Assembly (NCBI RefSeq): GCF_029889745.1
Contig: NZ_CP123639.1
Location: 2,027,501 to 2,091,500, forward strand
Length of the DNA: 64,000 nt
Origin: Ligilactobacillus faecis
GTDB lineage: Bacteria; Bacillota; Bacilli; Lactobacillales; Lactobacillaceae
Direction: 5' to 3'
The position numbers and the translations under genes are program-made. The notes below the pieces were generated by a model. The model saw only the letters and a program-made list of their open reading frames with translations. It was not told the origin of the DNA and searched no databases. Shown in pieces: positions 1 through 64,000 of the stretch; position 1 is the stretch's first letter, and every line of letters begins with the position of its first letter.

Positions 1-2566
1 TGATACTTTGGATCTTGATAGTCGCTTTTTCGATCCGTTGAATAGCTTGTTCTAATTGGATCTTTGCTTCTTTGATCTGGATCAGCAAAAGATTTTTACG
101 CTCATGCTTGATCCCAAGTTCTTGCTCTAATTTATTTTTTTGCGCTTGTTGTTTTTGTTGTTCTTGACTACGATCTTTTTGCAATGCGATCCTGACCGAT
201 AGCTCTTCTTTTTTCTTTATGATCGTCTCTGTCAATTGTGTTAATTCAGTCGCTAATCGCTCATTTTGCTCTTCAGTCTCGGTATCAGTTCCTTTGGTTT
301 GTTCAAAAGTCTCACTTAAAGTTTTGACTTCGGCTTCCTGTTGCTTTTCGGCTAACATTGCAACTTGTAGTTTTTCTGTTACAGCTTGCACACTTTGAGC
401 TCGAACTTGCTCTTCTTGCTGAAGATCTTTGCGCTCTTTTTCCAAATACTCAACTTTTTGTTTTGTCTTACCACCTTCAAGTTCGATCGTACTTAATTTT
501 TCAGTCATAACTGTGATATCTGCTGTTAACTGCTTAAGTTGTTGTTGTTGTTCTAAAAGACCTGTACGCTTTTGGCGCTCTTGTCCCCCAGTCAATGAGC
601 CCCCAGCATTGATGACTTCTCCAGCCAAAGTAACTATTTTAACACTGTAATTCAGAGTGGCCGCGATCTTAGTTGCTGCATCTAGATCTTTTGCAACGAC
701 TAACGCCCCTAGCAAATGCAAAACGATCGGGCGATCTTCTACTTGATATTCGACTAATTCACTTGCGATCCCGATCACACCAGCGACATTTTGCAGTAAA
801 ACACGTTTTTCTGAAGATAGTTCTCGTGGTTTGACAGTTGTGCGTGGAAGAAATGTTGCCCGTCCAGCACGCTTTTCAGTCAAATAACGGATCGCACTTT
901 TGGCAGCCTGTTCATCAGTCACAACGACATTTTGCAGTTGTGCTCCTAAAGCAGTATCGATCGCCTTAGCCAATTTAGCTGGTACTTGCAGGAGATCAGC
1001 AACAGCTCCAACGACCCCAGTCATTTTAGCTTGTAAGATCGCTTTGACGCCATGGTAATAGCCAGCATAATTAGCTGCAACATTTTGTAATGACTCTTGT
1101 CTAGCTTTAGCACGTTGTAAAACATCACTTGCATTGAGCCAACGTCTCTGTTGATCTTCTCTTAGGCGTTGAGCTGTCAAAAGTTCTTGTTGTAGCTTTA
1201 CTAGCTGTTCTTTTACCGTTACGTAGTGACTTTTTATCTCAGCAACTTCAGAGTCGATCTCTTGGCGTTTTGCAACTGCTTTGGCTAACTTAGCTTTTGC
1301 TTGTTCTAGACGTTTTGTCGTTGCTTTTGTCTGAGCAACCTTTTTTTGCGCTTCTTTAGCAAGATACGCTTGCCGATTTTTTAGCGTCGCTTGTTCTTGC
1401 AGATCATCAACGATCTCTTGACGTAAGCTCTCGATCTGTTCTTCAAGTTGAGCTGGATCAACCGTCAAGATCGCATCTGCTTCAGCTAACTTGGCTTCTA
1501 AGCTGTGACATTCCTCAGTCAATTTAGCTTCTTGTATTTTGAACTCGTCCAATTGTTTAGTCACTTCTTGTTTTGTGAGCTCATCGCCTTGGATACTCTC
1601 ACTTAACTCTTGTAGACGAGTTTTGATGTACTCACTATCGTGTTCTGAGAGGTCGCGCTTCCCGATCAGCTTTTCTTGTTGTCGCGTTAATTCATTAAAA
1701 CGTTTTTGGTCTTGATCGAGTTTTTCTTCTAGACTTGCTTGACGCAATTGTAACTGCTGTGTTTTAGCCTCTTGTTTTTTAGCTTCTGCAATTTGTTTTG
1801 TCAAGATCTCATCAAGCGTGGCGATCTTTTCTTCTAAAGTCTTTTTCTTAGTTGAACGATCTGTAATCTCAAGCACTAAGCGACTTTTTTCGTAATGATC
1901 ATATTCTTCTTTTTGAGTCAAATAATCCCGGGCAATACTTGCCTGGATCTTTAACGGTTCACGTTGTTTATCTAATTCTGTGATGATATCTGCGACACGA
2001 TCAAGATGATCTGTTGTTTCATCTAATTCTTGTTTTGCTTTTTGCTTTTCTTTTTTATATTTAACGATCCCAGCAACTTCTTCGAGCAAGACTCGGCGAT
2101 CTTCTGGTCTACTGTTAAAGATCGCTTCAACCTTTCCTTGCGAGATGATCGAGAACGATTCTCTCCCGAGTCCTGTATCCATAAAAAGTTCAACGATATC
2201 ACGTAACCGAACATTCTTATGGTTGATCAAAAATTCACTTTCACCGTTACGATAGATCCGGCGCGTGATCGTAACTTGATCGCTATCGATCTGTAAAAAA
2301 CGGTCAGAATTATCAAATTCAAGCTCAACTTCCGCTCGATTCAAAGGGGCCCGAGTTTGCGAACCAGCAAAGATCACGTCAGGCATTTTGGCCCCACGTA
2401 AACTTTTAGCTGATTGTTCCCCTAAGACCCAACGCAAAGCTTCGATAATATTGCTTTTTCCGCTTCCGTTTGGACCAACGATCCCAGTCATCCCATCTTG
2501 AAATTCGATCGTTGTTTTATCAGCAAAAGATTTAAAACCGCTGAGCTTTAAGGTCTTTAGTTTCAA
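1..2566 (-). CDS. smc: Chromosome partition protein SMC, N-terminal part, cut by window edge
   Basis: ATPase of the SMC-ScpAB condensin that organises and segregates the chromosome. The gene starts at a TTG (2564-2566) that decodes as MKLKTLKLSGFKSF, the usual SMC N-terminus, with AGGGAG just upstream. A Walker A motif GPNGSGKSN follows near residue 35, then long Glu/Lys/Gln-rich coiled coil. The frame is still open at base 1, where it reads as coiled coil, so about 855 of roughly 1,180 residues are present and the second coil and C-terminal ATPase half lie outside. It begins 25 bases after rnc, as in many firmicutes, so the two are probably cotranscribed. Confidence 0.96.
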   Translation of the reverse strand, partial: MKLKTLKLSGFKSFADKTTIEFQDGMTGIVGPNGSGKSNIIEALRWVLGEQSAKSLRGAKMPDVIFAGSQTRAPLNRAEVELEFDNSDRFLQIDSDQVTITRRIYRNGESEFLINHKNVRLRDIVELFMDTGLGRESFSIISQGKVEAIFNSRPEDRRVLLEEVAGIVKYKKEKQKAKQELDETTDHLDRVADIITELDKQREPLKIQASIARDYLTQKEEYDHYEKSRLVLEITDRSTKKKTLEEKIATLDEILTKQIAEAKKQEAKTQQLQLRQASLEEKLDQDQKRFNELTRQQEKLIGKRDLSEHDSEYIKTRLQELSESIQGDELTKQEVTKQLDEFKIQEAKLTEECHSLEAKLAEADAILTVDPAQLEEQIESLRQEIVDDLQEQATLKNRQAYLAKEAQKKVAQTKATTKRLEQAKAKLAKAVAKRQEIDSEVAEIKSHYVTVKEQLVKLQQELLTAQRLREDQQRRWLNASDVLQRAKARQESLQNVAANYAGYYHGVKAILQAKMTGVVGAVADLLQVPAKLAKAIDTALGAQLQNVVVTDEQAAKSAIRYLTEKRAGRATFLPRTTVKPRELSSEKRVLLQNVAGVIGIASELVEYQVEDRPIVLHLLGALVVAKDLDAATKIAATLNYSVKIVTLAGEVINAGGSLTGGQERQKRTGLLEQQQQLKQLTADITVMTEKLSTIELEGGKTKQKVEYLEKERKDLQQEEQVRAQSVQAVTEKLQVAMLAEKQQEAEVKTLSETFEQTKGTDTETEEQNERLATELTQLTETIIKKKEELSVRIALQKDRSQEQQKQQAQKNKLEQELGIKHERKNLLLIQIKEAKIQLEQAIQRIEKATIKIQSI

Positions 2567-2591
2567 GCAAAACGCTCCCTTCACACGCTTT

Positions 2592-3284
2592 TTATTTTCG
2601 TAGGGCTTTCAATGCCTGTAAAGCTGCTTGTTGTTCAGCCGCCTTTTTAGACATCCCTGTGCCTTCTCCGACCTTTTGCCCATCAGCATAAACTGCCATG
2701 GTATACTCTTTTTCGTTATCTGGACCAACTTCTGCGACTTTAACGTAGTTGATCTTACAATCACCATTTTGTTGCAGTAGCTCTTGCAATTCTGTTTTAT
2801 GATCTAAATAATGATCGAACCAGCCCATATCAAGTTTTGGGAAAACGACTCGACTGATAAAGGAAACAACGACTTCTTTACCTTGATCTAAATATAAAGC
2901 CCCGATAAAAGCCTCAAAAATATCGCAAAGTAAGGATGAGCGATTTCGAGCATTTGATTTTTCTTCCCCTTTACCTAAACGGATATATTCATCAAAGTGG
3001 CACTCCTTAGCAAAGCGACTAAAGCTATCTTCACAGACCATGGCTGCTCTTAAACGTGATAACTTTCCTTCAGGCAAAGTCGGATAACGTTTAAATAGAT
3101 ATTCTGAAACACATAATTGCATCACTGCGTCACCTAAAAATTCGATCCGTTCATAGTATTTTAAATGTTCTTTAGGATGCTCATTTACATAAGAAGCATG
3201 GGTAAATGCTTCATCCAATAATGTGGTATCTTTAAAATCGATGCCAAAATCCTCTTTTAACATCTGTGTCAATCCAATTATCAA
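2592..3284 (-). CDS. rnc: Ribonuclease III
   Basis: Double-stranded RNA endonuclease for rRNA precursor and mRNA processing. The 230-residue length is normal. The nuclease signature ERIEFLGDAV is at residues 45-54, with acidic residues again in CDIFEAFIGAL near 120. The C-terminal third is a dsRNA-binding domain ending in KKAAEQQAALQALKAL. The start is TTG, supported by AGGAGA seven bases upstream. A TATAAT-like box lies about 40 bases upstream on this strand (plus-strand 3320-3326). An IS element ends 68 bases upstream, so rnc-smc may now depend on this local promoter or on the IS. Confidence 0.97.
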   Translation of the reverse strand: MIIGLTQMLKEDFGIDFKDTTLLDEAFTHASYVNEHPKEHLKYYERIEFLGDAVMQLCVSEYLFKRYPTLPEGKLSRLRAAMVCEDSFSRFAKECHFDEYIRLGKGEEKSNARNRSSLLCDIFEAFIGALYLDQGKEVVVSFISRVVFPKLDMGWFDHYLDHKTELQELLQQNGDCKINYVKVAEVGPDNEKEYTMAVYADGQKVGEGTGMSKKAAEQQAALQALKALRK

Positions 3285-3393
3285 GAAAAAATCTCCTATC
3301 TTTCAATAATGCTTAATCTATTATAACAAAAAAGCGCGCCTTTCTAAATAATGATCTGAGACCCGTCAAGTGAACAACTAAATAATTAAAATT

Positions 3394-4302
3394 CTAGGCA
3401 GCCTGATTCCGGTATTCTTCTGGAGTCAGGCTGTTTAGTTTTATTTGGTAACGTTGGGTATTGTAGAACTTGATATAGTTTTCGATCATTTCTACAAGTT
3501 CTCCATATGTTTCACATTTTAGCCAATAATAACATTCTGTCTTGAAATGACTCCAAAAACTTTCCATTGGTGCGTTATCGATACATTTCCCCACTCGAGA
3601 CATACTTCTTGTAACACCATGCCTTGAGGTCAACCGAAGATATTCCTTTGAAGTATATTGAAATCCACGATCACTGTGAAGAAGTAGATTAGCTTCATTT
3701 AAATGCGTGAATGCTTTTTCTAAAGTCTTCATGACAAGCCGATTATCATTTCTTTTACTAATTTCAAAACTTATGATAGATCCATCGTATAGATCTTTGA
3801 TCGCACTTAAATAAGCTTTTTGTCCTAAGCCATATTCTAAATAAGTGACATCAGTCACCCACTTTTGATTAGGTCTAGTAGCGGAAAAATCACGACCTAA
3901 AGTATTTTCTTCGTAGTTTAAATGTTCTGAACGAGTACAACCTCGGCGTTTGCGACGAATTACTGAATATAAACCAAGGACTCTCATTAAGCGACGAATA
4001 CGTTTGAAGTTATATTGTTTTTGATACTTTCGATTGATAAGAAGAGTCATTCTTCTAGAACCGTAAATTCCATTTAAAGCATGAAATTCTTTTTTTATGA
4101 TCTCACTTAACCATTCATTTTCCAAAGTACATTGTGATTTTGGAGCAGTTAAATAACGATAATACCCTGAGCGCGATACATTTAAGATCGCACAAAGGAT
4201 CCAGAGTTCAATTTGTGGAAACTCTTTAAGAACTTCCTGAATAGCTTTAAAACGCAGATTTTTAGGTATAAAGCTTATCTCCTCCTTTCGAGTTCGTCCA
4301 AT
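3394..4302 (-). CDS. IS3-family transposase OrfB (catalytic part of OrfAB)
   Basis: DDE integrase-type catalytic half. Catalytic residues are seen in WVTDVTYLE (D), LLHSDRGFQYTS (D) and DNAPMESFWSHFK (E). The only conventional start in frame is a TTG at 4125. Conserved family sequence (NVSRSGYYRYL) lies before it and the frame is open back to the A7 run at 4302-4308, so OrfB is most likely made as an OrfAB fusion of about 531 residues by -1 slippage. An AGGAGGAG sequence just after the slip site could alternatively start OrfB from a non-standard codon. Confidence 0.9.
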   Translation of the reverse strand: MGRTRKEEISFIPKNLRFKAIQEVLKEFPQIELWILCAILNVSRSGYYRYLTAPKSQCTLENEWLSEIIKKEFHALNGIYGSRRMTLLINRKYQKQYNFKRIRRLMRVLGLYSVIRRKRRGCTRSEHLNYEENTLGRDFSATRPNQKWVTDVTYLEYGLGQKAYLSAIKDLYDGSIISFEISKRNDNRLVMKTLEKAFTHLNEANLLLHSDRGFQYTSKEYLRLTSRHGVTRSMSRVGKCIDNAPMESFWSHFKTECYYWLKCETYGELVEMIENYIKFYNTQRYQIKLNSLTPEEYRNQAA

Positions 4303-4988
4303 TTTTTTAAAACGATATTTTCTGCTTCTAGATATTTATTACGTTCTTTCAAACGTAGGATCTCAAGCTTGAGACGCTCAGTTTCAGAAAGAGTCTTATA
4401 ATCACGATCTTTAACTGTTTTACCACGATTATCGTATAATGCCTTTTCGCCATCTACTTCAAACTTTTTGACCCAATTATAGACTTGGGAATAAGAAACA
4501 TTATATTTATCGATCGCTTTGTGATAATTCTTATTATTAGCAAGTGTATACTGAACTATTTCGAGCCGTTCCTTAAAAGTAGTTTTACGTCCATGTTTCA
4601 TTCTATTACGACCTCCAATGGTAGCTTTAAAGCCTTTTCCATTAGTATACAAGTTGATCCATTTACGTAAAACCGAAACACTCGAAATATTGTATTTATC
4701 ACAAATTTTCTTTGGTGAACGTCCATTTTCTAAATATTCTAGAACCGCAGTTGTTTTTAATTCAACTGAATATTCTTTCCAGGTTCTAGACTCTTTTAAG
4801 CCATCTAAACCGCCAGCTTTGTATTTTCTGATCCAATTATCAAATGTATTTTTAGAAATGGTATATTTCCGGCAGATAAAGTACTTACTATATTGTCCAC
4901 TAAGATACTCGGAGACTGCCTGGTATCTTTCTTCAAGTGTATGTTTAGTAGTTCTTCTAGACATAAAAAATCCCCCTAGAGTGATCAC
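4275..4988 (-). CDS. IS3-family transposase OrfA (DNA-binding)
   Basis: A 237-residue DNA-binding subunit, longer than most OrfA proteins. Three helix-turn-helix-like units are visible (near SKYFICRKYTISKNTF, SPKKICDKYNISSVSV and KAIDKYNVSYSQVYNW). A leucine-zipper-like helix (LKLEILRLKERNKYLEAE) follows near the C-terminus. A slippery A AAA AAA heptamer in the correct phase lies at 4302-4308 near the 3' end. The gene ends in ELERRR over an AGGAGGAG sequence that could also serve OrfB. Confidence 0.92.
   Translation of the reverse strand: MITLGGFFMSRRTTKHTLEERYQAVSEYLSGQYSKYFICRKYTISKNTFDNWIRKYKAGGLDGLKESRTWKEYSVELKTTAVLEYLENGRSPKKICDKYNISSVSVLRKWINLYTNGKGFKATIGGRNRMKHGRKTTFKERLEIVQYTLANNKNYHKAIDKYNVSYSQVYNWVKKFEVDGEKALYDNRGKTVKDRDYKTLSETERLKLEILRLKERNKYLEAENIVLKKLDELERRR
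4302..4308 (-). other. Programmed -1 frameshift site of IS150-type element
   Basis: Minus-strand TTA AAA AAA TTG in the OrfA frame, giving the slippery heptamer A AAA AAA in the right phase for -1 slippage into the OrfB frame. The same site is at 42928-42934 and 46419-46425 in the other copies. IS150-group elements are known to make OrfAB this way. Slippage here is inferred. Confidence 0.75.
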
Positions 4989-5068
4989 AGAATCTTTATT
5001 ATTTCCGTGTCCACTCTAGGGGAATCATATCATAACTTAAGGCGCTCGCTTCTCTTTAGATTTATATA

Positions 5069-5096
5069 AAAAGGTCAGCCTACTCGCTGACCTTTT
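5069..5096 (-). terminator. Terminator of plsX-acpP
   Basis: Perfect 11-bp stem AAAAGGTCAGC with GCTGACCTTTT around a six-base loop, followed on the minus strand by TTTTTATAT. It begins six bases past the acpP stop codon. Confidence 0.85.
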
Positions 5097-5101
5097 AACG
5101 T

Positions 5102-5344
5102 TTAAGCTTGATGAGCTGCGATGTAGTCAACTGCATCGCCTACGGTTTCGATCTTTTCAGCATCTTCATCAGAGATCTCAGCTCCAAATGTATCTTCTAG
5201 TTCGAGGACAAATTCGACCAATTCGATCGAGTCTGCATCTAAGTCATCTTTAAAACTTGTTTCTTTTTGGACTGCATCAGCAGTAACGTCAAAACGTTCT
5301 TCGATGATCGCTGTGATCTTTTCTAAAATTTCATTTTCATTCAT
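5102..5344 (-). CDS. acpP: Acyl carrier protein
   Basis: Carries the growing fatty acyl chain on 4'-phosphopantetheine, attached to the serine of [12 protein letters not shown]. This is the usual DSL motif with Ile in place of Leu. The protein is highly acidic and the family length is 77-80. I place the start at ATG 5344 (MNENEIL, 80 residues), because the upstream in-frame ATG at 5359 has no ribosome binding site while TGGGG lies nine bases before 5344. It follows plsX by about 65 bases, a common fatty acid/phospholipid pairing. Confidence 0.95.
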
Positions 5345-5409
5345 AACTTTCAACCCCATATATTAAGTTCACGCCGACATTATACCACACTCTCGCAGTT
5401 GAGACCATC

Positions 5410-6420
5410 TTAGGCTTCTTTAGTTGCTAATGTTTGCCAATAACTTGTAAATTCAGAGATCATATCCTCATCTAGCATAGTTTTGATCTGTTTGAGCGTA
5501 TAGTAAACAGTTTGAGCATCACTTGCCCCATGAGCTTTAACGACTGGTGCTTTGACGCCAAGTAAAACGGCGCCCCCATATTGAGATTGATCCATCCGTG
5601 TCTTGATCCCTTTAAGATCATCTTTTAATAACAACGCACCTAACTTACCTTTTAGACCAGCTTCTTTGATCGTGTCTTTCAATAAGCTCATCACCCCTAG
5701 CGCCGTACCTTCGATCGCCTTTAAGACTGCATTTCCAGTAAAACCATCGGCGACAACAACGTCACAGACACCTTGCATCAAAGCCTTAGCTTCAACGTTT
5801 CCGACAAAATTCAAGCTTTGATCGGCTTTTAATAATTGATAGGCTTCTTGTGTTACTTTATTACCCTTATGTTCTTCTGTCCCGTTATTTAATAGTCCGA
5901 TCCGAGCATTTTTTACGCCACGTACATTTTCAGCATAATATTTACCTAGTAAAGCATATTGGTACAAATGTTCAGCTTTGCTATCCGCGTTTGCCCCACT
6001 ATCTAACAAATTAAAAGCACCTGTTTGTCCTGAAACGACTGGTAAAGTCGATAAGAGTCCTGGACGCGTGATCCCTTTGATCCTGCCTACGATCAAAAGT
6101 CCAGCAGCGAGCAAGGCCCCTGTATTTCCACAAGAAAAAAGCGCGTCAGCCTTTTTTTCTTTGACAGCTTTAGCCGCCATAACGAGCGAAGAATCTTTTT
6201 TTCGTCTGATCGCCTTAACAGGCTCATCATTCATCGAAATAACTTCAGTCGTGTGGACGATCTCAACTCGATCTTTAGCTTTTAAATATTGGCGGATCTG
6301 CTTTTCATCCCCATATAAAATAAACTCTAAGTCTTTAAATTCTGCATGTGCTTGATCAACGCCTAAAACAACACTCTCTGGCGCATGATCTCCACCCATT
6401 GCATCGATCGCGATCTTCAT
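5410..6420 (-). CDS. plsX: Phosphate acyltransferase PlsX
   Basis: Makes acyl-phosphate from acyl-ACP for glycerolipid synthesis, working ahead of PlsY. It starts with the family signature [15 protein letters not shown] and contains [21 protein letters not shown] and [12 protein letters not shown]. The length of 336 residues is normal. It lies 18 bases downstream of recG and immediately upstream of acpP. I see no room for a separate FapR operator before it. Confidence 0.97.
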
Positions 6421-6438
6421 TTGATTACTTCCCTTCTA

Positions 6439-8478
6439 CTAATCCAAACCTGGACGTCCTAATGTAACTTCTGCTAAATATTGCCTTATTCCAACATACT
6501 CTGCTTTTTGTAAAAGTTCAGGTCGAGCTAACAGTTCAAAAACTTCAGCTTGAGCGACTTGTAAGATATTAAAATCGCTGATCGGATCACCCAATTTAAA
6601 TTCCGGCAGACCAGCTTGTTTTTTCCCTAAAACATCACCTGGTCCTCGGAGTTCAAGGTCACGTTGTGCGATCACAAAGCCATCATTTGTTTCGACCATC
6701 GTCTTCATCCGCTCACTTCCGTATTCACTTTTTGGATCTGCGACTAAAAGACAATATGAGCGTTTTTCTCCTCGCCCAACTCGTCCACGCAACTGATGAA
6801 GTTGAGCTAATCCAAAGCGGTCTGCATCTAAGATCACCATCATCGTGGCATTGCTGACATCGACACCAACTTCGATCACTGTTGTTGAAACTAAAATATC
6901 ATATTTTCCAGCTTTAAAATCCGCCATGACCTTTTCTTTTTCCTCAGCAGCCATTTTGCCATGAAGCAAAGCGACAGTATAGCGCCCTGCAAAATATTGT
7001 TTTAATTTTTCGTAAGTCTCAGTTGCATTTTGCAAGTCTAACATTTCGGATTCTTCGATCAAAGGCGAGATAACATAAGCTTGCGCACCTAAACGTAATT
7101 GTTCTTCTACTCGGTTTAAAGCTTCAGGAAACTGCTTTTTTTTGATCCAAGTCGTTTCGATCGGCTTTCTTCCTTTAGGTAACTCATTTATCACTGAAAT
7201 ATCCATCTCACCGTAAGTCGTGATCGCTAGCGTGCGCGGGATCGGGGTTGCTGTCATCGCTAATGTATCTGGCTTTTGGCCTTTTTTACGTAAAGCTTGG
7301 CGTTGCAAGACCCCAAAACGATGTTGTTCGTCGGTGATCACAAGCCCCAATTTGGCAAATTCGACGTTATCTTGGATCACAGCATGCGTTCCCACTAACG
7401 CGTTGATCTCACCAGCCTTAAGATGCTTCAAAAGTTCTTTTTTAGCTTTTGAACGGCGATTAGTCGTGCTCGTTAAAAGCGCCACATTGACTTCAGGAAA
7501 AGCAGCAAAGATCTGCGCTAGCTTTTGCGCATGTTGTTGGGCTAAGATCTCAGTTGGCGCCATCAAAACAGCCTGATATCCAGCTGTGATCGCAGCATAC
7601 ATCGCGATCGCAGCTACTACTGTTTTACCTGAGCCAACATCACCTTGTAAAAGGCGGTTCATATGCTTAGCTTGATGAAGATCATGACAGATCTCATTGA
7701 CGACGCGCTTTTGAGCCGCCGTCAACTCAAAAGGCAAACTATAGATAAAAGTTCGCAGTTTTTGATTATCATAAGCAATTAAAAGACCGTCTTCTTTTTG
7801 AGCGCGCCTTTTTAAAGCTTGGATCTGGAGTTGAAATTTAAAAAACTCTTCAAAGATCGCCGCTCGTCGCGCCGCCTGACTTTTGCTAAGATCATTTGGA
7901 AAATGCATATCGTGGAGCATCTCTTTTCTAGAACTCAAGCGATATTTTTCCCGTATGTTCACTGGGATGATATCAACGAGTAGTTCTTCATAGGCCCGAT
8001 AAGCTTGTTCGACTAAACTTTTGATCGTCTTAGCCGTGATCTCTTTTGAAGCACGGTAAACACCTGCAAGATCATCATTTTTTTGTGTGATCAAACGCAT
8101 AGCTGTCAAACCTTGGCGCCTTTGATCATATTTACCATAGATCGCAACTTCTTGCCCGCTCGTTAATTGCTTTGCTAAATAAGCTTGGTTAAAAAAGGTC
8201 ACTTTTAAAACATCATGTTCAACTAATAGATTAAAATTCAAGCGATTTTTTGCCCGTCCAAAGCGAACAACGACGGGAGCCGTCGCAATTTTTCCTTTTA
8301 AAACCACTTTTTGTCCATCTTCGACCTGGTCCAATTGTTTGACAGCCAGATCATCGTAGCGAAATGGATAATAAGTCAGTAGATCTTCGATCGTATTTAT
8401 GCCTAATTTGTTTAGAGCTGTCAATTTCTTAGGTCCAACGCCAGTTAAAACACTGACTGGATCTTGCAACGAACGCAA
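6439..8478 (-). CDS. recG: ATP-dependent DNA helicase RecG
   Basis: Branch-migration helicase that remodels stalled forks and Holliday junctions. The N-terminal wedge domain is followed by Walker A GDVGSGKTVVAA (near residue 280), DEQH box (ITDEQHRFG), TATPIPRT and the C-terminal helicase motif HQLRGRVGRG. The 679 residues are full length. The start is TTG (8476-8478) after a G-rich ribosome binding site. A hairpin terminator (8491-8540) separates it from fakA, so recG-plsX-acpP probably has its own or read-through transcription. Confidence 0.97.
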   Translation of the reverse strand: MRSLQDPVSVLTGVGPKKLTALNKLGINTIEDLLTYYPFRYDDLAVKQLDQVEDGQKVVLKGKIATAPVVVRFGRAKNRLNFNLLVEHDVLKVTFFNQAYLAKQLTSGQEVAIYGKYDQRRQGLTAMRLITQKNDDLAGVYRASKEITAKTIKSLVEQAYRAYEELLVDIIPVNIREKYRLSSRKEMLHDMHFPNDLSKSQAARRAAIFEEFFKFQLQIQALKRRAQKEDGLLIAYDNQKLRTFIYSLPFELTAAQKRVVNEICHDLHQAKHMNRLLQGDVGSGKTVVAAIAMYAAITAGYQAVLMAPTEILAQQHAQKLAQIFAAFPEVNVALLTSTTNRRSKAKKELLKHLKAGEINALVGTHAVIQDNVEFAKLGLVITDEQHRFGVLQRQALRKKGQKPDTLAMTATPIPRTLAITTYGEMDISVINELPKGRKPIETTWIKKKQFPEALNRVEEQLRLGAQAYVISPLIEESEMLDLQNATETYEKLKQYFAGRYTVALLHGKMAAEEKEKVMADFKAGKYDILVSTTVIEVGVDVSNATMMVILDADRFGLAQLHQLRGRVGRGEKRSYCLLVADPKSEYGSERMKTMVETNDGFVIAQRDLELRGPGDVLGKKQAGLPEFKLGDPISDFNILQVAQAEVFELLARPELLQKAEYVGIRQYLAEVTLGRPGLD

Positions 8479-8490
8479 ACTTACCCCCCC

Positions 8491-8540
8491 TTAAAAAAAT
8501 AAATCCTGTCTGATCTATCAAGTTAGATCTGCCAGAATTT
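8491..8540 (-). terminator. Terminator after fakA
   Basis: Long imperfect stem with arms 8500-8516 and 8524-8540 (three mismatches, GATCTA at the tip), followed on the minus strand by TTTATTTTTTT. It lies between the fakA stop and the recG start. Confidence 0.7.
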
Positions 8541-8551
8541 ACCATCTCAAA

Positions 8552-10240
8552 TTATTCGACCGAGATCAAATATGGATAAACTGGTTGTCCCCCAGAATGG
8601 ATCTCAAGTTCAAGGTCAGGATCGAGTTTTTCTAAAGTTGCTGCGATCTCTTCTGCTTCAGCTGCTGAACCTTCTTGACCATAAATGATCGTTACGATCT
8701 CACTATCTTCATCGAGCATCTCTTTTGTCATCTCAAGCGCAACTTGCTTACGATCTGGACCAGTAACTGTGATCTTACCATCAATGATCCCCATATAATC
8801 ATCTTTTTTGATCTCACGACCTTCGATCGTCGTATCACGCACTGCGACCGTAACTTGACCTGAAAGAACTTCATCAAGTTCAGCAGTCATCGCTTCTTTA
8901 TTTTCAGCTAGTGTTGCTGCTTCGCTAAAACCAAGCATTGCACTCATCCCTTGGGCGATCGTCTTACTTAAAACGACTTCAACTTCAGCCTCCGAGACTT
9001 CAGCTGCTTGTTGGGCTGCTAAGAAGATGTTTTTATTATTTGGTAAAATGATCACTTTTTTAGCATTAGTCTTTTCGATAGCTTCAACGATATCTTTTGT
9101 ACTTGGATTCATCGTTTGTCCACCGTTGATGATATGCGTTACCCCTAAATGTTTGAAGATATCAGCGATTCCATCGCCAGATGCGATCGCAATGATCCCG
9201 TATTCTTTTGGTTCATTTTTTTCGTTAATATTTTCAGCGACCCGTTCATCTTCATCTTTTTCTAAGATCGTTTCATGTTGCAAGCGCATATTGTCGACTT
9301 TGACTTTGATCAAAGAACCATATTTTTGTCCATATGAAAGAACTTGCCCAGGATGTTCAGTATGCACATGAACTTTAACAACTTCATCATCGGCGATCAC
9401 TAATAAAGAATCCCCGATCTGAGCTAAATACCCTCGGAATTCATCATAATCAAATTCTTTTTCGACTAAACGCCCTGCGCCTAAGCGGACCATGATCTCA
9501 GTACAATAGCCAAATTGGATATCTTCGGTGTGTAATTGGCTTTGCGCACTCTTATGGTGTTCAGCATTGACCATCTCATCCATTTCAACTGGACTTGGGG
9601 TGTGTATTTCTTCAGTCCGCTCATTTCCAGCCAGTGCATCATAAAATCCTTGGTAAACAAAAGTCAAACCTTGACCACCAGAGTCAACGACACCGACCTC
9701 TTTTAAAACAGGTAATAATTCTGGCGTCGTTTCTAAAGCTGCTTTTGCTGCTTCATAAGTGGCTTTCATAACTTCAACGACATCATCCGTTTTAGTAGCC
9801 GTCTTTAAAGCTGCTTCAGCTGCCTTGCGCGCAACTGTCAAGATCGTCCCTTCTTGAGGCTTCATGACGGCCTTATAAGCTGTCTCGACCCCACCTTGCA
9901 AAGCACCTGCAAGTTCTTTAGCGTTCAAACTTTCTTTTTTAGCGACACTTTTAGAAAATCCTCGGAAAACTTGGGACAAAATAACACCTGAGTTTCCACG
10001 TGCTCCCATCAACAACCCTTTAGCTAATGAATTTGCTAACTCGCCAACACTTGTTGCTGTTGATTCGGAAACGTATTTTTCCCCGCTTGCAAATGATAGA
10101 CTCATATTCGTTCCTGTATCACCATCTGGCACTGGAAAAACATTCAATGAGTTGATGAATTCAGCATTATTATTTAATCTCTTAGAACTGATCAAGATCA
10201 TCTTTCGAAATTCTGTCTCAGTTATCTTCTCAACTTTCAC
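8552..10240 (-). CDS. fakA: DAK2-domain fatty acid kinase subunit FakA (YloV)
   Basis: ATP-binding kinase subunit that phosphorylates exogenous fatty acids held by a FakB/DegV partner. The N-terminal DhaL-type domain has NVFPVPDGDTGTNMS and GARGNSGVILSQ, which bind Mg-ATP. A middle domain and a C-terminal domain of the DAK1-like YloV type complete 562 residues. The gene follows asp23 by 30 bases, the conserved yloU-yloV pairing. A fakB partner is not in the window. Confidence 0.93.
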   Translation of the reverse strand: MKVEKITETEFRKMILISSKRLNNNAEFINSLNVFPVPDGDTGTNMSLSFASGEKYVSESTATSVGELANSLAKGLLMGARGNSGVILSQVFRGFSKSVAKKESLNAKELAGALQGGVETAYKAVMKPQEGTILTVARKAAEAALKTATKTDDVVEVMKATYEAAKAALETTPELLPVLKEVGVVDSGGQGLTFVYQGFYDALAGNERTEEIHTPSPVEMDEMVNAEHHKSAQSQLHTEDIQFGYCTEIMVRLGAGRLVEKEFDYDEFRGYLAQIGDSLLVIADDEVVKVHVHTEHPGQVLSYGQKYGSLIKVKVDNMRLQHETILEKDEDERVAENINEKNEPKEYGIIAIASGDGIADIFKHLGVTHIINGGQTMNPSTKDIVEAIEKTNAKKVIILPNNKNIFLAAQQAAEVSEAEVEVVLSKTIAQGMSAMLGFSEAATLAENKEAMTAELDEVLSGQVTVAVRDTTIEGREIKKDDYMGIIDGKITVTGPDRKQVALEMTKEMLDEDSEIVTIIYGQEGSAAEAEEIAATLEKLDPDLELEIHSGGQPVYPYLISVE

Positions 10241-10270
10241 TTATTGCTCACTCCTTGGTTATTATGGTAA

Positions 10271-10633
10271 CTAGTCGTTGATGACCCGCACACCTTGTAC
10301 GATCACATTCACTGATTCAGCCGTGATGCCTAACATCGAGTCTAAGTTATATTTGACCTTATCTTGAACGTTACGGCATACTTCTGAGATCTTAGTCCCA
10401 TAACCTACGATAATATACACATCGACTGCGATCCCTTCGTCTTCTTGACGGATAACGACCCCTTTAGAATAATTATCGCGTTTTAAAATTTCATTTAAAT
10501 TGTCTCTGATTTGGTTCTTGCTGGCCATACCAACGATCCCAAAGATCTCAGTTGCAGCACCGCCAACTACTGTTGCGATAACTTCATTGCTGATATCGAT
10601 ATTTCCAAATTGATTTTGAATTTTTACAGCCAT
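10271..10633 (-). CDS. Asp23/Gls24 family envelope stress response protein (YloU)
   Basis: A small Asp23-family protein of 120 residues, with the core VVGGAATEIFGIVGMASK and EDEGIAVDVYIIVGYGTKI. I choose MAVKIQNQ at 10633 over the upstream in-frame ATG (10654) because the intervening bases encode LRR through AAGGAGG, which is the ribosome binding site itself, placed eight bases before 10633. It is divergent from rpmB and heads an operon with fakA. Members associate with the cytoplasmic face of the membrane; the role here is inferred from the family. Confidence 0.93.
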   Translation of the reverse strand: MAVKIQNQFGNIDISNEVIATVVGGAATEIFGIVGMASKNQIRDNLNEILKRDNYSKGVVIRQEDEGIAVDVYIIVGYGTKISEVCRNVQDKVKYNLDSMLGITAESVNVIVQGVRVIND

Positions 10634-10708
10634 AAATTCCAGCCTCCTTAACATTTAAGACAATTTTAGCTCTGTCAACTTATCAGGTAAAATAAGTTTG
10701 ATAGTAGT

Positions 10709-10714
10709 ATTATA
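10709..10714 (-). promoter_or_regulatory. Promoter -10 for asp23-fakA
   Basis: Minus-strand TATAAT preceded at 17 bases by a weak -35 (TTTTGT). It is about 75 bases upstream of the asp23 start. Confidence 0.5.
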
Positions 10715-10826
10715 CCATGTTTCAGATAATTACAAAAAGTCAGATAAACGAAAAGCTTTCTTTCCAAAAATATCTTGATAAATCAACATTTTCAGCTGTC
10801 AAGCAAAATTACTTTATAGAAAACTA

Positions 10827-10905
10827 TTGCAATTAACGGCTATCTATGATAATTTTATTTAGTGAATGAGCAAAACCATTGCTCCTAATTTGAGACGAGG
10901 GAGGA
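10827..10905 (+). promoter_or_regulatory. rpmB promoter and leader hairpin
   Basis: A TTGCAA box followed 17 bases later by TAATTT gives a plausible promoter. The leader carries a perfect 6-bp hairpin GAGCAA-AACCA-TTGCTC (10868-10884), only about 15 bases before the strong GAGGGAGG ribosome binding site. The position would suit translational control of an r-protein gene, but no factor is identified. Confidence 0.45.
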
Positions 10906-10912
10906 TAATAAA

Positions 10913-11098
10913 ATGGCTAAAGATTTCGTAACAGGTCGTAAGACTACATTCGGTAAGAAGCGTTCACACGCTTTGAACCAAACAAACCGTAGCTGGAAAC
11001 CAAACTTGCAAAAAGTTCGTATCTTAGTTGACGGTAAGCCTAAAAAGGTATGGGTTTCAGCACGTGCTTTGAAATCCGGTAAAGTTACACGCGTTTAA
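10913..11098 (+). CDS. rpmB: 50S ribosomal protein L28
   Basis: 61-residue basic ribosomal protein with typical L28 sequence ([42 protein letters not shown]). It starts after GAGGGAGG. It is the only plus-strand gene in the first 24 kb and is transcribed divergently from asp23, a classic firmicute arrangement. Confidence 0.98.
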
Positions 11099-11107
11099 GC
11101 GTCGACT

Positions 11108-11134
11108 AGCCCCTTGTTTGTGGGCTTTTTTATT
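11108..11134 (+). terminator. rpmB terminator
   Basis: Stem AGCCC with GGGCT, then TTTTTTATTTT, starting about ten bases after the rpmB stop. Confidence 0.8.
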
Positions 11135-11140
11135 TTCATT

Positions 11141-11173
11141 AAAAAAGAGGATCTCTATTCGATCCTCTTTTTT
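11141..11173 (-). terminator. Bidirectional terminator between rpmB and oppA
   Basis: Perfect 13-bp stem, A6-GAGGATC with GATCCTC-T6, around loop TCTATTC. It can end transcription in both directions and abuts the oppA stop codon. Confidence 0.88.
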
Positions 11174-11175
11174 GT

Positions 11176-12816
11176 TTAATTGACGATATATGCCTCTTTC
11201 CAATTATTAGTTACACCGGCCGAATTTTGTACGAGCCCTTTGACATTTTCACGAACTACTTGAGGCACGTTCACTTGATAAAGTGGTGCTGCTCCTTGTT
11301 GTTCATTTAAAACCTTAGCAGCTTGAACTAGATCTTCCCAACGTTTTTCTTTATTATCGGCATCTGTTGTTTTTGAAGCCGTGACCAAACGATCATATTC
11401 TGCATTATCCCATTTCCCAAAGTTATATGAGTTATCTTTTGTGAAAAGATCTAAGAAACTGATCGGATCGGCAAAATCAGCTGACCAACCGGTAAGTTGT
11501 ACATCAAACTGTCCTTTTTCAGCACGAGAGATCCGCGTCTTCAATGGGACATTTTGAACTGATACTTTAACATCTGGTAAATTATCTTCTAATTGACTTT
11601 GGATAAATTCGGCTGCTTTTTTAGAAATATCATCATCACTACTCAATAAAGTGAGGTTCAACTTGGAAGTTCCAGTTTCAGCCAAACCTTCTTTTAAGAG
11701 TTGCTTAGCTTTTGCTTTATTATAGCTGACACCTGCTGTTGTTTTAGCAGCAGTTGCAAAATCTTGTCCACGGTACTCACTCAATCCTTGCGGTACGATA
11801 CTTGAACTTGGAAGTGTTCCACCACCAACGATCTTTTCAGCTAATTCTTTGCGGTCGATCGCATAAGAGAGTGCTTGACGGACCTTTAAGTTTTTAAAGA
11901 CTTCTTTTGTTTGATTAAAATCAAGGTATGTCGTTCGTGCTTGTTTTAAAACACTGTATCCCGGAGTCTTTTCAAGCTGTTTAGCTTGCTCACTACTCAA
12001 AGTCGTGTAGTCAGTTTGTTTACTTTGGTAGAGGTTATATGAGGTACTTGTACTTTTATTGACTTTAAAATTGATCGTATCGAGTTTGACTTTCTTTTTA
12101 TCCCAATAAGCTTCGTTTTTCTTTAACTTCCAGCTGAGATTTGAACCTGTCCAACCTTCAACGACAAAGGGACCATTATAAACTGTCTTAGTTGCATCTG
12201 TTCCAAACTTATCACCGTTTTGCTCAACAACTTTTTGATTTTGTGGATAGAACGGTTCAAAGCCCATCAACAGTTCAAAATATGGAACTGGTTTTTCTAA
12301 AGTAACAACTAATTCATAATCTCCGTTAGCTTTGATCCCTAATTCTTCAGGAGCTTTTTCGCCTTTAGTGATCGCATCTGCATTTTGGATCCCGCTATAT
12401 AAGTAAGCGTATGGTGAAGCTGTTTTTTGATCAACTGTTCGTTGCCAACCATAGACAAAATCTTTAGCTGTCACTTTATCACCATTTGACCATTTAGCAT
12501 CTTTGCGTAAAGTAAAGGTATAAGTCAATCCATTATTAGAAACCTCTGTTTTACGAGCAACTCCAGGTTCAACTTTACTATTTTTCCCGATCCGCAAAAG
12601 ACCTTCCATAGAGTTTCCAATGATATCCCCACTGTAAGCATCTGTTACTTTAGATGGATCTAAGGTCGCAAGCTCGGCTAAATAGCTCCAATTCAACTCT
12701 TGCTTTTCAGCTAATTTATTAGAAGCACTCTGTTCTTTATTAGAACTACATGCAGCTAATAATAGTCCTGCCGTAGCAACAACTAAAGTCTTAGTAAAAA
12801 GGCGTTTGACTTTCAT
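11176..12816 (-). CDS. Oligopeptide ABC transporter substrate-binding lipoprotein
   Basis: SBP_bac_5 family peptide-binding protein, 546 residues. A lipoprotein signal peptide (MKVKRLFTKTLVVATAG) ends in the lipobox LLAAC, so Cys22 would be lipidated and the protein anchored outside the membrane. Family features include LDPSKVTDAYSGDIIGNSMEGLLR, RKDAKWSNGDKVTAKDFVYG and the C-terminal YQVNVPQVVRENVKGLV. No permease or ATPase genes flank it, so it is probably an orphan OppA that uses a transporter encoded elsewhere. It has its own G-rich ribosome binding site and a downstream terminator. Confidence 0.93.
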   Translation of the reverse strand: MKVKRLFTKTLVVATAGLLLAACSSNKEQSASNKLAEKQELNWSYLAELATLDPSKVTDAYSGDIIGNSMEGLLRIGKNSKVEPGVARKTEVSNNGLTYTFTLRKDAKWSNGDKVTAKDFVYGWQRTVDQKTASPYAYLYSGIQNADAITKGEKAPEELGIKANGDYELVVTLEKPVPYFELLMGFEPFYPQNQKVVEQNGDKFGTDATKTVYNGPFVVEGWTGSNLSWKLKKNEAYWDKKKVKLDTINFKVNKSTSTSYNLYQSKQTDYTTLSSEQAKQLEKTPGYSVLKQARTTYLDFNQTKEVFKNLKVRQALSYAIDRKELAEKIVGGGTLPSSSIVPQGLSEYRGQDFATAAKTTAGVSYNKAKAKQLLKEGLAETGTSKLNLTLLSSDDDISKKAAEFIQSQLEDNLPDVKVSVQNVPLKTRISRAEKGQFDVQLTGWSADFADPISFLDLFTKDNSYNFGKWDNAEYDRLVTASKTTDADNKEKRWEDLVQAAKVLNEQQGAAPLYQVNVPQVVRENVKGLVQNSAGVTNNWKEAYIVN

Positions 12817-12910
12817 AAAAATCCCCCTTGAATAAAATTATAAAAACTAAACAAAAATTAATGTTTAACTAATTTTATTCTATTCAGATTTTAAAATCAA
12901 TCTTTTTCTA

Positions 12911-12946
12911 AAAAAAATCCAGCTTCGCTAGAAGCTAGATTTTTTT
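12911..12946 (-). terminator. Terminator after thiN
   Basis: Stem A7-TC(C)AGCTTC with GAAGCT(A)GA-T7 around a four-base loop. It overlaps the thiN stop codon and is symmetrical, so it could act in both directions. Confidence 0.82.
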
Positions 12947-13589
12947 AATCACGACTTTGGATCACACAAACTACTCCACTTGTAAACTTAAAATGAGCGG
13001 TCGAACCTAAAAATTCATTACTGATATAAGCGAGTGGTCCTGCAGTTTTTTGATCGGTCAACCGATATTTCTCATCACTCAAAGTCAAACCTGTTACTGC
13101 CGTCAATGGGATAAAAGCCAGATACTTCATTTCAGGCGCTTTTCTCAACTCATGTTCTCCTGGCAAATAAAATGTGATCAAATTTTGGCGATCGATAAAA
13201 CAGACTTTTTCGACCAATTTAGGGAAATCTATGTTTAAAACACTTAGTAAGTTCGCTAAAAAATGATCTAAACGTCCTCCTGTTGCGCCATAAACATTGA
13301 TCCTTTCTGGGCTATAAGTAAGCTCACACTCTAATAAAGCAAGCTCTGTATCAGTTTGATCTTTTTCTGGAATAGCTGTAATGAGCTTATGACTAAACTT
13401 ACGAACTAATGCTTGTTCTTTAGGCGTCGCCGAGTCAAAATCACCGATCGAAAAAAGTGGTCTGATCCCATGTTGAGCTAAATAGACAGCCCCATGATCA
13501 ACACCGATCCATGTATCAGCTTTAGCTTTTTTTAAAATATCAGGCGGTAAAAATTCAACAGGGCCTCCAGTCAAAATATTGAGTTCCAT
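12945..13589 (-). CDS. thiN: Thiamine pyrophosphokinase
   Basis: Transfers pyrophosphate from ATP to thiamine, making the cofactor TPP directly. The family motif GATGGRLDHFLANL is near residue 125, with the substrate-binding stretch GVDHGAVYL and SIGDFDS in the N-terminal half and a beta-rich C-terminal domain (TVAPL-like region after 160). The length is 214 residues. The ATG overlaps the rpe stop as TGATG, so translation is coupled. This is the last gene of the prkC-rsgA-rpe-thiN run. Confidence 0.95.
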   Translation of the reverse strand: MELNILTGGPVEFLPPDILKKAKADTWIGVDHGAVYLAQHGIRPLFSIGDFDSATPKEQALVRKFSHKLITAIPEKDQTDTELALLECELTYSPERINVYGATGGRLDHFLANLLSVLNIDFPKLVEKVCFIDRQNLITFYLPGEHELRKAPEMKYLAFIPLTAVTGLTLSDEKYRLTDQKTAGPLAYISNEFLGSTAHFKFTSGVVCVIQSRD

Positions 13590-14242
13590 CAGCCTTTAGC
13601 ACCTTGTTTCAATAATTTGATCTGCTCAACCGGATCAGAGGCATTAAAAATGTAAGAACCTGCAACAGCAACAGTGGCGCCTGCTTTAGCTACTTGCTCG
13701 ATCGTTTCAGCATTGATCCCACCATCAACTTCGATCTCAAAATCAAGTCCTGCCTCTTGTTTAAGCTGTGCTAACCGCGCAACTTTTGAAACAGTAGATT
13801 CGATAAAGGCTTGACCACCAAAACCTGGATCAACAGTCATCACTAAAACTTGATCAACTAGTGGCAAGATTTCCATGAGCGCTGTCAATGGTGTTCCTGG
13901 ATTGATAACGACTTCTGCTTTGACACCAGCTTCTTTGATCTGACTGAGTACTCGATGGATATGAGGAGTAGCTTCGATGTGTACTCCGATCAAATCGGCT
14001 CCAGCCATAGCTAATTCTGCAATATATTTCTCTGGTGTTTCGACCATCAGATGACAATCAAACACTAATTTAGAATGCTTTCGTAACGCCTTGACAACAT
14101 TAGCGCCAAACGTTAGATTTTCGACAAAATGTCCATCCATAATATCAATGTGTAAATATTCAACACCTGCTTGCTCAACAATGGCAACATCGTGAGCCAA
14201 ATTTGCAAAATCTGCACTTAAGATCGATGGTGCTATTTTCAT
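13589..14242 (-). CDS. rpe: Ribulose-phosphate 3-epimerase
   Basis: Interconverts ribulose 5-phosphate and xylulose 5-phosphate. TIM-barrel enzyme of 217 residues with MKIAPSILSADFANL, HIDIMDGHFVENLTFG (metal His/Asp), DCHLMVETPE, MTVDPGFGGQAF and EVDGGINAETI. It lies between rsgA (27 bases upstream) and thiN (1-base overlap), the common firmicute order. Confidence 0.97.
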   Translation of the reverse strand: MKIAPSILSADFANLAHDVAIVEQAGVEYLHIDIMDGHFVENLTFGANVVKALRKHSKLVFDCHLMVETPEKYIAELAMAGADLIGVHIEATPHIHRVLSQIKEAGVKAEVVINPGTPLTALMEILPLVDQVLVMTVDPGFGGQAFIESTVSKVARLAQLKQEAGLDFEIEVDGGINAETIEQVAKAGATVAVAGSYIFNASDPVEQIKLLKQGAKG

Positions 14243-14269
14243 TTTTCTTCATCCCTTCTAAAATTATCC

Positions 14270-15157
14270 TCAACGATATTTAGGCTTTCGTTCAACGATC
14301 GCCGTATGGAATTGGCGATAGTTCTCATACCGACTAGTTAAGATCTCACCTGCTGCAACTGCTTCTTTGACAGCACAACCTGGCTCGTTCAAATGTAAAC
14401 AACCTCTAAAGCGACAGCCCGCTTGAAAGGCTACAAAGTCAGGGAAAAGTAGCGGTAATTCTTCTTTAGTGATCTCACGCAATTCAAAAGAAGAAAAGCC
14501 TGGTGTATCAGCGAGTAAATTATCCCCGATCGGAAGCAATGAGACCTTTCTTGTCGTATGCCGTCCACGACTGAGAGCTTTAGAGATCTCGCCAGTTTCA
14601 AGTTGTAAACTTGGATCTAAATGATTTAATAATGTCGATTTCCCAGCACCAGTTTGGCCCATCACAACGATCACTTGGTGGTCTAAGTCAGAGAGGATCT
14701 TCTTAGCAACACTTTGTTCATTTTGTCTTCCTCCAAGATAAACAGGATAATATTTGTGATAGTAAGCTGTGAGCGCCTGTATTTTTTCCAATTGCTCTTC
14801 AGTCAATAGATCAACTTTTGAAAAATAAAGTACTGGTGCGATCTGCTTTGCTTCTAACATCACCAACTGCCGATCCAATAAGTTACTTGAAAAATCAGGC
14901 TGCACACAAGCTGTGACAACGATCGCCGTATCAAGGTTAGCCATCGGAGGGCGAATAAGTTCATTTTTACGTGGATAGATCTCCAATATATAGCCTTCAT
15001 CGCTTTTTTCAGCTTTAAATTCAACTTGATCACCAACAAGTGGTGTTTGCTTTTTCTTACGGAAATTGCCCCGAGCTCGCGTGCGATATTCTTCTCCCGT
15101 TGCAGTTACTACATCGTAATAACCACTCAACGATTGTCTGATCTGTCCCTTTACCAA
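14270..15157 (-). CDS. rsgA: Ribosome small subunit-dependent GTPase RsgA
   Basis: Circularly permuted GTPase that checks late 30S assembly. An N-terminal OB fold is followed by the permuted G motifs: FSKVDLL (G4), GQTGAGKSTLLNHL (G1) and LADTPGFSSFEL (G3). A C-terminal zinc-binding segment CRFRGCLHLNEPGCAV completes the 295 residues. It starts four bases after prkC, so the two are certainly cotranscribed. Confidence 0.96.
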   Translation of the reverse strand: MVKGQIRQSLSGYYDVVTATGEEYRTRARGNFRKKKQTPLVGDQVEFKAEKSDEGYILEIYPRKNELIRPPMANLDTAIVVTACVQPDFSSNLLDRQLVMLEAKQIAPVLYFSKVDLLTEEQLEKIQALTAYYHKYYPVYLGGRQNEQSVAKKILSDLDHQVIVVMGQTGAGKSTLLNHLDPSLQLETGEISKALSRGRHTTRKVSLLPIGDNLLADTPGFSSFELREITKEELPLLFPDFVAFQAGCRFRGCLHLNEPGCAVKEAVAAGEILTSRYENYRQFHTAIVERKPKYR

Positions 15158-15161
15158 ATTA

Positions 15162-16871
15162 TCATTCCTCTTCTTGTTTATAATATTTCGAACCAGTCGC
15201 TCCTTTGGTCCCTATAGTAACTTCTAAAACATCCCCCTCTTGAACAAATGTTCCAACTGGCGGATCTTGAGCGATCACAGTATCAACTTCTTCACTTGAA
15301 GTCACTTTAACTTTTTTTACGATCAATTCGAGACCACATTCACGTGCGTACGCTTTAACTTCTTTTAAAGAAAAGCCACTCAGATCAGTCATTCCTGCTA
15401 AATTTTGCCCTTTGCTAACTGTAAAAGTTACGGTCGTCTCTGAAAGTGCAACTTTCTTTTTAGCTGCGATCGATTGTGCAATGATCTCTCCTTTTGCGAC
15501 ACTGTCAGAGTAGCGCTCCTCTTTTTTGACGACCACCCCTTGTTTGCGCAAACGTCGACTGACATCGGTATAATTTCTTCGACGATAATCACCAAAAGTC
15601 ACTAAAGGCGCCCCTTTAGATAAAGTTAAAGCGATCTTAGTATTTTGCTTGACGGTCGTCCCTTTTTGGGGCGAAGTAAAAGTCACTTGACCTTTAGGGT
15701 AGTTTTTATCATATTGGTAAGTTATCTTGCCGATCTCAAGTTGCTTTGCCTCTAGTAATTGTAACGCTTGTTTTTGCGAAAGCCCCTTTAAAGCTGGAAC
15801 TGAAACATCTTTTGGAATAAGGTAAAAATAACTGAGTAAAATAATTACCAAGACGCATCCGATCCCGATAAGGTAACGCCGTTTAAAACTTTTGACTTTG
15901 GCTTTTTTAGTCACTTGACTGATTTTCCCTAGATCAAGTGTCTTTTCTAATTCCAGATCAGACTTAGCTAATTTTTCAGAAAGATCTGGTAAGACTTTCG
16001 TTTCTTCTTCAACGATCTTTTTAGGTCGCCAAGGTAAAGCATCTTTTCGTTTAGGATCAAGACAAGTCTCTAGATCTAGCTGCATCTCCGTTACGCTTTG
16101 ATAACGTTCCCGCCGATCTTTTGCTGTTGCGTGTAAAACAACATTTTCCAACGCTTGTGGGATATCAGGATCGTCTTTCCGAAGTGATGGCATCTGGCTA
16201 CGATAATGTTTGAGAGCGATCGAAACAGCAGTCTCACCATCATAAGGCACATGCCCTGTCAAAAGCTCAAAGAGAATGATCCCCAAAGAATAAATATCTG
16301 ATTGCTGGGTGATCATACTTCCACGTGCTTGTTCAGGCGAAATATAATGAACTGATCCCATTAAAGTATTGGTTCGTGTCATCGTCTCTTCAGCAACTGC
16401 GATCGCGATCCCAAAATCAGTGATCTTAACATTACCAGCTTCGTCTAACAAGATATTTTGTGGTTTTAAGTCACGATGTACGATCCCATGTTGGTGAGCT
16501 TCGCGGACAGCTACTAAGATCTGATTCATGATCGCAACTGCTTTTTCATAAGACAAAGGTGCATTTTGGGCAATATAACGTTTAAGGTCCATGCCCTTGA
16601 CGTATTCCATGACGATATATTGCATCCCTTGATCTTCACCGATGTCAAAAATATCTACAATGTGCGGATCATCTAATTTGATCAAAGAGTCAGCTTCACG
16701 ATGAAAACGGCGGACCGCAGCTGAATCATCGCGAAGATCAAGGCGTAAAAGTTTAACTGCCACATCACGATCTAAGATCAGATCATGGGCCAAATAAACA
16801 TTAGCCATCCCACCTTCACCTAATGTTTTGATAACTTGGTAACGCCCATTAATGGCATAACCAGCTCTCAT
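15162..16871 (-). CDS. prkC: PASTA-domain Ser/Thr protein kinase PrkC/Stk
   Basis: Membrane kinase that senses muropeptides or lipid II and phosphorylates cell-wall and division proteins. Kinase domain: GEGGMANVYLA (P-loop), AVKLL (Lys), HRDLKPQNILL (catalytic loop) and DFGIA. One transmembrane helix follows near residues 333-352 (YLIGIGCVLVIILLSYFYL). Three extracellular PASTA repeats run from about residue 357 to 557. The 569 residues carry fewer PASTA units than B. subtilis PrkC. The start overlaps the stp stop by four bases. Confidence 0.96.
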   Translation of the reverse strand: MRAGYAINGRYQVIKTLGEGGMANVYLAHDLILDRDVAVKLLRLDLRDDSAAVRRFHREADSLIKLDDPHIVDIFDIGEDQGMQYIVMEYVKGMDLKRYIAQNAPLSYEKAVAIMNQILVAVREAHQHGIVHRDLKPQNILLDEAGNVKITDFGIAIAVAEETMTRTNTLMGSVHYISPEQARGSMITQQSDIYSLGIILFELLTGHVPYDGETAVSIALKHYRSQMPSLRKDDPDIPQALENVVLHATAKDRRERYQSVTEMQLDLETCLDPKRKDALPWRPKKIVEEETKVLPDLSEKLAKSDLELEKTLDLGKISQVTKKAKVKSFKRRYLIGIGCVLVIILLSYFYLIPKDVSVPALKGLSQKQALQLLEAKQLEIGKITYQYDKNYPKGQVTFTSPQKGTTVKQNTKIALTLSKGAPLVTFGDYRRRNYTDVSRRLRKQGVVVKKEERYSDSVAKGEIIAQSIAAKKKVALSETTVTFTVSKGQNLAGMTDLSGFSLKEVKAYARECGLELIVKKVKVTSSEEVDTVIAQDPPVGTFVQEGDVLEVTIGTKGATGSKYYKQEEE

Positions 16872-17614
16872 GGCTCACCGCCTCCCTTATCGATCTGGAT
16901 GAGTAAAGCCGTGATATTATCTGTTCCCCCAGCTAAATTAGCTTGATCGATCAGCTGCTCACACTTCTTTTCAAGCGTTTGCTCTGATTCAAGGATCATT
17001 TTGATCTCTTTATCGTCTAACATATTTGTCAGACCATCAGAACAAAGTAGCAAAATATCACCTGCAACTTTTTTATAGATCTTTGTATCGATCTGTGCTT
17101 GCTTGGAAACGCCTAATGTTCGCGTAATGATATTTTTATGGGGATGGTGTTTAGCCTCTTCTTTGCTGATCTCTCCACGTTTGACGAGCTCATTGACATA
17201 AGAATGATCTTCTGTCAATTGTTCAAAAGAACCTGCATGCCACAAATAAGCACGACTATCACCGATATTAGCGATCGCATACTTATCTTCAAAAAGCAGT
17301 GCACACACAAGCGTCGTTCCCATTCCAGCTAGATCATGATATTGATCAGCGCGTTTTAAAATACTTGTATTCTCCACGATCACTTGGGCTTTCAACCAAG
17401 TGATCGCTGCAAGCGGATCATTTAATGTCGTCTGCTCAAATAAATAGCCTAAGTGAGAGACTGCCATTTCAGAGGCAACTTCCCCACCTAAGTGTCCACC
17501 TAGACCGTCAGCAACGATAGCAAAAGTTGCTTGATTTTTATTTTTAAAAACAGCGACTCGGTCTTCATTTATTTTACGTTCTTTTCCAACATCACTTGTG
17601 TATGCGATCTGCAT
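16868..17614 (-). CDS. stp: PP2C-type protein phosphatase Stp/PrpC
   Basis: Metal-dependent Ser/Thr phosphatase that reverses PrkC. The PPM motifs are all present: VADGLGGHLGGEVAS, GMGTTLVCALL, NIGDSRAYLW, ITRTLG, LLCSDGLTNML and GGTDNITALLI. Length 248 residues. It overlaps prkC by ATGA and starts three bases after rsmB, so translation is probably coupled along the run. Confidence 0.96.
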   Translation of the reverse strand: MQIAYTSDVGKERKINEDRVAVFKNKNQATFAIVADGLGGHLGGEVASEMAVSHLGYLFEQTTLNDPLAAITWLKAQVIVENTSILKRADQYHDLAGMGTTLVCALLFEDKYAIANIGDSRAYLWHAGSFEQLTEDHSYVNELVKRGEISKEEAKHHPHKNIITRTLGVSKQAQIDTKIYKKVAGDILLLCSDGLTNMLDDKEIKMILESEQTLEKKCEQLIDQANLAGGTDNITALLIQIDKGGGEP

Positions 17615-17617
17615 CTA

Positions 17618-18967
17618 TTACACCTCAGTTCTCTTTTTTAATGTAGCAATGAAAAAACCATCTGAAAGATGATCATCTGGATAGATCGTTAACCCCAATT
17701 CGTTGCGATCTTTCTTTAAATTATTTTTTGTTTTAGTTTTTACTTGTTCAAATTCTGGATGTTTCTCCAAAAATTCATCAACAGTTGCTTGATTTTCTGT
17801 CGTCAAGATCGTACAAGTGCTATAAGTCAAAGTGCCTCCAACTTTTAGCGTTTGCGCGACCTTATCTAAGATCTCGACTTGGATCCGATGCAAATTTTTA
17901 GAGTCTGTCAAACTTTTCTCATATTTGACTTCTGGCTTTCGCCGCAATAACCCTAGACCAGAGCAGGGAGCATCAACTAAGATCTGATCAAAAGTTTCAG
18001 GCGCAAAGACTTCTGCGGCTTTTCTTGCGTCGAGTTGTTTTGCTTCAACATTTTCAGCAACATGTGCTCTTTTAGCATTTTGCTCGATCAATTTGACTTT
18101 ATGCGCATGGATATCTAGACTGACCACTTTACCTGTCGTCATCTCTGCTGCTAGTTGTGTCGTTTTTCCTCCAGGAGCTGCACAAGCGTCTAAGATCAAC
18201 GCATTTGGCAAAATTTCCATTGAATCAACTGCCAACATTGCACTTTCGTCTTGAACGATGATCTGTCCTTTAGCAAAAGCTTCTGTCGCTGGGATAAAGC
18301 CCCCAGTAAGACGGAGCGCCTCGGGTGTAACTGGACTTTCTTCAACTTCAAATCCAGCTTGATGCAAACGCGTCATGATCTCTTCTTTATTTGCCACTTT
18401 TTTATTGATCCGAACAGTTTGATGCGGTGGCTGATTGACCGAGTCAAGGATCTGTTCAGTTTTTTTCAGTCCCACTTCAGCCTGCAACGCTTCGACCAAC
18501 CATTTAGGTGTACTTGTTTTGATACTTAAATATTTAAGCGGATCTTTGATCTCTTTTAGATCTGGTAGTCCTTGACGATCAAGTGCATGTAAGATCCCAG
18601 TCACAAATTTTCTGATCCCTGCATGCCCTTTGACTTTAGCGATCTCGATCGTTTCGTTAAAGATCGCCCGCTTAGGAATATTATCTAAATAGATCTGTTG
18701 GTAAAGAGCAGTCAATAAAAGTTGCTTGACCCAAGGCGTGACCTTCTTAGGATCTTTGATAAATGGTCGTAAATAATATTCAAGCGTTAATTTATGTTGG
18801 ATCACACCATACACGATATTGGTCAGTAAATGTGCATCACGCTTAGATAATCCATGTTTTTTAATAGTTTGGTCTAACGCCAAATTAGAATACGCCCCAT
18901 TTTTTTCGACTTTGACAAGTAACTCGACCGCTAAAGTACGCGGATCATTTTTCAATTTATTCACCAT
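17618..18967 (-). CDS. rsmB: 16S rRNA (cytosine(967)-C(5))-methyltransferase RsmB
   Basis: NusB-like N-terminal domain (RTLAVELLVKVEKNGAYSN) followed by a SAM-dependent RNA m5C methyltransferase domain. DACAAPGGKTTQLA binds SAM, DAPCSGLGLLRRKPE and TYSTCTI carry the two catalytic-region cysteines. The 449 residues match the family. It overlaps fmt by 11 bases. Confidence 0.96.
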   Translation of the reverse strand: MVNKLKNDPRTLAVELLVKVEKNGAYSNLALDQTIKKHGLSKRDAHLLTNIVYGVIQHKLTLEYYLRPFIKDPKKVTPWVKQLLLTALYQQIYLDNIPKRAIFNETIEIAKVKGHAGIRKFVTGILHALDRQGLPDLKEIKDPLKYLSIKTSTPKWLVEALQAEVGLKKTEQILDSVNQPPHQTVRINKKVANKEEIMTRLHQAGFEVEESPVTPEALRLTGGFIPATEAFAKGQIIVQDESAMLAVDSMEILPNALILDACAAPGGKTTQLAAEMTTGKVVSLDIHAHKVKLIEQNAKRAHVAENVEAKQLDARKAAEVFAPETFDQILVDAPCSGLGLLRRKPEVKYEKSLTDSKNLHRIQVEILDKVAQTLKVGGTLTYSTCTILTTENQATVDEFLEKHPEFEQVKTKTKNNLKKDRNELGLTIYPDDHLSDGFFIATLKKRTEV

Positions 18968-19913
18968 CAGCTATGACCTTTTGCCCTACTTTTAATCCTT
19001 GACCGACACCATTTAAATAATCAGTGACTTTTAACTTTGGTTTTCCAGCTGGCTGTAAAATATTGATAGCATAAACACTACCATTAGCCCCAGCTAAAAG
19101 TAACTCATGTTTATCAACAGAAACAACTGTTCCAGCTGTAAATTCTGTTTTTTCAGCTAGTGGAGTCACATCCCAAAGCTTTGTTCGCTTGCCATTAAAG
19201 TTTTTAAAGTACGCACCTGGTGCAGGGCGAAGCGCACGAACTTTTTGGTCAAGCTCTTTTGCTGTCAATTTAAGATCTAACACTTCTTCTTCTGGTTTGA
19301 TCGTTGGTGAAAAGACAACACTTGTCTCATCTTGTTCGACTGGCTCGACTTTACCAGCGATCAGATCAGGTAATAAGGTAAGGAGCGTTTCTTTTCCTAA
19401 AATACTCATTTTAGTAAAGATCGAAGCGGTGTCATCAGTGGCTGTGATCGGCATCTTAGCCTGGGCAAGCATCGCCCCAGCATCCATCTTTTTGACCATG
19501 TAGATGATCGTGACCCCTGTCTCAGTTTCACCATTCATGATCGCATATTGAACTGGTGCGCCTCCACGATATTTAGGTAATAAAGATCCATGAACATTGA
19601 TCGCTGCGATCTGAGCTGCATTGATCAATTTTTCTGGTAAAAATTGGCCAAAAGCGGCTGTAATGATCAGATCTGGTTTTAAGTCAATGATCTCTGCCAT
19701 TTCGGGACTATTACTCAATTTTTCTGGCTGTAATACTTTGATCCCGTGTTCTAAGGCTGTCTTCTTGACTGGTGAAGCAGTCAAGATGCGTTTTCGTCCT
19801 ACAAGACGGTCTGGCTGGGTCACAACTGCTTTGACGTCATAACCAGCTTCGATCACTCCTTCTAAGATCGGAGCTGCAAATTGGGGTGTGCCCATAAATA
19901 CGACTGATGTCAT
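18957..19913 (-). CDS. fmt: Methionyl-tRNA formyltransferase
   Basis: Formylates initiator Met-tRNA. VVFMGTPQFAAPIL opens the formyltransferase fold, NVHGSLLPKYRGGAPVQYA holds the catalytic His and the formyl-folate site, and the C-terminal domain (LRPAPGAYFKNFNGKR) binds tRNA. Length 318. It lies 30 bases after priA in the conserved priA-fmt-rsmB order. Confidence 0.97.
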   Translation of the reverse strand: MTSVVFMGTPQFAAPILEGVIEAGYDVKAVVTQPDRLVGRKRILTASPVKKTALEHGIKVLQPEKLSNSPEMAEIIDLKPDLIITAAFGQFLPEKLINAAQIAAINVHGSLLPKYRGGAPVQYAIMNGETETGVTIIYMVKKMDAGAMLAQAKMPITATDDTASIFTKMSILGKETLLTLLPDLIAGKVEPVEQDETSVVFSPTIKPEEEVLDLKLTAKELDQKVRALRPAPGAYFKNFNGKRTKLWDVTPLAEKTEFTAGTVVSVDKHELLLAGANGSVYAINILQPAGKPKLKVTDYLNGVGQGLKVGQKVIADGE

Positions 19914-19943
19914 CTTATCATCCTTTACTATAAGTTTTGTGGC

Positions 19944-22367
19944 TCATGTTAAAAAATTGACTGGATCGCGATCAACAACGACCTGCAACCCTTTTTTCTC
20001 ACCACGTTGGCTTTGAATGACTAACTCTTCGAGATAACTTTCCAAAGCCTGTTCATGTTTATATTTTATCACTAATTGATAATAAAACCGATTTTTGATC
20101 CGCATGATCGCACTCGGAGTTGGTCCTAAAATGATCGCATCTGCACTAAGGCATTGAGCTAGTTGCTTTTTGATCAAAAAACTTTCTTTTGCAGCTAAAT
20201 TTTCACTTTCAGCACTGACAGTGATCTTGATCGTATAATAGTACGGTGGGTAATCGTTTAAATGGCGCAGCTGCATCTCTTGAAAGAAAAAGCGCTCATA
20301 ATTTTGCTGACAAGCTAATTGGATCGCATAATGTTCTGGATTATATGTTTGGATCACAACATGTCCTTTCTTATCTGCACGACCAGCACGCCCACTGACT
20401 TGTGTCAAAAGTTGAAAAGTCCTTTCGCTAGCCCGATAATCCGGAAATTCTAAGGCTGTATCAGCATTTAAGACCCCAACTAACGTTACATCTGGAAAAT
20501 CAAGCCCTTTAGCGATCATCTGTGTCCCTAACAAAATGTTAGCCTGTTTTGCTCCAAACTGTTGCAGTATTCTCTCGTGTGCGCCTTTTTTTCGCGTCGT
20601 ATCAACATCCATTCGCAAGATCCGTGCATCTGGTAAAAGTTGGTTGAGTTTTTCTTCGATCTTTTGCGTTCCTGTTCCGTAATAATAGATCTTTCTACTA
20701 TGACACTGAGGACAAACATGCGGGATCGCTTCTTCATGTCCACAATAGTGGCATTTCATCGAATGGGTATCCATGTGCAACGTCAAAGAAACATCACAAT
20801 TAGGACATTTAAGTACGAAGCCACATTCACGACACATGACAAAAGCCGAGTATCCTCGGCGATTTAGCATCAAAACAGCTTGTTCTTTACGTTGCAAACA
20901 TTTTGCTAAAGCTTCTAACATCTCATTTGAAAAATCTGGATCTGGTGCAGTCAGCTTAGCTTTGCGCATATCAACAAGCGTGACTTCAGGTAAGTTGTCC
21001 CCGTTGATCCGCTTTGTTAATTGTAAATGTGTATATAAGCCTTTTTGAGCGCGGGCCCGCGTCTCAAGAGCAGGAGTCGCTGAACCTAAAACAACTGGAC
21101 AGTTATGATATTTAGCACGCCATAAAGCCACTTCTTTGGCTTGATAACGAGGCATATCTTCTTGTTTATAACTTGTTTCATGCTCTTCATCGATAATGAT
21201 CACACCCAGATCTGTCAGCGGGGCAAAGATCGCTGAACGCGCTCCTACAACAACACTTGCTTCGCCCCGCTCGATCCTGCGCCACTCATCATAACGTTCA
21301 CCGTCTGATAAAGCGCTATGAAGTAACGCCACTTGTTTTCCAAAACGTGCTTTGACTCGAGCGACCATTTGTGGCGTCAATGAGATCTCAGGAACTAACA
21401 TCAAAGCTTGCTTTTTTTGTTCTAAAACACGTGCGATCGTTTGCAGATAAACTTCTGTTTTCCCACTGCCAGTCACACCTTGAAGTAAAAAAGTCGTTGC
21501 CTGAGCTTGTTTAACAGCTGAAGTGATCTGATCAACTGCATTTTTTTGTTCTGCTGTTAAAATTTTGGGTACACTTTGCCCATAATCTTTTGTTTGTGTT
21601 GGATCACGATAAGTTTCGCGTTCAAATTGTTTGATCCAGCCTGATTCACTAGCCTTTTTCAGTTGACTAGCAGTAAGATCGAGTTGCGCTTGAACTTGTG
21701 CTTGTAAAAGTTCTTGACCACTTTTTGCAGCTAAAAATGCTAAAAGGTCAAGTTGCTTTGTCGCATTTTTACGCACTTTAGCTTTGAACTCAGCATAATT
21801 TTGGCGTGTGACTAACGAAGTCAAAAATTTCGTTTTTTTAACACGCGCACGATCTTTCACATGATATATGACTTCTAGTTGTCCTGCTTTTTGTGCTTTG
21901 CGCAATAACGCCTGTTCAGCTTTTGAAAAGCGTTCGGCTGAAAATTCAAGTTCTTCTTTAGCTCCAAAAAATTGCTTCAATTCGCTTGAAGCTGTTGGTA
22001 AAAGTCGTAATCCTTTAGAATAACTAGCCCGCATCACATTTGGTAGCATAACTTGTAAACAACGGATCTTAAACGCAAATGTCTCTCTAGCTAAATGATC
22101 AGCTAACGCCAACGCTTCTTCATTCAAAACTGGCGTTAGATCCATCAAAGCTTCGATCTGCTTTGGTTCGATCTGATCAGCAAAAGTTACTTTTTCACTC
22201 AACTCAACGACAAACCCTTGAACTTTGCGATCTCCTTTTCCAAAAGGAACGACGACCCGCATGCCAACTCGGATCTGATCTTTTAATTCAGCTGGGATCT
22301 GGTACGTATACGGCCGATTGGTCTGCATCGCTTTGACATCAACGATCACTTGCGCATAATTTGGCAT
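19944..22367 (-). CDS. priA: Primosomal protein N' (PriA helicase)
   Basis: Restarts stalled replication forks. The N-terminal DNA-binding domain is followed by Walker A GVTGSGKTEVYLQ, IIIDEEHETSYKQ and a zinc-binding insert with eight cysteines (CREC, CPNC, CHYC, CPQC). Helicase motifs LLGTQMIAKGLDFP and LTQVSGRAGRADKKG follow. It is full length at 807 residues and starts 13 bases after coaBC. Confidence 0.97.
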   Translation of the reverse strand: MPNYAQVIVDVKAMQTNRPYTYQIPAELKDQIRVGMRVVVPFGKGDRKVQGFVVELSEKVTFADQIEPKQIEALMDLTPVLNEEALALADHLARETFAFKIRCLQVMLPNVMRASYSKGLRLLPTASSELKQFFGAKEELEFSAERFSKAEQALLRKAQKAGQLEVIYHVKDRARVKKTKFLTSLVTRQNYAEFKAKVRKNATKQLDLLAFLAAKSGQELLQAQVQAQLDLTASQLKKASESGWIKQFERETYRDPTQTKDYGQSVPKILTAEQKNAVDQITSAVKQAQATTFLLQGVTGSGKTEVYLQTIARVLEQKKQALMLVPEISLTPQMVARVKARFGKQVALLHSALSDGERYDEWRRIERGEASVVVGARSAIFAPLTDLGVIIIDEEHETSYKQEDMPRYQAKEVALWRAKYHNCPVVLGSATPALETRARAQKGLYTHLQLTKRINGDNLPEVTLVDMRKAKLTAPDPDFSNEMLEALAKCLQRKEQAVLMLNRRGYSAFVMCRECGFVLKCPNCDVSLTLHMDTHSMKCHYCGHEEAIPHVCPQCHSRKIYYYGTGTQKIEEKLNQLLPDARILRMDVDTTRKKGAHERILQQFGAKQANILLGTQMIAKGLDFPDVTLVGVLNADTALEFPDYRASERTFQLLTQVSGRAGRADKKGHVVIQTYNPEHYAIQLACQQNYERFFFQEMQLRHLNDYPPYYYTIKITVSAESENLAAKESFLIKKQLAQCLSADAIILGPTPSAIMRIKNRFYYQLVIKYKHEQALESYLEELVIQSQRGEKKGLQVVVDRDPVNFLT

Positions 22368-22380
22368 AATCTCCCCCTCT

Positions 22381-23580
22381 TCACTTGCTTGACCTTAAAA
22401 CCTCATCTAAGATCTCATGAGCCAAGCGTTCTTTAGTTACTTTAGGTGTCGTCTTGACTTCTTTTTGAGGACGTAATAATAAAACTTGATTTTCATCTGA
22501 CCCAAAACCGATATCTGACCTTGAAACGTCATTAGCGACTAAAAGATCTACATTTTTGGCGAGCAATTTATCTGTTGCGTTTTTTAAGAGCTCATCTGTT
22601 TCAGCTGCAAAACCAACTAAATATTGATCAGCTCGCTTGATCTGTCCTAAATGCTTTAAAATATCAGGATTTTTCAATAATTTTAATTCCCACGTCTCAT
22701 TTTTCTTCTTGATCTTTTGCGAAGAGATCTGGGCAACACGATAATCAGCGACTGCTGCAGCCATGATCGTGATATCGGCAGTTGGGAAATGCTTTAAGAG
22801 AACTGCTTCCATTTCAGCTGCTGTTACGATTTTTTCGACCTGAATCCCCCTTGGAACAGGCAGATCACTCTTAGTTGTTACTAATGTCACTTGGGCGCCT
22901 CGAGCGTTAGCTGCGTTGGCTAGAGCATGTCCCATTTTACCACTTGACCGATTAGCAATGTATCTAACAGGGTCGATCGGTTCGAGCGTTCCACCAGCAC
23001 TCACTAAAACCCGTTTCCCCTTAAGATCTGCGTTAGACGTAAGTTCGGTGGCTAACCACGCCATGATCTCTTCTGGCTCTGGCATTCGTCCTTTTCCTGT
23101 ATAACCTTCAGCTAAATACCCGTCTTTAGGCATCAAGATCTTGACACCATCAGCACACAACTGCCGGTAATTACGCTGTGTTGCACTAGCTTCCCACATC
23201 TTTTCATTCATTGCTGGAACTAAATAGATCGGGGCAGCAGTAGCTAATAGTGCCGTTGAAACAAGATCATCAGCGATCCCATGCGCAAGCTTGGCCATCA
23301 GATCAGCTGTCGTCGGCACAACTAAGGCTAACTCACTCCAGTCAGCTAATTCGATATGGGGGACTGCTGTCTTTTCGTCAGTAAAAAGTTCAGTCAGGAC
23401 CTCATTATGAGTCAAAGCTTTAAAAGTCAGTGGCGTTACAAATTCTTGAGCAGCTCGGGTCATAGCAACACGCACCTTGGCCCCAGCTTTCATCAACGAA
23501 CGTGCGACATACGCTCCTTTATAAGCCGCGATCCCACCTGTGATATAAAGTGCGACTCGTTTATTTTTTAGGCTCTCCAT
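22381..23580 (-). CDS. coaBC: Bifunctional phosphopantothenoylcysteine decarboxylase/synthetase
   Basis: Two steps of coenzyme A synthesis. The N-terminal flavoprotein decarboxylase (CoaC) has GGIAAYKG and PAMNEKMWEASATQRN. The C-terminal synthetase (CoaB) has SAGGTLEPIDPVRYIANRSS and GFAAETDEL. The 399 residues fit the fused form. A 40-base palindrome separates it from rpoZ, so it may open its own transcript with priA. Confidence 0.96.
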   Translation of the reverse strand: MESLKNKRVALYITGGIAAYKGAYVARSLMKAGAKVRVAMTRAAQEFVTPLTFKALTHNEVLTELFTDEKTAVPHIELADWSELALVVPTTADLMAKLAHGIADDLVSTALLATAAPIYLVPAMNEKMWEASATQRNYRQLCADGVKILMPKDGYLAEGYTGKGRMPEPEEIMAWLATELTSNADLKGKRVLVSAGGTLEPIDPVRYIANRSSGKMGHALANAANARGAQVTLVTTKSDLPVPRGIQVEKIVTAAEMEAVLLKHFPTADITIMAAAVADYRVAQISSQKIKKKNETWELKLLKNPDILKHLGQIKRADQYLVGFAAETDELLKNATDKLLAKNVDLLVANDVSRSDIGFGSDENQVLLLRPQKEVKTTPKVTKERLAHEILDEVLRSSK

Positions 23581-23707
23581 AATAAATCCTACTATGTTCT
23601 TTGAATAAAGAAGTATAGTTTTTCCTTTCTTAACTGCTCGATATTTTCATTGTACCGCATTCTAGACTGCTCATGTCAAACTTCGCCTTATAAAATTTGA
23701 CGATAAA

Positions 23708-23747
23708 AATAAATAAGATCAAGGTGATCACCTTGATCTTATTTATT
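23708..23747 (-). terminator. Perfect 40-base palindrome between rpoZ and coaBC
   Basis: Every base from 23708 to 23747 pairs with its mirror, centred on GGTGATCACC and flanked by AATAAATAAG/CTTATTTATT. It contains three GATC sites. As RNA it would form a very stable stem with A/U-rich base on both strands, consistent with a bidirectional terminator starting six bases past the rpoZ stop. Confidence 0.75.
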
Positions 23748-23753
23748 ATTCTA

Positions 23754-23963
23754 TTAGCCTTCTTCACCCTCGGATTTGATCTTAAGATCTCCGGCTACGA
23801 TCTCTTCTAGGGCACGACCAACACTTTTAACTGATTCATATTCATTGAGCATCGGTAAAGCACCTGCATCTAATTCATGTGCCCGCTTTGAAGCAAGCAT
23901 GATCAAAGAGTAACGAGAATCCACACGTTCTAGAAGTTCATCAACTGATGGATATAAAATCAT
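23754..23963 (-). CDS. rpoZ: DNA-directed RNA polymerase subunit omega
   Basis: Small assembly subunit of RNA polymerase, 69 residues: [46 protein letters not shown]. The start overlaps the gmk stop by four bases, the usual gmk-rpoZ coupling. Confidence 0.96.
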
Positions 23964-24577
23964 TTTAACACTCCCAATTGTTTCTTATAGTCTGGCAAAA
24001 AGCGTTTTACACGCCAACGTTCTGCTCGAATGATCGTTTTGATCTTCTCGGCTGCTTTAGCAACTTCATCATTAACGACTGCATAGTCATAATTTTGCAT
24101 CATTTCGATCTCATCTTTTGCCTTTTCCATCCGCTTATCGATCGTTGCAAGATCATCTGTCCCACGGTTGATGATCCGCTGACGCAACTCCATTAAATCT
24201 GGAGGAGTCAAGAAGATAAACAAGCCATCTGGCACCTTTTTGCGTACTTGCATCGCACCTTTGACTTCGATCTCTAGGAAAACATCTTTTCCCATGTCAA
24301 GCATTTCATTAACGTATTTTAATGGTGTTCCATAGTAATTGTCAACATATTGAGCATATTCAAGCATACCATCTTCAGCTATCTCTTTTTCAAACTCTTC
24401 TTTGGAGACAAAATAATAGTCTTTCCCATTAACTTCACCAGGGCGCATCTGCCTTGTAGTCATCGAAACGGAATAATGAAAGTTGTTACCTTCTTGTGAA
24501 AAGATCTCCTTTCGTACAGTCCCTTTGCCCACACCCGAGGGGCCTGAAAGAACGATCAACATTCCTCTTTTAGCCAT
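23960..24577 (-). CDS. gmk: Guanylate kinase
   Basis: Phosphorylates GMP to [19 protein letters not shown] is the P-loop, [22 protein letters not shown] the GMP-binding region and [15 protein letters not shown] follows. I take ATG 24577 (MAKRGMLIV, 205 residues, the family norm) because GAGGAG is 11 bases before it and only two bases before the upstream in-frame TTG at 24586. Confidence 0.96.
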
Positions 24578-24747
24578 GCTTTCCAAAACTCCTCAATTTT
24601 ATAAATTTATATACCATTTTGCACTTTTTTAGTACTATTTTCAAGTCATCTTAAACAATTTAATGGAAATATCCAAAAAAACTAGTTAAAAAAGTCCTTT
24701 TCTCATCGAATTTAGATGAACTGCTAAAATTTTAACAAAAAATACAC

Positions 24748-24798
24748 TTGATTTATCGAACGGATGTTCATATAATGATTATATCAAACAAACGTTCT
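24748..24798 (+). promoter_or_regulatory. Promoter with two LexA-like boxes for the YolD-like gene
   Basis: TTGATT (24748-24753) and TATAAT (24771-24776) are 17 bases apart. The spacer contains CGAACGGATGTTCA (24757-24770), one mismatch from the firmicute LexA/DinR pattern CGAAC-N4-GTTCG. A weaker copy CAAACAAACGTTCT (24785-24798) sits near the expected transcription start. This arrangement would let LexA block both polymerase binding and escape. SOS control is inferred. Confidence 0.7.
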
Positions 24799-24815
24799 CA
24801 AGGAGGAGCCAGCCT

Positions 24816-25199
24816 ATGTCATTCAAAACTTTTTTCCGCTCTAAGAAACTCACTCGCTTTTCTCACGAACTACATGAACGCGCCCAAACTTTTTTTGAAC
24901 CAACAGCTCCAGTTAAAAACTACGCTACGATCCCAGAAAATCAGCTCAAACTTTTCTTAAATCAAGCGATCCAAACCAAACGCTTAGTAACGATCACACT
25001 CAAGACACAAAACAATAGCTACGAAAAACTCACTGGGACGCTGTATCCCTTGAACGATCAGTTAAAAGTCGTTTATTTACGCCTTGATGCTAAAAAAACA
25101 CGTTTGATCTTCATTAAAGACATCGTTCACCTTGATCTTGGAAAGTTAAGTTTAAAGGATGTCCGCCCCTTGACTTACGAACGTGTCTCTTTTCACTGA
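24816..25199 (+). CDS. YolD-like family protein, probably SOS-controlled
   Basis: 127-residue soluble protein. Its second half (residues ~45-115) shows the YolD-like pattern: a helix ending in QAIQTKRLVTITL, then beta strands with LTGTLYPLNDQLKVVYL and TRLIFIKDIVHLDLGKL. YolD-like proteins are usually encoded next to Y-family polymerases and regulated by LexA. Here no umuC/dinB gene follows, only a decayed IS, so it may be an orphan whose partner was lost or lies elsewhere. It starts after AGGAGG and a promoter with LexA-like boxes, and is divergent from gmk. The family assignment is from pattern only. Confidence 0.6.
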   Translation: MSFKTFFRSKKLTRFSHELHERAQTFFEPTAPVKNYATIPENQLKLFLNQAIQTKRLVTITLKTQNNSYEKLTGTLYPLNDQLKVVYLRLDAKKTRLIFIKDIVHLDLGKLSLKDVRPLTYERVSFH

Positions 25200-25204
25200 C
25201 AAAA

Positions 25205-25740
25205 AATAAAGTTGGACACTCTATTTAACCTATATTTCTTAAGGCAAGATATCGGTATTCTACCGGTACCTTGTCTTTTAGTTTGACCTTTATCCACTCG
25301 TTAATTACGATCTAGCCCTTGATCACTGTGGAAAGCCATATGATGGTTTGGTCTAAATTTTATTAATGCATCCAACGATCTTAACAAGGGCTGTTGTTGG
25401 AGGCTTACTGGTACTATAGCTCACTATTTCATCTGTACATAGATCGACTTACGTGATCACTATTTTTTTGAAATGATAATATAGATCAAAACGACGCTAT
25501 AATTAAGTTTCTAGTTTTCTTACCTTGTAATCCAAGGACAAAATCATTTTCTCACATTTGTTTATTATACACATGTGCTGATAGATCATTTTCTCGCATG
25601 ATACGACTAACACGTTTATACTTTATTTTTATGCCTTGAGGTCATAATTTAAGGTTACTGTACGAACGGGTAGGTCCTATATATTATTTTAAACCACCAT
25701 ACTGTATTTTTATTTGGACCACATAAGGATACTTGAGCGA
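25205..25740 (-). pseudogene. Decayed IS3-family OrfB transposase
   Basis: No intact gene, but minus-strand fragments in shifting frames read as IS3-family OrfB: KYKRVSRIMRENDLSAH (about 25567-25617), DEIVSYSTSKPPTTALVKI (about 25376-25432), AFHSDQGLDR (about 25309-25340) and the C-terminus KLKDKVPVEYR (about 25253-25290). Stops, frameshifts and a deletion between the second Asp and the C-terminus disable it. Its sequence differs from the intact IS150-type copies, so it is an older, unrelated insertion. It fills most of the 657 bases between the YolD-like gene and glnA. Confidence 0.75.
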
Positions 25741-25797
25741 AGCTTCACTCTATAGACTTTAGCTACTATGTTGCTCCGTATGACGAACAGGCAACAA

Positions 25798-25849
25798 GCG
25801 CAAAAAAACTGGTATGGGATCTCATCATCCCATACCAGAAAATGTATAC
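25798..25849 (-). terminator. glnA terminator; first copy of a repeated hairpin
   Basis: Stem CTGGTATGGGAT with ATCCCATACCAG around CTCATC, followed on the minus strand by seven T and GCGC. It ends the glnR-glnA transcript. Nearly the same sequence, including flanking GCGC-A7 and GTATAC, recurs at 48707-48756. Confidence 0.85.
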
Positions 25850-25856
25850 TTTTTTA

Positions 25857-27200
25857 TCAATACAGTTCTAAATATTGATCGCGTTCCCATTGAGAGACTT
25901 CTTGGCGATAAGCTTCCCATTCAAGACGCTTAGCCTCAACAAAGTTGTTGTATAAATGTGGTCCCATCGCAGATTTGATCACTTCGTCTGTTCTTAATGC
26001 TTTCAAAGCATTATGTAAAGTTGAAGGTAGATCTTCGATCCCACTTTCTTTTCGCTCTTCTTCATCCATTACGTAGATATTGCGATCAACTGGTTTTGGT
26101 GGCTCGATCTTATTCTTCAAACCATCAAGCCCTGCTGCTAACACAGCTGCTACCGCTAAGTATGGGTTAGCCGAAGGGTCAACACTGCGTAACTCAACTC
26201 GAGTCGATGCTCCACGTGCGATCGGCACACGGATCAAAGGTGAACGATTATGTCCTGACCAAGCAACATAAACTGGTGCTTCATAACCAGGCACAAGACG
26301 CTTGTATGAGTTAACCGTTGGATTCATAACAGCCGTATAATTACGTGCATGTTTGATCAGACCACCTAAGAAGTAACGTGCTTCTTGCGAGAGTTGTTCT
26401 TCTGCATTCTCGTCAAAGAAGGCATTGCCATTTTTATCAAACAATGACATATTCAAGTGCATCCCTGACCCATTGATCCGATCAAGCGGCTTTGGCATAA
26501 ACGTTGCATGCAGACCATATTTACGCGCAACAGTCTTAACGACCAACTTAAATGTTTGAATATTATCACAAGCATGTAATGCATCAGCATATTTGAAGTC
26601 AACTTCATGTTGACCAGGAGCAACTTCATGGTGCGATGCCTCAACATCAAAACCTAATTTTTCTAATTCTAAAACGATATCACGACGACAATTTTCACCT
26701 AGGTCAACAGGTGCGAGATCAAAATAACTCCCCTTATCGTTCAAATGGGTCGTTGGTTTGCCTGTTTCTGGATCTAGCTTAAATAAGAAGAATTCCGGTT
26801 CTGGTCCAATATTGAAATCAGTAAAACCTAATTCTTTCATTTCATCTAAAATACGGATCAAATTATTTCTTGGATCACCATAAAACGGTGTTCGATCAGC
26901 GTTATAGACTTCACAGATCAAACGAGCAACTTTACCATGCTCACTTCCCCAAGGAAAGACGAGCCAAGTTGAAAGATCAGGGTAAAGCCACATATCACTT
27001 TCTTCGATCCGAACAAAGCCGTCGATCGAAGAACCATCAAACATCATCTTGTTATCCAAGACTTTTTCTAATTGGCTGATCGGCACCTCAACATTTTTGA
27101 TCGTACCATATAGATCAGTGAACATTAAACGCAAGAATTGGACATGTTCGTCTTTTGCAATTTTGCGGATCTCTTCTTTAGTGTAGCTAGGTTTTGCCAT
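25857..27200 (-). CDS. glnA: Glutamine synthetase, type I
   Basis: Assimilates ammonia into glutamine. 447 residues, the length of the Gram-positive feedback-inhibited form. Motifs: [61 protein letters not shown] and the substrate/metal region [12 protein letters not shown]. It lies 23 bases after glnR and shares its GlnR-controlled promoter. Confidence 0.98.
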
Positions 27201-27223
27201 AATGATCGCTCCTTGTAAGTTGA

Positions 27224-27601
27224 TTAAAGGCCGTTATTTCGAAATGAGAACTGACTTTGCTTGCTTAAACCGCTGACAGCGATAAATTCATCATGCAAGA
27301 TCTTTCTAACATCAGCATCCGTTAACGATTTACCTTGTTTAGCTTGCTTTTCTGCTAATTTTTTAGCATAGATCCGCTTGATCCCTGCCATATTTAGCCC
27401 TTCAGCTAAATAATCTTTGACTTCAAGTAATTTATCGATATCATTTAGCGAATACATCCGCCGATTCCCTTCATTTCGAGCAGGTATAACAAGTTCTTGT
27501 TCCTCATAATACCGGATCTGACGTGCCGTTAGATCGGTCAGCTTCATCACAGTCCCGATCGGTAAGACCGCCAATGAACGGCGCAGTTCTTTTTCTTTCA
27601 T
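27224..27601 (-). CDS. glnR: MerR-family nitrogen repressor GlnR
   Basis: Repressor of glutamine synthetase and nitrogen genes, responsive to feedback-inhibited GlnA. MerR-type winged helix: [44 protein letters not shown] short C-terminal tail ([12 protein letters not shown]) is of the kind that senses GlnA. Length 125. The operon carries a perfect GlnR box upstream, so it should be autoregulated. Confidence 0.97.
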
Positions 27602-27628
27602 AACGTCCCTCCTTCTGACTACTCGTTA

Positions 27629-27681
27629 AGCATATCAATTTAAAATTAAATTGTCAACGTTTCATGTTATAAAATATAACA
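27629..27681 (-). promoter_or_regulatory. glnRA promoter and GlnR operator
   Basis: Minus strand: a 17-bp palindrome TGTTATATTTTATAACA (27665-27681) fits TGTNA-N7-TNACA exactly. TTGACA (27652-27657) follows seven bases later, then TATGCT (27629-27634) after a 17-base spacer. The box thus lies just upstream of -35. It is seven bases from the stop codon of the preceding gene. Confidence 0.9.
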
Positions 27682-27687
27682 CGAGAA

Positions 27688-28956
27688 TCATTTTTTATAA
27701 AAAGCTTCCTTAGCTGCTGCCGTAACAGCTAATTTAACATGGGCATATGAGAGGCCACCTTGAATATATAAACAGTACGGTTCACGTAGCGGACCGTCTG
27801 AAGACAGTTCGATCGTTGAACCTTCTGTAAAGCTCCCTGAAGCCATGATAACTTGATCAGCATAACCATCCATATAACTTGGTACTGGATCAACAAAGGC
27901 ATTCATCGGCGAATGATGTTGGATCGCAGCGCAGAATTTTATCATCGGTTCTGGCTTCCCAAAGATCACAGTCTGGACAAGGTCGGTTCGCTTGGCAGAC
28001 CATTTAGGACTGACCTCCATTCCAAGCTCTTCTAGTAGTGCTGCTGTGTAGATCGCACCTTTGATCGCTTCACCAGTTGTATGTGGTGCCATGAAAAGTC
28101 CTTGATAAAAATCACGTAAGTAACCCCAAGTTGGACCTTCTGCTTTACCTAGGCCTGGTGCATAAAGTTGGGCTGCTGCTTGAGCGATCAGATCTTTTCT
28201 CCCGACTAAGAAAGCACCACCTTTAGCGATCCCAGCGCCAGCATTTTTAAAGAGTGACCCTGCCATCAGATCTGCTCCAAAGAATGTCGGTTCATCCACT
28301 TCAGAAAATTCACCATAGCAATTATCAACAAAGATCACTGCATTTGGCGCATATTTTTTGACAAAATCGATCATCTCTTTTACTTCAGAAACAACGAAAC
28401 TATCACGTGTAGCATAACCACGTGAACGTTGGATCGCAACCATCTTGATCGTATGGTCAGTAACTAATTTTTCTTTGACTGCGTCGTAATCGACCTTACC
28501 AGTTTCATCTAACGGAGTATAGTCAAATTTGATATCATACTCTTTCAAGGTCTTAGGATTATCCCCTACGACTCCGATCACCTGTTGGATCGTGTCGTAA
28601 GGCATCCCTGTCATATAATATAATGTATCTTTAGGGCGTAAAACACCATAAAGAGCCGTTGCGATCGCATGTGTTCCTGAGATCAGTTGCGGACGCACTA
28701 AAGCATCTTCTGTCTTAAAATAATCTGCATAGATCGCTTCAAGTTTTTCACGCCCGATATCATCAAAACCGTAACCTGTCGAACCAACAAGATCTTCTTC
28801 AGCTACGCGATGTTCTCTAAATAATTTTAAAACTCGTTGTTCATTGTATAAAACTTGATCATCGATCGCTTTTAAATGACCTTTGATCATCTCATCAACT
28901 TTTGCAACTTTTTCTTGTAGATCTTTAGGTAGATCTTGTTTCCATAATTCCATCAA
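27688..28956 (-). CDS. YnbB-type PLP enzyme (aluminium resistance / methionine gamma-lyase family)
   Basis: Fold-type I PLP enzyme related to cystathionine lyases, 422 residues. SGTHAIATALYGVLRPKDTL is the cofactor loop, VIFVDNCYGEFSE carries the PLP Asp, and the Schiff-base lysine is probably in GSLFKNAGAGIAKGGAF. The substrate is not established. Position between miaA and glnR matches ynbB in B. subtilis and lactobacilli. miaA lies 14 bases upstream, so the two are cotranscribed. Confidence 0.88.
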   Translation of the reverse strand: MMELWKQDLPKDLQEKVAKVDEMIKGHLKAIDDQVLYNEQRVLKLFREHRVAEEDLVGSTGYGFDDIGREKLEAIYADYFKTEDALVRPQLISGTHAIATALYGVLRPKDTLYYMTGMPYDTIQQVIGVVGDNPKTLKEYDIKFDYTPLDETGKVDYDAVKEKLVTDHTIKMVAIQRSRGYATRDSFVVSEVKEMIDFVKKYAPNAVIFVDNCYGEFSEVDEPTFFGADLMAGSLFKNAGAGIAKGGAFLVGRKDLIAQAAAQLYAPGLGKAEGPTWGYLRDFYQGLFMAPHTTGEAIKGAIYTAALLEELGMEVSPKWSAKRTDLVQTVIFGKPEPMIKFCAAIQHHSPMNAFVDPVPSYMDGYADQVIMASGSFTEGSTIELSSDGPLREPYCLYIQGGLSYAHVKLAVTAAAKEAFYKK

Positions 28957-28970
28957 ATCAAATTCCTTTA

Positions 28971-29909
28971 TTATTTTTTATCTTCTTTGAGCCAATTTGA
29001 GACAAGCTTATTTACTTGTGCTAATTGCTCTGGCTTTTGGACTAGATCAAACCAATTCACGTCCATTTTATTGCGAAACCATGTTAGTTGGCGTTTCGCA
29101 TAACGGCGCGAATTTTGTTTTACTTGAGCGATCGCTTCGTCTAAAGTCAAATCACCCTCAAAATACGGATAAAACTCTTTGTATCCGATCCCTTTTCCAG
29201 CTGGAAGCAACTCGCCTCCTTTTTGATATAGCTCTTTTGCCTCTTCGACTAATCCTTGTTTGACCATCAGATCGACGCGCTGGTTGATCCGCTCATATAA
29301 AAGAGCTCGATCAGTCGTCAATCCGATCACAAGTGGGTCATAAGTTGACACACGTTCATCATTTTGAGCCGAAAAAAGTTGTCCAGTCTTGGTATATACT
29401 TCAAGCGCACGAACAACTCGCTGTTCATTTTGCCAAGGTATCTTTTGCGCTGCCTTAGGATCAAGTGTCGCTAACTCTTTCCAAAGTGCCTCTTTCCCAT
29501 TTTTTTGAGCAAACAAATGCCACTTAGCTCGTTCTTTTTCAGAACTATCATAATCATCTTGCCCTAGACGAAACCCATTCAATAAAGCATGGAGATAAAA
29601 ACCAGTCCCACCAACAAGCAATGGTAACTTGCCTTTCTCAGCGATCAAACGCGTATCTCGAGCGCATTCTGCGATAAAATCAGCAACTGAAAAACGCTCT
29701 TCGACTCGCTTGATATCAAGCATATAATGTTTGATCCCTTGCATCTCATCTGGGGTGACTTTAGCAGTTCCGATATCCAACTTTTGATAGATCTGCATTG
29801 AATCACCTGAAATGATCTCACCATCAAATCTTCTTGCCAATTCAACTGAGAGTGCAGTTTTTCCAACAGCAGTTGGACCGACTATCAACAACAGCTTTTG
29901 TGTCATCAC
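28971..29909 (-). CDS. miaA: tRNA dimethylallyltransferase
   Basis: Adds dimethylallyl to A37 of tRNAs reading UNN codons. P-loop IVGPTAVGKTALSVELARR, SGDSMQIYQKLDIGTAK and VGGTGFYLHALLNGF are characteristic. Length 312. It starts a short run with the ynbB-like gene. No hfq follows, unlike in proteobacteria. Confidence 0.97.
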   Translation of the reverse strand: MMTQKLLLIVGPTAVGKTALSVELARRFDGEIISGDSMQIYQKLDIGTAKVTPDEMQGIKHYMLDIKRVEERFSVADFIAECARDTRLIAEKGKLPLLVGGTGFYLHALLNGFRLGQDDYDSSEKERAKWHLFAQKNGKEALWKELATLDPKAAQKIPWQNEQRVVRALEVYTKTGQLFSAQNDERVSTYDPLVIGLTTDRALLYERINQRVDLMVKQGLVEEAKELYQKGGELLPAGKGIGYKEFYPYFEGDLTLDEAIAQVKQNSRRYAKRQLTWFRNKMDVNWFDLVQKPEQLAQVNKLVSNWLKEDKK

Positions 29910-30078
29910 GTTTTCCTTTCATTTATTATCTTTCAGCTAAAGCTGACACTATCATATTCTAACACTTCTAACTCGATTTTTTTACCTTTACTTAAAATAT
30001 AGGTGTAAATAACTGGATATTTTTTAAGTAATCGTTCATAATGTAAGTGTTAGCAATTCGTAAAGGGGGTCGTCTTAG

Positions 30079-30255
30079 ATGAAATCATTTGGTAAAGGCT
30101 TTTTAGCCGGTGCATTAACAGCTTTTGGTGCTGTTGCAGGTTGCGTTTTTGCTTTCAAAAAGACAGTTGTCGAACCGATCGAAGAACGTGAAGCAGTTTT
30201 AGACGAACATCGTCGTCGCGCTTTACGCAAACGACGTTCCTCACATCAAGGTTAA
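30079..30255 (+). CDS. DUF3042 family small membrane protein
   Basis: 58 residues, starting at ATG after AAAGGGGGTCG. The N-terminus is a glycine/alanine-rich hydrophobic helix (GKGFLAGALTAFGAVAGCVF), followed by FKKTVVEPIEEREAVLDEHR and an arginine-rich tail. This matches the DUF3042 pattern common in Lactobacillales. The function is unknown. It is a single gene with its own terminator, divergent from miaA. Confidence 0.85.
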   Translation: MKSFGKGFLAGALTAFGAVAGCVFAFKKTVVEPIEEREAVLDEHRRRALRKRRSSHQG

Positions 30256-30268
30256 ATATCAAAAATTC

Positions 30269-30314
30269 AGTCCCCGCTTTGCCCTGTAATAAGGTAAAGC
30301 GGGGACTTTATTTA
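30269..30314 (+). terminator. Terminator after the DUF3042 gene
   Basis: Stem AGTCCCCGCTTT with AAAGCGGGGACT, then TTATTTATT. The stem is 12 bp plus further pairing near the loop. Confidence 0.85.
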
Positions 30315-30324
30315 TTCTTATCGT

Positions 30325-30365
30325 TATGATATCATTATGATATCAAAGAGAGGTGATATTTATCA
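30325..30365 (+). promoter_or_regulatory. Tandem TGATATCA operators of the RHH-SPFH operon
   Basis: Two TGATATCA palindromes at 30327-30334 and 30338-30345 are exactly 11 bases apart, one helical turn. A third related palindrome TGATATTTATCA (30354-30365) covers the ribosome binding site and the A of the ATG. TATGAT -10-like hexamers overlap the first two. Phased short palindromes are typical of Arc/MetJ-type ribbon-helix-helix operators, and the first gene encodes such a protein, so autoregulation is likely. Confidence 0.65.
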
Positions 30366-30727
30366 TGGCCACATCTGAAATGACGTCTCTTTTATTTCGT
30401 TTACCTGAGACACTCAAGGAAAAATTATCTAAACGAGCTAAACAAGAAAATCGTAGTATCAACGCAATGCTCTTAGAGATCGTATCTAAAGAATTAAATG
30501 AATACCCATCTCAGCAAACTTCTGATATAGCTTTAGAGCATAGACACTTTTTAGGCCGCCTGATCTCTCCTAAACAATTCGCCGAACTCGATGGTCTCGT
30601 CAAGCTCGATGGGATCTACTATCGGTATCTGATCGAAAGCAATCGTCCATTTGATCCAACAGTAAACTATACTGTGATCGAGGCATTGGGGAATATCTTA
30701 ACACTTCGTCCACTATCACAAAAATAA
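30365..30727 (+). CDS. Ribbon-helix-helix (Arc-type) DNA-binding protein
   Basis: 120 residues. The N-terminal ribbon-helix-helix is clear: SLLFRLPETLKEKLSKRAKQENRSINAMLLEIVSKEL (split here as SLLFRLPETLKEKLSKRA and NRSINAMLLEIVSKEL). The C-terminal 70 residues, including RHFLGRLISPKQFAELDGL and IYYRYLIESNRPFDP, are not recognised. I choose ATG 30365 because the upstream in-frame GTG (30353) lies in the AGAGGTGAT ribosome binding site. It probably represses its own operon through the TGATATCA sites. Confidence 0.85.
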   Translation: MATSEMTSLLFRLPETLKEKLSKRAKQENRSINAMLLEIVSKELNEYPSQQTSDIALEHRHFLGRLISPKQFAELDGLVKLDGIYYRYLIESNRPFDPTVNYTVIEALGNILTLRPLSQK

Positions 30728-30757
30728 ATAAGCTACATAGAAAGGTGAGGAATTCAT

Positions 30758-31570
30758 ATGTTTGGTATCAAGATCGTTAAACAAAATTGTCGAGGCTTAG
30801 TCGAAACACTCGGGCGTTATTCTCGTTCAGTCGAAGCTGGACTTCATTTTTACATTCCGATCTTCCAAAAGATCCGCGTCGTTGAATTAGCGATGCACCC
30901 ACTACGTTTACAAAAATATTCGGTGATCACACAAGATAATGCCGATATCGAAGCAAGCGTTACGCTGAATTATCACGTAACTGATGCTAAAAAATATACG
31001 TACGAAAACTCTGACTCAGTTGAATCAATGGCCCAACTTGTTCGTGGTCATCTCCGAGATATCATCGGTAGGATGGAGTTAAATACTGCGCTAGGTTCGA
31101 CCTCAAAGATCAACGCTGAACTTGCCGCTGCGATCGGAGATTTGACAAATATTTATGGGATCAATGTTGACCGAGTCAACATCGATGAACTGACTCCTTC
31201 AAAAGAGATCCAAAAAGCAATGGATAAACAATTGACAGCCGACCGAGAAAGAGTAGCTATGATCGCTAAAGCTGAAGGTGAAGCTCGCAATATCAAACTG
31301 ACAACTGATGCGCGAAACAAAGCTTTAGTCGAAACTGCTCAGGCTCAAGCTCAAGCAACGCGCGCCAAGGCAGATGCCGAAAATTATCGGATCCAAAAGA
31401 TCCAAGCCGCCTTGCAAAATGTTGACGACAATTATTTCAAAGACCAAAGTATTGGGGCTTTTAAAGAGCTATCTAATTCAGAAACTAATTTAGTCGTGCT
31501 CTCCAAAGAAGAAATGACAAGTCTAGGACAAGTTCCAGTGATCCAAAAGATCTTAGAACAAACCAAGTAA
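30758..31570 (+). CDS. SPFH/Band 7 domain protein
   Basis: 270-residue member of the stomatin/prohibitin/flotillin superfamily. SPFH domain residues ~5-160: TLGRYSRSVEAGLHFYIPIF, VITQDNADIEASVTLNYHV, LVRGHLRDIIGRMELNTAL and VNIDELTPSKEIQKAM. A long Ala/Lys/Glu-rich helix (KAEGEARNIKL... AKADAENYRIQKIQAAL) likely drives oligomerisation. Unlike most family members there is no N-terminal transmembrane helix. It follows the RHH gene by 30 bases and should be coregulated with it. The function is unknown. Confidence 0.88.
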   Translation: MFGIKIVKQNCRGLVETLGRYSRSVEAGLHFYIPIFQKIRVVELAMHPLRLQKYSVITQDNADIEASVTLNYHVTDAKKYTYENSDSVESMAQLVRGHLRDIIGRMELNTALGSTSKINAELAAAIGDLTNIYGINVDRVNIDELTPSKEIQKAMDKQLTADRERVAMIAKAEGEARNIKLTTDARNKALVETAQAQAQATRAKADAENYRIQKIQAALQNVDDNYFKDQSIGAFKELSNSETNLVVLSKEEMTSLGQVPVIQKILEQTK

Positions 31571-31613
31571 ACTTTTCCGCTCAAAAAGATAACGGCGAAA
31601 AAGCCTTAAAATA

Positions 31614-31663
31614 GAAAAAAGGCTAAGGAGTTCCCCAAAAAAAGGTTCTCCTTAGCCTTTTTC
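31614..31663 (-). terminator. Bidirectional terminator between SPFH and adhesin genes
   Basis: Stem GGCTAAGGAG with CTCCTTAGCC extended by A/T pairs on both sides, with a large partly paired loop (TTCCCC...). It serves the plus-strand SPFH gene and possibly the minus-strand adhesin gene converging on it. Confidence 0.85.
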
Positions 31664-31735
31664 TAATACCATGATCATTGTACTTTAATTAAGCGATTTT
31701 CTCAGTCTATCTTTGGCATAGACCTCTTGCTCATT

Positions 31736-34700
31736 TCACTCTAGATCTGCTTTTTCATCTTCCTCTCTAGATTTCTTCTTACGCGTTCCCAAACCTAAGA
31801 AGGCAGTCCCACTCAGTATACTTAATCCTAACATCATAGCTACTGTATCAGAGCTAGCCCCTGTTTGCGGTAACTCATCCACTTTTTCATCTATTTCTAC
31901 TATCGCTCTATCGTTTGTGCTCGTTTGTTTGCTCAAAGTTCCGCTCTGAAGATCTGAGTGTTTTTGTCCTCTTCTATCTTCAATCGGAGTGATATTCTTT
32001 GGCAGTGAGTCCTTTTCAATGACAGTCTCTTCTTTTTCTTCAGACAGTACTTGATCCAATGAATAATAGATCGTTTGGATCTGATCTCCGCGCTCTGGAC
32101 TCAAGATCCGCTCTGCGATCATCTCTTTATCTGGCGTATATCCTGTAACACTTGGCGAAGTATGTGAAGGGATCTTTCCATCACCACTCCACATAGTCGC
32201 GATCGTCTCACCAGTTACGCGATCGATCGTATACACTGGAACAAATACTTTTTCGATCACTGTCGGAGGGAATACGGGACGTCCCTTATTTGGACCATTG
32301 TTGTAAATATAGTTAACTGTATCCGTGATAATATGAGGCTCTCCGATAACTTTCTTAACTCCATGTGTCAAGTAAACGTAGTAGTCTTGAGTAACGCTTG
32401 GATCTTCATCAAACGTTCCTTTCAGTGCTTCTGGTTGAGCCTCGATCAATTCATAACCGACTTTTTCAAAGTCCCACAACGTATTTGTATAGCTCGCATT
32501 CGCATCACCAGTCAAAGTTTGAAGCTGCGCTTCTAATTCTTTACCTGCTGTCGGTGTCGTTTCGACCCCATATGCATCGATATAGTGAACTTTGACTGTT
32601 TGCGTTCCTGCCGTGTAAACAACAGTTTCGACAATATCTTTTGCGTCGTAGGTCAAACTTTGACTGGCCACTTGTTTGCGATCAGCTACATAACCTGCGA
32701 CTTCTGGACTCTCTACTACTTCTGTCATTTGAGCTGGGCTCCATTCTGTCGCTAATACTTTATGCGTTACTGCATCTACAGTATCAATCGACGTGAAGCG
32801 ATACTCTTTAGTATACGTTTGAGCTGCAGTTTGCCCTTTCTGTGGTCCGTTCCCATAAACATAAGTGATCGTTTGGGTCACGACTTTTGAAGCTCCCGCT
32901 TCTTGTTTTTTACCATGGCTCAAACGGATAACGACGTTTTGATCGTGCTCACTATCATCATCAAAGTTCATTGGTAAAGGATCTTGACTATCTACAATAT
33001 ACCCTTGTGCTTCATAAGCTTTGGTGATCTCGCCATATCGTTTTTCAACTTCGGCTGGAAGATCACTCAAACTCTCACCTGTCGCAAGTTCTTCTTTATC
33101 AACTAAGATCTGTTCTGTTTCGTCACTATCGATCACTGTATATGTCAGTTTTTGAAGATCACCCGTATAGTAGACAGTAAATGTTTGAGCTGTACTTGTT
33201 GGAGTGACTTTAACTTCTGAGATCAAACTTTGATCTGCCGTATACCCTGTGATCTTTGGACTTACCACTTCTGTAAAGACCGCTTCACTTGGGGCCCAAG
33301 TTGCTTCACCGACTTTTTGCCCTGTGACTTGGTCTATCGTCTCTGTTGGGACGAACTCTTGAGTCCGGACGACACTTGGCGCTGCCACTTGACCTTTCTT
33401 TGGCCCACTACCATAGAGGTAATCGATCGTCTGAGTGACTGTGACTTTTTGGCCAACAACGTTTCTTAAAGCATGTGTCAAGTAAACGTAGTAATCTTGG
33501 GTGACGCTTGGATCTTCATCAAATGTTCCTTTCAGTGCTTCTGGTTGAGCCTCGATCAATTCATAACCGACTTTTTCAAAGTCCCACAACGTATTTGTAT
33601 AGCTCGCATTCGCATCACCAGTCAAAGTTTGAAGCTGCGCTTCTAATTCTTTACCTGCTGTCGGTGTCGTTTCGACCCCATATGCATCGATATAGTGAAC
33701 TTTGACTGTTTGCGTTCCTGCCGTGTAAACAACAGTTTCGACAATATCTTTTGCGTCGTAGGTCAAACTTTGACTGGCCACTTGTTTGCGATCAGCTACA
33801 TAACCTGCGACTTCTGGACTCTCTACTACTTCTGTCGTTTGAGCTGGGCTCCATTCTGTCGCTAATACTTTATGCGTTACTGCATCTACAGTATCAATCG
33901 ACGTGAAGCGATACTCTTTAGTATACGTTTGAGCTGCAGTTTGCCCTTTCTGTGGTCCGTTCCCATAAACATAAGTGATCGTTTGGGTCACGACTTTTGA
34001 AGCTCCCGCTTCTTGTTTTTTACCATGGCTCAAACGGATAACAACGTTTTGATCGTGCTCACTATCATCATCAAAGTTCACTGGTAAAAGATCTTGACTA
34101 TCTACGAGATACCCTTGTGCTTCATAAGCTTTGATGATCTCGCCATATCGTTTTTCAACTTCGGCTGGAAGATCACTCAAACTCTCACCTGTCGCAAGTT
34201 CTTCTTTATCAACTAAGATCTGTTCTGTTTCGTCACTATCGATCACTGTATATGTCAGTTTTTGAAGATCACCCGTATAGTAGACAGTAAATGTTTGAGC
34301 TGTACTTGTTGGGGTGACTTTAACTTCTGAGATCAAACTTTGATCTGCCGTATACCCTGTGATCTTTGGACTTACCACTTCTGTAAAGACCGCTTCACTT
34401 GGGGCCCAAGTTGCTTCACCGACTTTTTGCCCTGTGACTTGGTCTATCGTCTCTGTTGGGACGAACTCTTGAGTCCGGACGACACTTGGCGCTGCCACTT
34501 GACCTTTCTTTGGCCCACTACCATAGAGGTAATCGATCGTCTGAGTGACTGTGACTTTTTGGCCAACAACGTTTCTTAAAGCATGTGTCAAGTAAACGTA
34601 GTAATCTTGGGTGACGCTTGGATCTTCATCAAATGTTCCTTTCAGTGCTTCTGGTTGAGCCTCGATCAATTCATAACCGACTTTTTCAAAGTCCCACAAC

Positions 34701-37700
34701 GTATTTGTATAGCTCGCATTCGCATCACCAGTCAAAGTTTGAAGCTGCGCTTCTAATTCTTTACCTGCTGTCGGTGTCGTTTCGACCCCATATGCATCGA
34801 TATAGTGAACTTTGACTGTTTGCGTTCCTGCCGTGTAAACAACAGTTTCGACAATATCTTTTGCGTCGTAGGTCAAACTTTGACTGGCCACTTGTTTGCG
34901 ATCAGCTACATAACCTGCGACTTCTGGACTCTCTACTACTTCTGTCGTTTGAGCTGGGCTCCATTCTGTCGCTAATACTTTATGCGTTACTGCATCTACA
35001 GTATCAATCGACGTGAAGCGATACTCTTTAGTATACGTTTGAGCTGCAGTTTGCCCTTTCTGTGGTCCGTTCCCATAAACATAAGTGATCGTTTGGGTCA
35101 CGACTTTTGAAGCTCCCGCTTCTTGTTTTTTACCATGGCTCAAACGGATAACAACGTTTTGATCGTGCTCACTATCATCATCAAAGTTCACTGGTAAAGG
35201 ATCTTGACTATCTACGAGATACCCTTGCGCTTCATAAGCTTTGATGATCTCGCCATATCGTTTTTCAACTTCGGCTGGAAGATCACTCAAACTCTCACCT
35301 GTCGCAAGTTCTTCTTTATCAACTAAGATCTGTTCTGTTTCGTCACTATCGATCACTGTATATGTCAGTTTTTGAAGATCACCCGTATAGTAGACAGTAA
35401 ATGTTTGAGCTGTACTTGTTGGAGTGACTTTAACTTCTGAGATCAAACTTTGATCTGCCGTATACCCTGTGATCTTTGGACTTACCACTTCTGTAAAGAC
35501 CGCTTCACTTGGGGCCCAAGTTGCTTCACCGACTTTTTGCCCTGTGACTTGGTCTATCGTCTCTGTTGGGACGAACTCTTGAGTCCGGACGACACTTGGC
35601 GCTGCCACTTGACCTTTCTTTGGCCCACTACCATAGAGGTAATCGATCGTCTGAGTGACTGTGACTTTTTGGCCAACAACGTTTCTTAAAGCATGTGTCA
35701 AGTAAACGTAGTAATCTTGGGTGACGCTTGGATCTTCATCAAATGTTCCTTTCAGTGCTTCTGGTTGAGCCTCGATCAATTCATAACCGACTTTTTCAAA
35801 GTCCCACAACGTATTTGTATAGCTCGCATTCGCATCACCAGTCAAAGTTTGAAGCTGCGCTTCTAATTCTTTACCTGCTGTCGGTGTCGTTTCGACCCCA
35901 TATGCATCGATATAGTGAACTTTGACTGTTTGCGTTCCTGCCGTGTAAACAACAGTTTCGACAATATCTTTTGCGTCGTAGGTCAAACTTTGACTGGCCA
36001 CTTGTTTGCGATCAGCTACATAACCTGCGACTTCTGGACTCTCTACTACTTCTGTCATTTGAGCTGGGCTCCATTCTGTCGCTAATACTTTATGCGTTAC
36101 TGCATCTACAGTATCAATCGACGTGAAGCGATACTCTTTAGTATACGTTTGAGCTGCAGTTTGCCCTTTCTGTGGTCCGTTCCCATAAACATAAGTGATC
36201 GTTTGGGTCACAACTTTTGAAGCTCCCGCTTCTTGTTTTTTACCATGACTCAAACGGATAACGACGTTTTGATCGTGCTCACTATCATCATCAAAGTTCA
36301 CTGGTAAAGGATCTTGACTATCTACAAGATACCCTTGTGCTTCATAAGCTTTGATGATCTCGCCATATCGTTTTTCAACTTCGGCTGGAAGATCACTCAA
36401 ACTCTCACCTGTCGCAAGTTCTTCTTTATCAACTAAGATCTGTTCTGTTTCGTCACTATCGATCACTGTATATGTCAGTTTTTGAAGATCACCCGTATAG
36501 TAGACAGTAAATGTTTGAGCTGTACTTGTTGGGGTGACTTTAACTTCTGAGATCAAACTTTGATCTGCCGTATACCCTGTGATCTTTGGACTTACCACTT
36601 CTGTAAAGACCGCTTCACTTGGGGCCCAAGTTGCTTCACCGACTTTTTGCCCTGTGACTTGGTCTATCGTCTCTGTTGGGACGAACTCTTGAGTCCGGAC
36701 GACACTTGGCGCTGCCACTTGACCTTTCTTCGGTCCACTACCATAGAGGTAATCGATCGTCTGAGTGACTGTGACTTTTTGGCCAACAACATTTCTTAAA
36801 GCATGTGTCAAATGCACAACTACTTTCTGATCGGCAGTCGCATCTGAATCATATTTTTCTGGGATCTCGTCTTGACTTACGACTTCGTACCCTTGATCGA
36901 GGTATTTTTGTATCAATTCCTGATACTTGCTTTTGACCTGTTTATCGATCTCACTTTCTGCTCGACCTTCACTTAACAATTCATTTGAAACTAATGTTTG
37001 TGACGCATAATCATCAAGGATCGTTACTACTAATTTTTGAATATCTTCAACGTAGTTTACTCGATAAACTTGGATCTCTTTATCAACATCTCCTACATTT
37101 TCAGTCTCATCAAAAGTCAATTTAGCAGCCAAAGCTTCTGTGAGCGTCGTATATTCCTTTCCATCTGGGGCTAAGATCGTATAACGATATCCTGTACGCT
37201 TGAGTAATTCATCTGTGAGAGCTGAGTCTTTAAACATCACTTCACCTGAACGACCATCATTATAATATGGCGCCATTTGTGCTGCTTTCTCGACCGTATC
37301 TGGTATTATCTTTTGCGGATCATTTTGACTGATAAGGACCGCTTTTTGGAAATCACCACTATAGATCACAACAAAGTTTTGCGTGACGATCCCGTCGTCA
37401 GCCTTATCATCAAAAGTCCCCTGAGCTGATAACGCTTCTGCCAAACTGGTATATCTAGAGTTTCCGTTTTGGTCTACCAAAGCCTGACCTGTTTGATCAA
37501 CAACTTGGATCTGATACGTATAACCTGGTCGCTTCAATTGAGCATCTGTCACGTCAAATGTGATCTCTGCGATACCTGTTGGTGTTGCTCCTGGTATTTG
37601 ACTAGTATTAGCATGTGGATCACCAGTAGCTTCTGCTAATTTAGTTCCTGTTAAAGATCCTTCAAAAAGTCGTGCTTGATCGACCTGATAGTGACGTGTA

Positions 37701-40700
37701 ATGATCGTCGAACCACCGGCAGCTAAAACTGGGGAAGTTCGAGTATCATTTACAAACTGATATCCCTTAATTACTGGTGCTTTTTCTAAGAAATAAGCTC
37801 CTCCAACTTTCCCGATCAAACCAGGATTTTCAACTTCATATTCACCTGTTTTTTCATTCAATGTAACTTTACCTTGAATATCTGGATAACCATTGATTCG
37901 GTTTCCTGCTTGATCTACGATCTGGACAGTCGCATAAGTTGCATAACTATCTGTAACATCCCCAATAATGAGCGAAGTTTGATCTTTATAGCCGGCCGTT
38001 TGTCGCAGAGTAACTTTCTTTGACATATTATCATTACTTGTTGGTGAGTAGGCATTGAATTGGTACATGATCTTGTTTTCGCTACTGAAATTTGATATAG
38101 ATAAAATCAAAGCTTTGATTTGCGACCAATCTGTAACTTGATCTGCAGTCAAAAATTCACTTGGGATCATTTCACCTTGCGTCCAAGTTCTTCCATCATC
38201 AAAGGTCAAAGTTGTTCCATCACTACTCAACGTCACCAGATGCGTCGAATAATAGAGCGTATTAGGATCGTGCATTGTATTATTTAGTGGATTTGTGTCT
38301 AATACACCCGCACCGCTGATATTTAAAGTAAATTCCTGTTTGACGTTTGGATTATTTGGATCGACTCCCCCTGCTTGTGGCAAGTTCATTACTGAGATAA
38401 CATTTTCCAAAGCTCGTGGCATATTATTGGCTAATCCAAACTGGAGTTTTTGTAAGCCCTCTTTCCCAGTGGCACTCTCTAAATAATCTTTAGTCTGATA
38501 ATTCAAACCTTCCGCAGAAAGTGAAAAATCACTTGTTCCCTTGATCAAAGGAAGTGGTTTGACCTCACTTGGCGCAATAATTCGGAAGTAATAGTTATTA
38601 CTTCCAGCATCGATCATCGTTGTATCAGCAACTGTCCCATCTTCGAATTTGATCTGTGCTTTTCGGTTAGCAGGAATATCTGATTGGCTCGTATCGCCTC
38701 CAAGTTGGATCCAACTTGTATTGCTATCACTATTCACATTTGCTGCATAAGCTCTCAACCCTTCTGTCGAAATGCCCTTTTTAGCAAGTTCAGCTTTAGT
38801 ATAAAGGGTGATCGCAACGTTATTCTTTTTGTCTTCATAAGCATATAACGTTTCAGTTGTCCGCCCAACGTCAAACCCGTTGATCGCATTTTCTATGACT
38901 TTTAAGTTGAAAAGCAAGCGCATCTTCGGAGTAAATTTAAAATCAGTCCCCCGCCAATCTAAGATCACTACCGTTTGACCAGCGCTATTTTTCTTTTGCG
39001 TGATCTTTGGTGGAACAACTGCTATTTGTTTTCCATTGAGTGTAACTTGATAAAATTTATTATCGCGGGCAAAATCGGTCAACTCTGTTTGATCAGGCAT
39101 GGTAAAGTAAACAACTGGTTCTTTGATCGTACCATATTCAACCGTCAAAGCATGTCCCGGTAGATCAGTTGCGGTTGCATTTCCCTTTCCGACCAATACC
39201 CCTGAGGCATCTAAATTACTACCACTACCTGTAGCACTGATCGCCCCTAACGTTTCAAACCCCATGACAAAAGAATCTCCCGCTTTATACGCTGTCTGAT
39301 TATTAGCAGTATTCACTCTTGATTCGGGCCAATTATAATTTTGAAGTGGCAATTTCAAAGGTTCAGCAACTTCAACTCTAAAGTCAGCTACTATCCTTTT
39401 ATATTCAGATTCGACTGCGATCTTAGAGCTATATATTTGACCGATCTGGGCTTTCGAATTTAAATACCCCAAAATATTGATGTATCCAGAATTGATATCG
39501 TTTAACGCATTTTTCCCATTAGTTCCATTTACTGAAGCTTGAAGTGCATTAGCATAATATTTATTATCTGGTGTCACATCATAAGCTACGATCCTAGTTC
39601 CATCAGCAAGTTTTACCCCTTGACTAAAACTTCCTAGGTGATCGATCCGGCCTGTCAAAGGATCATAATTATCACCTGCTTGTAAGCGTTGAGTGATCTT
39701 TGTTCCATCTGACCCAGTTACTACTACAGTATAACCAACTTGAGCTGGGTTGTATGAGCCAAAATCAGAAAAATCATTGGTTACATTATTAAGCGGTAAA
39801 GTGATACCAGTTATAGTGATCTCATCTGGAAACTCAAAATGATAAGTTGGTGTAAATTCTGTCAGACCGTTTGCACTCAAACCTACAGCATATAATACTG
39901 GCGCAGTGCTATCACCTTTCTCAGAAGGGGTTCGTCTGACAGGCTCTATGGAAGTCCCACTACTTACAGCATCAGGATCTTTGAGCGTGTCATAAGAATC
40001 ATTGCGCACAGTCAATTTATGGTTACTTGTCTGTTCACTATTAGAATAGCGAAGAATAAGATCAAAATTTTCATGTACTGCGGGGATCGTTTTTCCATCT
40101 ACTACTTTAGTCGCATCTTTAGCTAAGACCTTTTGTTGGAATCCTCGTGCCTGTGGATTTAACTCAGCTGGATCAAGAGCTGTGCCCGTATCGATATTGA
40201 CTTCACCAAAATACTTCTTTTGCCCATCTCCAAGATCGATCCACCCAGAAGGTGAGGCACTTTTCCCAGATGTTTGAGTACTTGTGTAGCGTCCGATAAA
40301 TGGTAGCTTAGCACTTATTTGCTCAAAAATGATCGGTTTGACACTTTCGATAATGATCGCTGTCCCCTCACCACCAGGTTGACTGACCGTTATGGTCCCA
40401 TTCAAGTAAGGGTCTGCCATATTTTTGAGATATTTAGCCGTTGCATCAGTATCTAGTACAAAATGCTCTGGTACAGGAATTTGTAATTTTACATAACCAC
40501 GAGCAGTTGGCTTTTTCCCCGCGATCAGTGGTGTTTCTAACGTATCCACGGTGTAAACATAATTTGTATCGACTGTGACTGTCGTTTGCCCGGCTTCACT
40601 TACAGCATCTGCTTTAGTGCTCACCTCAGCTCCAGTCACATTTACTTGTTTAGCTAACACGATCTTAACGTTAGAACTCGCTGAAACTGGTTGCTCATTT

Positions 40701-41671
40701 ATTAAAAAACTGATTAGGTAATTGTCACCACTGACTAACATGTCTTCACTTGCGGAACTACCAACATATGGCCAATATTGATCAGCTACGATCCGCGCTT
40801 CCTCTGAAAAGAAATTAAGTGGCGGGATCGTCTGAGTAACTGTTGCACTCGCGTTGTCAGCAACTCCACTGATCGTCCATGTATATTTGTAAGCCCCATT
40901 AGCTAAGGCGACCACAGTTGGCGTACCTGTAGGGCGTAATGCTTGGGCAGCACTTAGATTACCATTTTTAGCAGCGGAAGGCGTAATGATCATACTAAAT
41001 GTATCATTATTTTTTCCAGTATAAGAAATGTTCATACCGATCTTACCAGAAGTTGACATTGTATTGTCAGTTGTATAAGTATATTTGGTTGAACCATCAG
41101 CTTCTACTTGAGAACTCAACTTCCCGTTATTATCCGCACTGACATTCGTCACTTTGATCGCTTTTTGCTCCTCGACCTCTGCCGCTTCTGAAAGTGCTCG
41201 ACTTGTTGCAGTAACCACCGGACTGCTGGTCTCACTTTCAATATTTACTGTAGACTCTGATGAAGTAGCTTCTGAAGTCGCAACTGCCAAAGATGTTTCA
41301 CTTGAGTTTTCTGAAGTATTTAGCAATTCACTGTTCTCTGAGTGCGGTTGCACCGATTGCGATGTATTCGTTTCCAAATTTTCTAGATCTGGATCATTCG
41401 AGTTTTCGTCAGCATTTGCAGTCACGTTTGTCTCAGAAGTTTTTTCAGTTGCCGAATCCTCCTCCTCAACTGTAGCACGCTCTTCGGTTTTAGGATCCAT
41501 CGATAGCGTTGTTATCTCATCTGCTAAAATCGGAGCTTGTAGTAAAAAGGCAGCACTAAACAATGCAACACTAGAAACGACCCATAACTTCTTTTTTTTA
41601 TATAATTTAAAACGTCTCGTTTCTTCAGTCATATATTTTTGAAGACGTTGTTTTCTCTTTTTATTTTCCAA
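31736..41671 (-). CDS. Giant LPXTG cell-wall mucus-binding (MucBP) adhesin
   Basis: 3,311-residue surface protein. A KxYKxGKxW-type signal peptide (KLYKKKKLWVVSSVALFSAA, residues ~22-41) is followed by a Ser/Thr/Glu-rich stretch to ~170. Large beta-rich adhesin-like regions with no family I can name run to ~1,300, then divergent Mub-like units. Residues ~1,624-3,103 are four 370-residue repeats, each with MucBP/Mub-B2-like modules (VVGQKVTVTQTIDYLYGSGP, KLTYTVIDSDETEQI, QTVKVHYIDAYGVETTP). A degenerate unit and the sortase signal LPQTG (~3,267), hydrophobic helix and KKKSREEDEK tail close it. The TTG start at 41671 lacks a good ribosome binding site; ATG 41632 is an alternative. Confidence 0.93.
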   Translation of the reverse strand: MENKKRKQRLQKYMTEETRRFKLYKKKKLWVVSSVALFSAAFLLQAPILADEITTLSMDPKTEERATVEEEDSATEKTSETNVTANADENSNDPDLENLETNTSQSVQPHSENSELLNTSENSSETSLAVATSEATSSESTVNIESETSSPVVTATSRALSEAAEVEEQKAIKVTNVSADNNGKLSSQVEADGSTKYTYTTDNTMSTSGKIGMNISYTGKNNDTFSMIITPSAAKNGNLSAAQALRPTGTPTVVALANGAYKYTWTISGVADNASATVTQTIPPLNFFSEEARIVADQYWPYVGSSASEDMLVSGDNYLISFLINEQPVSASSNVKIVLAKQVNVTGAEVSTKADAVSEAGQTTVTVDTNYVYTVDTLETPLIAGKKPTARGYVKLQIPVPEHFVLDTDATAKYLKNMADPYLNGTITVSQPGGEGTAIIIESVKPIIFEQISAKLPFIGRYTSTQTSGKSASPSGWIDLGDGQKKYFGEVNIDTGTALDPAELNPQARGFQQKVLAKDATKVVDGKTIPAVHENFDLILRYSNSEQTSNHKLTVRNDSYDTLKDPDAVSSGTSIEPVRRTPSEKGDSTAPVLYAVGLSANGLTEFTPTYHFEFPDEITITGITLPLNNVTNDFSDFGSYNPAQVGYTVVVTGSDGTKITQRLQAGDNYDPLTGRIDHLGSFSQGVKLADGTRIVAYDVTPDNKYYANALQASVNGTNGKNALNDINSGYINILGYLNSKAQIGQIYSSKIAVESEYKRIVADFRVEVAEPLKLPLQNYNWPESRVNTANNQTAYKAGDSFVMGFETLGAISATGSGSNLDASGVLVGKGNATATDLPGHALTVEYGTIKEPVVYFTMPDQTELTDFARDNKFYQVTLNGKQIAVVPPKITQKKNSAGQTVVILDWRGTDFKFTPKMRLLFNLKVIENAINGFDVGRTTETLYAYEDKKNNVAITLYTKAELAKKGISTEGLRAYAANVNSDSNTSWIQLGGDTSQSDIPANRKAQIKFEDGTVADTTMIDAGSNNYYFRIIAPSEVKPLPLIKGTSDFSLSAEGLNYQTKDYLESATGKEGLQKLQFGLANNMPRALENVISVMNLPQAGGVDPNNPNVKQEFTLNISGAGVLDTNPLNNTMHDPNTLYYSTHLVTLSSDGTTLTFDDGRTWTQGEMIPSEFLTADQVTDWSQIKALILSISNFSSENKIMYQFNAYSPTSNDNMSKKVTLRQTAGYKDQTSLIIGDVTDSYATYATVQIVDQAGNRINGYPDIQGKVTLNEKTGEYEVENPGLIGKVGGAYFLEKAPVIKGYQFVNDTRTSPVLAAGGSTIITRHYQVDQARLFEGSLTGTKLAEATGDPHANTSQIPGATPTGIAEITFDVTDAQLKRPGYTYQIQVVDQTGQALVDQNGNSRYTSLAEALSAQGTFDDKADDGIVTQNFVVIYSGDFQKAVLISQNDPQKIIPDTVEKAAQMAPYYNDGRSGEVMFKDSALTDELLKRTGYRYTILAPDGKEYTTLTEALAAKLTFDETENVGDVDKEIQVYRVNYVEDIQKLVVTILDDYASQTLVSNELLSEGRAESEIDKQVKSKYQELIQKYLDQGYEVVSQDEIPEKYDSDATADQKVVVHLTHALRNVVGQKVTVTQTIDYLYGSGPKKGQVAAPSVVRTQEFVPTETIDQVTGQKVGEATWAPSEAVFTEVVSPKITGYTADQSLISEVKVTPTSTAQTFTVYYTGDLQKLTYTVIDSDETEQILVDKEELATGESLSDLPAEVEKRYGEIIKAYEAQGYLVDSQDPLPVNFDDDSEHDQNVVIRLSHGKKQEAGASKVVTQTITYVYGNGPQKGQTAAQTYTKEYRFTSIDTVDAVTHKVLATEWSPAQMTEVVESPEVAGYVADRKQVASQSLTYDAKDIVETVVYTAGTQTVKVHYIDAYGVETTPTAGKELEAQLQTLTGDANASYTNTLWDFEKVGYELIEAQPEALKGTFDEDPSVTQDYYVYLTHALRNVVGQKVTVTQTIDYLYGSGPKKGQVAAPSVVRTQEFVPTETIDQVTGQKVGEATWAPSEAVFTEVVSPKITGYTADQSLISEVKVTPTSTAQTFTVYYTGDLQKLTYTVIDSDETEQILVDKEELATGESLSDLPAEVEKRYGEIIKAYEAQGYLVDSQDPLPVNFDDDSEHDQNVVIRLSHGKKQEAGASKVVTQTITYVYGNGPQKGQTAAQTYTKEYRFTSIDTVDAVTHKVLATEWSPAQTTEVVESPEVAGYVADRKQVASQSLTYDAKDIVETVVYTAGTQTVKVHYIDAYGVETTPTAGKELEAQLQTLTGDANASYTNTLWDFEKVGYELIEAQPEALKGTFDEDPSVTQDYYVYLTHALRNVVGQKVTVTQTIDYLYGSGPKKGQVAAPSVVRTQEFVPTETIDQVTGQKVGEATWAPSEAVFTEVVSPKITGYTADQSLISEVKVTPTSTAQTFTVYYTGDLQKLTYTVIDSDETEQILVDKEELATGESLSDLPAEVEKRYGEIIKAYEAQGYLVDSQDLLPVNFDDDSEHDQNVVIRLSHGKKQEAGASKVVTQTITYVYGNGPQKGQTAAQTYTKEYRFTSIDTVDAVTHKVLATEWSPAQTTEVVESPEVAGYVADRKQVASQSLTYDAKDIVETVVYTAGTQTVKVHYIDAYGVETTPTAGKELEAQLQTLTGDANASYTNTLWDFEKVGYELIEAQPEALKGTFDEDPSVTQDYYVYLTHALRNVVGQKVTVTQTIDYLYGSGPKKGQVAAPSVVRTQEFVPTETIDQVTGQKVGEATWAPSEAVFTEVVSPKITGYTADQSLISEVKVTPTSTAQTFTVYYTGDLQKLTYTVIDSDETEQILVDKEELATGESLSDLPAEVEKRYGEITKAYEAQGYIVDSQDPLPMNFDDDSEHDQNVVIRLSHGKKQEAGASKVVTQTITYVYGNGPQKGQTAAQTYTKEYRFTSIDTVDAVTHKVLATEWSPAQMTEVVESPEVAGYVADRKQVASQSLTYDAKDIVETVVYTAGTQTVKVHYIDAYGVETTPTAGKELEAQLQTLTGDANASYTNTLWDFEKVGYELIEAQPEALKGTFDEDPSVTQDYYVYLTHGVKKVIGEPHIITDTVNYIYNNGPNKGRPVFPPTVIEKVFVPVYTIDRVTGETIATMWSGDGKIPSHTSPSVTGYTPDKEMIAERILSPERGDQIQTIYYSLDQVLSEEKEETVIEKDSLPKNITPIEDRRGQKHSDLQSGTLSKQTSTNDRAIVEIDEKVDELPQTGASSDTVAMMLGLSILSGTAFLGLGTRKKKSREEDEKADLE
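32361..36800 (-). repeat. Four tandem 1,110-bp repeats inside the adhesin gene
   Basis: Exactly spaced 1,110-bp units, approximately 32361-33470, 33471-34580, 34581-35690 and 35691-36800. They differ by only a handful of substitutions, for example AQMTEVV in the first and last protein repeats against AQTTEVV in the middle two, and DPLPVNF/DLLPVNF/DPLPMNF variants. The near-identity points to recent duplication or gene conversion, and copy number is likely to vary among strains and to be hard to assemble from short reads. Confidence 0.95.
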
Positions 41672-41977
41672 GACTCTTTTTTGCTATTTTTAAAGCAGAT
41701 CATCACTCTACTTTAAAAATAAACTCTCCTTTCTTGATTTTATTTCTTTCTTAAAATAATCGTCTGTTTTAAATTCACGCAAAAGATATATTTCTCAGAT
41801 ACTCTCTAACTAAATGAAATTTAAATTTGTAACAAACTAAAATTTGCTAGTTACAACGAGCCAATTATTAAATATCTTATAAATATAATATAAAATTAAT
41901 TGCTTAAAAATTCAAATATATAAATTATTTTTCAATAATTTTTTAATATTTTGCACAAAAAAACACTTCCTATAATT
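41672..41977 (-). other. AT-rich upstream region of the adhesin gene
   Basis: 306 bases, very AT-rich, especially 41880-41950 (long A/T runs with several TATAAT-like strings), where the adhesin promoter probably lies. No -35/-10 pair stands out. An AAAGGAGAG sequence (minus strand, about 41724-41732) is too far from the TTG start to serve it. A 24-codon open frame with ATG at 41703 ends at 41629 and overlaps the alternative adhesin ATG (41632) by four bases, so a coupled leader peptide is possible. Confidence 0.4.
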
Positions 41978-42019
41978 TGATCTGAGACCCGTCAAGTGAA
42001 CAACTAAATAATTAAAATT

Positions 42020-42928
42020 CTAGGCAGCCTGATTCCGGTATTCTTCTGGAGTCAGGCTGTTTAGTTTTATTTGGTAACGTTGGGTATTGTAGAACTTGAT
42101 ATAGTTTTCGATCATTTCTACAAGTTCTCCATATGTTTCACATTTTAGCCAATAATAACATTCTGTCTTGAAATGACTCCAAAAACTTTCCATTGGTGCG
42201 TTATCGATACATTTCCCCACTCGAGACATACTTCTTGTAACACCATGCCTTGAGGTCAACCGAAGATATTCCTTTGAAGTATATTGAAATCCACGATCAC
42301 TGTGAAGAAGTAGATTAGCTTCATTTAAATGCGTGAATGCTTTTTCTAAAGTCTTCATGACAAGCCGATTATCATTTCTTTTACTAATTTCAAAACTTAT
42401 GATAGATCCATCGTATAGATCTTTGATCGCACTTAAATAAGCTTTTTGTCCTAAGCCATATTCTAAATAAGTGACATCAGTCACCCACTTTTGATTAGGT
42501 CTAGTAGCGGAAAAATCACGACCTAAAGTATTTTCTTCGTAGTTTAAATGTTCTGAACGAGTACAACCTCGGCGTTTGCGACGAATTACTGAATATAAAC
42601 CAAGGACTCTCATTAAGCGACGAATACGTTTGAAGTTATATTGTTTTTGATACTTTCGATTGATAAGAAGAGTCATTCTTCTAGAACCGTAAATTCCATT
42701 TAAAGCATGAAATTCTTTTTTTATGATCTCACTTAACCATTCATTTTCCAAAGTACATTGTGATTTTGGAGCAGTTAAATAACGATAATACCCTGAGCGC
42801 GATACATTTAAGATCGCACAAAGGATCCAGAGTTCAATTTGTGGAAACTCTTTAAGAACTTCCTGAATAGCTTTAAAACGCAGATTTTTAGGTATAAAGC
42901 TTATCTCCTCCTTTCGAGTTCGTCCAAT
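42020..42928 (-). CDS. IS3-family transposase OrfB, copy 2
   Basis: Same protein as at 3394-4302, with DDE residues in TDVTY, HSDRGF and NAPMESFW. Probably expressed as OrfAB by slippage at the A7 run 42928-42934; a TTG at 42751 is the only conventional in-frame start. No disabling mutation is seen. Confidence 0.9.
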   Translation of the reverse strand: MGRTRKEEISFIPKNLRFKAIQEVLKEFPQIELWILCAILNVSRSGYYRYLTAPKSQCTLENEWLSEIIKKEFHALNGIYGSRRMTLLINRKYQKQYNFKRIRRLMRVLGLYSVIRRKRRGCTRSEHLNYEENTLGRDFSATRPNQKWVTDVTYLEYGLGQKAYLSAIKDLYDGSIISFEISKRNDNRLVMKTLEKAFTHLNEANLLLHSDRGFQYTSKEYLRLTSRHGVTRSMSRVGKCIDNAPMESFWSHFKTECYYWLKCETYGELVEMIENYIKFYNTQRYQIKLNSLTPEEYRNQAA

Positions 42929-43614
42929 TTTTTTAAAACGATATTTTCTGCTTCTAGATATTTATTACGTTCTTTCAAACGTAGGATCTCAAGCTTGAGA
43001 CGCTCAGTTTCAGAAAGAGTCTTATAATCACGATCTTTAACTGTTTTACCACGATTATCGTATAATGCCTTTTCGCCATCTACTTCAAACTTTTTGACCC
43101 AATTATAGACTTGGGAATAAGAAACATTATATTTATCGATCGCTTTGTGATAATTCTTATTATTAGCAAGTGTATACTGAACTATTTCGAGCCGTTCCTT
43201 AAAAGTAGTTTTACGTCCATGTTTCATTCTATTACGACCTCCAATGGTAGCTTTAAAGCCTTTTCCATTAGTATACAAGTTGATCCATTTACGTAAAACC
43301 GAAACACTCGAAATATTGTATTTATCACAAATTTTCTTTGGTGAACGTCCATTTTCTAAATATTCTAGAACCGCAGTTGTTTTTAATTCAACTGAATATT
43401 CTTTCCAGGTTCTAGACTCTTTTAAGCCATCTAAACCGCCAGCTTTGTATTTTCTGATCCAATTATCAAATGTATTTTTAGAAATGGTATATTTCCGGCA
43501 GATAAAGTACTTACTATATTGTCCACTAAGATACTCGGAGACTGCCTGGTATCTTTCTTCAAGTGTATGTTTAGTAGTTCTTCTAGACATAAAAAATCCC
43601 CCTAGAGTGATCAC
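42901..43614 (-). CDS. IS3-family transposase OrfA, copy 2
   Basis: Same 237-residue helix-turn-helix and leucine-zipper protein as at 4275-4988, with no amino acid differences. It reads toward the adhesin gene, so transcripts leaving the IS could enter the adhesin upstream region. Confidence 0.92.
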   Translation of the reverse strand: MITLGGFFMSRRTTKHTLEERYQAVSEYLSGQYSKYFICRKYTISKNTFDNWIRKYKAGGLDGLKESRTWKEYSVELKTTAVLEYLENGRSPKKICDKYNISSVSVLRKWINLYTNGKGFKATIGGRNRMKHGRKTTFKERLEIVQYTLANNKNYHKAIDKYNVSYSQVYNWVKKFEVDGEKALYDNRGKTVKDRDYKTLSETERLKLEILRLKERNKYLEAENIVLKKLDELERRR

Positions 43615-43733
43615 AGAATCTTTATTATTTCCGTGTCCACTCTAGGGGAATCATATCAATTTCTCATAGGAAGTGCTTTTTAAGAATATTCATATCAGTT
43701 GACAAAAACTTAGAGTTTTTTGTTAGTCAACCA

Positions 43734-43900
43734 CCATTGACTAAAGTCAGTGGCTTGTGAGCCGAAAATCCTTACAGATTTCGAACCACAATTTGCGTAG
43801 ATAGGGACAACTTATTTGACCAACCGAAATTGTAATCAAACAGCGGTCGTCTAATTACCAACGCCTTTTATGTCCCCAGGTTGCCATAGGGACAGATAAG
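43734..43900 (-). ncRNA. Candidate omega RNA / right end of the TnpB element
   Basis: The minus-strand region downstream of tnpB, 167 bases without a gene, ends in the hairpin CCACTGACTTTAGTCAATGG (plus 43734-43753). TnpB guide RNAs are known to come from the tnpB 3' end plus the right end of the element, with the guide lying just beyond. The G-rich block CCCTATGGCAACCTGGGGAC near 43876-43895 could form part of the scaffold. The RNA is inferred from position and structure only. Confidence 0.45.
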
Positions 43901-45151
43901 CTAAGCTAGTTTAGCTATTCCCTTATCAAGAATATTTTTAGCTGCGTTCCAGTCACGAATATGGTGAATACCACAGTTGGGACAAGTCCATTTTCGGTCA
44001 TCTAACGTTAGTTTGTCCGTCCCATTAGTGCCCATCACAAAGCCACAATCGCAACATGTTTGGGTAGTGTTTATTGGATTGATTGTGATAAATCGACGCC
44101 CATAAAGCTTTGCTTTATAAGCCAACATGCCAAGAAATGTTCGCCAACCAACGTCAGAAATACTAAGTGCTAAAGCATGATTTTTAAGCATATTCTTGCT
44201 ACGCAACTCTTCGGCTACTACTAAATCGTGGTTCTTGATTAATGCAGTAGAGATTTGTTGGAGAAAATTATGTCTTTGGTTCATTACTTTGGCATGGAGT
44301 TTGGCAACTAGCAAGCGTTGCTTTTGGTAATTTTTACTATCGCGTAAAGAACGATGTTCTTTTTTTGCACGTTGTTGCCGTCTAGATAAAATGCGCTGTT
44401 CTTTGGCTAATTTACCTTTAATAGTGCGATAATATCGTGGATTAGGAACTATGTTACCTTCACTGTCGGTTAAGAAGTTATCAGTATTAAGATCAACTCC
44501 AACATGCCCATGAGTAGCTTTGGCCACTTTAACAAAAGATTCATCTGAAGCTAACTGCATTGATAAGAAGAAGCGATCCGCTGAATCTTTAGTCAACGTC
44601 ACAGTACCAATTCTAGTCTCGCATATTCTTTTCAAAAGCCGTGCTTGCGAACCGGCAACACGTAACAGTCCGATTTTAGGGACTTTGACATGGCTATTAT
44701 CTAGAAAACAGACTGTACCGTTAGTTAGCAACGCAGTCTTTTGCCCTGGGTATTGACAATTGGTTTGATAACGCCAGCGATAATTCTTTCGATGAAACTT
44801 AGGAACACCAGCGGTGTGAACCTTCCGAAAAGCATTCCAAGCTTTCCGATAGTTCTGAATGGCATTAGCTTTCGTCAAACTATCAATTCGTTTATCTTCT
44901 AAGAATTGATAGTGATTAGACATTTGCTTAGCGTTTTGGCGCATAGTTAGTTGCTTAATACGATCCCGAACTATGTCAATCGGTAGCTTAACTCTGCGAA
45001 GCTGCATCAGTTCCTTATTGATCGCAACCATTTCGTTATAGATAAAGCGACTAGCGTCACTGTTGATTTTAATCAACTGCTTTTGTTGGTCACTAGGATA
45101 GCAGCGCATTTTTAGGCCATAATGATATTTCATTTTTGCCATTGACTTCAT
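43901..45151 (-). CDS. tnpB: IS200/IS605-family RNA-guided endonuclease TnpB
   Basis: 416 residues, apparently intact. The RuvC-like site is complete: Asp in VGVDLNTDNFL, Glu in LVVAEELRSKNM and Asp in HIRDWNAAKNIL. A zinc ribbon with CCDCGF and CPNCG lies between the last two. The N-terminal helix-turn-helix/OB region (YHYGLKMRCYPSDQQKQLIKI) is typical. The start at ATG 45151 follows GGAGGTGA. GATC density is about 3 per kb (four sites by hand count), far below neighbouring chromosomal genes, supporting foreign origin. Confidence 0.92.
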   Translation of the reverse strand: MKSMAKMKYHYGLKMRCYPSDQQKQLIKINSDASRFIYNEMVAINKELMQLRRVKLPIDIVRDRIKQLTMRQNAKQMSNHYQFLEDKRIDSLTKANAIQNYRKAWNAFRKVHTAGVPKFHRKNYRWRYQTNCQYPGQKTALLTNGTVCFLDNSHVKVPKIGLLRVAGSQARLLKRICETRIGTVTLTKDSADRFFLSMQLASDESFVKVAKATHGHVGVDLNTDNFLTDSEGNIVPNPRYYRTIKGKLAKEQRILSRRQQRAKKEHRSLRDSKNYQKQRLLVAKLHAKVMNQRHNFLQQISTALIKNHDLVVAEELRSKNMLKNHALALSISDVGWRTFLGMLAYKAKLYGRRFITINPINTTQTCCDCGFVMGTNGTDKLTLDDRKWTCPNCGIHHIRDWNAAKNILDKGIAKLA

Positions 45152-45170
45152 TGGATTTCACCTCCCTTAT

Positions 45171-45191
45171 TGATATAATAACATTATATCA
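45171..45191. promoter_or_regulatory. Palindromic divergent promoter between tnpB and tnpA
   Basis: A 21-base perfect palindrome, arms TGATATAAT and ATTATATCA around AAC, with a TATAAT hexamer on each strand. It lies in the 73 bases between the two divergent start codons, so one site could supply the -10 of both genes or bind a shared repressor. Confidence 0.5.
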
Positions 45192-45224
45192 TGATGTCAA
45201 TATATTAACAAAGGAGACCATATT

Positions 45225-45728
45225 ATGACTAAAGAAAAAATCAAAGAGGCCATTTATACTCGTCGTTATATCTATAATTTCCATTACCATTTGATCTGGG
45301 TAACTAAATATCGCAATCAGACTTTTACAACCGAAGCCTTATCTAACGAAATGAAAGCTATCTTGCAGCAAGTTGCAGATAACAATGACATCGTAATCGA
45401 AAAGATGGAAGTCATGCCGGATCACATTCATATGCTGATCAGTTTTCCGCCAAGCAAAGCGCCGGCTAGTGCCATTAAGGCGCTCAAAGGACGTAGTGCC
45501 TATATTTTTTTACAAAATCATCCAGAAATACGACGTAGCCAATATTGGGGCGGTCATCTTTGGTCGCCAAGTTACTATATGAGTACATTGGGCAATATGA
45601 GCAAAGAAGTTGTCGAGAAATATATCAATGACCAAAAATATGGGTATTCGTCAACTGATATGGATATTCCTACAAACACTTCCTACAATAGAATTGATAT
45701 GATTCCCCTAGAGTGGACACGGAAATAA
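45225..45728 (+). CDS. tnpA: IS200/IS605-family Y1 transposase TnpA, C-terminus altered by IS insertion
   Basis: Single-strand HUH transposase. The HUH motif is DHIHMLISF near residue 68, and the nucleophile Tyr is probably in VVEKYINDQ near residue 138. The conserved fold ends about there. The final residues, DMIPLEWTRK, are encoded by the end of IS150-type copy 3, which inserted at codon 157 and supplies the stop codon. The changed tail lies beyond the catalytic fold, so activity may survive. Start after AAAGGAGACC. Confidence 0.88.
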   Translation: MTKEKIKEAIYTRRYIYNFHYHLIWVTKYRNQTFTTEALSNEMKAILQQVADNNDIVIEKMEVMPDHIHMLISFPPSKAPASAIKALKGRSAYIFLQNHPEIRRSQYWGGHLWSPSYYMSTLGNMSKEVVEKYINDQKYGYSSTDMDIPTNTSYNRIDMIPLEWTRK

Positions 45729-45738
45729 TAAAGATTCT

Positions 45739-46452
45739 GTGATCACTCTAGGGGGATTTTTTATGTCTAGAAGAACTACTAAACATACACTTGAAGAAAG
45801 ATACCAGGCAGTCTCCGAGTATCTTAGTGGACAATATAGTAAGTACTTTATCTGCCGGAAATATACCATTTCTAAAAATACATTTGATAATTGGATCAGA
45901 AAATACAAAGCTGGCGGTTTAGATGGCTTAAAAGAGTCTAGAACCTGGAAAGAATATTCAGTTGAATTAAAAACAACTGCGGTTCTAGAATATTTAGAAA
46001 ATGGACGTTCACCAAAGAAAATTTGTGATAAATACAATATTTCGAGTGTTTCGGTTTTACGTAAATGGATCAACTTGTATACTAATGGAAAAGGCTTTAA
46101 AGCTACCATTGGAGGTCGTAATAGAATGAAACATGGACGTAAAACTACTTTTAAGGAACGGCTCGAAATAGTTCAGTATACACTTGCTAATAATAAGAAT
46201 TATCACAAAGCGATCGATAAATATAATGTTTCTTATTCCCAAGTCTATAATTGGGTCAAAAAGTTTGAAGTAGATGGCGAAAAGGCATTATACGATAATC
46301 GTGGTAAAACAGTTAAAGATCGTGATTATAAGACTCTTTCTGAAACTGAGCGTCTCAAGCTTGAGATCCTACGTTTGAAAGAACGTAATAAATATCTAGA
46401 AGCAGAAAATATCGTTTTAAAAAAATTGGACGAACTCGAAAGGAGGAGATAA
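45739..46452 (+). CDS. IS3-family transposase OrfA, copy 3
   Basis: Same 237-residue protein as the other two copies. The frameshift heptamer A AAA AAA is at 46419-46425 and AGGAGGAG at 46441-46448. Confidence 0.92.
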   Translation: MITLGGFFMSRRTTKHTLEERYQAVSEYLSGQYSKYFICRKYTISKNTFDNWIRKYKAGGLDGLKESRTWKEYSVELKTTAVLEYLENGRSPKKICDKYNISSVSVLRKWINLYTNGKGFKATIGGRNRMKHGRKTTFKERLEIVQYTLANNKNYHKAIDKYNVSYSQVYNWVKKFEVDGEKALYDNRGKTVKDRDYKTLSETERLKLEILRLKERNKYLEAENIVLKKLDELERRR

Positions 46453-47333
46453 GCTTTATACCTAAAAATCTGCGTTTTAAAGCTATTCAGGAAGTTCTTA
46501 AAGAGTTTCCACAAATTGAACTCTGGATCCTTTGTGCGATCTTAAATGTATCGCGCTCAGGGTATTATCGTTATTTAACTGCTCCAAAATCACAATGTAC
46601 TTTGGAAAATGAATGGTTAAGTGAGATCATAAAAAAAGAATTTCATGCTTTAAATGGAATTTACGGTTCTAGAAGAATGACTCTTCTTATCAATCGAAAG
46701 TATCAAAAACAATATAACTTCAAACGTATTCGTCGCTTAATGAGAGTCCTTGGTTTATATTCAGTAATTCGTCGCAAACGCCGAGGTTGTACTCGTTCAG
46801 AACATTTAAACTACGAAGAAAATACTTTAGGTCGTGATTTTTCCGCTACTAGACCTAATCAAAAGTGGGTGACTGATGTCACTTATTTAGAATATGGCTT
46901 AGGACAAAAAGCTTATTTAAGTGCGATCAAAGATCTATACGATGGATCTATCATAAGTTTTGAAATTAGTAAAAGAAATGATAATCGGCTTGTCATGAAG
47001 ACTTTAGAAAAAGCATTCACGCATTTAAATGAAGCTAATCTACTTCTTCACAGTGATCGTGGATTTCAATATACTTCAAAGGAATATCTTCGGTTGACCT
47101 CAAGGCATGGTGTTACAAGAAGTATGTCTCGAGTGGGGAAATGTATCGATAACGCACCAATGGAAAGTTTTTGGAGTCATTTCAAGACAGAATGTTATTA
47201 TTGGCTAAAATGTGAAACATATGGAGAACTTGTAGAAATGATCGAAAACTATATCAAGTTCTACAATACCCAACGTTACCAAATAAAACTAAACAGCCTG
47301 ACTCCAGAAGAATACCGGAATCAGGCTGCCTAG
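46425..47333 (+). CDS. IS3-family transposase OrfB, copy 3
   Basis: Same catalytic protein as the other copies, read in the -1 frame from the A7 run. TTG 46602 is the only conventional start, but the conserved NVSRSGYYRYL lies before it, favouring synthesis as OrfAB. Confidence 0.9.
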   Translation: MGRTRKEEISFIPKNLRFKAIQEVLKEFPQIELWILCAILNVSRSGYYRYLTAPKSQCTLENEWLSEIIKKEFHALNGIYGSRRMTLLINRKYQKQYNFKRIRRLMRVLGLYSVIRRKRRGCTRSEHLNYEENTLGRDFSATRPNQKWVTDVTYLEYGLGQKAYLSAIKDLYDGSIISFEISKRNDNRLVMKTLEKAFTHLNEANLLLHSDRGFQYTSKEYLRLTSRHGVTRSMSRVGKCIDNAPMESFWSHFKTECYYWLKCETYGELVEMIENYIKFYNTQRYQIKLNSLTPEEYRNQAA

Positions 47334-47395
47334 AATTTTAATTATTTAGTTGTTCACTTGACGGGTCTCAGATCAAATTGTGGGGAGTGTTTTTT

Positions 47396-48634
47396 TTACG
47401 CAAATATACAATCAATTCGTAAAAAGAAAAATTGTTGATTAGCAAAACCGTAACAACTTCGTTTTAAGAGTTTGATCTTTCGATTGATACCCTCCAAAGG
47501 ACCATTGGAATATTTTGAAGTTACGCTATTTATTAGATAGCTGCGATTTTTACGGAAAGTACGAATAGTCGTATCCATCTCTGTATTGGTGCGCTCATAA
47601 CTATCGAGAACCTCATTCAAAGTAGTAATGTCTTTATTCTTCAAAGCTAAGGTAATATCTTGGTAAGTCTGATAAACTATTTTGAATTCAGAAAATTTAT
47701 TGATGATCAAGTCGATCGCATTCTGTTGAGTCATATATTCATTGATTCCCCTAAGATAGACAACATTTTTAGGGTCGATCTCATCAGATTTCTTATGGAA
47801 TAAACGCCACTGTGATTTGAGAATCTTGTATTCTCGACTATGCTTATTGAGTGATCTAGTGAGAGCGATTCGACAACTGTCTAAAGCACGTCCGGCTAGC
47901 TGAACTATATGAAACCGATCAATAATAATCTTGGCATTCGGGAAAAGTCGGCGAATGAAGCGCTGGTATTGAGCGTTTAAATCAATGACGACTGATTCCA
48001 CTTGATCACGTTCAAACTTTGAGTAACGATTTTCAAAATAATTGATAATGGTAGAAGATAGTCTATCTGGGAGTTTAACAACTAACTTATGAGTTTGTGC
48101 ATCACAACAGATAAAAGAAGTTGTATTTTTAATCGAACGAAATTCATCAAAACAAAGATTCTTGGGCAAAACAGGTACTCGATATTGAGGTTTGATCCGT
48201 TCGACAATAGTTCTTCGAACACTACTAGCAGAGCAATGACAGATGCGAGCGATAAGTTCACCGTTCAAACCTTCCCTAGCTAATAACATGATCTGATTTT
48301 TTAGTTTACGAGAAAGAGTTTGATTAGGCTTAGTCAATTCAGAGGTCGCACCGAAAGTTGTGCGACAATTTTTACATTGATAGCGTTGTTTATGAAGGAT
48401 CATTTCATAACGTATACCGTTTAAACTTGGTAAACGTACGTGAGCTTTAGCGAAACCATTTTTATTAACAGTGGCAAAGCCACAATTTCGACAACGGCTG
48501 ATAGGATAAGATAGTACAGCTTTGATCAAAACTAATTTCTCTGTGCCATTATTTAAATTATCGATAACATCAATAACTTTGAGATTAGGGTCTTTAATAT
48601 TTAGAAGTTTTAGTATACAATCGTTATGGGACAT
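47396..48634 (-). CDS. ISL3-family transposase
   Basis: 412 residues. N-terminal zinc-finger-like cysteines (CRNCGF, CKNC) and helix-turn-helix (LIARICHCSASSVRRTIVE). The DDE-type core has DEFRS, VVIDLNAQYQRF, IIDRFHIVQLAGRAL and the Glu in SNGPLEGINRKIK. It appears intact. Clear ISL3 terminal repeats were not found: the 3' side runs directly into the hairpin split by IS150-type copy 3, and the 5' side has GGACATTTAATGCCC (minus strand, near 48687-48701) as a possible end. One end may have been lost. Confidence 0.9.
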   Translation of the reverse strand: MSHNDCILKLLNIKDPNLKVIDVIDNLNNGTEKLVLIKAVLSYPISRCRNCGFATVNKNGFAKAHVRLPSLNGIRYEMILHKQRYQCKNCRTTFGATSELTKPNQTLSRKLKNQIMLLAREGLNGELIARICHCSASSVRRTIVERIKPQYRVPVLPKNLCFDEFRSIKNTTSFICCDAQTHKLVVKLPDRLSSTIINYFENRYSKFERDQVESVVIDLNAQYQRFIRRLFPNAKIIIDRFHIVQLAGRALDSCRIALTRSLNKHSREYKILKSQWRLFHKKSDEIDPKNVVYLRGINEYMTQQNAIDLIINKFSEFKIVYQTYQDITLALKNKDITTLNEVLDSYERTNTEMDTTIRTFRKNRSYLINSVTSKYSNGPLEGINRKIKLLKRSCYGFANQQFFFLRIDCIFA

Positions 48635-48706
48635 TTAAATTCTCTCCTTTACGTGGTTTGTGGTGAATTCATTGTATAACGAGAGGGCATTAAATGTCCT
48701 TTTTTT

Positions 48707-48756
48707 GCGCAAAAAAACTGGTATGGAATTTTTCATCCATACCAGAAAGTGTATAC
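48707..48756 (-). terminator. Second copy of the repeated CTGGTATGG hairpin
   Basis: Stem CTGGTATGG with CCATACCAG, followed on the minus strand by T7 and GCGC, with GTATAC on the other side. It agrees with 25798-25849 at about 45 of 52 positions. It could terminate transcription from the CHAP gene. Its position beside an ISL3 transposase, with the first copy beside a decayed IS3, leaves open whether it is simply a shared terminator or a mobile hairpin repeat. Confidence 0.7.
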
Positions 48757-48774
48757 CCAAAAATATACAGAAAC

Positions 48775-48799
48775 AAACAAAAAGCCCCATAAAGGGGCT
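48775..48799 (-). terminator. Terminator of the CHAP hydrolase gene
   Basis: Stem AGCCCC with GGGGCT, then TTTTTGTTTGTTT on the minus strand, about 70 bases past the CHAP stop codon. Confidence 0.8.
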
Positions 48800-48808
48800 C
48801 AATAGTGG

Positions 48809-48846
48809 CCTATCCATCCCATGACTAAAGTCACGGGATGGATAGG
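48809..48846 (-). repeat. Long hairpin with an IS605 right-end-like core
   Basis: Outer stem CCTATCCATCCC with GGGATGGATAGG (12 bp) and inner stem GACT-AA-AGTC. The core CCCATGACTAAAGTCACGGG closely resembles the tnpB right-end hairpin CCATTGACTAAAGTCAGTGG at 43734-43753. It is probably a relic or excised footprint of a related IS200/IS605 element just downstream of the CHAP gene. Confidence 0.5.
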
Positions 48847-48866
48847 CGTCATTAAAATGTAGCTGA

Positions 48867-50117
48867 TCAACGGTGGATGTAGATATAACTACCTGCGTTA
48901 GAAACTGTTTGTGTATTTGGACCAGCTGGATTGCTAAAGCCCATTCCTCCTTGGCTGATCGTAATGCTACTTCCGTTAACAGATTCAACGTAAGCTACGT
49001 GTCCATAAGCGCCGTCAGCAGTCCATTGGCCACCGACTGATTGTCCTGGAACAAAGACTACGATCGCACCAGCAGCTGGTGTATGGTCGACTCTAAAACC
49101 TGCTGCTGCAGCAGAAGAACCCCATTGACCACCGTTGCCCCAGTTGTTGCCAGCCCAAGGAGCTACTTGTTTTACATACCATGTACATTGACCCCATGGA
49201 TAGGTATTACCTGCAACGACTGGATGTGAACCACCATCGCCTTGGCTAATAGCTGTATCTGTTGTAACACTTTCTTGCTTAGCAATTGAATTTCCATTAT
49301 TGTTGCTATCAGTGTTTGCTTTTTCTGATGCTTTTTCACTAGTTTTATTTTCTGATTTACTTTCAGCGTTAGTTGTTGTTACATTAACTTTTTCTTGTGC
49401 AAGTTTAACTGCATTAGCTGCTTCTTCATATTGAGTTTGTAATGCAACTAAAGTGGCGCGGTTGTCTTCGATCTTTTTATTTAGATCAGCTTGTTGTTGA
49501 TCTGATTTAGCCTTCATTTCTTTAAGATCGTTTTGCTTTGTTTCAAGTTCAGTTTTATCAGCTTGTAAGTTAGCTTTTGTTTGTTCTTGTTGATCTAATA
49601 AAGAAGCATATTGATCTTTTGCTTCTTTAACAGCATCTAAAGCTTCTTTGTTTGCTTGGTTTAATTTTCCAACTGTAAACGTACGTGTAACTAAGTCAGA
49701 AAAATCTTTTGAATTAATGACAAAATCAAGATAAACGTTACCACTAACGGTATTACCAGCTTGCTTTTGTAAAGCGACTAATTGGCTCTTAAGTGCATCT
49801 GTGCGGTCGTTTACTTCGACTTTAGCGCTCTCGATCTGACCATTTAATTCTTTGATTTTTTTATTTGAGTTATCGATATCTGTCTTCAAGTTATCGATCT
49901 TGGTTGTGTTATCTGAGATCTGTTGTTGTAACTTGATATTATCAGCGTTAGCGGCTGCAATATCCTTTAATAATTTGTCTGTTTCGCTTTTATTGTTTGC
50001 GATCTCTTTTTGTGTATCTTCAACTGCATCTGCTTTAACAAGACCAGTATTATTAAAAACGGAAACAGTTAATAGGCCAAGTGCGACCGTGCTTGTGACT
50101 ACTTTCTTCAAAAACAT
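48867..50117 (-). CDS. Secreted CHAP-domain peptidoglycan hydrolase (PcsB/Usp45-like)
   Basis: 416 residues. Signal peptide (LKKVVTSTVALGLLTVSVF... KADA) with cleavage near residue 31. A long coiled coil follows (residues ~32-235, Lys/Asp/Gln-rich heptads), then a Ser/Asn-rich linker. The C-terminal CHAP amidase/endopeptidase has catalytic Cys in YPWGQCTWYVK and His in GAYGHVAYVESV. The layout matches PcsB-type cell-separation hydrolases that FtsEX activates through the coil. A WalR-like box overlaps its promoter. Confidence 0.92.
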   Translation of the reverse strand: MFLKKVVTSTVALGLLTVSVFNNTGLVKADAVEDTQKEIANNKSETDKLLKDIAAANADNIKLQQQISDNTTKIDNLKTDIDNSNKKIKELNGQIESAKVEVNDRTDALKSQLVALQKQAGNTVSGNVYLDFVINSKDFSDLVTRTFTVGKLNQANKEALDAVKEAKDQYASLLDQQEQTKANLQADKTELETKQNDLKEMKAKSDQQQADLNKKIEDNRATLVALQTQYEEAANAVKLAQEKVNVTTTNAESKSENKTSEKASEKANTDSNNNGNSIAKQESVTTDTAISQGDGGSHPVVAGNTYPWGQCTWYVKQVAPWAGNNWGNGGQWGSSAAAAGFRVDHTPAAGAIVVFVPGQSVGGQWTADGAYGHVAYVESVNGSSITISQGGMGFSNPAGPNTQTVSNAGSYIYIHR

Positions 50118-50154
50118 AATTTTTTCTTACCTCATCAATTTAATTGCTTCTTGT

Positions 50155-50198
50155 AGTATACACTAGAAACATTACAGGAATATTACTTCCAAGTTACA
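50155..50198 (-). promoter_or_regulatory. CHAP gene promoter with WalR-like box
   Basis: Minus strand: TGTAAC-TTGGA-AGTAAT (50182-50198) is one base from the WalR pattern TGTWAH-N5-TGTWAH. TATACT at 50155-50160 is a good -10, with no clear -35 (ATATTC), as expected for an activator-dependent promoter. The box overlaps the -35 position. Confidence 0.5.
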
Positions 50199-50224
50199 TA
50201 TTTTTATTTTTAAATGTTAATAAC

Positions 50225-50258
50225 AAAAAAAAGATACTTGAAAAAACTCAAGTATCTC
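50225..50258 (-). terminator. Terminator of the rhodanese-glcK run
   Basis: Perfect 10-bp stem AGATACTTGA with TCAAGTATCT, then eight T on the minus strand, just past the rhodanese-like gene. Confidence 0.87.
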
Positions 50259-50263
50259 TTTAC

Positions 50264-50677
50264 TCAAAGCTTTTTGGATTTTTTCTTGCCGTCCCACTTA
50301 GAAAAGCCACCCTTTAAGATATAAATATCTTTAAAACCGGCTTTTTTCAAGCGCGATGCGATCCTGATCGGCATTGCTTTACTCGTATCGTACAAGTAAA
50401 CTGGAGCATCTTTTCGAAGAGAACCTTGAAAGAGCTCAAACTGCGCAAATGGCATGTTTCTTGCCCCTAAAATATGGGAACGATCAAATTCAGCACTATC
50501 CCGTAGATCAATAACTTGACCTTTGCGAAGCCCTTGCTTGAATTCATCATTTTCAACGATCTTAGCGACTCGTTTACCACGTTGCCACCAATAAAGTTGG
50601 GCGCCAAACATCCAAACTAAGATCAAGATCAAAACAAGATCGATCCAAAGCCATGTTGAAATATCACCTAGTAGCAT
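50264..50677 (-). CDS. Membrane-anchored rhodanese-like protein lacking the catalytic cysteine
   Basis: 137 residues. An N-terminal transmembrane helix (WIDLVLILILVWMFGAQLYW) precedes a rhodanese fold (VIDLRDSAEFDRSHILGARN... GGFSKW). At the active-site loop, where active members have Cys followed by a five-residue cradle, it reads VYLYDTSKAMPIRIA, with Asp or Thr instead of Cys. Sulfur transfer is therefore unlikely and a binding or regulatory role more plausible. It resembles YqhL-type proteins linked to glcK in firmicutes. Downstream of glcK by 150 bases. Confidence 0.88.
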   Translation of the reverse strand: MLLGDISTWLWIDLVLILILVWMFGAQLYWWQRGKRVAKIVENDEFKQGLRKGQVIDLRDSAEFDRSHILGARNMPFAQFELFQGSLRKDAPVYLYDTSKAMPIRIASRLKKAGFKDIYILKGGFSKWDGKKKSKKL

Positions 50678-50827
50678 TTTTTATCCCTACTATACAGATG
50701 TGAGCAAATATGATCTAGCATATTTGAAAAAGATCTATAGTTTACCTCTCTTATTATACTGACTAGACCAAGATCATTCCTGATCTAAAGATATCTGCCT
50801 CACATCTTCCTTCTTGCAGATATCAGC

Positions 50828-51787
50828 TTATTTAAATTCCAAAGCTAAAGAAGCTGCTCCGATCACACCAGCAGAATTACCTAATTGTGCTAATTTGATC
50901 GTTGTCGTATTACGGATCGTTGGGAAGGCAAATTTCTTGAAGTAAGCAACGACTTGATCTAACAAGAAGTCACCGGCTGCTGAGACCCCACCACCGATAA
51001 CGATATATTCAGGGTGCAAGATACTACTGATATTAGCACATGCAAGCCCTAAGTAATAGCAAACACGGTCAACGACCCGTTTAGCTAAAATATCGTCTTC
51101 TTTTGCTAGATCAAAGACCATTTTAGAACTGATCTCTTCACCATTATCTAACGCACGTTTCAATTCAGAATCACCAGCGAATTCTTCTGCCATATCACGC
51201 GCCACACGAACAACACCTGTCGCTGAAGCATATGTTTCTAAACAACCATGATTGCCACATGTGCAAAGATAACCTTCTGGTTCAACATTGATATGTCCAA
51301 CTTCACCAGCTGCACCTAGACCGTGGAGCAATTTGCCATCAGCGATCAAACCGCCACCAACACCTGTACCTAAAGTAATGAAAGCAACATTATCAGCATT
51401 TTCGCCAGCACCTTTCCAGCGTTCACCTAAAGCTGCTACATTAGCATCATTGTCGAGCGCAAACTTGATCCCAGTGCCTTCTTGGATCTCTTCTTTAACG
51501 TTTTGGACTGTTTTCCAATTCAAGTTATAAGCACCAACGACTGTTCCCGCAGCGCGGTCAACTGTCCCAGGTGTCCCCATGCCGATCCCGATAAATTGTT
51601 CTGGTTTCATATCGTATAGACTAAGATGATGATTGATCGATTCGATAATATCTGGCACGATATGTGTTCCATCATCTAAAACATTTGTTTCAATACTCCA
51701 TTTTTGTTGGATCTCACCATCTGCTGTTAAGATCGCAAATTTGATCGTTGTCCCACCAAGGTCAACACCGATAAGTTTTTTATCCAT
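50828..51787 (-). CDS. glcK: Glucokinase, ROK family
   Basis: Phosphorylates glucose with ATP. ATP-binding GVDLGGTTIKFAIL at the N-terminus, catalytic Asp in DNDANVAALGE, and the ROK zinc motif CTCGNHGCLETYAS. Length 319. It belongs to the conserved rhomboid-yqgQ-glcK cluster of firmicutes, 18 bases after yqgQ. Confidence 0.96.
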   Translation of the reverse strand: MDKKLIGVDLGGTTIKFAILTADGEIQQKWSIETNVLDDGTHIVPDIIESINHHLSLYDMKPEQFIGIGMGTPGTVDRAAGTVVGAYNLNWKTVQNVKEEIQEGTGIKFALDNDANVAALGERWKGAGENADNVAFITLGTGVGGGLIADGKLLHGLGAAGEVGHINVEPEGYLCTCGNHGCLETYASATGVVRVARDMAEEFAGDSELKRALDNGEEISSKMVFDLAKEDDILAKRVVDRVCYYLGLACANISSILHPEYIVIGGGVSAAGDFLLDQVVAYFKKFAFPTIRNTTTIKLAQLGNSAGVIGAASLALEFK

Positions 51788-51805
51788 AATGTCACTTCCT
51801 AATCT

Positions 51806-52021
51806 TTAAATATCTTTTGTAGCTTCGTATTCTTCTTCCACGCGATGTTCTCGTGTCAAAACGAGCTTAGCACTCAAAAAAGTTGGCTTATCGATCGCAC
51901 TTGCTTTATAAAGATTATCAAGTTCGATCGCCATCAATTCGATATCCCACAAACGTTTTCCGACATATACAAAAACTCCAAAATGTTTTAATAATTGTTG
52001 AACATCATACAGCGTCTTCAA
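51806..52021 (-). CDS. yqgQ: YqgQ family protein (DUF910)
   Basis: 71-residue cytoplasmic protein of unknown function (KTLYDVQQLLKHFGVFVYVG, KRLWDIELMAIELDNLY). I place the start at TTG 52021, with AAGGGAG eight bases upstream. This gives the family length and removes an overlap with the rhomboid gene that a start at 52060 would create. It sits between gluP and glcK as in B. subtilis. Confidence 0.9.
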   Translation of the reverse strand: MKTLYDVQQLLKHFGVFVYVGKRLWDIELMAIELDNLYKASAIDKPTFLSAKLVLTREHRVEEEYEATKDI

Positions 52022-52041
52022 GCTAAACACTCCCTTGAAAA

Positions 52042-52722
52042 TTATACAGGATATTGCCATGTATTAAAACCGATCTTAAGTAAAACGATAAAAATAAGCC
52101 CTAAAGCGATCATACTTATGATCCGTTTGAGCTTTTCGATCTTTCCTAAGTTCGGTACACCAACGACATAAGCTACTAGAAAACCAGCTACGAGACCACC
52201 TAAATGCCCATAAAGATCAATGCCACTGGCAAAAAGATCAAAAGCAAGATTTAAAATGATCAAAACTAGAAATTGACGGGCGATCATTCGAATAGAAGGG
52301 ACTTGCCTAAATGATTCACCTAACATCAAGTAAGCACCAAACAATCCAAATAAAGCTGTACTAGCTCCAGCTGAAATACTTGGCGAAAAAGCAAAACTTG
52401 CGATGTTTCCACCAATTCCACTCACCAAGTAGATCAAAAGAAAACGCCACTTGCCAAAGAGTTGTTCTAATTGACTTCCTAAAAAGTAAAGCGTCAACAT
52501 ATTCAACGCTAGATGTTCAGCTCCGATATGAATAAACATCGGAGTAAAAAGGCGCCAAATCTCACCTTGAACGATCAAAGGATCATATTTAGCTCCCCAA
52601 TAGATCAAATTTACAGGATTTTCACTGCCACCACTCAAAGTCATTGCAATAAAGATCAGCACATTGAGCGTGATCAATCCGTAAGTTATGATCGGCTTTT
52701 TTTGAAAGCTATCCAAACACAT
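52042..52722 (-). CDS. gluP: Rhomboid family intramembrane serine protease
   Basis: 226 residues with six or seven membrane helices. The catalytic Ser is in ISAGASTALFG (GxSx, with Thr where Gly is usual) and His in DLYGHLGGLVAGF. It lacks the N-terminal cytosolic and C-terminal TPR regions of B. subtilis GluP, so it is a minimal form. It heads the rhomboid-yqgQ-glcK cluster. Confidence 0.9.
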   Translation of the reverse strand: MCLDSFQKKPIITYGLITLNVLIFIAMTLSGGSENPVNLIYWGAKYDPLIVQGEIWRLFTPMFIHIGAEHLALNMLTLYFLGSQLEQLFGKWRFLLIYLVSGIGGNIASFAFSPSISAGASTALFGLFGAYLMLGESFRQVPSIRMIARQFLVLIILNLAFDLFASGIDLYGHLGGLVAGFLVAYVVGVPNLGKIEKLKRIISMIALGLIFIVLLKIGFNTWQYPV

Positions 52723-52811
52723 CCACTCCTATCAAAATTCTGGCTTATTGCTATTTTAGCACAAAATCGCTTGAATTTTTCAATTTCTATGCAAACGGTT
52801 CACCTAACTTT

Positions 52812-52846
52812 CAAAAAAAAACAACAGGGTTTTAAACCTGTTGTTA
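52812..52846 (-). terminator. rpmG terminator
   Basis: Stem AACAACAGG with CCTGTTGTT, then nine T on the minus strand. It overlaps the rpmG stop codon. Confidence 0.83.
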
Positions 52847-52993
52847 TTTTGTTTCGCGGTGCACAGTAACCTTGTGATCACGTGGGCAATATTTCTTAAG
52901 CTCAAGACGATCTGGGTTATTACGCTTGTTCTTGTTTGTCAAATATGTTTGTTCATGACATTCTGTACATTCTAATGTAATATTTACACGCAT
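52844..52993 (-). CDS. rpmG: 50S ribosomal protein L33
   Basis: 49 residues, [15 protein letters not shown]... [17 protein letters not shown]. The first zinc pair (CTEC) is intact but the second reads CPRD instead of CPxC, leaving three of the four zinc cysteines. Start ATG after GGAGGTTTAGAG. Downstream of the PBP gene, as in many lactic acid bacteria. Confidence 0.95.
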
Positions 52994-53121
52994 GCTCTAA
53001 ACCTCCAATACGTATCGATTCAAAAAGATGTTCCAGACACCTTTAACGTTTAATATCATATCATTTTTTAAAATTAATTACCAGTATTTTTTTGTTAATT
53101 GTTAAGTGAAATCCCTTGACA

Positions 53122-53156
53122 CTAAAAAAGAGCATATCTTTAGAAATATGCTCTCT
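53122..53156 (-). terminator. Terminator of the PBP gene
   Basis: Stem GAGCATAT with ATATGCTC around CTTTAGAA, then TTTTTTA on the minus strand, seven bases past the stop codon. Confidence 0.82.
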
Positions 53157-53163
53157 TAATTCA

Positions 53164-55233
53164 TCAATTAAAGCCATCGCTTGATTGCACTGTTTTCCAA
53201 TAAGCTTCATAGATCTCTTTGACAGTCTGTGTGTTGATATTACTTTCTGTATTAGTAATATTTGGAAAAGCAACAACTACCACGACTTGCGGATCGTTAG
53301 CTGGTGCGTAACTGATCGCACTCAATGTTTCAGTTTCAACATTATTATAAAAAGTTTGTGCCGTCCCTGTTTTAGCAGCGATCTCTGGTTTGACCGAAGC
53401 CATCGAGCCCCCAGTCCGATACGTATTTGTCCCATGAACTACGCGCCAGAGACCTGTTTTTACAACATCCCACTGATCTTGTGTTCCTTCAACAACATTT
53501 AAGATATTGGGTTGAACTTCATATTTGACAGCGCCTAGGCTTCCATCTTTATTAGTTTTTCGGATCGATTTCAAAATATGTGGTTGGATCCGATAACCAC
53601 CATTAGCGATCGTTGAGGCATATTGAGCTAACTGGATCGGCGTATAGGCATCATAGTTCCCAAAGGAAAGGTCCAAAGCATTACCAATATGACTTTGATC
53701 AGCAGCCCCTTCAAATCCAGTTGCTTCACCAGGAATGTCGATCCCTGTCTTGACCCCAAGCCCATATTGCTTGAAGTTTTGTCGTAATTTATCAAAGATC
53801 GAAGTTGGTAAATTCAAAGCAGCTCCCGAACGATAAGTAAAGCCACCTTCCATCATCGCAAGTTTCATCATATATGTGTTAGAAGAAACTTGTAATGCAT
53901 CGGAAGCTGATAAACTCATATTAGCTGCACCAGTCTTATTGAACCAAGAAGTTTTAGAAGCTGTTCCCGCCAATTTGATCGGTTCTTCTAATAGCGTATT
54001 GTTCGTAGGAGTGATAACGCCATCTCTTAAAGCGCCCATGACCATCGCACCTTTAACAACTGACCCCATAACAAATGTTTGGTTGATCGTTCCCAAGGCA
54101 TTTTCAGTCACTTCACCTGTTGAAAGATCCCGACTGACACCAGCCAAAGCATAGATCCCACCTGTCTTAGGATTCATCACGACCGCATACCCGCCTGGTA
54201 AGTATGGATTGCTGCCAGCATTAGCTTTAACTTGATCTTCAACGATCTTTTGAACTTGATTTTGAAACTCAGAGTTGATCGTCAATTGAAGATTATCACC
54301 TGGGCTACCAGCATACTGCTTGATCTCTTTAACGATCTCATTATTTTTAGTTTCAACATTGATGACTTCTTTACTACCTTTGAGTACGTCTTCGTATTGC
54401 GATTCGATATAACTAGAACCAACACTGTCATTACGCGAATAACCTTGTGCTAAAAGCGTATTGATCTTATCACTTGGCAGACCTTGCTTTTCAGAAGTAA
54501 CTGTCCCAATGACACTCTTGACAGCTTCGCCATTTGGATAAGAGCGTGACCAGCTTGTCCCGATCTTGACACCAGGTAAAACTGAAAGATGTTCGCCAAC
54601 TTCAGCCATCTCAGTGTCTGTCACATCACTTGTCTTTAGATAAACAGTCGACAGGGCATAAGCGCCTGACATCTTGCTATAAAGGGTCGCAGCTTTTTTT
54701 TGTTGATCAGTCAAGTTATCGACTAAGTTATTTTTTTTGACATACGCCACTTCTAAAGAGGCCAATTTATCTGCATCTTGCATCGTATCAGCACCTTTGA
54801 TATGCGAATTGACCTCTTTTAAATGTTTAGGGTCGGCTAAGTAATAATCGATCTTATTGCGCGTCGTCAAAGATTCTGTGTCAACACTGATATACCCTGC
54901 CAAACTATTAGCCACTTTATACATCTGTTCATTTTTAACGTTTAACGGTTTAGTATACGTGACTGCCCGTGAAGTGTTATTGGCAACTAAAAGTTTACCA
55001 GTCGCATCGTAGATCATCCCTCGTTGAACATTTTTAGTCTCAGTCTTATTATCACTACTGATCGCTTCTGATTCAAATTTTGCGCCGTGAATGATCTGCA
55101 AATAGACCAATTGTCCGATAAGCGCTGCAAATAATAAGAATACGATCAAAAAGAGAAAATTCAAACGAAACGGGATCTCTGAACCCTTTTTCTTCTTTTT
55201 ACTATTTGCTTTTCTTAAAAATCGCACGTGCAC
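53164..55233 (-). CDS. Class B penicillin-binding protein (PBP2-type transpeptidase)
   Basis: 689 residues. An N-terminal cytoplasmic basic segment and transmembrane helix (LNFLFLIVFLLFAALIGQLVYL) precede a PBP dimerisation domain. Transpeptidase motifs follow: SVVK (SxxK, in FVMGSVVKGAMVM), SSN (DALQVSSNTYM) and KTG (AAKTGTAQTF). The start is a GTG (55233) with a weak ribosome binding site; a second GTG two codons on (RFLRKANSKK) is possible. It makes peptide cross-links in septal or lateral wall, role inferred. Confidence 0.92.
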   Translation of the reverse strand: MHVRFLRKANSKKKKKGSEIPFRLNFLFLIVFLLFAALIGQLVYLQIIHGAKFESEAISSDNKTETKNVQRGMIYDATGKLLVANNTSRAVTYTKPLNVKNEQMYKVANSLAGYISVDTESLTTRNKIDYYLADPKHLKEVNSHIKGADTMQDADKLASLEVAYVKKNNLVDNLTDQQKKAATLYSKMSGAYALSTVYLKTSDVTDTEMAEVGEHLSVLPGVKIGTSWSRSYPNGEAVKSVIGTVTSEKQGLPSDKINTLLAQGYSRNDSVGSSYIESQYEDVLKGSKEVINVETKNNEIVKEIKQYAGSPGDNLQLTINSEFQNQVQKIVEDQVKANAGSNPYLPGGYAVVMNPKTGGIYALAGVSRDLSTGEVTENALGTINQTFVMGSVVKGAMVMGALRDGVITPTNNTLLEEPIKLAGTASKTSWFNKTGAANMSLSASDALQVSSNTYMMKLAMMEGGFTYRSGAALNLPTSIFDKLRQNFKQYGLGVKTGIDIPGEATGFEGAADQSHIGNALDLSFGNYDAYTPIQLAQYASTIANGGYRIQPHILKSIRKTNKDGSLGAVKYEVQPNILNVVEGTQDQWDVVKTGLWRVVHGTNTYRTGGSMASVKPEIAAKTGTAQTFYNNVETETLSAISYAPANDPQVVVVVAFPNITNTESNINTQTVKEIYEAYWKTVQSSDGFN

Positions 55234-55563
55234 ATTACTATACTAGATATAGCTGAATGGCAAAAGTATAGTCTCCTTTTCTAGATTCTGTCTTCACCGC
55301 TGACTTAAATAGATCACTGCTATATCTTAACTTTGCCTTGATCATTTTAAGTTAAATATCAGTGGATATATATTATAGTATACGCTCATCGCCTTAATTC
55401 AGACAATAAGTTATCGAACGTTTTTATTTTTATTTAAATTAACTCTTGATCTATATTCCAGCATAATTTTTAGCCACTTTACATGTTATAATTGTAGGGT
55501 GCATATTTTGCACGATTACTGTACGACCTTATAAAAGGTCTTATCACGGAAAGGATCCATTTC
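55234..55563. promoter_or_regulatory. Divergent region between PBP and YfhO-type genes
   Basis: 330 bases without a gene. For the plus strand, an extended -10 TGTTATAAT (55484-55492) precedes two leader inverted repeats: GTGCA-TATTT-TGCAC (55499-55513) and GACCTT-ATAA-AAGGTC (55528-55543). The ribosome binding site GGAAAGGA follows. For the minus strand no strong promoter was picked, though 55360-55385 is AT-rich. Confidence 0.5.
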
Positions 55564-58176
55564 ATGCAAAACTATTTAAAAAAGCATTACCCTTTGCTAC
55601 TTAGTTTTTGCACTCCAGTTATCATATTGTTGGGCTACTTCATCTACCGTGGCTTCTATCCCTTTGGTTCTTCAAGTGTCCTAACAGTTGATCTGGGGCA
55701 GCAATATATCGATTTTTTTGCCTATTTTAGGCAAACTTTGCTCCAGCAGCCAAGCGCTTTTTTCTATTCATTTTCAAAAGCGCTTGGTGGTCAGATGCTC
55801 GGAGAATATGCCTACTATTTGCTTAGTCCATTTAATCTGATCTTTTTGCTCTTTCCTGGTAAATACCTAACGGCTGGCTGTTTAGTCGTTTTACTCTTAA
55901 AATATGGGCTAGCAGGCTATACTTTTGGTCGGCTCCTCCAACATAAATTAAAGCTCCGTGGCCTTTTTATCCCAACTTTAGCAACGAGCTATGCTCTAAT
56001 GGGATGGATGATCGCTAATCAACTCAACATGTTATGGCTCGACGCTCCGATCTTTTTACCTTTGATCGTTTGTGGGCTTTACGACCTACTCCAAAAAAAG
56101 CAAAGTCTTGGTTATGTTTTGACTCTTAGTTTGATGATGATCATCAATTACTATATGGCTTACATGATCTGTCTTTTCTTAGGACTTTTCTTTATTTGGT
56201 ACGAAACAAATTACCGCGCTCTTAAACAACTTAGGCGTGATATTTGGCTTTTTTTGAGCCGTTCATTACTTGCGGTAGGATGTGCCAGTTTGATCCTTTT
56301 ACCGACACTTTATTCGCTTTCAACAAGTAAAGGTCAATATACAGAAAATTCTATTCATTTTAAATTTGAATATGCCCCGCTCGAAATGATCGCAAAATTT
56401 ATGATCGGAGCCTTCAATTTTGAACAAATGCCCAAAGGACTGCCAAACCTCTTTTTAGGTAGCCTCGCACTTTTTGGCTTTTGTCTCTACTTTTTAAGTA
56501 AAAAGATCGCAGGCAAAGCTAAAATAGCTGCCTTTTTAGTCAGTGCTGTCTTTGTTCTTTCGCTTTGCTTTGAACCACTTGACCTTTTGTGGCATGGGAT
56601 GCAATTTCCAGTTTGGTATCCTTATCGCTTCTCATTTGTCGTCAGCTTTTGGATGATCTTTTTAGCTGCCATTGCATTGAAAAAGAACCACTTTGCTTTA
56701 AAAAATTGGCAAACGCTTTGCTGCTTAGGGCTAGTTGGACTCGGACTAGGTTATATCTATTTTGATATCAAGAAGTTCGACTTTGCTTCGACACTTCTAT
56801 TATTGATCACGGCTTTATTCAACGTTTTGATCTTATTATTGTTGACTCTGCCCAAAAGCAAAGTCCATAAACGCTTAAACCCTTTAGCGATCTATCTAGT
56901 CGTTTGTGCTGAACTTTTAGCAAATACAGCTTATTCGCTCAATAATATCAGTTATTTAACGCAAAAAGAATTTGAAGTACCGACTAAAGCATTAGCTAAT
57001 GATGCACAGATCTTAAATGATCTCGATAGTTCATTTTATCGGACTGCTCAATTATATGCACGAACTAAAAACGATGGGATCGCGCATGGTCTGAATGCTG
57101 GTTCTTATTTTAGTTCAGCTCTTGAAAAAAGCATCCCAGACTTTTACGGGCAACTTGGGCAACCAGATGGTGATAACTATGTTGGTTATTACAATGGCAC
57201 CTTGATCAGTGATGCTTTACTAGGGATGAAATATTTGCTCTACGCTAAAGATGAAGCTGAATTGAAAACACCGACTGACGAAAAATTAAATGTTACTAGT
57301 TATCGACCTGACTTGATCGAATATAATAAACAAGTCGTTGGTAAAACAACTTCGATCTATCGTGATCCTTACGCCCTTTCCTTAGGATACGCTGCTAATA
57401 AACAGCTAAAAAAACTACCAGTTTTATATGATCGTCCTTTGACTTACCAAACAAATTGGCTCAATGCTGCCACTGGTTCAAATTCAAAGACTAAATATTT
57501 CTACGCAGCTAATTTTAACGAAGTTGTTTTCCAAAACACTAAAAAGCAAACATCTTTAACTGGTTCGTTTTTCAAAAAGACCGATCTAAAAGATCCAGCC
57601 CAGATCATCTTTAAATTTACGCCTGATACTGATGATCCTTATTACTTGACACTTGGACCAAGTCTTGACCAAGACAATGTTACTTGGTATTTAGGAACAC
57701 AAGAATATCCAGCCTATAAGACTTTTAGGCACACTGTCGTCTTGAATCCGACCACAGGAAATAAAGGCGAAGAGATCATTTTAACGGCTAAATTCAAAAA
57801 AGCCAACTTATGGTTACAAAACTTTGTGCTTTATCGCCTCGATAAAGAGTTAGCTTTACAAAAGATCGAACAACTCAAACAAAATGAACTAAAGATCTTA
57901 GATCACAGTGCTAACCGGATCTATGGTACGATCGAACTCACAAGTAAAGATCAATTTATGGCGACAACGATCCCATATGATAAAGGCTGGCACGCTAAAG
58001 TCGATGGTCAAGCGGTCAAAACATTCAAGATCCAAGATACATTCCTTGGACTAGATCTAACTCCTGGAACACATACGATCGAATTGACCTATGTTCCACC
58101 ATACTTCTATCTTGGTTGTCTGATCTCTTTAGGAAGCTTTTTAGTTTTAGGGTTACTTTATTATAAGAAAAGATAG
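55564..58176 (+). CDS. YfhO family membrane protein (GT-C-type)
   Basis: 870 residues with about 12 or more membrane helices in the first 450, a large outside domain, and a final helix (YLGCLISLGSFLVLGLLYY). SSVLTVDLGQQYIDFFAYFR with Asp near the first outer loop fits the YfhO/GT-C fold. Relatives add sugars from undecaprenyl carriers to teichoic acids. Its place next to dltXABCD supports a teichoic acid or wall polymer role, but the substrate is unknown. The C-terminal part (ATTIPYDKGWHAKVDGQAVK) is also typical. Confidence 0.9.
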   Translation: MQNYLKKHYPLLLSFCTPVIILLGYFIYRGFYPFGSSSVLTVDLGQQYIDFFAYFRQTLLQQPSAFFYSFSKALGGQMLGEYAYYLLSPFNLIFLLFPGKYLTAGCLVVLLLKYGLAGYTFGRLLQHKLKLRGLFIPTLATSYALMGWMIANQLNMLWLDAPIFLPLIVCGLYDLLQKKQSLGYVLTLSLMMIINYYMAYMICLFLGLFFIWYETNYRALKQLRRDIWLFLSRSLLAVGCASLILLPTLYSLSTSKGQYTENSIHFKFEYAPLEMIAKFMIGAFNFEQMPKGLPNLFLGSLALFGFCLYFLSKKIAGKAKIAAFLVSAVFVLSLCFEPLDLLWHGMQFPVWYPYRFSFVVSFWMIFLAAIALKKNHFALKNWQTLCCLGLVGLGLGYIYFDIKKFDFASTLLLLITALFNVLILLLLTLPKSKVHKRLNPLAIYLVVCAELLANTAYSLNNISYLTQKEFEVPTKALANDAQILNDLDSSFYRTAQLYARTKNDGIAHGLNAGSYFSSALEKSIPDFYGQLGQPDGDNYVGYYNGTLISDALLGMKYLLYAKDEAELKTPTDEKLNVTSYRPDLIEYNKQVVGKTTSIYRDPYALSLGYAANKQLKKLPVLYDRPLTYQTNWLNAATGSNSKTKYFYAANFNEVVFQNTKKQTSLTGSFFKKTDLKDPAQIIFKFTPDTDDPYYLTLGPSLDQDNVTWYLGTQEYPAYKTFRHTVVLNPTTGNKGEEIILTAKFKKANLWLQNFVLYRLDKELALQKIEQLKQNELKILDHSANRIYGTIELTSKDQFMATTIPYDKGWHAKVDGQAVKTFKIQDTFLGLDLTPGTHTIELTYVPPYFYLGCLISLGSFLVLGLLYYKKR

Positions 58177-58181
58177 ATATT

Positions 58182-58212
58182 AAAAAACGAGCCACAAACG
58201 GGCTCGTTTTTT
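58182..58212. terminator. Bidirectional terminator after the YfhO-type gene
   Basis: Stem AAAAAACGAGCC with GGCTCGTTTTTT around ACAAACG, a few bases past the stop codon. It can act in both directions. Confidence 0.88.
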
Positions 58213-58241
58213 GTACAGCTCTCTAAAAATCGAGTTTTTCT

Positions 58242-58283
58242 AAAAACAAATAGCGCAACCTTAAGGCTACGCTATTTGTTTTT
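58242..58283 (-). terminator. Terminator of the dlt operon
   Basis: Stem AAAAACAAATAGCG with CGCTATTTGTTTTT, overlapping the dltD stop codon, giving a T-run on the minus strand. Confidence 0.83.
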
Positions 58284-59553
58284 ATTTTACTTTTTCATTC
58301 AAAGCTTGGCCTTCAAGTTTTTGCCACTCTTTAGTGTAGAAATAATCATTGATCTTATAAGTTGGTGTTTTCTGGTCGGTGCTCAAAAACGGTCCAACTG
58401 CTTGATCCATCTTGAGCCAACCACGCCAACCTAAGTGGATCGTATCTTGCATGAAATATCTTTCGCCCCCATCTTTAGAGAGATCGACGATGTTAGTAAA
58501 GCCTTGTGATTGTAATTGATATTTGATCTTCTCGGTACAAGCTTGGAGCATTTCTCTTGATAAGCCTGTATAATTCGACCATTTTTCATTGACAGGCGGG
58601 ATCACAAACATCACATTCATATTATTTTCAGCAAATTGATTTAAGACTAACTCAAAATCAGAATACTCTGGAGAGCTGACATAATTATAACTACTTTGCT
58701 TGTTCTTTAATTTGAAATACTTATCGCGCAAGTTCTTATCAAAGAAACGATCATCAATATCAAATGGGTTATTGTTAGTTTTCTTAGCTCCCATTTGATA
58801 AGCTAAAGCATCAAGTTTAGCTTGATCATATGTTGCTGGTAATTTAGCAGCAACTTTAGCGATCTTTTCTGTATTATCCTTGAGAGCTAAAGTCGAAAAG
58901 AGCTGATCCTCATGCTTGAGCTGATTATATTTTAGATCGATATAAGTTTGCATCGAACTTGAAAGTTTTTGGCCATCTTTAACTTGTAAAACAGCTTTTT
59001 TCAAAATATGGTCATTTTGGATCGTTGGCATAGCTAACAAACGCTCTGCTGCAAACCGATCCATCTTACCATCGTTGACATGCTTCAACCAACTAACAGT
59101 TTCTAAGTTTGAATAATATAAACTAAAGGCTGCTGGATTAGTTCCTTGCTTGACAAACCATTGCGGAGAAATGATCATCACTGCTTTTTTCCCTTTCAAT
59201 TGGGCTAATGAGCCTTGCATCCCATAAAATTGGGCTAAAGAGGTCGAACCTGGCCCACCTAATAAGAAAGGACGGTAGTTACGATCATAACGCTTTGCTA
59301 ATGAAGCTGGATGAAAGGCGTCCATCCGTGAAAGTTCTGAAGAGCCAAAAAACGGAACATAATTTTCTTCAAAAGCTTTTTGTTTGACAGCGTTACCTTT
59401 GAAAATATTTTTAGACTGTGAAAGAGCAGCAACTTGTAACGTATGTTGGTTTACTTTACGCACATTAAACGGTGAGACCAAAAAAAGTGTCAGTAAGATC
59501 CCAGCTAAAATAACTGGTCCAAAGATCTTAAATAGCTTCTTTTTTGTGTCCAT
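58282..59553 (-). CDS. dltD: D-alanyl-lipoteichoic acid biosynthesis protein DltD
   Basis: Extracellular serine hydrolase that completes D-Ala transfer to lipoteichoic acid. One N-terminal helix (FKIFGPVILAGILLTLFLV). Catalytic Ser is in PFFGSSELSRMDAFHP near residue 70, and Asp/His in DTIHLGWRGW near 385. Length 423. Its ATG overlaps the dltC stop by one base. Confidence 0.96.
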   Translation of the reverse strand: MDTKKKLFKIFGPVILAGILLTLFLVSPFNVRKVNQHTLQVAALSQSKNIFKGNAVKQKAFEENYVPFFGSSELSRMDAFHPASLAKRYDRNYRPFLLGGPGSTSLAQFYGMQGSLAQLKGKKAVMIISPQWFVKQGTNPAAFSLYYSNLETVSWLKHVNDGKMDRFAAERLLAMPTIQNDHILKKAVLQVKDGQKLSSSMQTYIDLKYNQLKHEDQLFSTLALKDNTEKIAKVAAKLPATYDQAKLDALAYQMGAKKTNNNPFDIDDRFFDKNLRDKYFKLKNKQSSYNYVSSPEYSDFELVLNQFAENNMNVMFVIPPVNEKWSNYTGLSREMLQACTEKIKYQLQSQGFTNIVDLSKDGGERYFMQDTIHLGWRGWLKMDQAVGPFLSTDQKTPTYKINDYFYTKEWQKLEGQALNEKVK

Positions 59554-59786
59554 TATTGCATACTTTCCACTTTCGCGATGATTTTATTTGGTGTGTTCCA
59601 TTCGTTGCGATCAAATTCGGAAACTGGAACATCAACATCACATTGTGATTGTAATTCAAGTAAAAGTTGTACTGTTCCCATTGAATCTAAAAGACCTGTT
59701 TCAAAGATATCGATATCTTTGTCATTTCTTACTTCATCACTACCTGTTAAATCTTCTAAAATATCTAAAACTGTTTCTTCCATCAT
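59553..59786 (-). CDS. dltC: D-alanyl carrier protein DltC
   Basis: Carries D-Ala on phosphopantetheine at the Ser of [13 protein letters not shown] choose ATG 59786 ([13 protein letters not shown], 77 residues) because GGAGG is six bases upstream, inside the longer possible reading from 59813, which would also exceed the family length. Confidence 0.95.
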
Positions 59787-59805
59787 TACATTCCTCCAAA
59801 TTTTA

Positions 59806-61002
59806 TTACGCAAAGAATAATTTATCTAAAAAGCCTGAAAAGATCAAAAAGCTAAAGCAAACAACATTAAACGTCATAAAGATCGCAAAAGCTTCGGTGA
59901 ATTTATTATGTGGGATATGCTCTTTATGTTTCTTTTTAAAACGTAACCAAGCATCACACAAGATGATCGCTAAGGCGTGGTAGAGCCCATAAACGATATA
60001 ATACCATGTGATCCCATGCCAAAAACCCATGATCAAAAAGAGCGTTAAGTAACCAACATTAGCGATCGCGATCTTACTTTTCAGCAGTTTCTTTTTCATG
60101 ATAAAGAAAACTAAACGCATATAGATGTAGTCTCTAAACCAAAATGAAAGGGTCATATGCCACCTATTCCAGAAATCTTTGATATTTTTGGAAATAAATG
60201 GTTTATTGAAGTTCATCGGTGTTTTGACGCCCATGATATAACTTGTTCCGACTGCAAATAAACTGTAACCTGCAAAATCAAAGAATAAGTTCATCGAAAA
60301 GACGTACATATAAGCGACGACCCACCACGACCAACCACCGTGAGCCAAAGCAAGCGCCGAAACTTTAGGTTGTAATAAAACGCCAAAAAAATAAGCTAAA
60401 ATGAACTTATATAAGAATCCTAAGAAAATATACCAGATCCCTTTATCCAGCAATTCTAAGTATTTCTCACGACTTGGCGTCTTCTTGTAATCTCCTAAAA
60501 AGCGCCGATAGCGATCGATTGGTCCAGATGAGATCGTTGGGAAGAAGAGCAAGAAGTGCAACGCTTCTTTAAAATCAACTTCCTTAATGATCCCATCTCG
60601 GATCTCCATGATCATCCCGACCGTTTTAAAGGTCAAATAACTGATCCCTAAAAAGCCGATGATCGATTCCTTACCGTTGTTCAATAACGGTGAAACTTTA
60701 ACGATCACTAACGGTAAGATCGACAAAACAACAGCTAAGTCAAAGACAAAGGTGTTATTTTTCTTCTTGCGATACGCCAAATAACCATAGATCAAAAGCA
60801 TCTCAAAAAGGATATAACCACTTAAGGCAACACCTTGTTCCCATTTTACGCCTCCAAAGGTCAAAAGTAAAAAGAGAAATGAGATGAGCGTTTCATAGAT
60901 CCTAAAACGACGACCATACATCAAGCCTACTGCGATCGGCAACAAGCCGATCAGCAAGAAGACAAAATAAGTCGGGTCTTGATACGGTTGCATGTTAAGC
61001 AT
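59806..61002 (-). CDS. dltB: D-alanyl transfer protein DltB (MBOAT)
   Basis: Membrane-bound O-acyltransferase that moves D-Ala from DltC across the membrane. 398 residues with about 11 helices. The MBOAT His is in [20 protein letters not shown], and [18 protein letters not shown] is the other conserved stretch. It overlaps dltA by one base and precedes dltC by 19 bases. Confidence 0.96.
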
Positions 61003-62534
61003 CAGCTATTGACCTCTTTCATCAATTTTTTGCGATCGATCTTACCATTTGGTGTCAACGGTAATTTCTCAACGTAAACAAATTTTTGAGGCATCATATA
61101 AGACATCATCGTCTCTAAGAGCTCTTTTTTGATCGCTTGTGTCAGTTTAAAATCACTCGCAAAGTCTTTTGTCTTAGCTTGATCTTTTACGATATAAGCT
61201 ACTAACTGACTGACTTTATGATCTTTATCATAACGTGGGACTGTTGTCGCTTGCGTGACATAACTGACTTTATCTAAATGATGATCGACATCTTCTAATT
61301 CGATCCTAAAGCCATGCAACTTAACTTGGAAATCGATCCGCCCTTTATAAAGTAGCTGACCATTTTCATCAAATTGCCCTAAGTCTCCCGTTTTATAAGC
61401 TGGTTGTCCGTCATATGTCAAAAAGGCATGTTTTGTCTTTTCTGGATTATTTAGATATCCCTTTGAAACACTTGGTCCAGCGATCAAGATCTCACCACTT
61501 TGCCCGACCGGTACTGGCTGATCATTTTCATCAACTAAAATGATCGTCGTATCAGCTTTTGCTTGTCCGATCGGTAAACGTGGATAAGTCTCCAAGATCT
61601 CGTCTGTGATCTCGACTTGGCTGACAGCTACAGTCGCTTCAGTCGGACCGTATGTGTTAAAGATCTTTGCTTTTGGAAAACGTTTTTTTAAAGTTTGCGC
61701 AGTCTTATGTGTCAACTCTTCACCACAGAAGAAGAAATGTGTTAGTGTTGGCAACGTTTCGGCTGAAAAGGTCGGTTGCAATAAACAAATATCGATAAAC
61801 GAAGGCGTTGAGACCCATTCTGTGATCTTTAACTCTGGTAAAACAGCAAATAACGCTTTAAAGTTATCGGTCGTCTCTTTTGGTAGAACCGTCAACTGCT
61901 TTCCAGCCGTCAAAGTTGGATATAGATCCATCACTGAAAGATCAAACGAGTATGGCGGCTGTGATAAACAACTTCCTGTCTGCTCTAACGCAAAGTCCTT
62001 TTGCATCCAAGCGTTGAAACTAACTAGATTGTCATGACTGATCTGAACGCCTTTTGGTACCCCTGTTGTTCCTGAAGTAAAGATGATATAAAAATTCTCA
62101 TCGCCAGAAACAAACTGAGCTTTGGTAGTTAATTTTTCTTTATTAGAAAAGACTTCTGTCAACTTTTGTGGTTCAATGATCGTCATATCAGTAAATGTTA
62201 ACGGTAACTCTTCAACTGCGATACAAGCAGCTGGTTTGGCGATCTCCTTGATGATCTTGATCCGTTCAAGTGGTGAATGAGCGTCTACTGGAATGTAAGC
62301 ATGTCCTGCTTTGACTGCTCCTAAAAATGAAGCGATCATCTCAAAAGTTTGTCCCCCAAAAATGATCACTGGCGCCCCTTTTGGTAAATCTAATGTCATC
62401 AAGTATGCGGCTAACGAATCAGAATACTCTTTTAATTCAGCGTATGTGTTCGTTTTCCCTAGATAATCATAAGCGATCTTATCTGGAGAAGTTTTAGCCC
62501 AGCCATCGATCACTTCGATCAAATTTTCTGACAT
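61002..62534 (-). CDS. dltA: D-alanine--D-alanyl carrier protein ligase DltA
   Basis: Adenylates D-Ala and loads it on DltC. ANL-superfamily motifs: IFTSGTTGVPKGVQISHDNL (A3), FNTYGPTEATVAVS (A5), YKTGDLGQ (A7), GRIDFQVKLHGFRIELEDV (A8) and TPNGKIDRKKL (A10). Length 510. Ribosome binding site GGAGG is six bases before the ATG. Confidence 0.97.
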   Translation of the reverse strand: MSENLIEVIDGWAKTSPDKIAYDYLGKTNTYAELKEYSDSLAAYLMTLDLPKGAPVIIFGGQTFEMIASFLGAVKAGHAYIPVDAHSPLERIKIIKEIAKPAACIAVEELPLTFTDMTIIEPQKLTEVFSNKEKLTTKAQFVSGDENFYIIFTSGTTGVPKGVQISHDNLVSFNAWMQKDFALEQTGSCLSQPPYSFDLSVMDLYPTLTAGKQLTVLPKETTDNFKALFAVLPELKITEWVSTPSFIDICLLQPTFSAETLPTLTHFFFCGEELTHKTAQTLKKRFPKAKIFNTYGPTEATVAVSQVEITDEILETYPRLPIGQAKADTTIILVDENDQPVPVGQSGEILIAGPSVSKGYLNNPEKTKHAFLTYDGQPAYKTGDLGQFDENGQLLYKGRIDFQVKLHGFRIELEDVDHHLDKVSYVTQATTVPRYDKDHKVSQLVAYIVKDQAKTKDFASDFKLTQAIKKELLETMMSYMMPQKFVYVEKLPLTPNGKIDRKKLMKEVNS

Positions 62535-62545
62535 CGCAGTTCCTC

Positions 62546-62695
62546 CTAAAACTCATTATAAATAAAATGTGGCTGATTTACTCCGCTATAACTATATAAA
62601 TACACTAACGCAAATAGTACAGCAAAATAAAAGATAGTCTTTAAGATAAAATCGACATAGCCATTACTTAAAAATTTTTGCCATTTTTTCTTCAA
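62546..62695 (-). CDS. dltX: Teichoic acid D-Ala incorporation-associated protein DltX
   Basis: 49-residue single-pass membrane protein and first gene of the dlt operon: KKKWQKFLSNGYVDFILKTI, helix FYFAVLFALVYLYSYSG and the conserved FIYNEF end, which in other bacteria supplies the C-terminal acceptor motif. Start is TTG 62695 with AGGGGTG upstream; in-frame starts further back lack one. DltX is known to be needed for transfer of D-Ala outside the membrane. Confidence 0.92.
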   Translation of the reverse strand: MKKKWQKFLSNGYVDFILKTIFYFAVLFALVYLYSYSGVNQPHFIYNEF

Positions 62696-62804
62696 GCATT
62701 TCACCCCTATATATTTAATAGGCACACAAATGCCACATCTCATTAATATTACAATAACTTTACCTCATAAAACAAGGCTTTATGTTTTCATTAAACATTT
62801 AAAA

Positions 62805-62833
62805 TGTCATTTAAGCAAGTCCTTGTCATTTAA
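62805..62833 (-). promoter_or_regulatory. Direct repeats upstream of dltX
   Basis: TTAAATGACA occurs twice on the minus strand (62824-62833 and 62805-62814), 19 bases apart, about 110-140 bases before the dltX start. The adjoining ACATTT-A-AAATGT (62795-62807) is palindromic. Equally spaced direct repeats suggest a response-regulator site for the dlt operon, but no regulator is identified. Confidence 0.4.
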
Positions 62834-62848
62834 AAAAAAGTTAAGATC

Positions 62849-63514
62849 TCAATTGTCCATCAATTCTTCTAAACGATCGATCGCTTCTTTTGGCCCCGCA
62901 ACTAAAATACTGTCATTTAGTCCTAAAACATCATCTGCCGCAGGAAGACACATCTCACTTTTACTATGTGCTAAAGCGATCACATTCAACTTATATTTAT
63001 CGCGAAAATCTAATTCAGCTAATGAACGCCCAAAAAAGCGGGGATTGGTGATCAAGATCTCAGCCATTTTAAAGTTTGAATCAAGGTCTAAATAATCGAT
63101 CATATTTTTAGAAGTCAAGCTACGCCCGATCCGCACGCCCATATCCCGTTCTGGATGGACGACACGATCAACGCCTAGTTTCTCTAGAACTTTAGCATGG
63201 TAGCCATTTTGGGCTTTAGCTGTCACATACTTGACTCCTTGCTCTTTGACCATCAAAGTTACTAAAATACTTGCTTGGATATCTTCACCGATCGCCACGA
63301 TCACATGATCGAAATTTCTGATCCCTAAAGAGCGTAAAACATCTTCATCTTGAGCATCAGCTACAACAGCCTGAGTCGCAATATCTTTGTAGTCGTTGAC
63401 GCGTGCTTCATCCTTATCGATCGCCAAAACTTCTTTACCGGCATCAGCTAGCGTCTGACATACGCTCCCCCCAAATCGACCTAGACCGATCACTGCAAAA
63501 GTCTGTTTTTCCAT
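62849..63514 (-). CDS. ktrA: Potassium uptake regulatory protein KtrA/TrkA
   Basis: Cytoplasmic RCK subunit controlling a Ktr/Trk potassium channel. N-terminal Rossmann fold with VIGLGRFGGSVCQTLADAG, nucleotide-binding Asp in EVLAIDKDEARV, and a C-terminal TrkA-C domain from about residue 135. Length 221. The channel subunit (ktrB) is not in the window. It lies between apt and dlt and starts 68 bases past the apt stop. Confidence 0.93.
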   Translation of the reverse strand: MEKQTFAVIGLGRFGGSVCQTLADAGKEVLAIDKDEARVNDYKDIATQAVVADAQDEDVLRSLGIRNFDHVIVAIGEDIQASILVTLMVKEQGVKYVTAKAQNGYHAKVLEKLGVDRVVHPERDMGVRIGRSLTSKNMIDYLDLDSNFKMAEILITNPRFFGRSLAELDFRDKYKLNVIALAHSKSEMCLPAADDVLGLNDSILVAGPKEAIDRLEELMDN

Positions 63515-63542
63515 CTAGCTTTTTCCTTTCTAATATCTGCAA

Positions 63543-63585
63543 AGTAAAAAAGTCCAGTCTATGTCCGACCAGACTCTTTTTACTA
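63543..63585 (-). terminator. Terminator of apt
   Basis: Two stacked stems, AGTAAAAAAG with CTTTTTACT and AGTCT with AGACT, overlapping the apt stop codon and giving TTTTTTACTTT on the minus strand. Confidence 0.78.
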
Positions 63586-64000
63586 GTATTCCATCAAACA
63601 CAACGTATCATAATTTTCGAGACGCTTGCGTCCATTTAGATCTTTCAATTCAATGATGAAAGCACAACCAACGACTTTTCCCCCAAGTTGTTCGACTAGA
63701 TCGATCGTAGCTCCGATCGTTCCCCCAGTCGCTAAAAGATCATCGACGATCAAGACTTTTTGCCCAGGCTTGATCGCATCTTTATGCATATAAAGTGCTG
63801 ATGTCCCATATTCAAGATCGTACTTAGCTTCGATCGTTTCGCGTGGTAATTTACCAGCTTTGCGGGCTGGAGCAAATCCGACCCCTAATTCATAGGCTAC
63901 TGGGCAACCGACGATAAAGCCTCGTGCTTCTGGGCAAGCGACCATCTCGACACCTTTATCTTTTGCAAATTGGACGATCCTATCAGTTGCTTGACGGTAG
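63583..64000 (-). CDS. apt: Adenine phosphoribosyltransferase, cut by window edge
   Basis: Salvages adenine to AMP. The PRPP-binding signature [13 protein letters not shown] is near the middle, with [29 protein letters not shown] upstream split as [15 protein letters not shown] and [15 protein letters not shown]. The frame stays open to base 64000 ([20 protein letters not shown]), so only about 30-35 N-terminal residues are missing. An internal ATG at 63945 is not the start. Confidence 0.95.

What the first reader, a model, noticed from the sequence alone, without database searches (positions are those of the whole stretch)
30325..31570. RHH regulator-SPFH cassette with phased TGATATCA operators
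Two TGATATCA sites one helical turn apart plus a third palindrome over the ribosome binding site precede a ribbon-helix-helix gene with an unrecognised C-terminal domain. This is followed 30 bases on by an SPFH protein that has no membrane anchor. A small autoregulated two-gene unit of this kind could be a stress or membrane-defence module, or a toxin-antitoxin-like pair. It is bounded by terminators on both sides.
Basis: partly seen in the sequence, partly recalled or inferred. Interest (0 to 1): 0.6.

Follow-up and report, generated by a model that had tools for sequence, protein, structure and literature searches.

The report
Self-regulated membrane-scaffold operon, DNA-binding partner
In lactic acid bacteria the gene for a ring-forming membrane-scaffold protein sits behind a gene whose product looks like the scaffold's usual partner protein fused to a DNA-binding switch, and a simpler form of the same pairing with the same DNA site occurs in many other Bacillota, which hints at a little-studied way to link the state of the membrane to gene control.

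Summary
An Arc-type ribbon-helix-helix (RHH) gene (30365-30727) precedes an anchorless SPFH gene (30758-31570); two TGATATCA palindromes lie 11 bp apart in front; strong hairpin terminators bound the unit. Pair and operator are conserved: 80 of 80 named Lactobacillaceae loci have the SPFH gene next, and 78 of 80 upstream regions keep the paired operator (5 of 2000 shuffles). The third palindrome is not conserved. New here: (1) the 'unrecognised' C-terminal domain is an NfeD-type OB domain, the partner-binding domain of stomatin operons; the RHH protein's tail and the SPFH protein match the two chains of one solved complex, QmcA-YbbJ. (2) Across Bacillota a short Arc-like RHH gene follows a different SPFH gene behind the same operator (28 of 30 phylum loci with operator; 20 of 21 order loci). 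The lactobacillus unit looks like a merger of that module with an NfeD-stomatin pair. (3) The operator is seen only where one RHH arginine is kept (84 of 88 against 0 of 14). Best reading: autorepression coupled to the SPFH assembly through the OB domain. DNA binding, repression and coupling are inferred. A toxin-antitoxin role is unlikely.

The parts
30269..30307 (+). hairpin terminator of the preceding DUF3042 gene
   Evidence: RNA fold -27.8 kcal/mol, z -6.3
30327..30345 (+). operator: two TGATATCA half-sites, 30327-30334 and 30338-30345, 11 bp apart
   Evidence: conserved in 78 of 80 upstream regions; exact only here in the genome
30354..30365 (+). third palindrome TGATATTTATCA over the ribosome-binding region; probably chance
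   Evidence: present in the sequence; not conserved at this offset
30365..30727 (+). RHH-OB gene, 120 aa: Arc-like RHH domain (about residues 1-50) and NfeD-type OB domain (about residues 57-120)
   Evidence: Arc PF03869 E 1.5e-6; OB domain
30758..31570 (+). SPFH gene, 270 aa, stomatin/QmcA-like, no membrane helix
   Evidence: Band_7 E 1.4e-34; best PDB match QmcA chain of 8z5g by sequence and fold; no upstream helix
31612..31665 (+). hairpin terminator after the SPFH gene
   Evidence: RNA fold -27.3 kcal/mol, z -6.5

Best explanation
The unit is a rebuilt NfeD-stomatin pair that regulates itself. The RHH-OB protein binds the two TGATATCA sites with its Arc-like domain and represses the promoter there. 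Its OB domain, equivalent to the domain that Pfam calls the partner-binding domain of NfeD, binds the assembly made by the SPFH protein of the second gene. That SPFH protein has lost its membrane helix, so the assembly can sit in the cytosol or on the membrane surface. A change in its state or amount (membrane stress, recruitment to the membrane) changes how much repressor is free, so expression follows the state of the scaffold; most likely the assembly titrates the repressor away, in the manner of PspA and PspF (recalled, used as analogy). Shown here: domain identities, gene linkage, conserved operator, joint presence of the operator and one RHH arginine, and the sister form across the phylum. 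Inferred: DNA binding and repression (about 0.85), OB-SPFH contact (about 0.75), the direction of the coupling and the signal (about one half).
For: Gene pair 24 of 24 and 80 of 80. Operator 78 of 80 at 11 bp spacing, 5 of 2000 shuffles. Operator in 84 of 88 proteins with Arg12, 0 of 14 without (truncated L139 dropped). OB domain: PF01957 below cut-off in 12 of 24 orthologues; a genome-wide PF01957 search hits the RHH C-terminus as only match in six genomes; profile comparison with NfeD probability 84, with stand-alone OB 97, control 0.6; Foldseek ranks 3wwv 'stomatin operon partner protein 1510-C' and 8z5g chain AA first, while the SPFH protein ranks 8z5g chain A first. Short RHH plus SPFH plus same operator across Bacillota. 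O. oeni: an SPFH protein falls when MscL is overexpressed under ethanol (PMC13209313, passages seen).
Against: No experiment shows binding, repression or contact. PF01957 does not reach its cut-off and does not match the window protein itself. Foldseek E-values for the OB part are 0.011 at best, and VIA Z 7.2 is in the range of common arrangements and tied with RHH rows. Some RHH-OB proteins lack the arginine and the operator, so the switch is lost or changed in several lineages. Two anchored and one unclear SPFH exist beside RHH-OB (L024, L227, L225). A few loci have stand-alone OB with anchorless SPFH, so loss of the anchor is not tied strictly to DNA binding. The coverage of the public collections leans to close species, so loci are not independent.
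Confidence: 0.55

Rival explanations
1. The SPFH assembly is a co-repressor: RHH-OB docked on the ring holds the operator more tightly. The circuit is plain negative feedback on scaffold amount, without a stress input.
For: Same linkage, OB domain and operator data as the main reading; many-copy rings such as QmcA with 26 copies (PMC12624060, passages) could cluster repressors.
Against: Nothing here separates it from titration.
Confidence: 0.22
2. RHH-OB is mainly an autorepressor and the OB domain serves only its own folding or oligomerisation; the SPFH protein is a passive cargo of the operon.
For: Elsewhere in Bacillota the RHH protein has no OB domain and still goes with SPFH and the operator.
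Against: The OB domain is the SPFH partner's domain in known operons, is kept with invariant Gly, Tyr, Arg and Asn residues, and occurs alone before SPFH genes in other lactobacilli.
Confidence: 0.12
3. RHH-OB tethers DNA to an SPFH platform for chromosome or membrane organisation; repression is secondary.
For: RHH domains also serve in partition proteins (PHROG matches named partition).
Against: One exact site per genome in the window's genome, placed at the unit's own promoter; a single site is poor for tethering.
Confidence: 0.05
4. A toxin-antitoxin pair with RHH antitoxin and SPFH toxin.
For: Small RHH gene first, second gene 30 bases on, phased operator; antitoxin RHH domains align with the model.
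Against: The second protein is a stomatin-type scaffold with Band_7 as its only family over cut-off; no phage record; reversed gene order in the sister form; one match per genome in nearly all genomes searched.
Confidence: 0.03

Closest known systems
NfeD-SPFH (stomatin) operons: QmcA-YbbJ (8z5g), PH1510-PH1511
   Same: OB domain of the NfeD type beside a stomatin/QmcA-type SPFH gene; both proteins match the two chains of 8z5g
   Different: NfeD is a membrane protein with hydrophobic stretches before the OB domain (PMC2636767, passages); here an Arc-like RHH domain stands in their place, the SPFH protein has no anchor, and the pair has its own operator
Arc/Mnt-type RHH repressors
   Same: Arc PF03869 over cut-off, Arg at the base-reading strand, paired operator halves 11 bp apart as in Arc (recalled)
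   Different: Chromosomal, fused to an OB domain, paired with a scaffold gene
Psp envelope-stress systems, including B. subtilis pspA-ydjGHI with the SPFH protein YdjI
   Same: A scaffold-forming membrane-associated protein tied to envelope stress; YdjI needs partner proteins for its place at the membrane (PMC8581546, passages)
   Different: No PspA in this unit; the regulator is RHH-OB; the PspA-PspF titration is recalled and used as analogy only
Major vault protein
   Same: The SPFH model also matches vault chains, and a soluble SPFH-containing cage exists there
   Different: Eukaryotic, very long protein; no DNA-binding partner known to me

Membership tests
NfeD-SPFH partner operon | SPFH protein of the stomatin/QmcA kind | tested here: met
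NfeD-SPFH partner operon | adjacent gene with an NfeD-type OB domain | tested here: met
   profile, genome-wide and fold evidence, PF01957 below cut-off
NfeD-SPFH partner operon | membrane-spanning stretches before the OB domain (NfeD proper) | tested here: not met
   an Arc-like RHH domain is there instead
NfeD-SPFH partner operon | physical complex of the two proteins | not testable with these tools
   no complex prediction on hand
Arc-type RHH repressor | RHH fold with Arc family signature | tested here: met
   (22 of 24)
Arc-type RHH repressor | paired palindromic operator at the own promoter | tested here: met
   joint presence with Arg12
Arc-type RHH repressor | DNA binding and repression | not testable with these tools
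   needs the bench
type II toxin-antitoxin system | second gene of a known toxin family | tested here: not met
   Band_7 only over cut-off; no PADLOC match for the SPFH protein
soluble SPFH subfamilies SPFH8/SPFH9 | membership of these subfamilies (PMC2636767) | not tested
   no reference sequences were fetched; the paper says 2 of 12 subfamilies seem soluble (passages)

The most novel reading that the evidence does not exclude
Bacillota hold a class of membrane-sensing transcription units in which an SPFH ring or cage controls its own Arc-type repressor at a conserved TGATATCA operator. In Lactobacillaceae the class was rebuilt: the repressor domain was fused to the NfeD partner-binding domain and took over an NfeD-stomatin pair, whose SPFH protein lost its anchor and became a signal-transducing, possibly cytosolic cage; some species drew in further targets (a membrane protein, a CPBP protease, a bacteriocin-immunity gene).
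Probability: 0.45. Interest if true: 0.85.

Novelty: new variant of a known kind. Interest (0 to 1): 0.7.

Why it matters
What bacterial SPFH scaffolds and their NfeD partners do is a long-standing open question. A partner that carries a DNA-binding domain would give a reporter-readable output for the state of an SPFH assembly, in harmless food bacteria. The phylum-wide RHH pairing with one operator sequence gives a handle on the regulation of a second, widespread SPFH subfamily. Four searches of the open-licence paper library gave no paper that ties an RHH regulator to SPFH or NfeD.

Tried and rejected
Toxin-antitoxin and defence readings: rejected on family, PADLOC and phage searches. Third palindrome as operator: not conserved. 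A membrane helix missed upstream of the SPFH start: excluded for the window.

Regulon in the own genome: three sites with two mismatches. One lies inside a 683-aa frame; one lies in the end of a frame just before the next one; one lies 20 bases in front of a 62-aa tautomerase-like frame (name by eye). I did not test whether they are conserved. An earlier count said that all three are inside genes; that is wrong for the last.

Script faults found and mended: the row L139, whose contig begins inside the gene, was scored over nearly the whole locus; without it 78 of 80, not 78 of 81. In one search the SPFH starts were misplaced in part and 25 of 30 operators were seen; with better starts 28 of 30. 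In one search the order loci gave 15 of 21; a scan of the first 1500 bases of each locus gave 20 of 21 (L300 lies at a contig end). Three of the 51 SPFH-linked loci hold only the C-terminal part of the SPFH gene: L274, L276 and L292.

Not used: hhalign of RHH against HicB tails, since my cut probably removed the RHH strand; the count of promoters over the operator, since TGATATCAT itself holds a -10-like TATCAT; the first translation of L249, which was in the wrong frame (the RHH gene of that genome was later found as L297). The tree for losses of the arginine has few columns and long branches; it puts non-Arg rows in several separate places (for example L226 beside L147), but gives no firm number, and its group table compared the two labelled groups only.

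Papers: NfeD with ribbon-helix-helix and SPFH with ribbon-helix-helix each gave one paper, the same, whose only ribbon-helix-helix text is a reference title on VirC2 (passages). SPFH with Arc family: none. SPFH with CopG: three papers, listing seen, on other subjects by their titles. The motif as text: 608 papers, 20 listed, none on this by title. PspA, NfeD, SPFH and transcription factor together: none. The library holds open-licence PMC papers only.

Full report
Observation. On the + strand the window holds a DUF3042 gene (30079-30255), a strong hairpin, two TGATATCA palindromes 11 bp apart (30327-30345), a 120-aa RHH gene (30365-30727), a 270-aa SPFH gene (30758-31570) and a second strong hairpin. 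The paired site is exact only once in the genome.

Linkage. Of 80 genomes of relatives (own included), 24 hold the RHH protein and 58 an SPFH match. All 24 RHH genes are followed on the same strand by a close SPFH gene, 64-88% identical in the 23 others. In the public genome collection 106 stretches matched a pattern, 83 encode a relative and 80 were kept: Ligi-, Liquori-, Furfuri-, Lenti-, Lati-, Compani-, Pauci-, Levi-, Loigo- and Bombilactobacillus, Oenococcus, Pediococcus, Leuconostoc and a few unnamed ones. All 80 have the SPFH gene next on the same strand, four of them after a gap of 237 bases or more (L139, L178, L181, L182). Many of the 80 are close species (for example over twenty Levilactobacillus), and some are the same genomes as among the 24. 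That the window is a Ligilactobacillus is inferred. Of 26 genomes of the genus, 14 carry the RHH pair, 7 a true NfeD over cut-off with a distant SPFH (31-32% identity), 1 an SPFH alone, 4 none; none carries both kinds.

Operator. For 79 named loci plus the window, the best match to two TGATATCA words was scored at every spacing from 8 to 32 bp. At 11 bp 78 of 80 reach 13 of 16 matches and 76 reach 14; 5 and 0 of 2000 shuffles do (first run). The failures are L120 and L126. The next spacing is 22 bp (48 of 80 at 13), a weak third half-site in phase.

Joint presence of operator and arginine. Of 103 distinct RHH-OB proteins, 88 have arginine at position 12 of the window protein, and 84 of these have the operator; of the other 15 none has it, one of them (L139) being cut off by its contig, so 0 of 14. 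Arc's matching residue contacts bases (recalled). Shared descent inflates such a table, and the tree is too weak to count events.

The C-terminal domain. Pfam's NfeD 'C-terminal, partner-binding domain' PF01957 is found, below its cut-off, in 12 of 24 orthologues (best E 0.0016), not in the window protein itself. A six-frame search of 80 genomes with PF01957 hits the C-terminus of the RHH protein as the only match in six genomes (G008, G014, G015, G016, G017, G022; E 0.0016-0.0065, all below cut-off). Profile comparison with NfeD C-termini gives probability 84 (E 7.6e-6), with stand-alone OB proteins 97 (8.7e-11); the RHH half as control gives 0.6. The AlphaFold2 model (pLDDT 79.9, pTM 0.46) has as first five Foldseek matches 3wwv ('stomatin operon partner protein 1510-C'), 8z5g chain AA (QmcA-YbbJ), 2k5h (MTH693), 2exd and 3cp0 (E 0.011 to 0.16, none at 0.001; the titles of four name NfeD, the stomatin operon or membrane-protease regulation, that of 2k5h does not); AmrZ and Arc follow shortly after. 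VIA gives Z 7.2, 2.2 A over 60 residues (56-119) for 3wwv and Z 6.8 for 8z5g chain AA, values that could by themselves mean only a common arrangement. The SPFH protein's best match by sequence (E 1.3e-26) and by fold (E 2.1e-14) is chain A of the same 8z5g entry. Both genes thus map onto one known two-protein complex, with the membrane part of NfeD replaced by a DNA-binding domain. The own genome has no other PF01957 match at E 0.01 and one Band_7 gene.

Anchors and partners. Beside RHH-OB, the SPFH protein lacks a membrane helix in 23 of 24 relatives (L024 has one), in 80 of 80 named loci (the sets overlap) and in 16 of 18 divergent ones (L227 anchored, L225 unclear). Beside full NfeD it is anchored in the two looked at (L035, L036). 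Of 15 loci with a stand-alone OB (by coordinates), ten have an anchored SPFH (L194, L195, L197-L204) and five do not (L190-L193, L196). Of seven loci of that call without such a partner, five are anchored (L205-L209) and two are not (L228, L229). The trend fits a move off the membrane with the gain of DNA binding, but it is not strict.

Wider form. With the RHH-OB profile, 18 of 398 phylum genomes matched, own included; no other match covered the OB part in an intact frame. Of 14 loci fetched besides the own, nine have a short RHH gene directly behind an SPFH gene, with operator-like sites of 13-15 of 16 in front; five are HicB-like proteins (by eye) without such a site (two of the nine short genes were confirmed). 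A profile of the short RHH (A3) finds 95 of 398 phylum genomes (96 matches). Of the 30 loci examined, 28 have a nearly whole SPFH gene just upstream, two only its C-terminal part (L274, L276); 28 of 30 have the operator, 27 at 14 or more (in shuffles of the windows 0.33% of 900 reach 13). In the order 26 of 246 genomes match. Of its 21 strong loci, 20 have a nearly whole SPFH gene and one a remnant (L292); 20 have the operator at 15-16 of 16. Four of the other matches are RHH-OB proteins of Lactobacillaceae (G028, G029, G129, G155) and two weak ones in G061 were not examined. No Lactobacillaceae genome of that sample gave a separate short RHH match. G058 holds both modules apart: an OB gene with an anchored stomatin-type SPFH (L037) and an SPFH-RHH unit with an exact operator (L249, L297). 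The window's SPFH is close to the first of these (E 2e-53) and not to the second (E 0.06), while its RHH domain fits the short RHH profile (probability 98, E 1.4e-14) and its operator is of the second kind. A merger of two modules is the simplest reading (inference).

Targets. In 16 of 60 relatives a site with at most one mismatch occurs, 19 sites in all: 13 at the unit itself, one at the SPFH-RHH unit of G058, five elsewhere. Three of the five lie before an orthologous membrane-protein-like gene (G016, G008: 61% identity; G015: 71% over the 59 residues on its contig; no Pfam match), one before a CPBP/CAAX-type protease gene in G008 (PF02517 E 1.5e-14) and one before a bacteriocin-immunity gene in G032 (PF08951 E 3.1e-10). 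The own genome has no second exact site.

Physiology. In Oenococcus oeni an SPFH-domain protein is among the most reduced proteins when the mechanosensitive channel MscL is overexpressed under ethanol (PMC13209313, passages). The O. oeni genome searched has one Band_7 gene, at the place of this unit (G738; L127). That the paper's protein is this one is inferred, and strains may differ. It would fit a link to membrane tension.

Mechanism and verdict. Shown: genes, domains, linkage, operator, joint presence with the arginine, sister form. Inferred: DNA binding and autorepression, OB-SPFH contact, titration, signal. It works like an NfeD-SPFH pair crossed with an Arc repressor. The membrane part that defines NfeD proper was tested and is absent, so the unit is filed as a new variant, not as an ordinary member.

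Noticed in passing
31736-41671, - strand: A 3311-aa frame directly downstream, opposite strand, with long near-identical repeats and a C-terminal LPQTG-like motif: a giant cell-surface protein (by eye).
   Followed up: no
30079-30255: DUF3042 gene (PF11240 E 4.5e-25) just before the unit; in L002-L004 a frame with a similar end also precedes it.
   Followed up: no
L307 (NZ_CP007647.1): In Ligilactobacillus salivarius the pair lies on a 220 kb plasmid with an exact operator; 19 plasmid records match, all Ligilactobacillus.
   Followed up: partly
L244, L245, L247; L246; L248: Extra operator sites in relatives before a membrane-protein-like gene (three genomes), a CPBP protease gene and a bacteriocin-immunity gene.
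   Followed up: partly
L039 1957-2295; L178, L181, L182, L139: In a few genomes a gap of 237-410 bases lies between the RHH and SPFH genes; in L039 it holds a frame for a basic 112-aa protein.
   Followed up: no
L237 1709-2029; L242 861-1184: Behind the SPFH-RHH unit of two distant Bacillota lies a gene for a YbjQ-like protein (by eye) and a small membrane protein.
   Followed up: no
L274, L292: Operator and RHH gene kept, but only the C-terminal end of the SPFH gene left: natural deletions that could test what the RHH protein does alone.
   Followed up: no
whole genome G000: 31 places match the paired operator with up to 3 mismatches against 10 for the pattern read backwards; cause unknown. 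One two-mismatch site lies 20 bases before a tautomerase-like frame (L044).
   Followed up: partly
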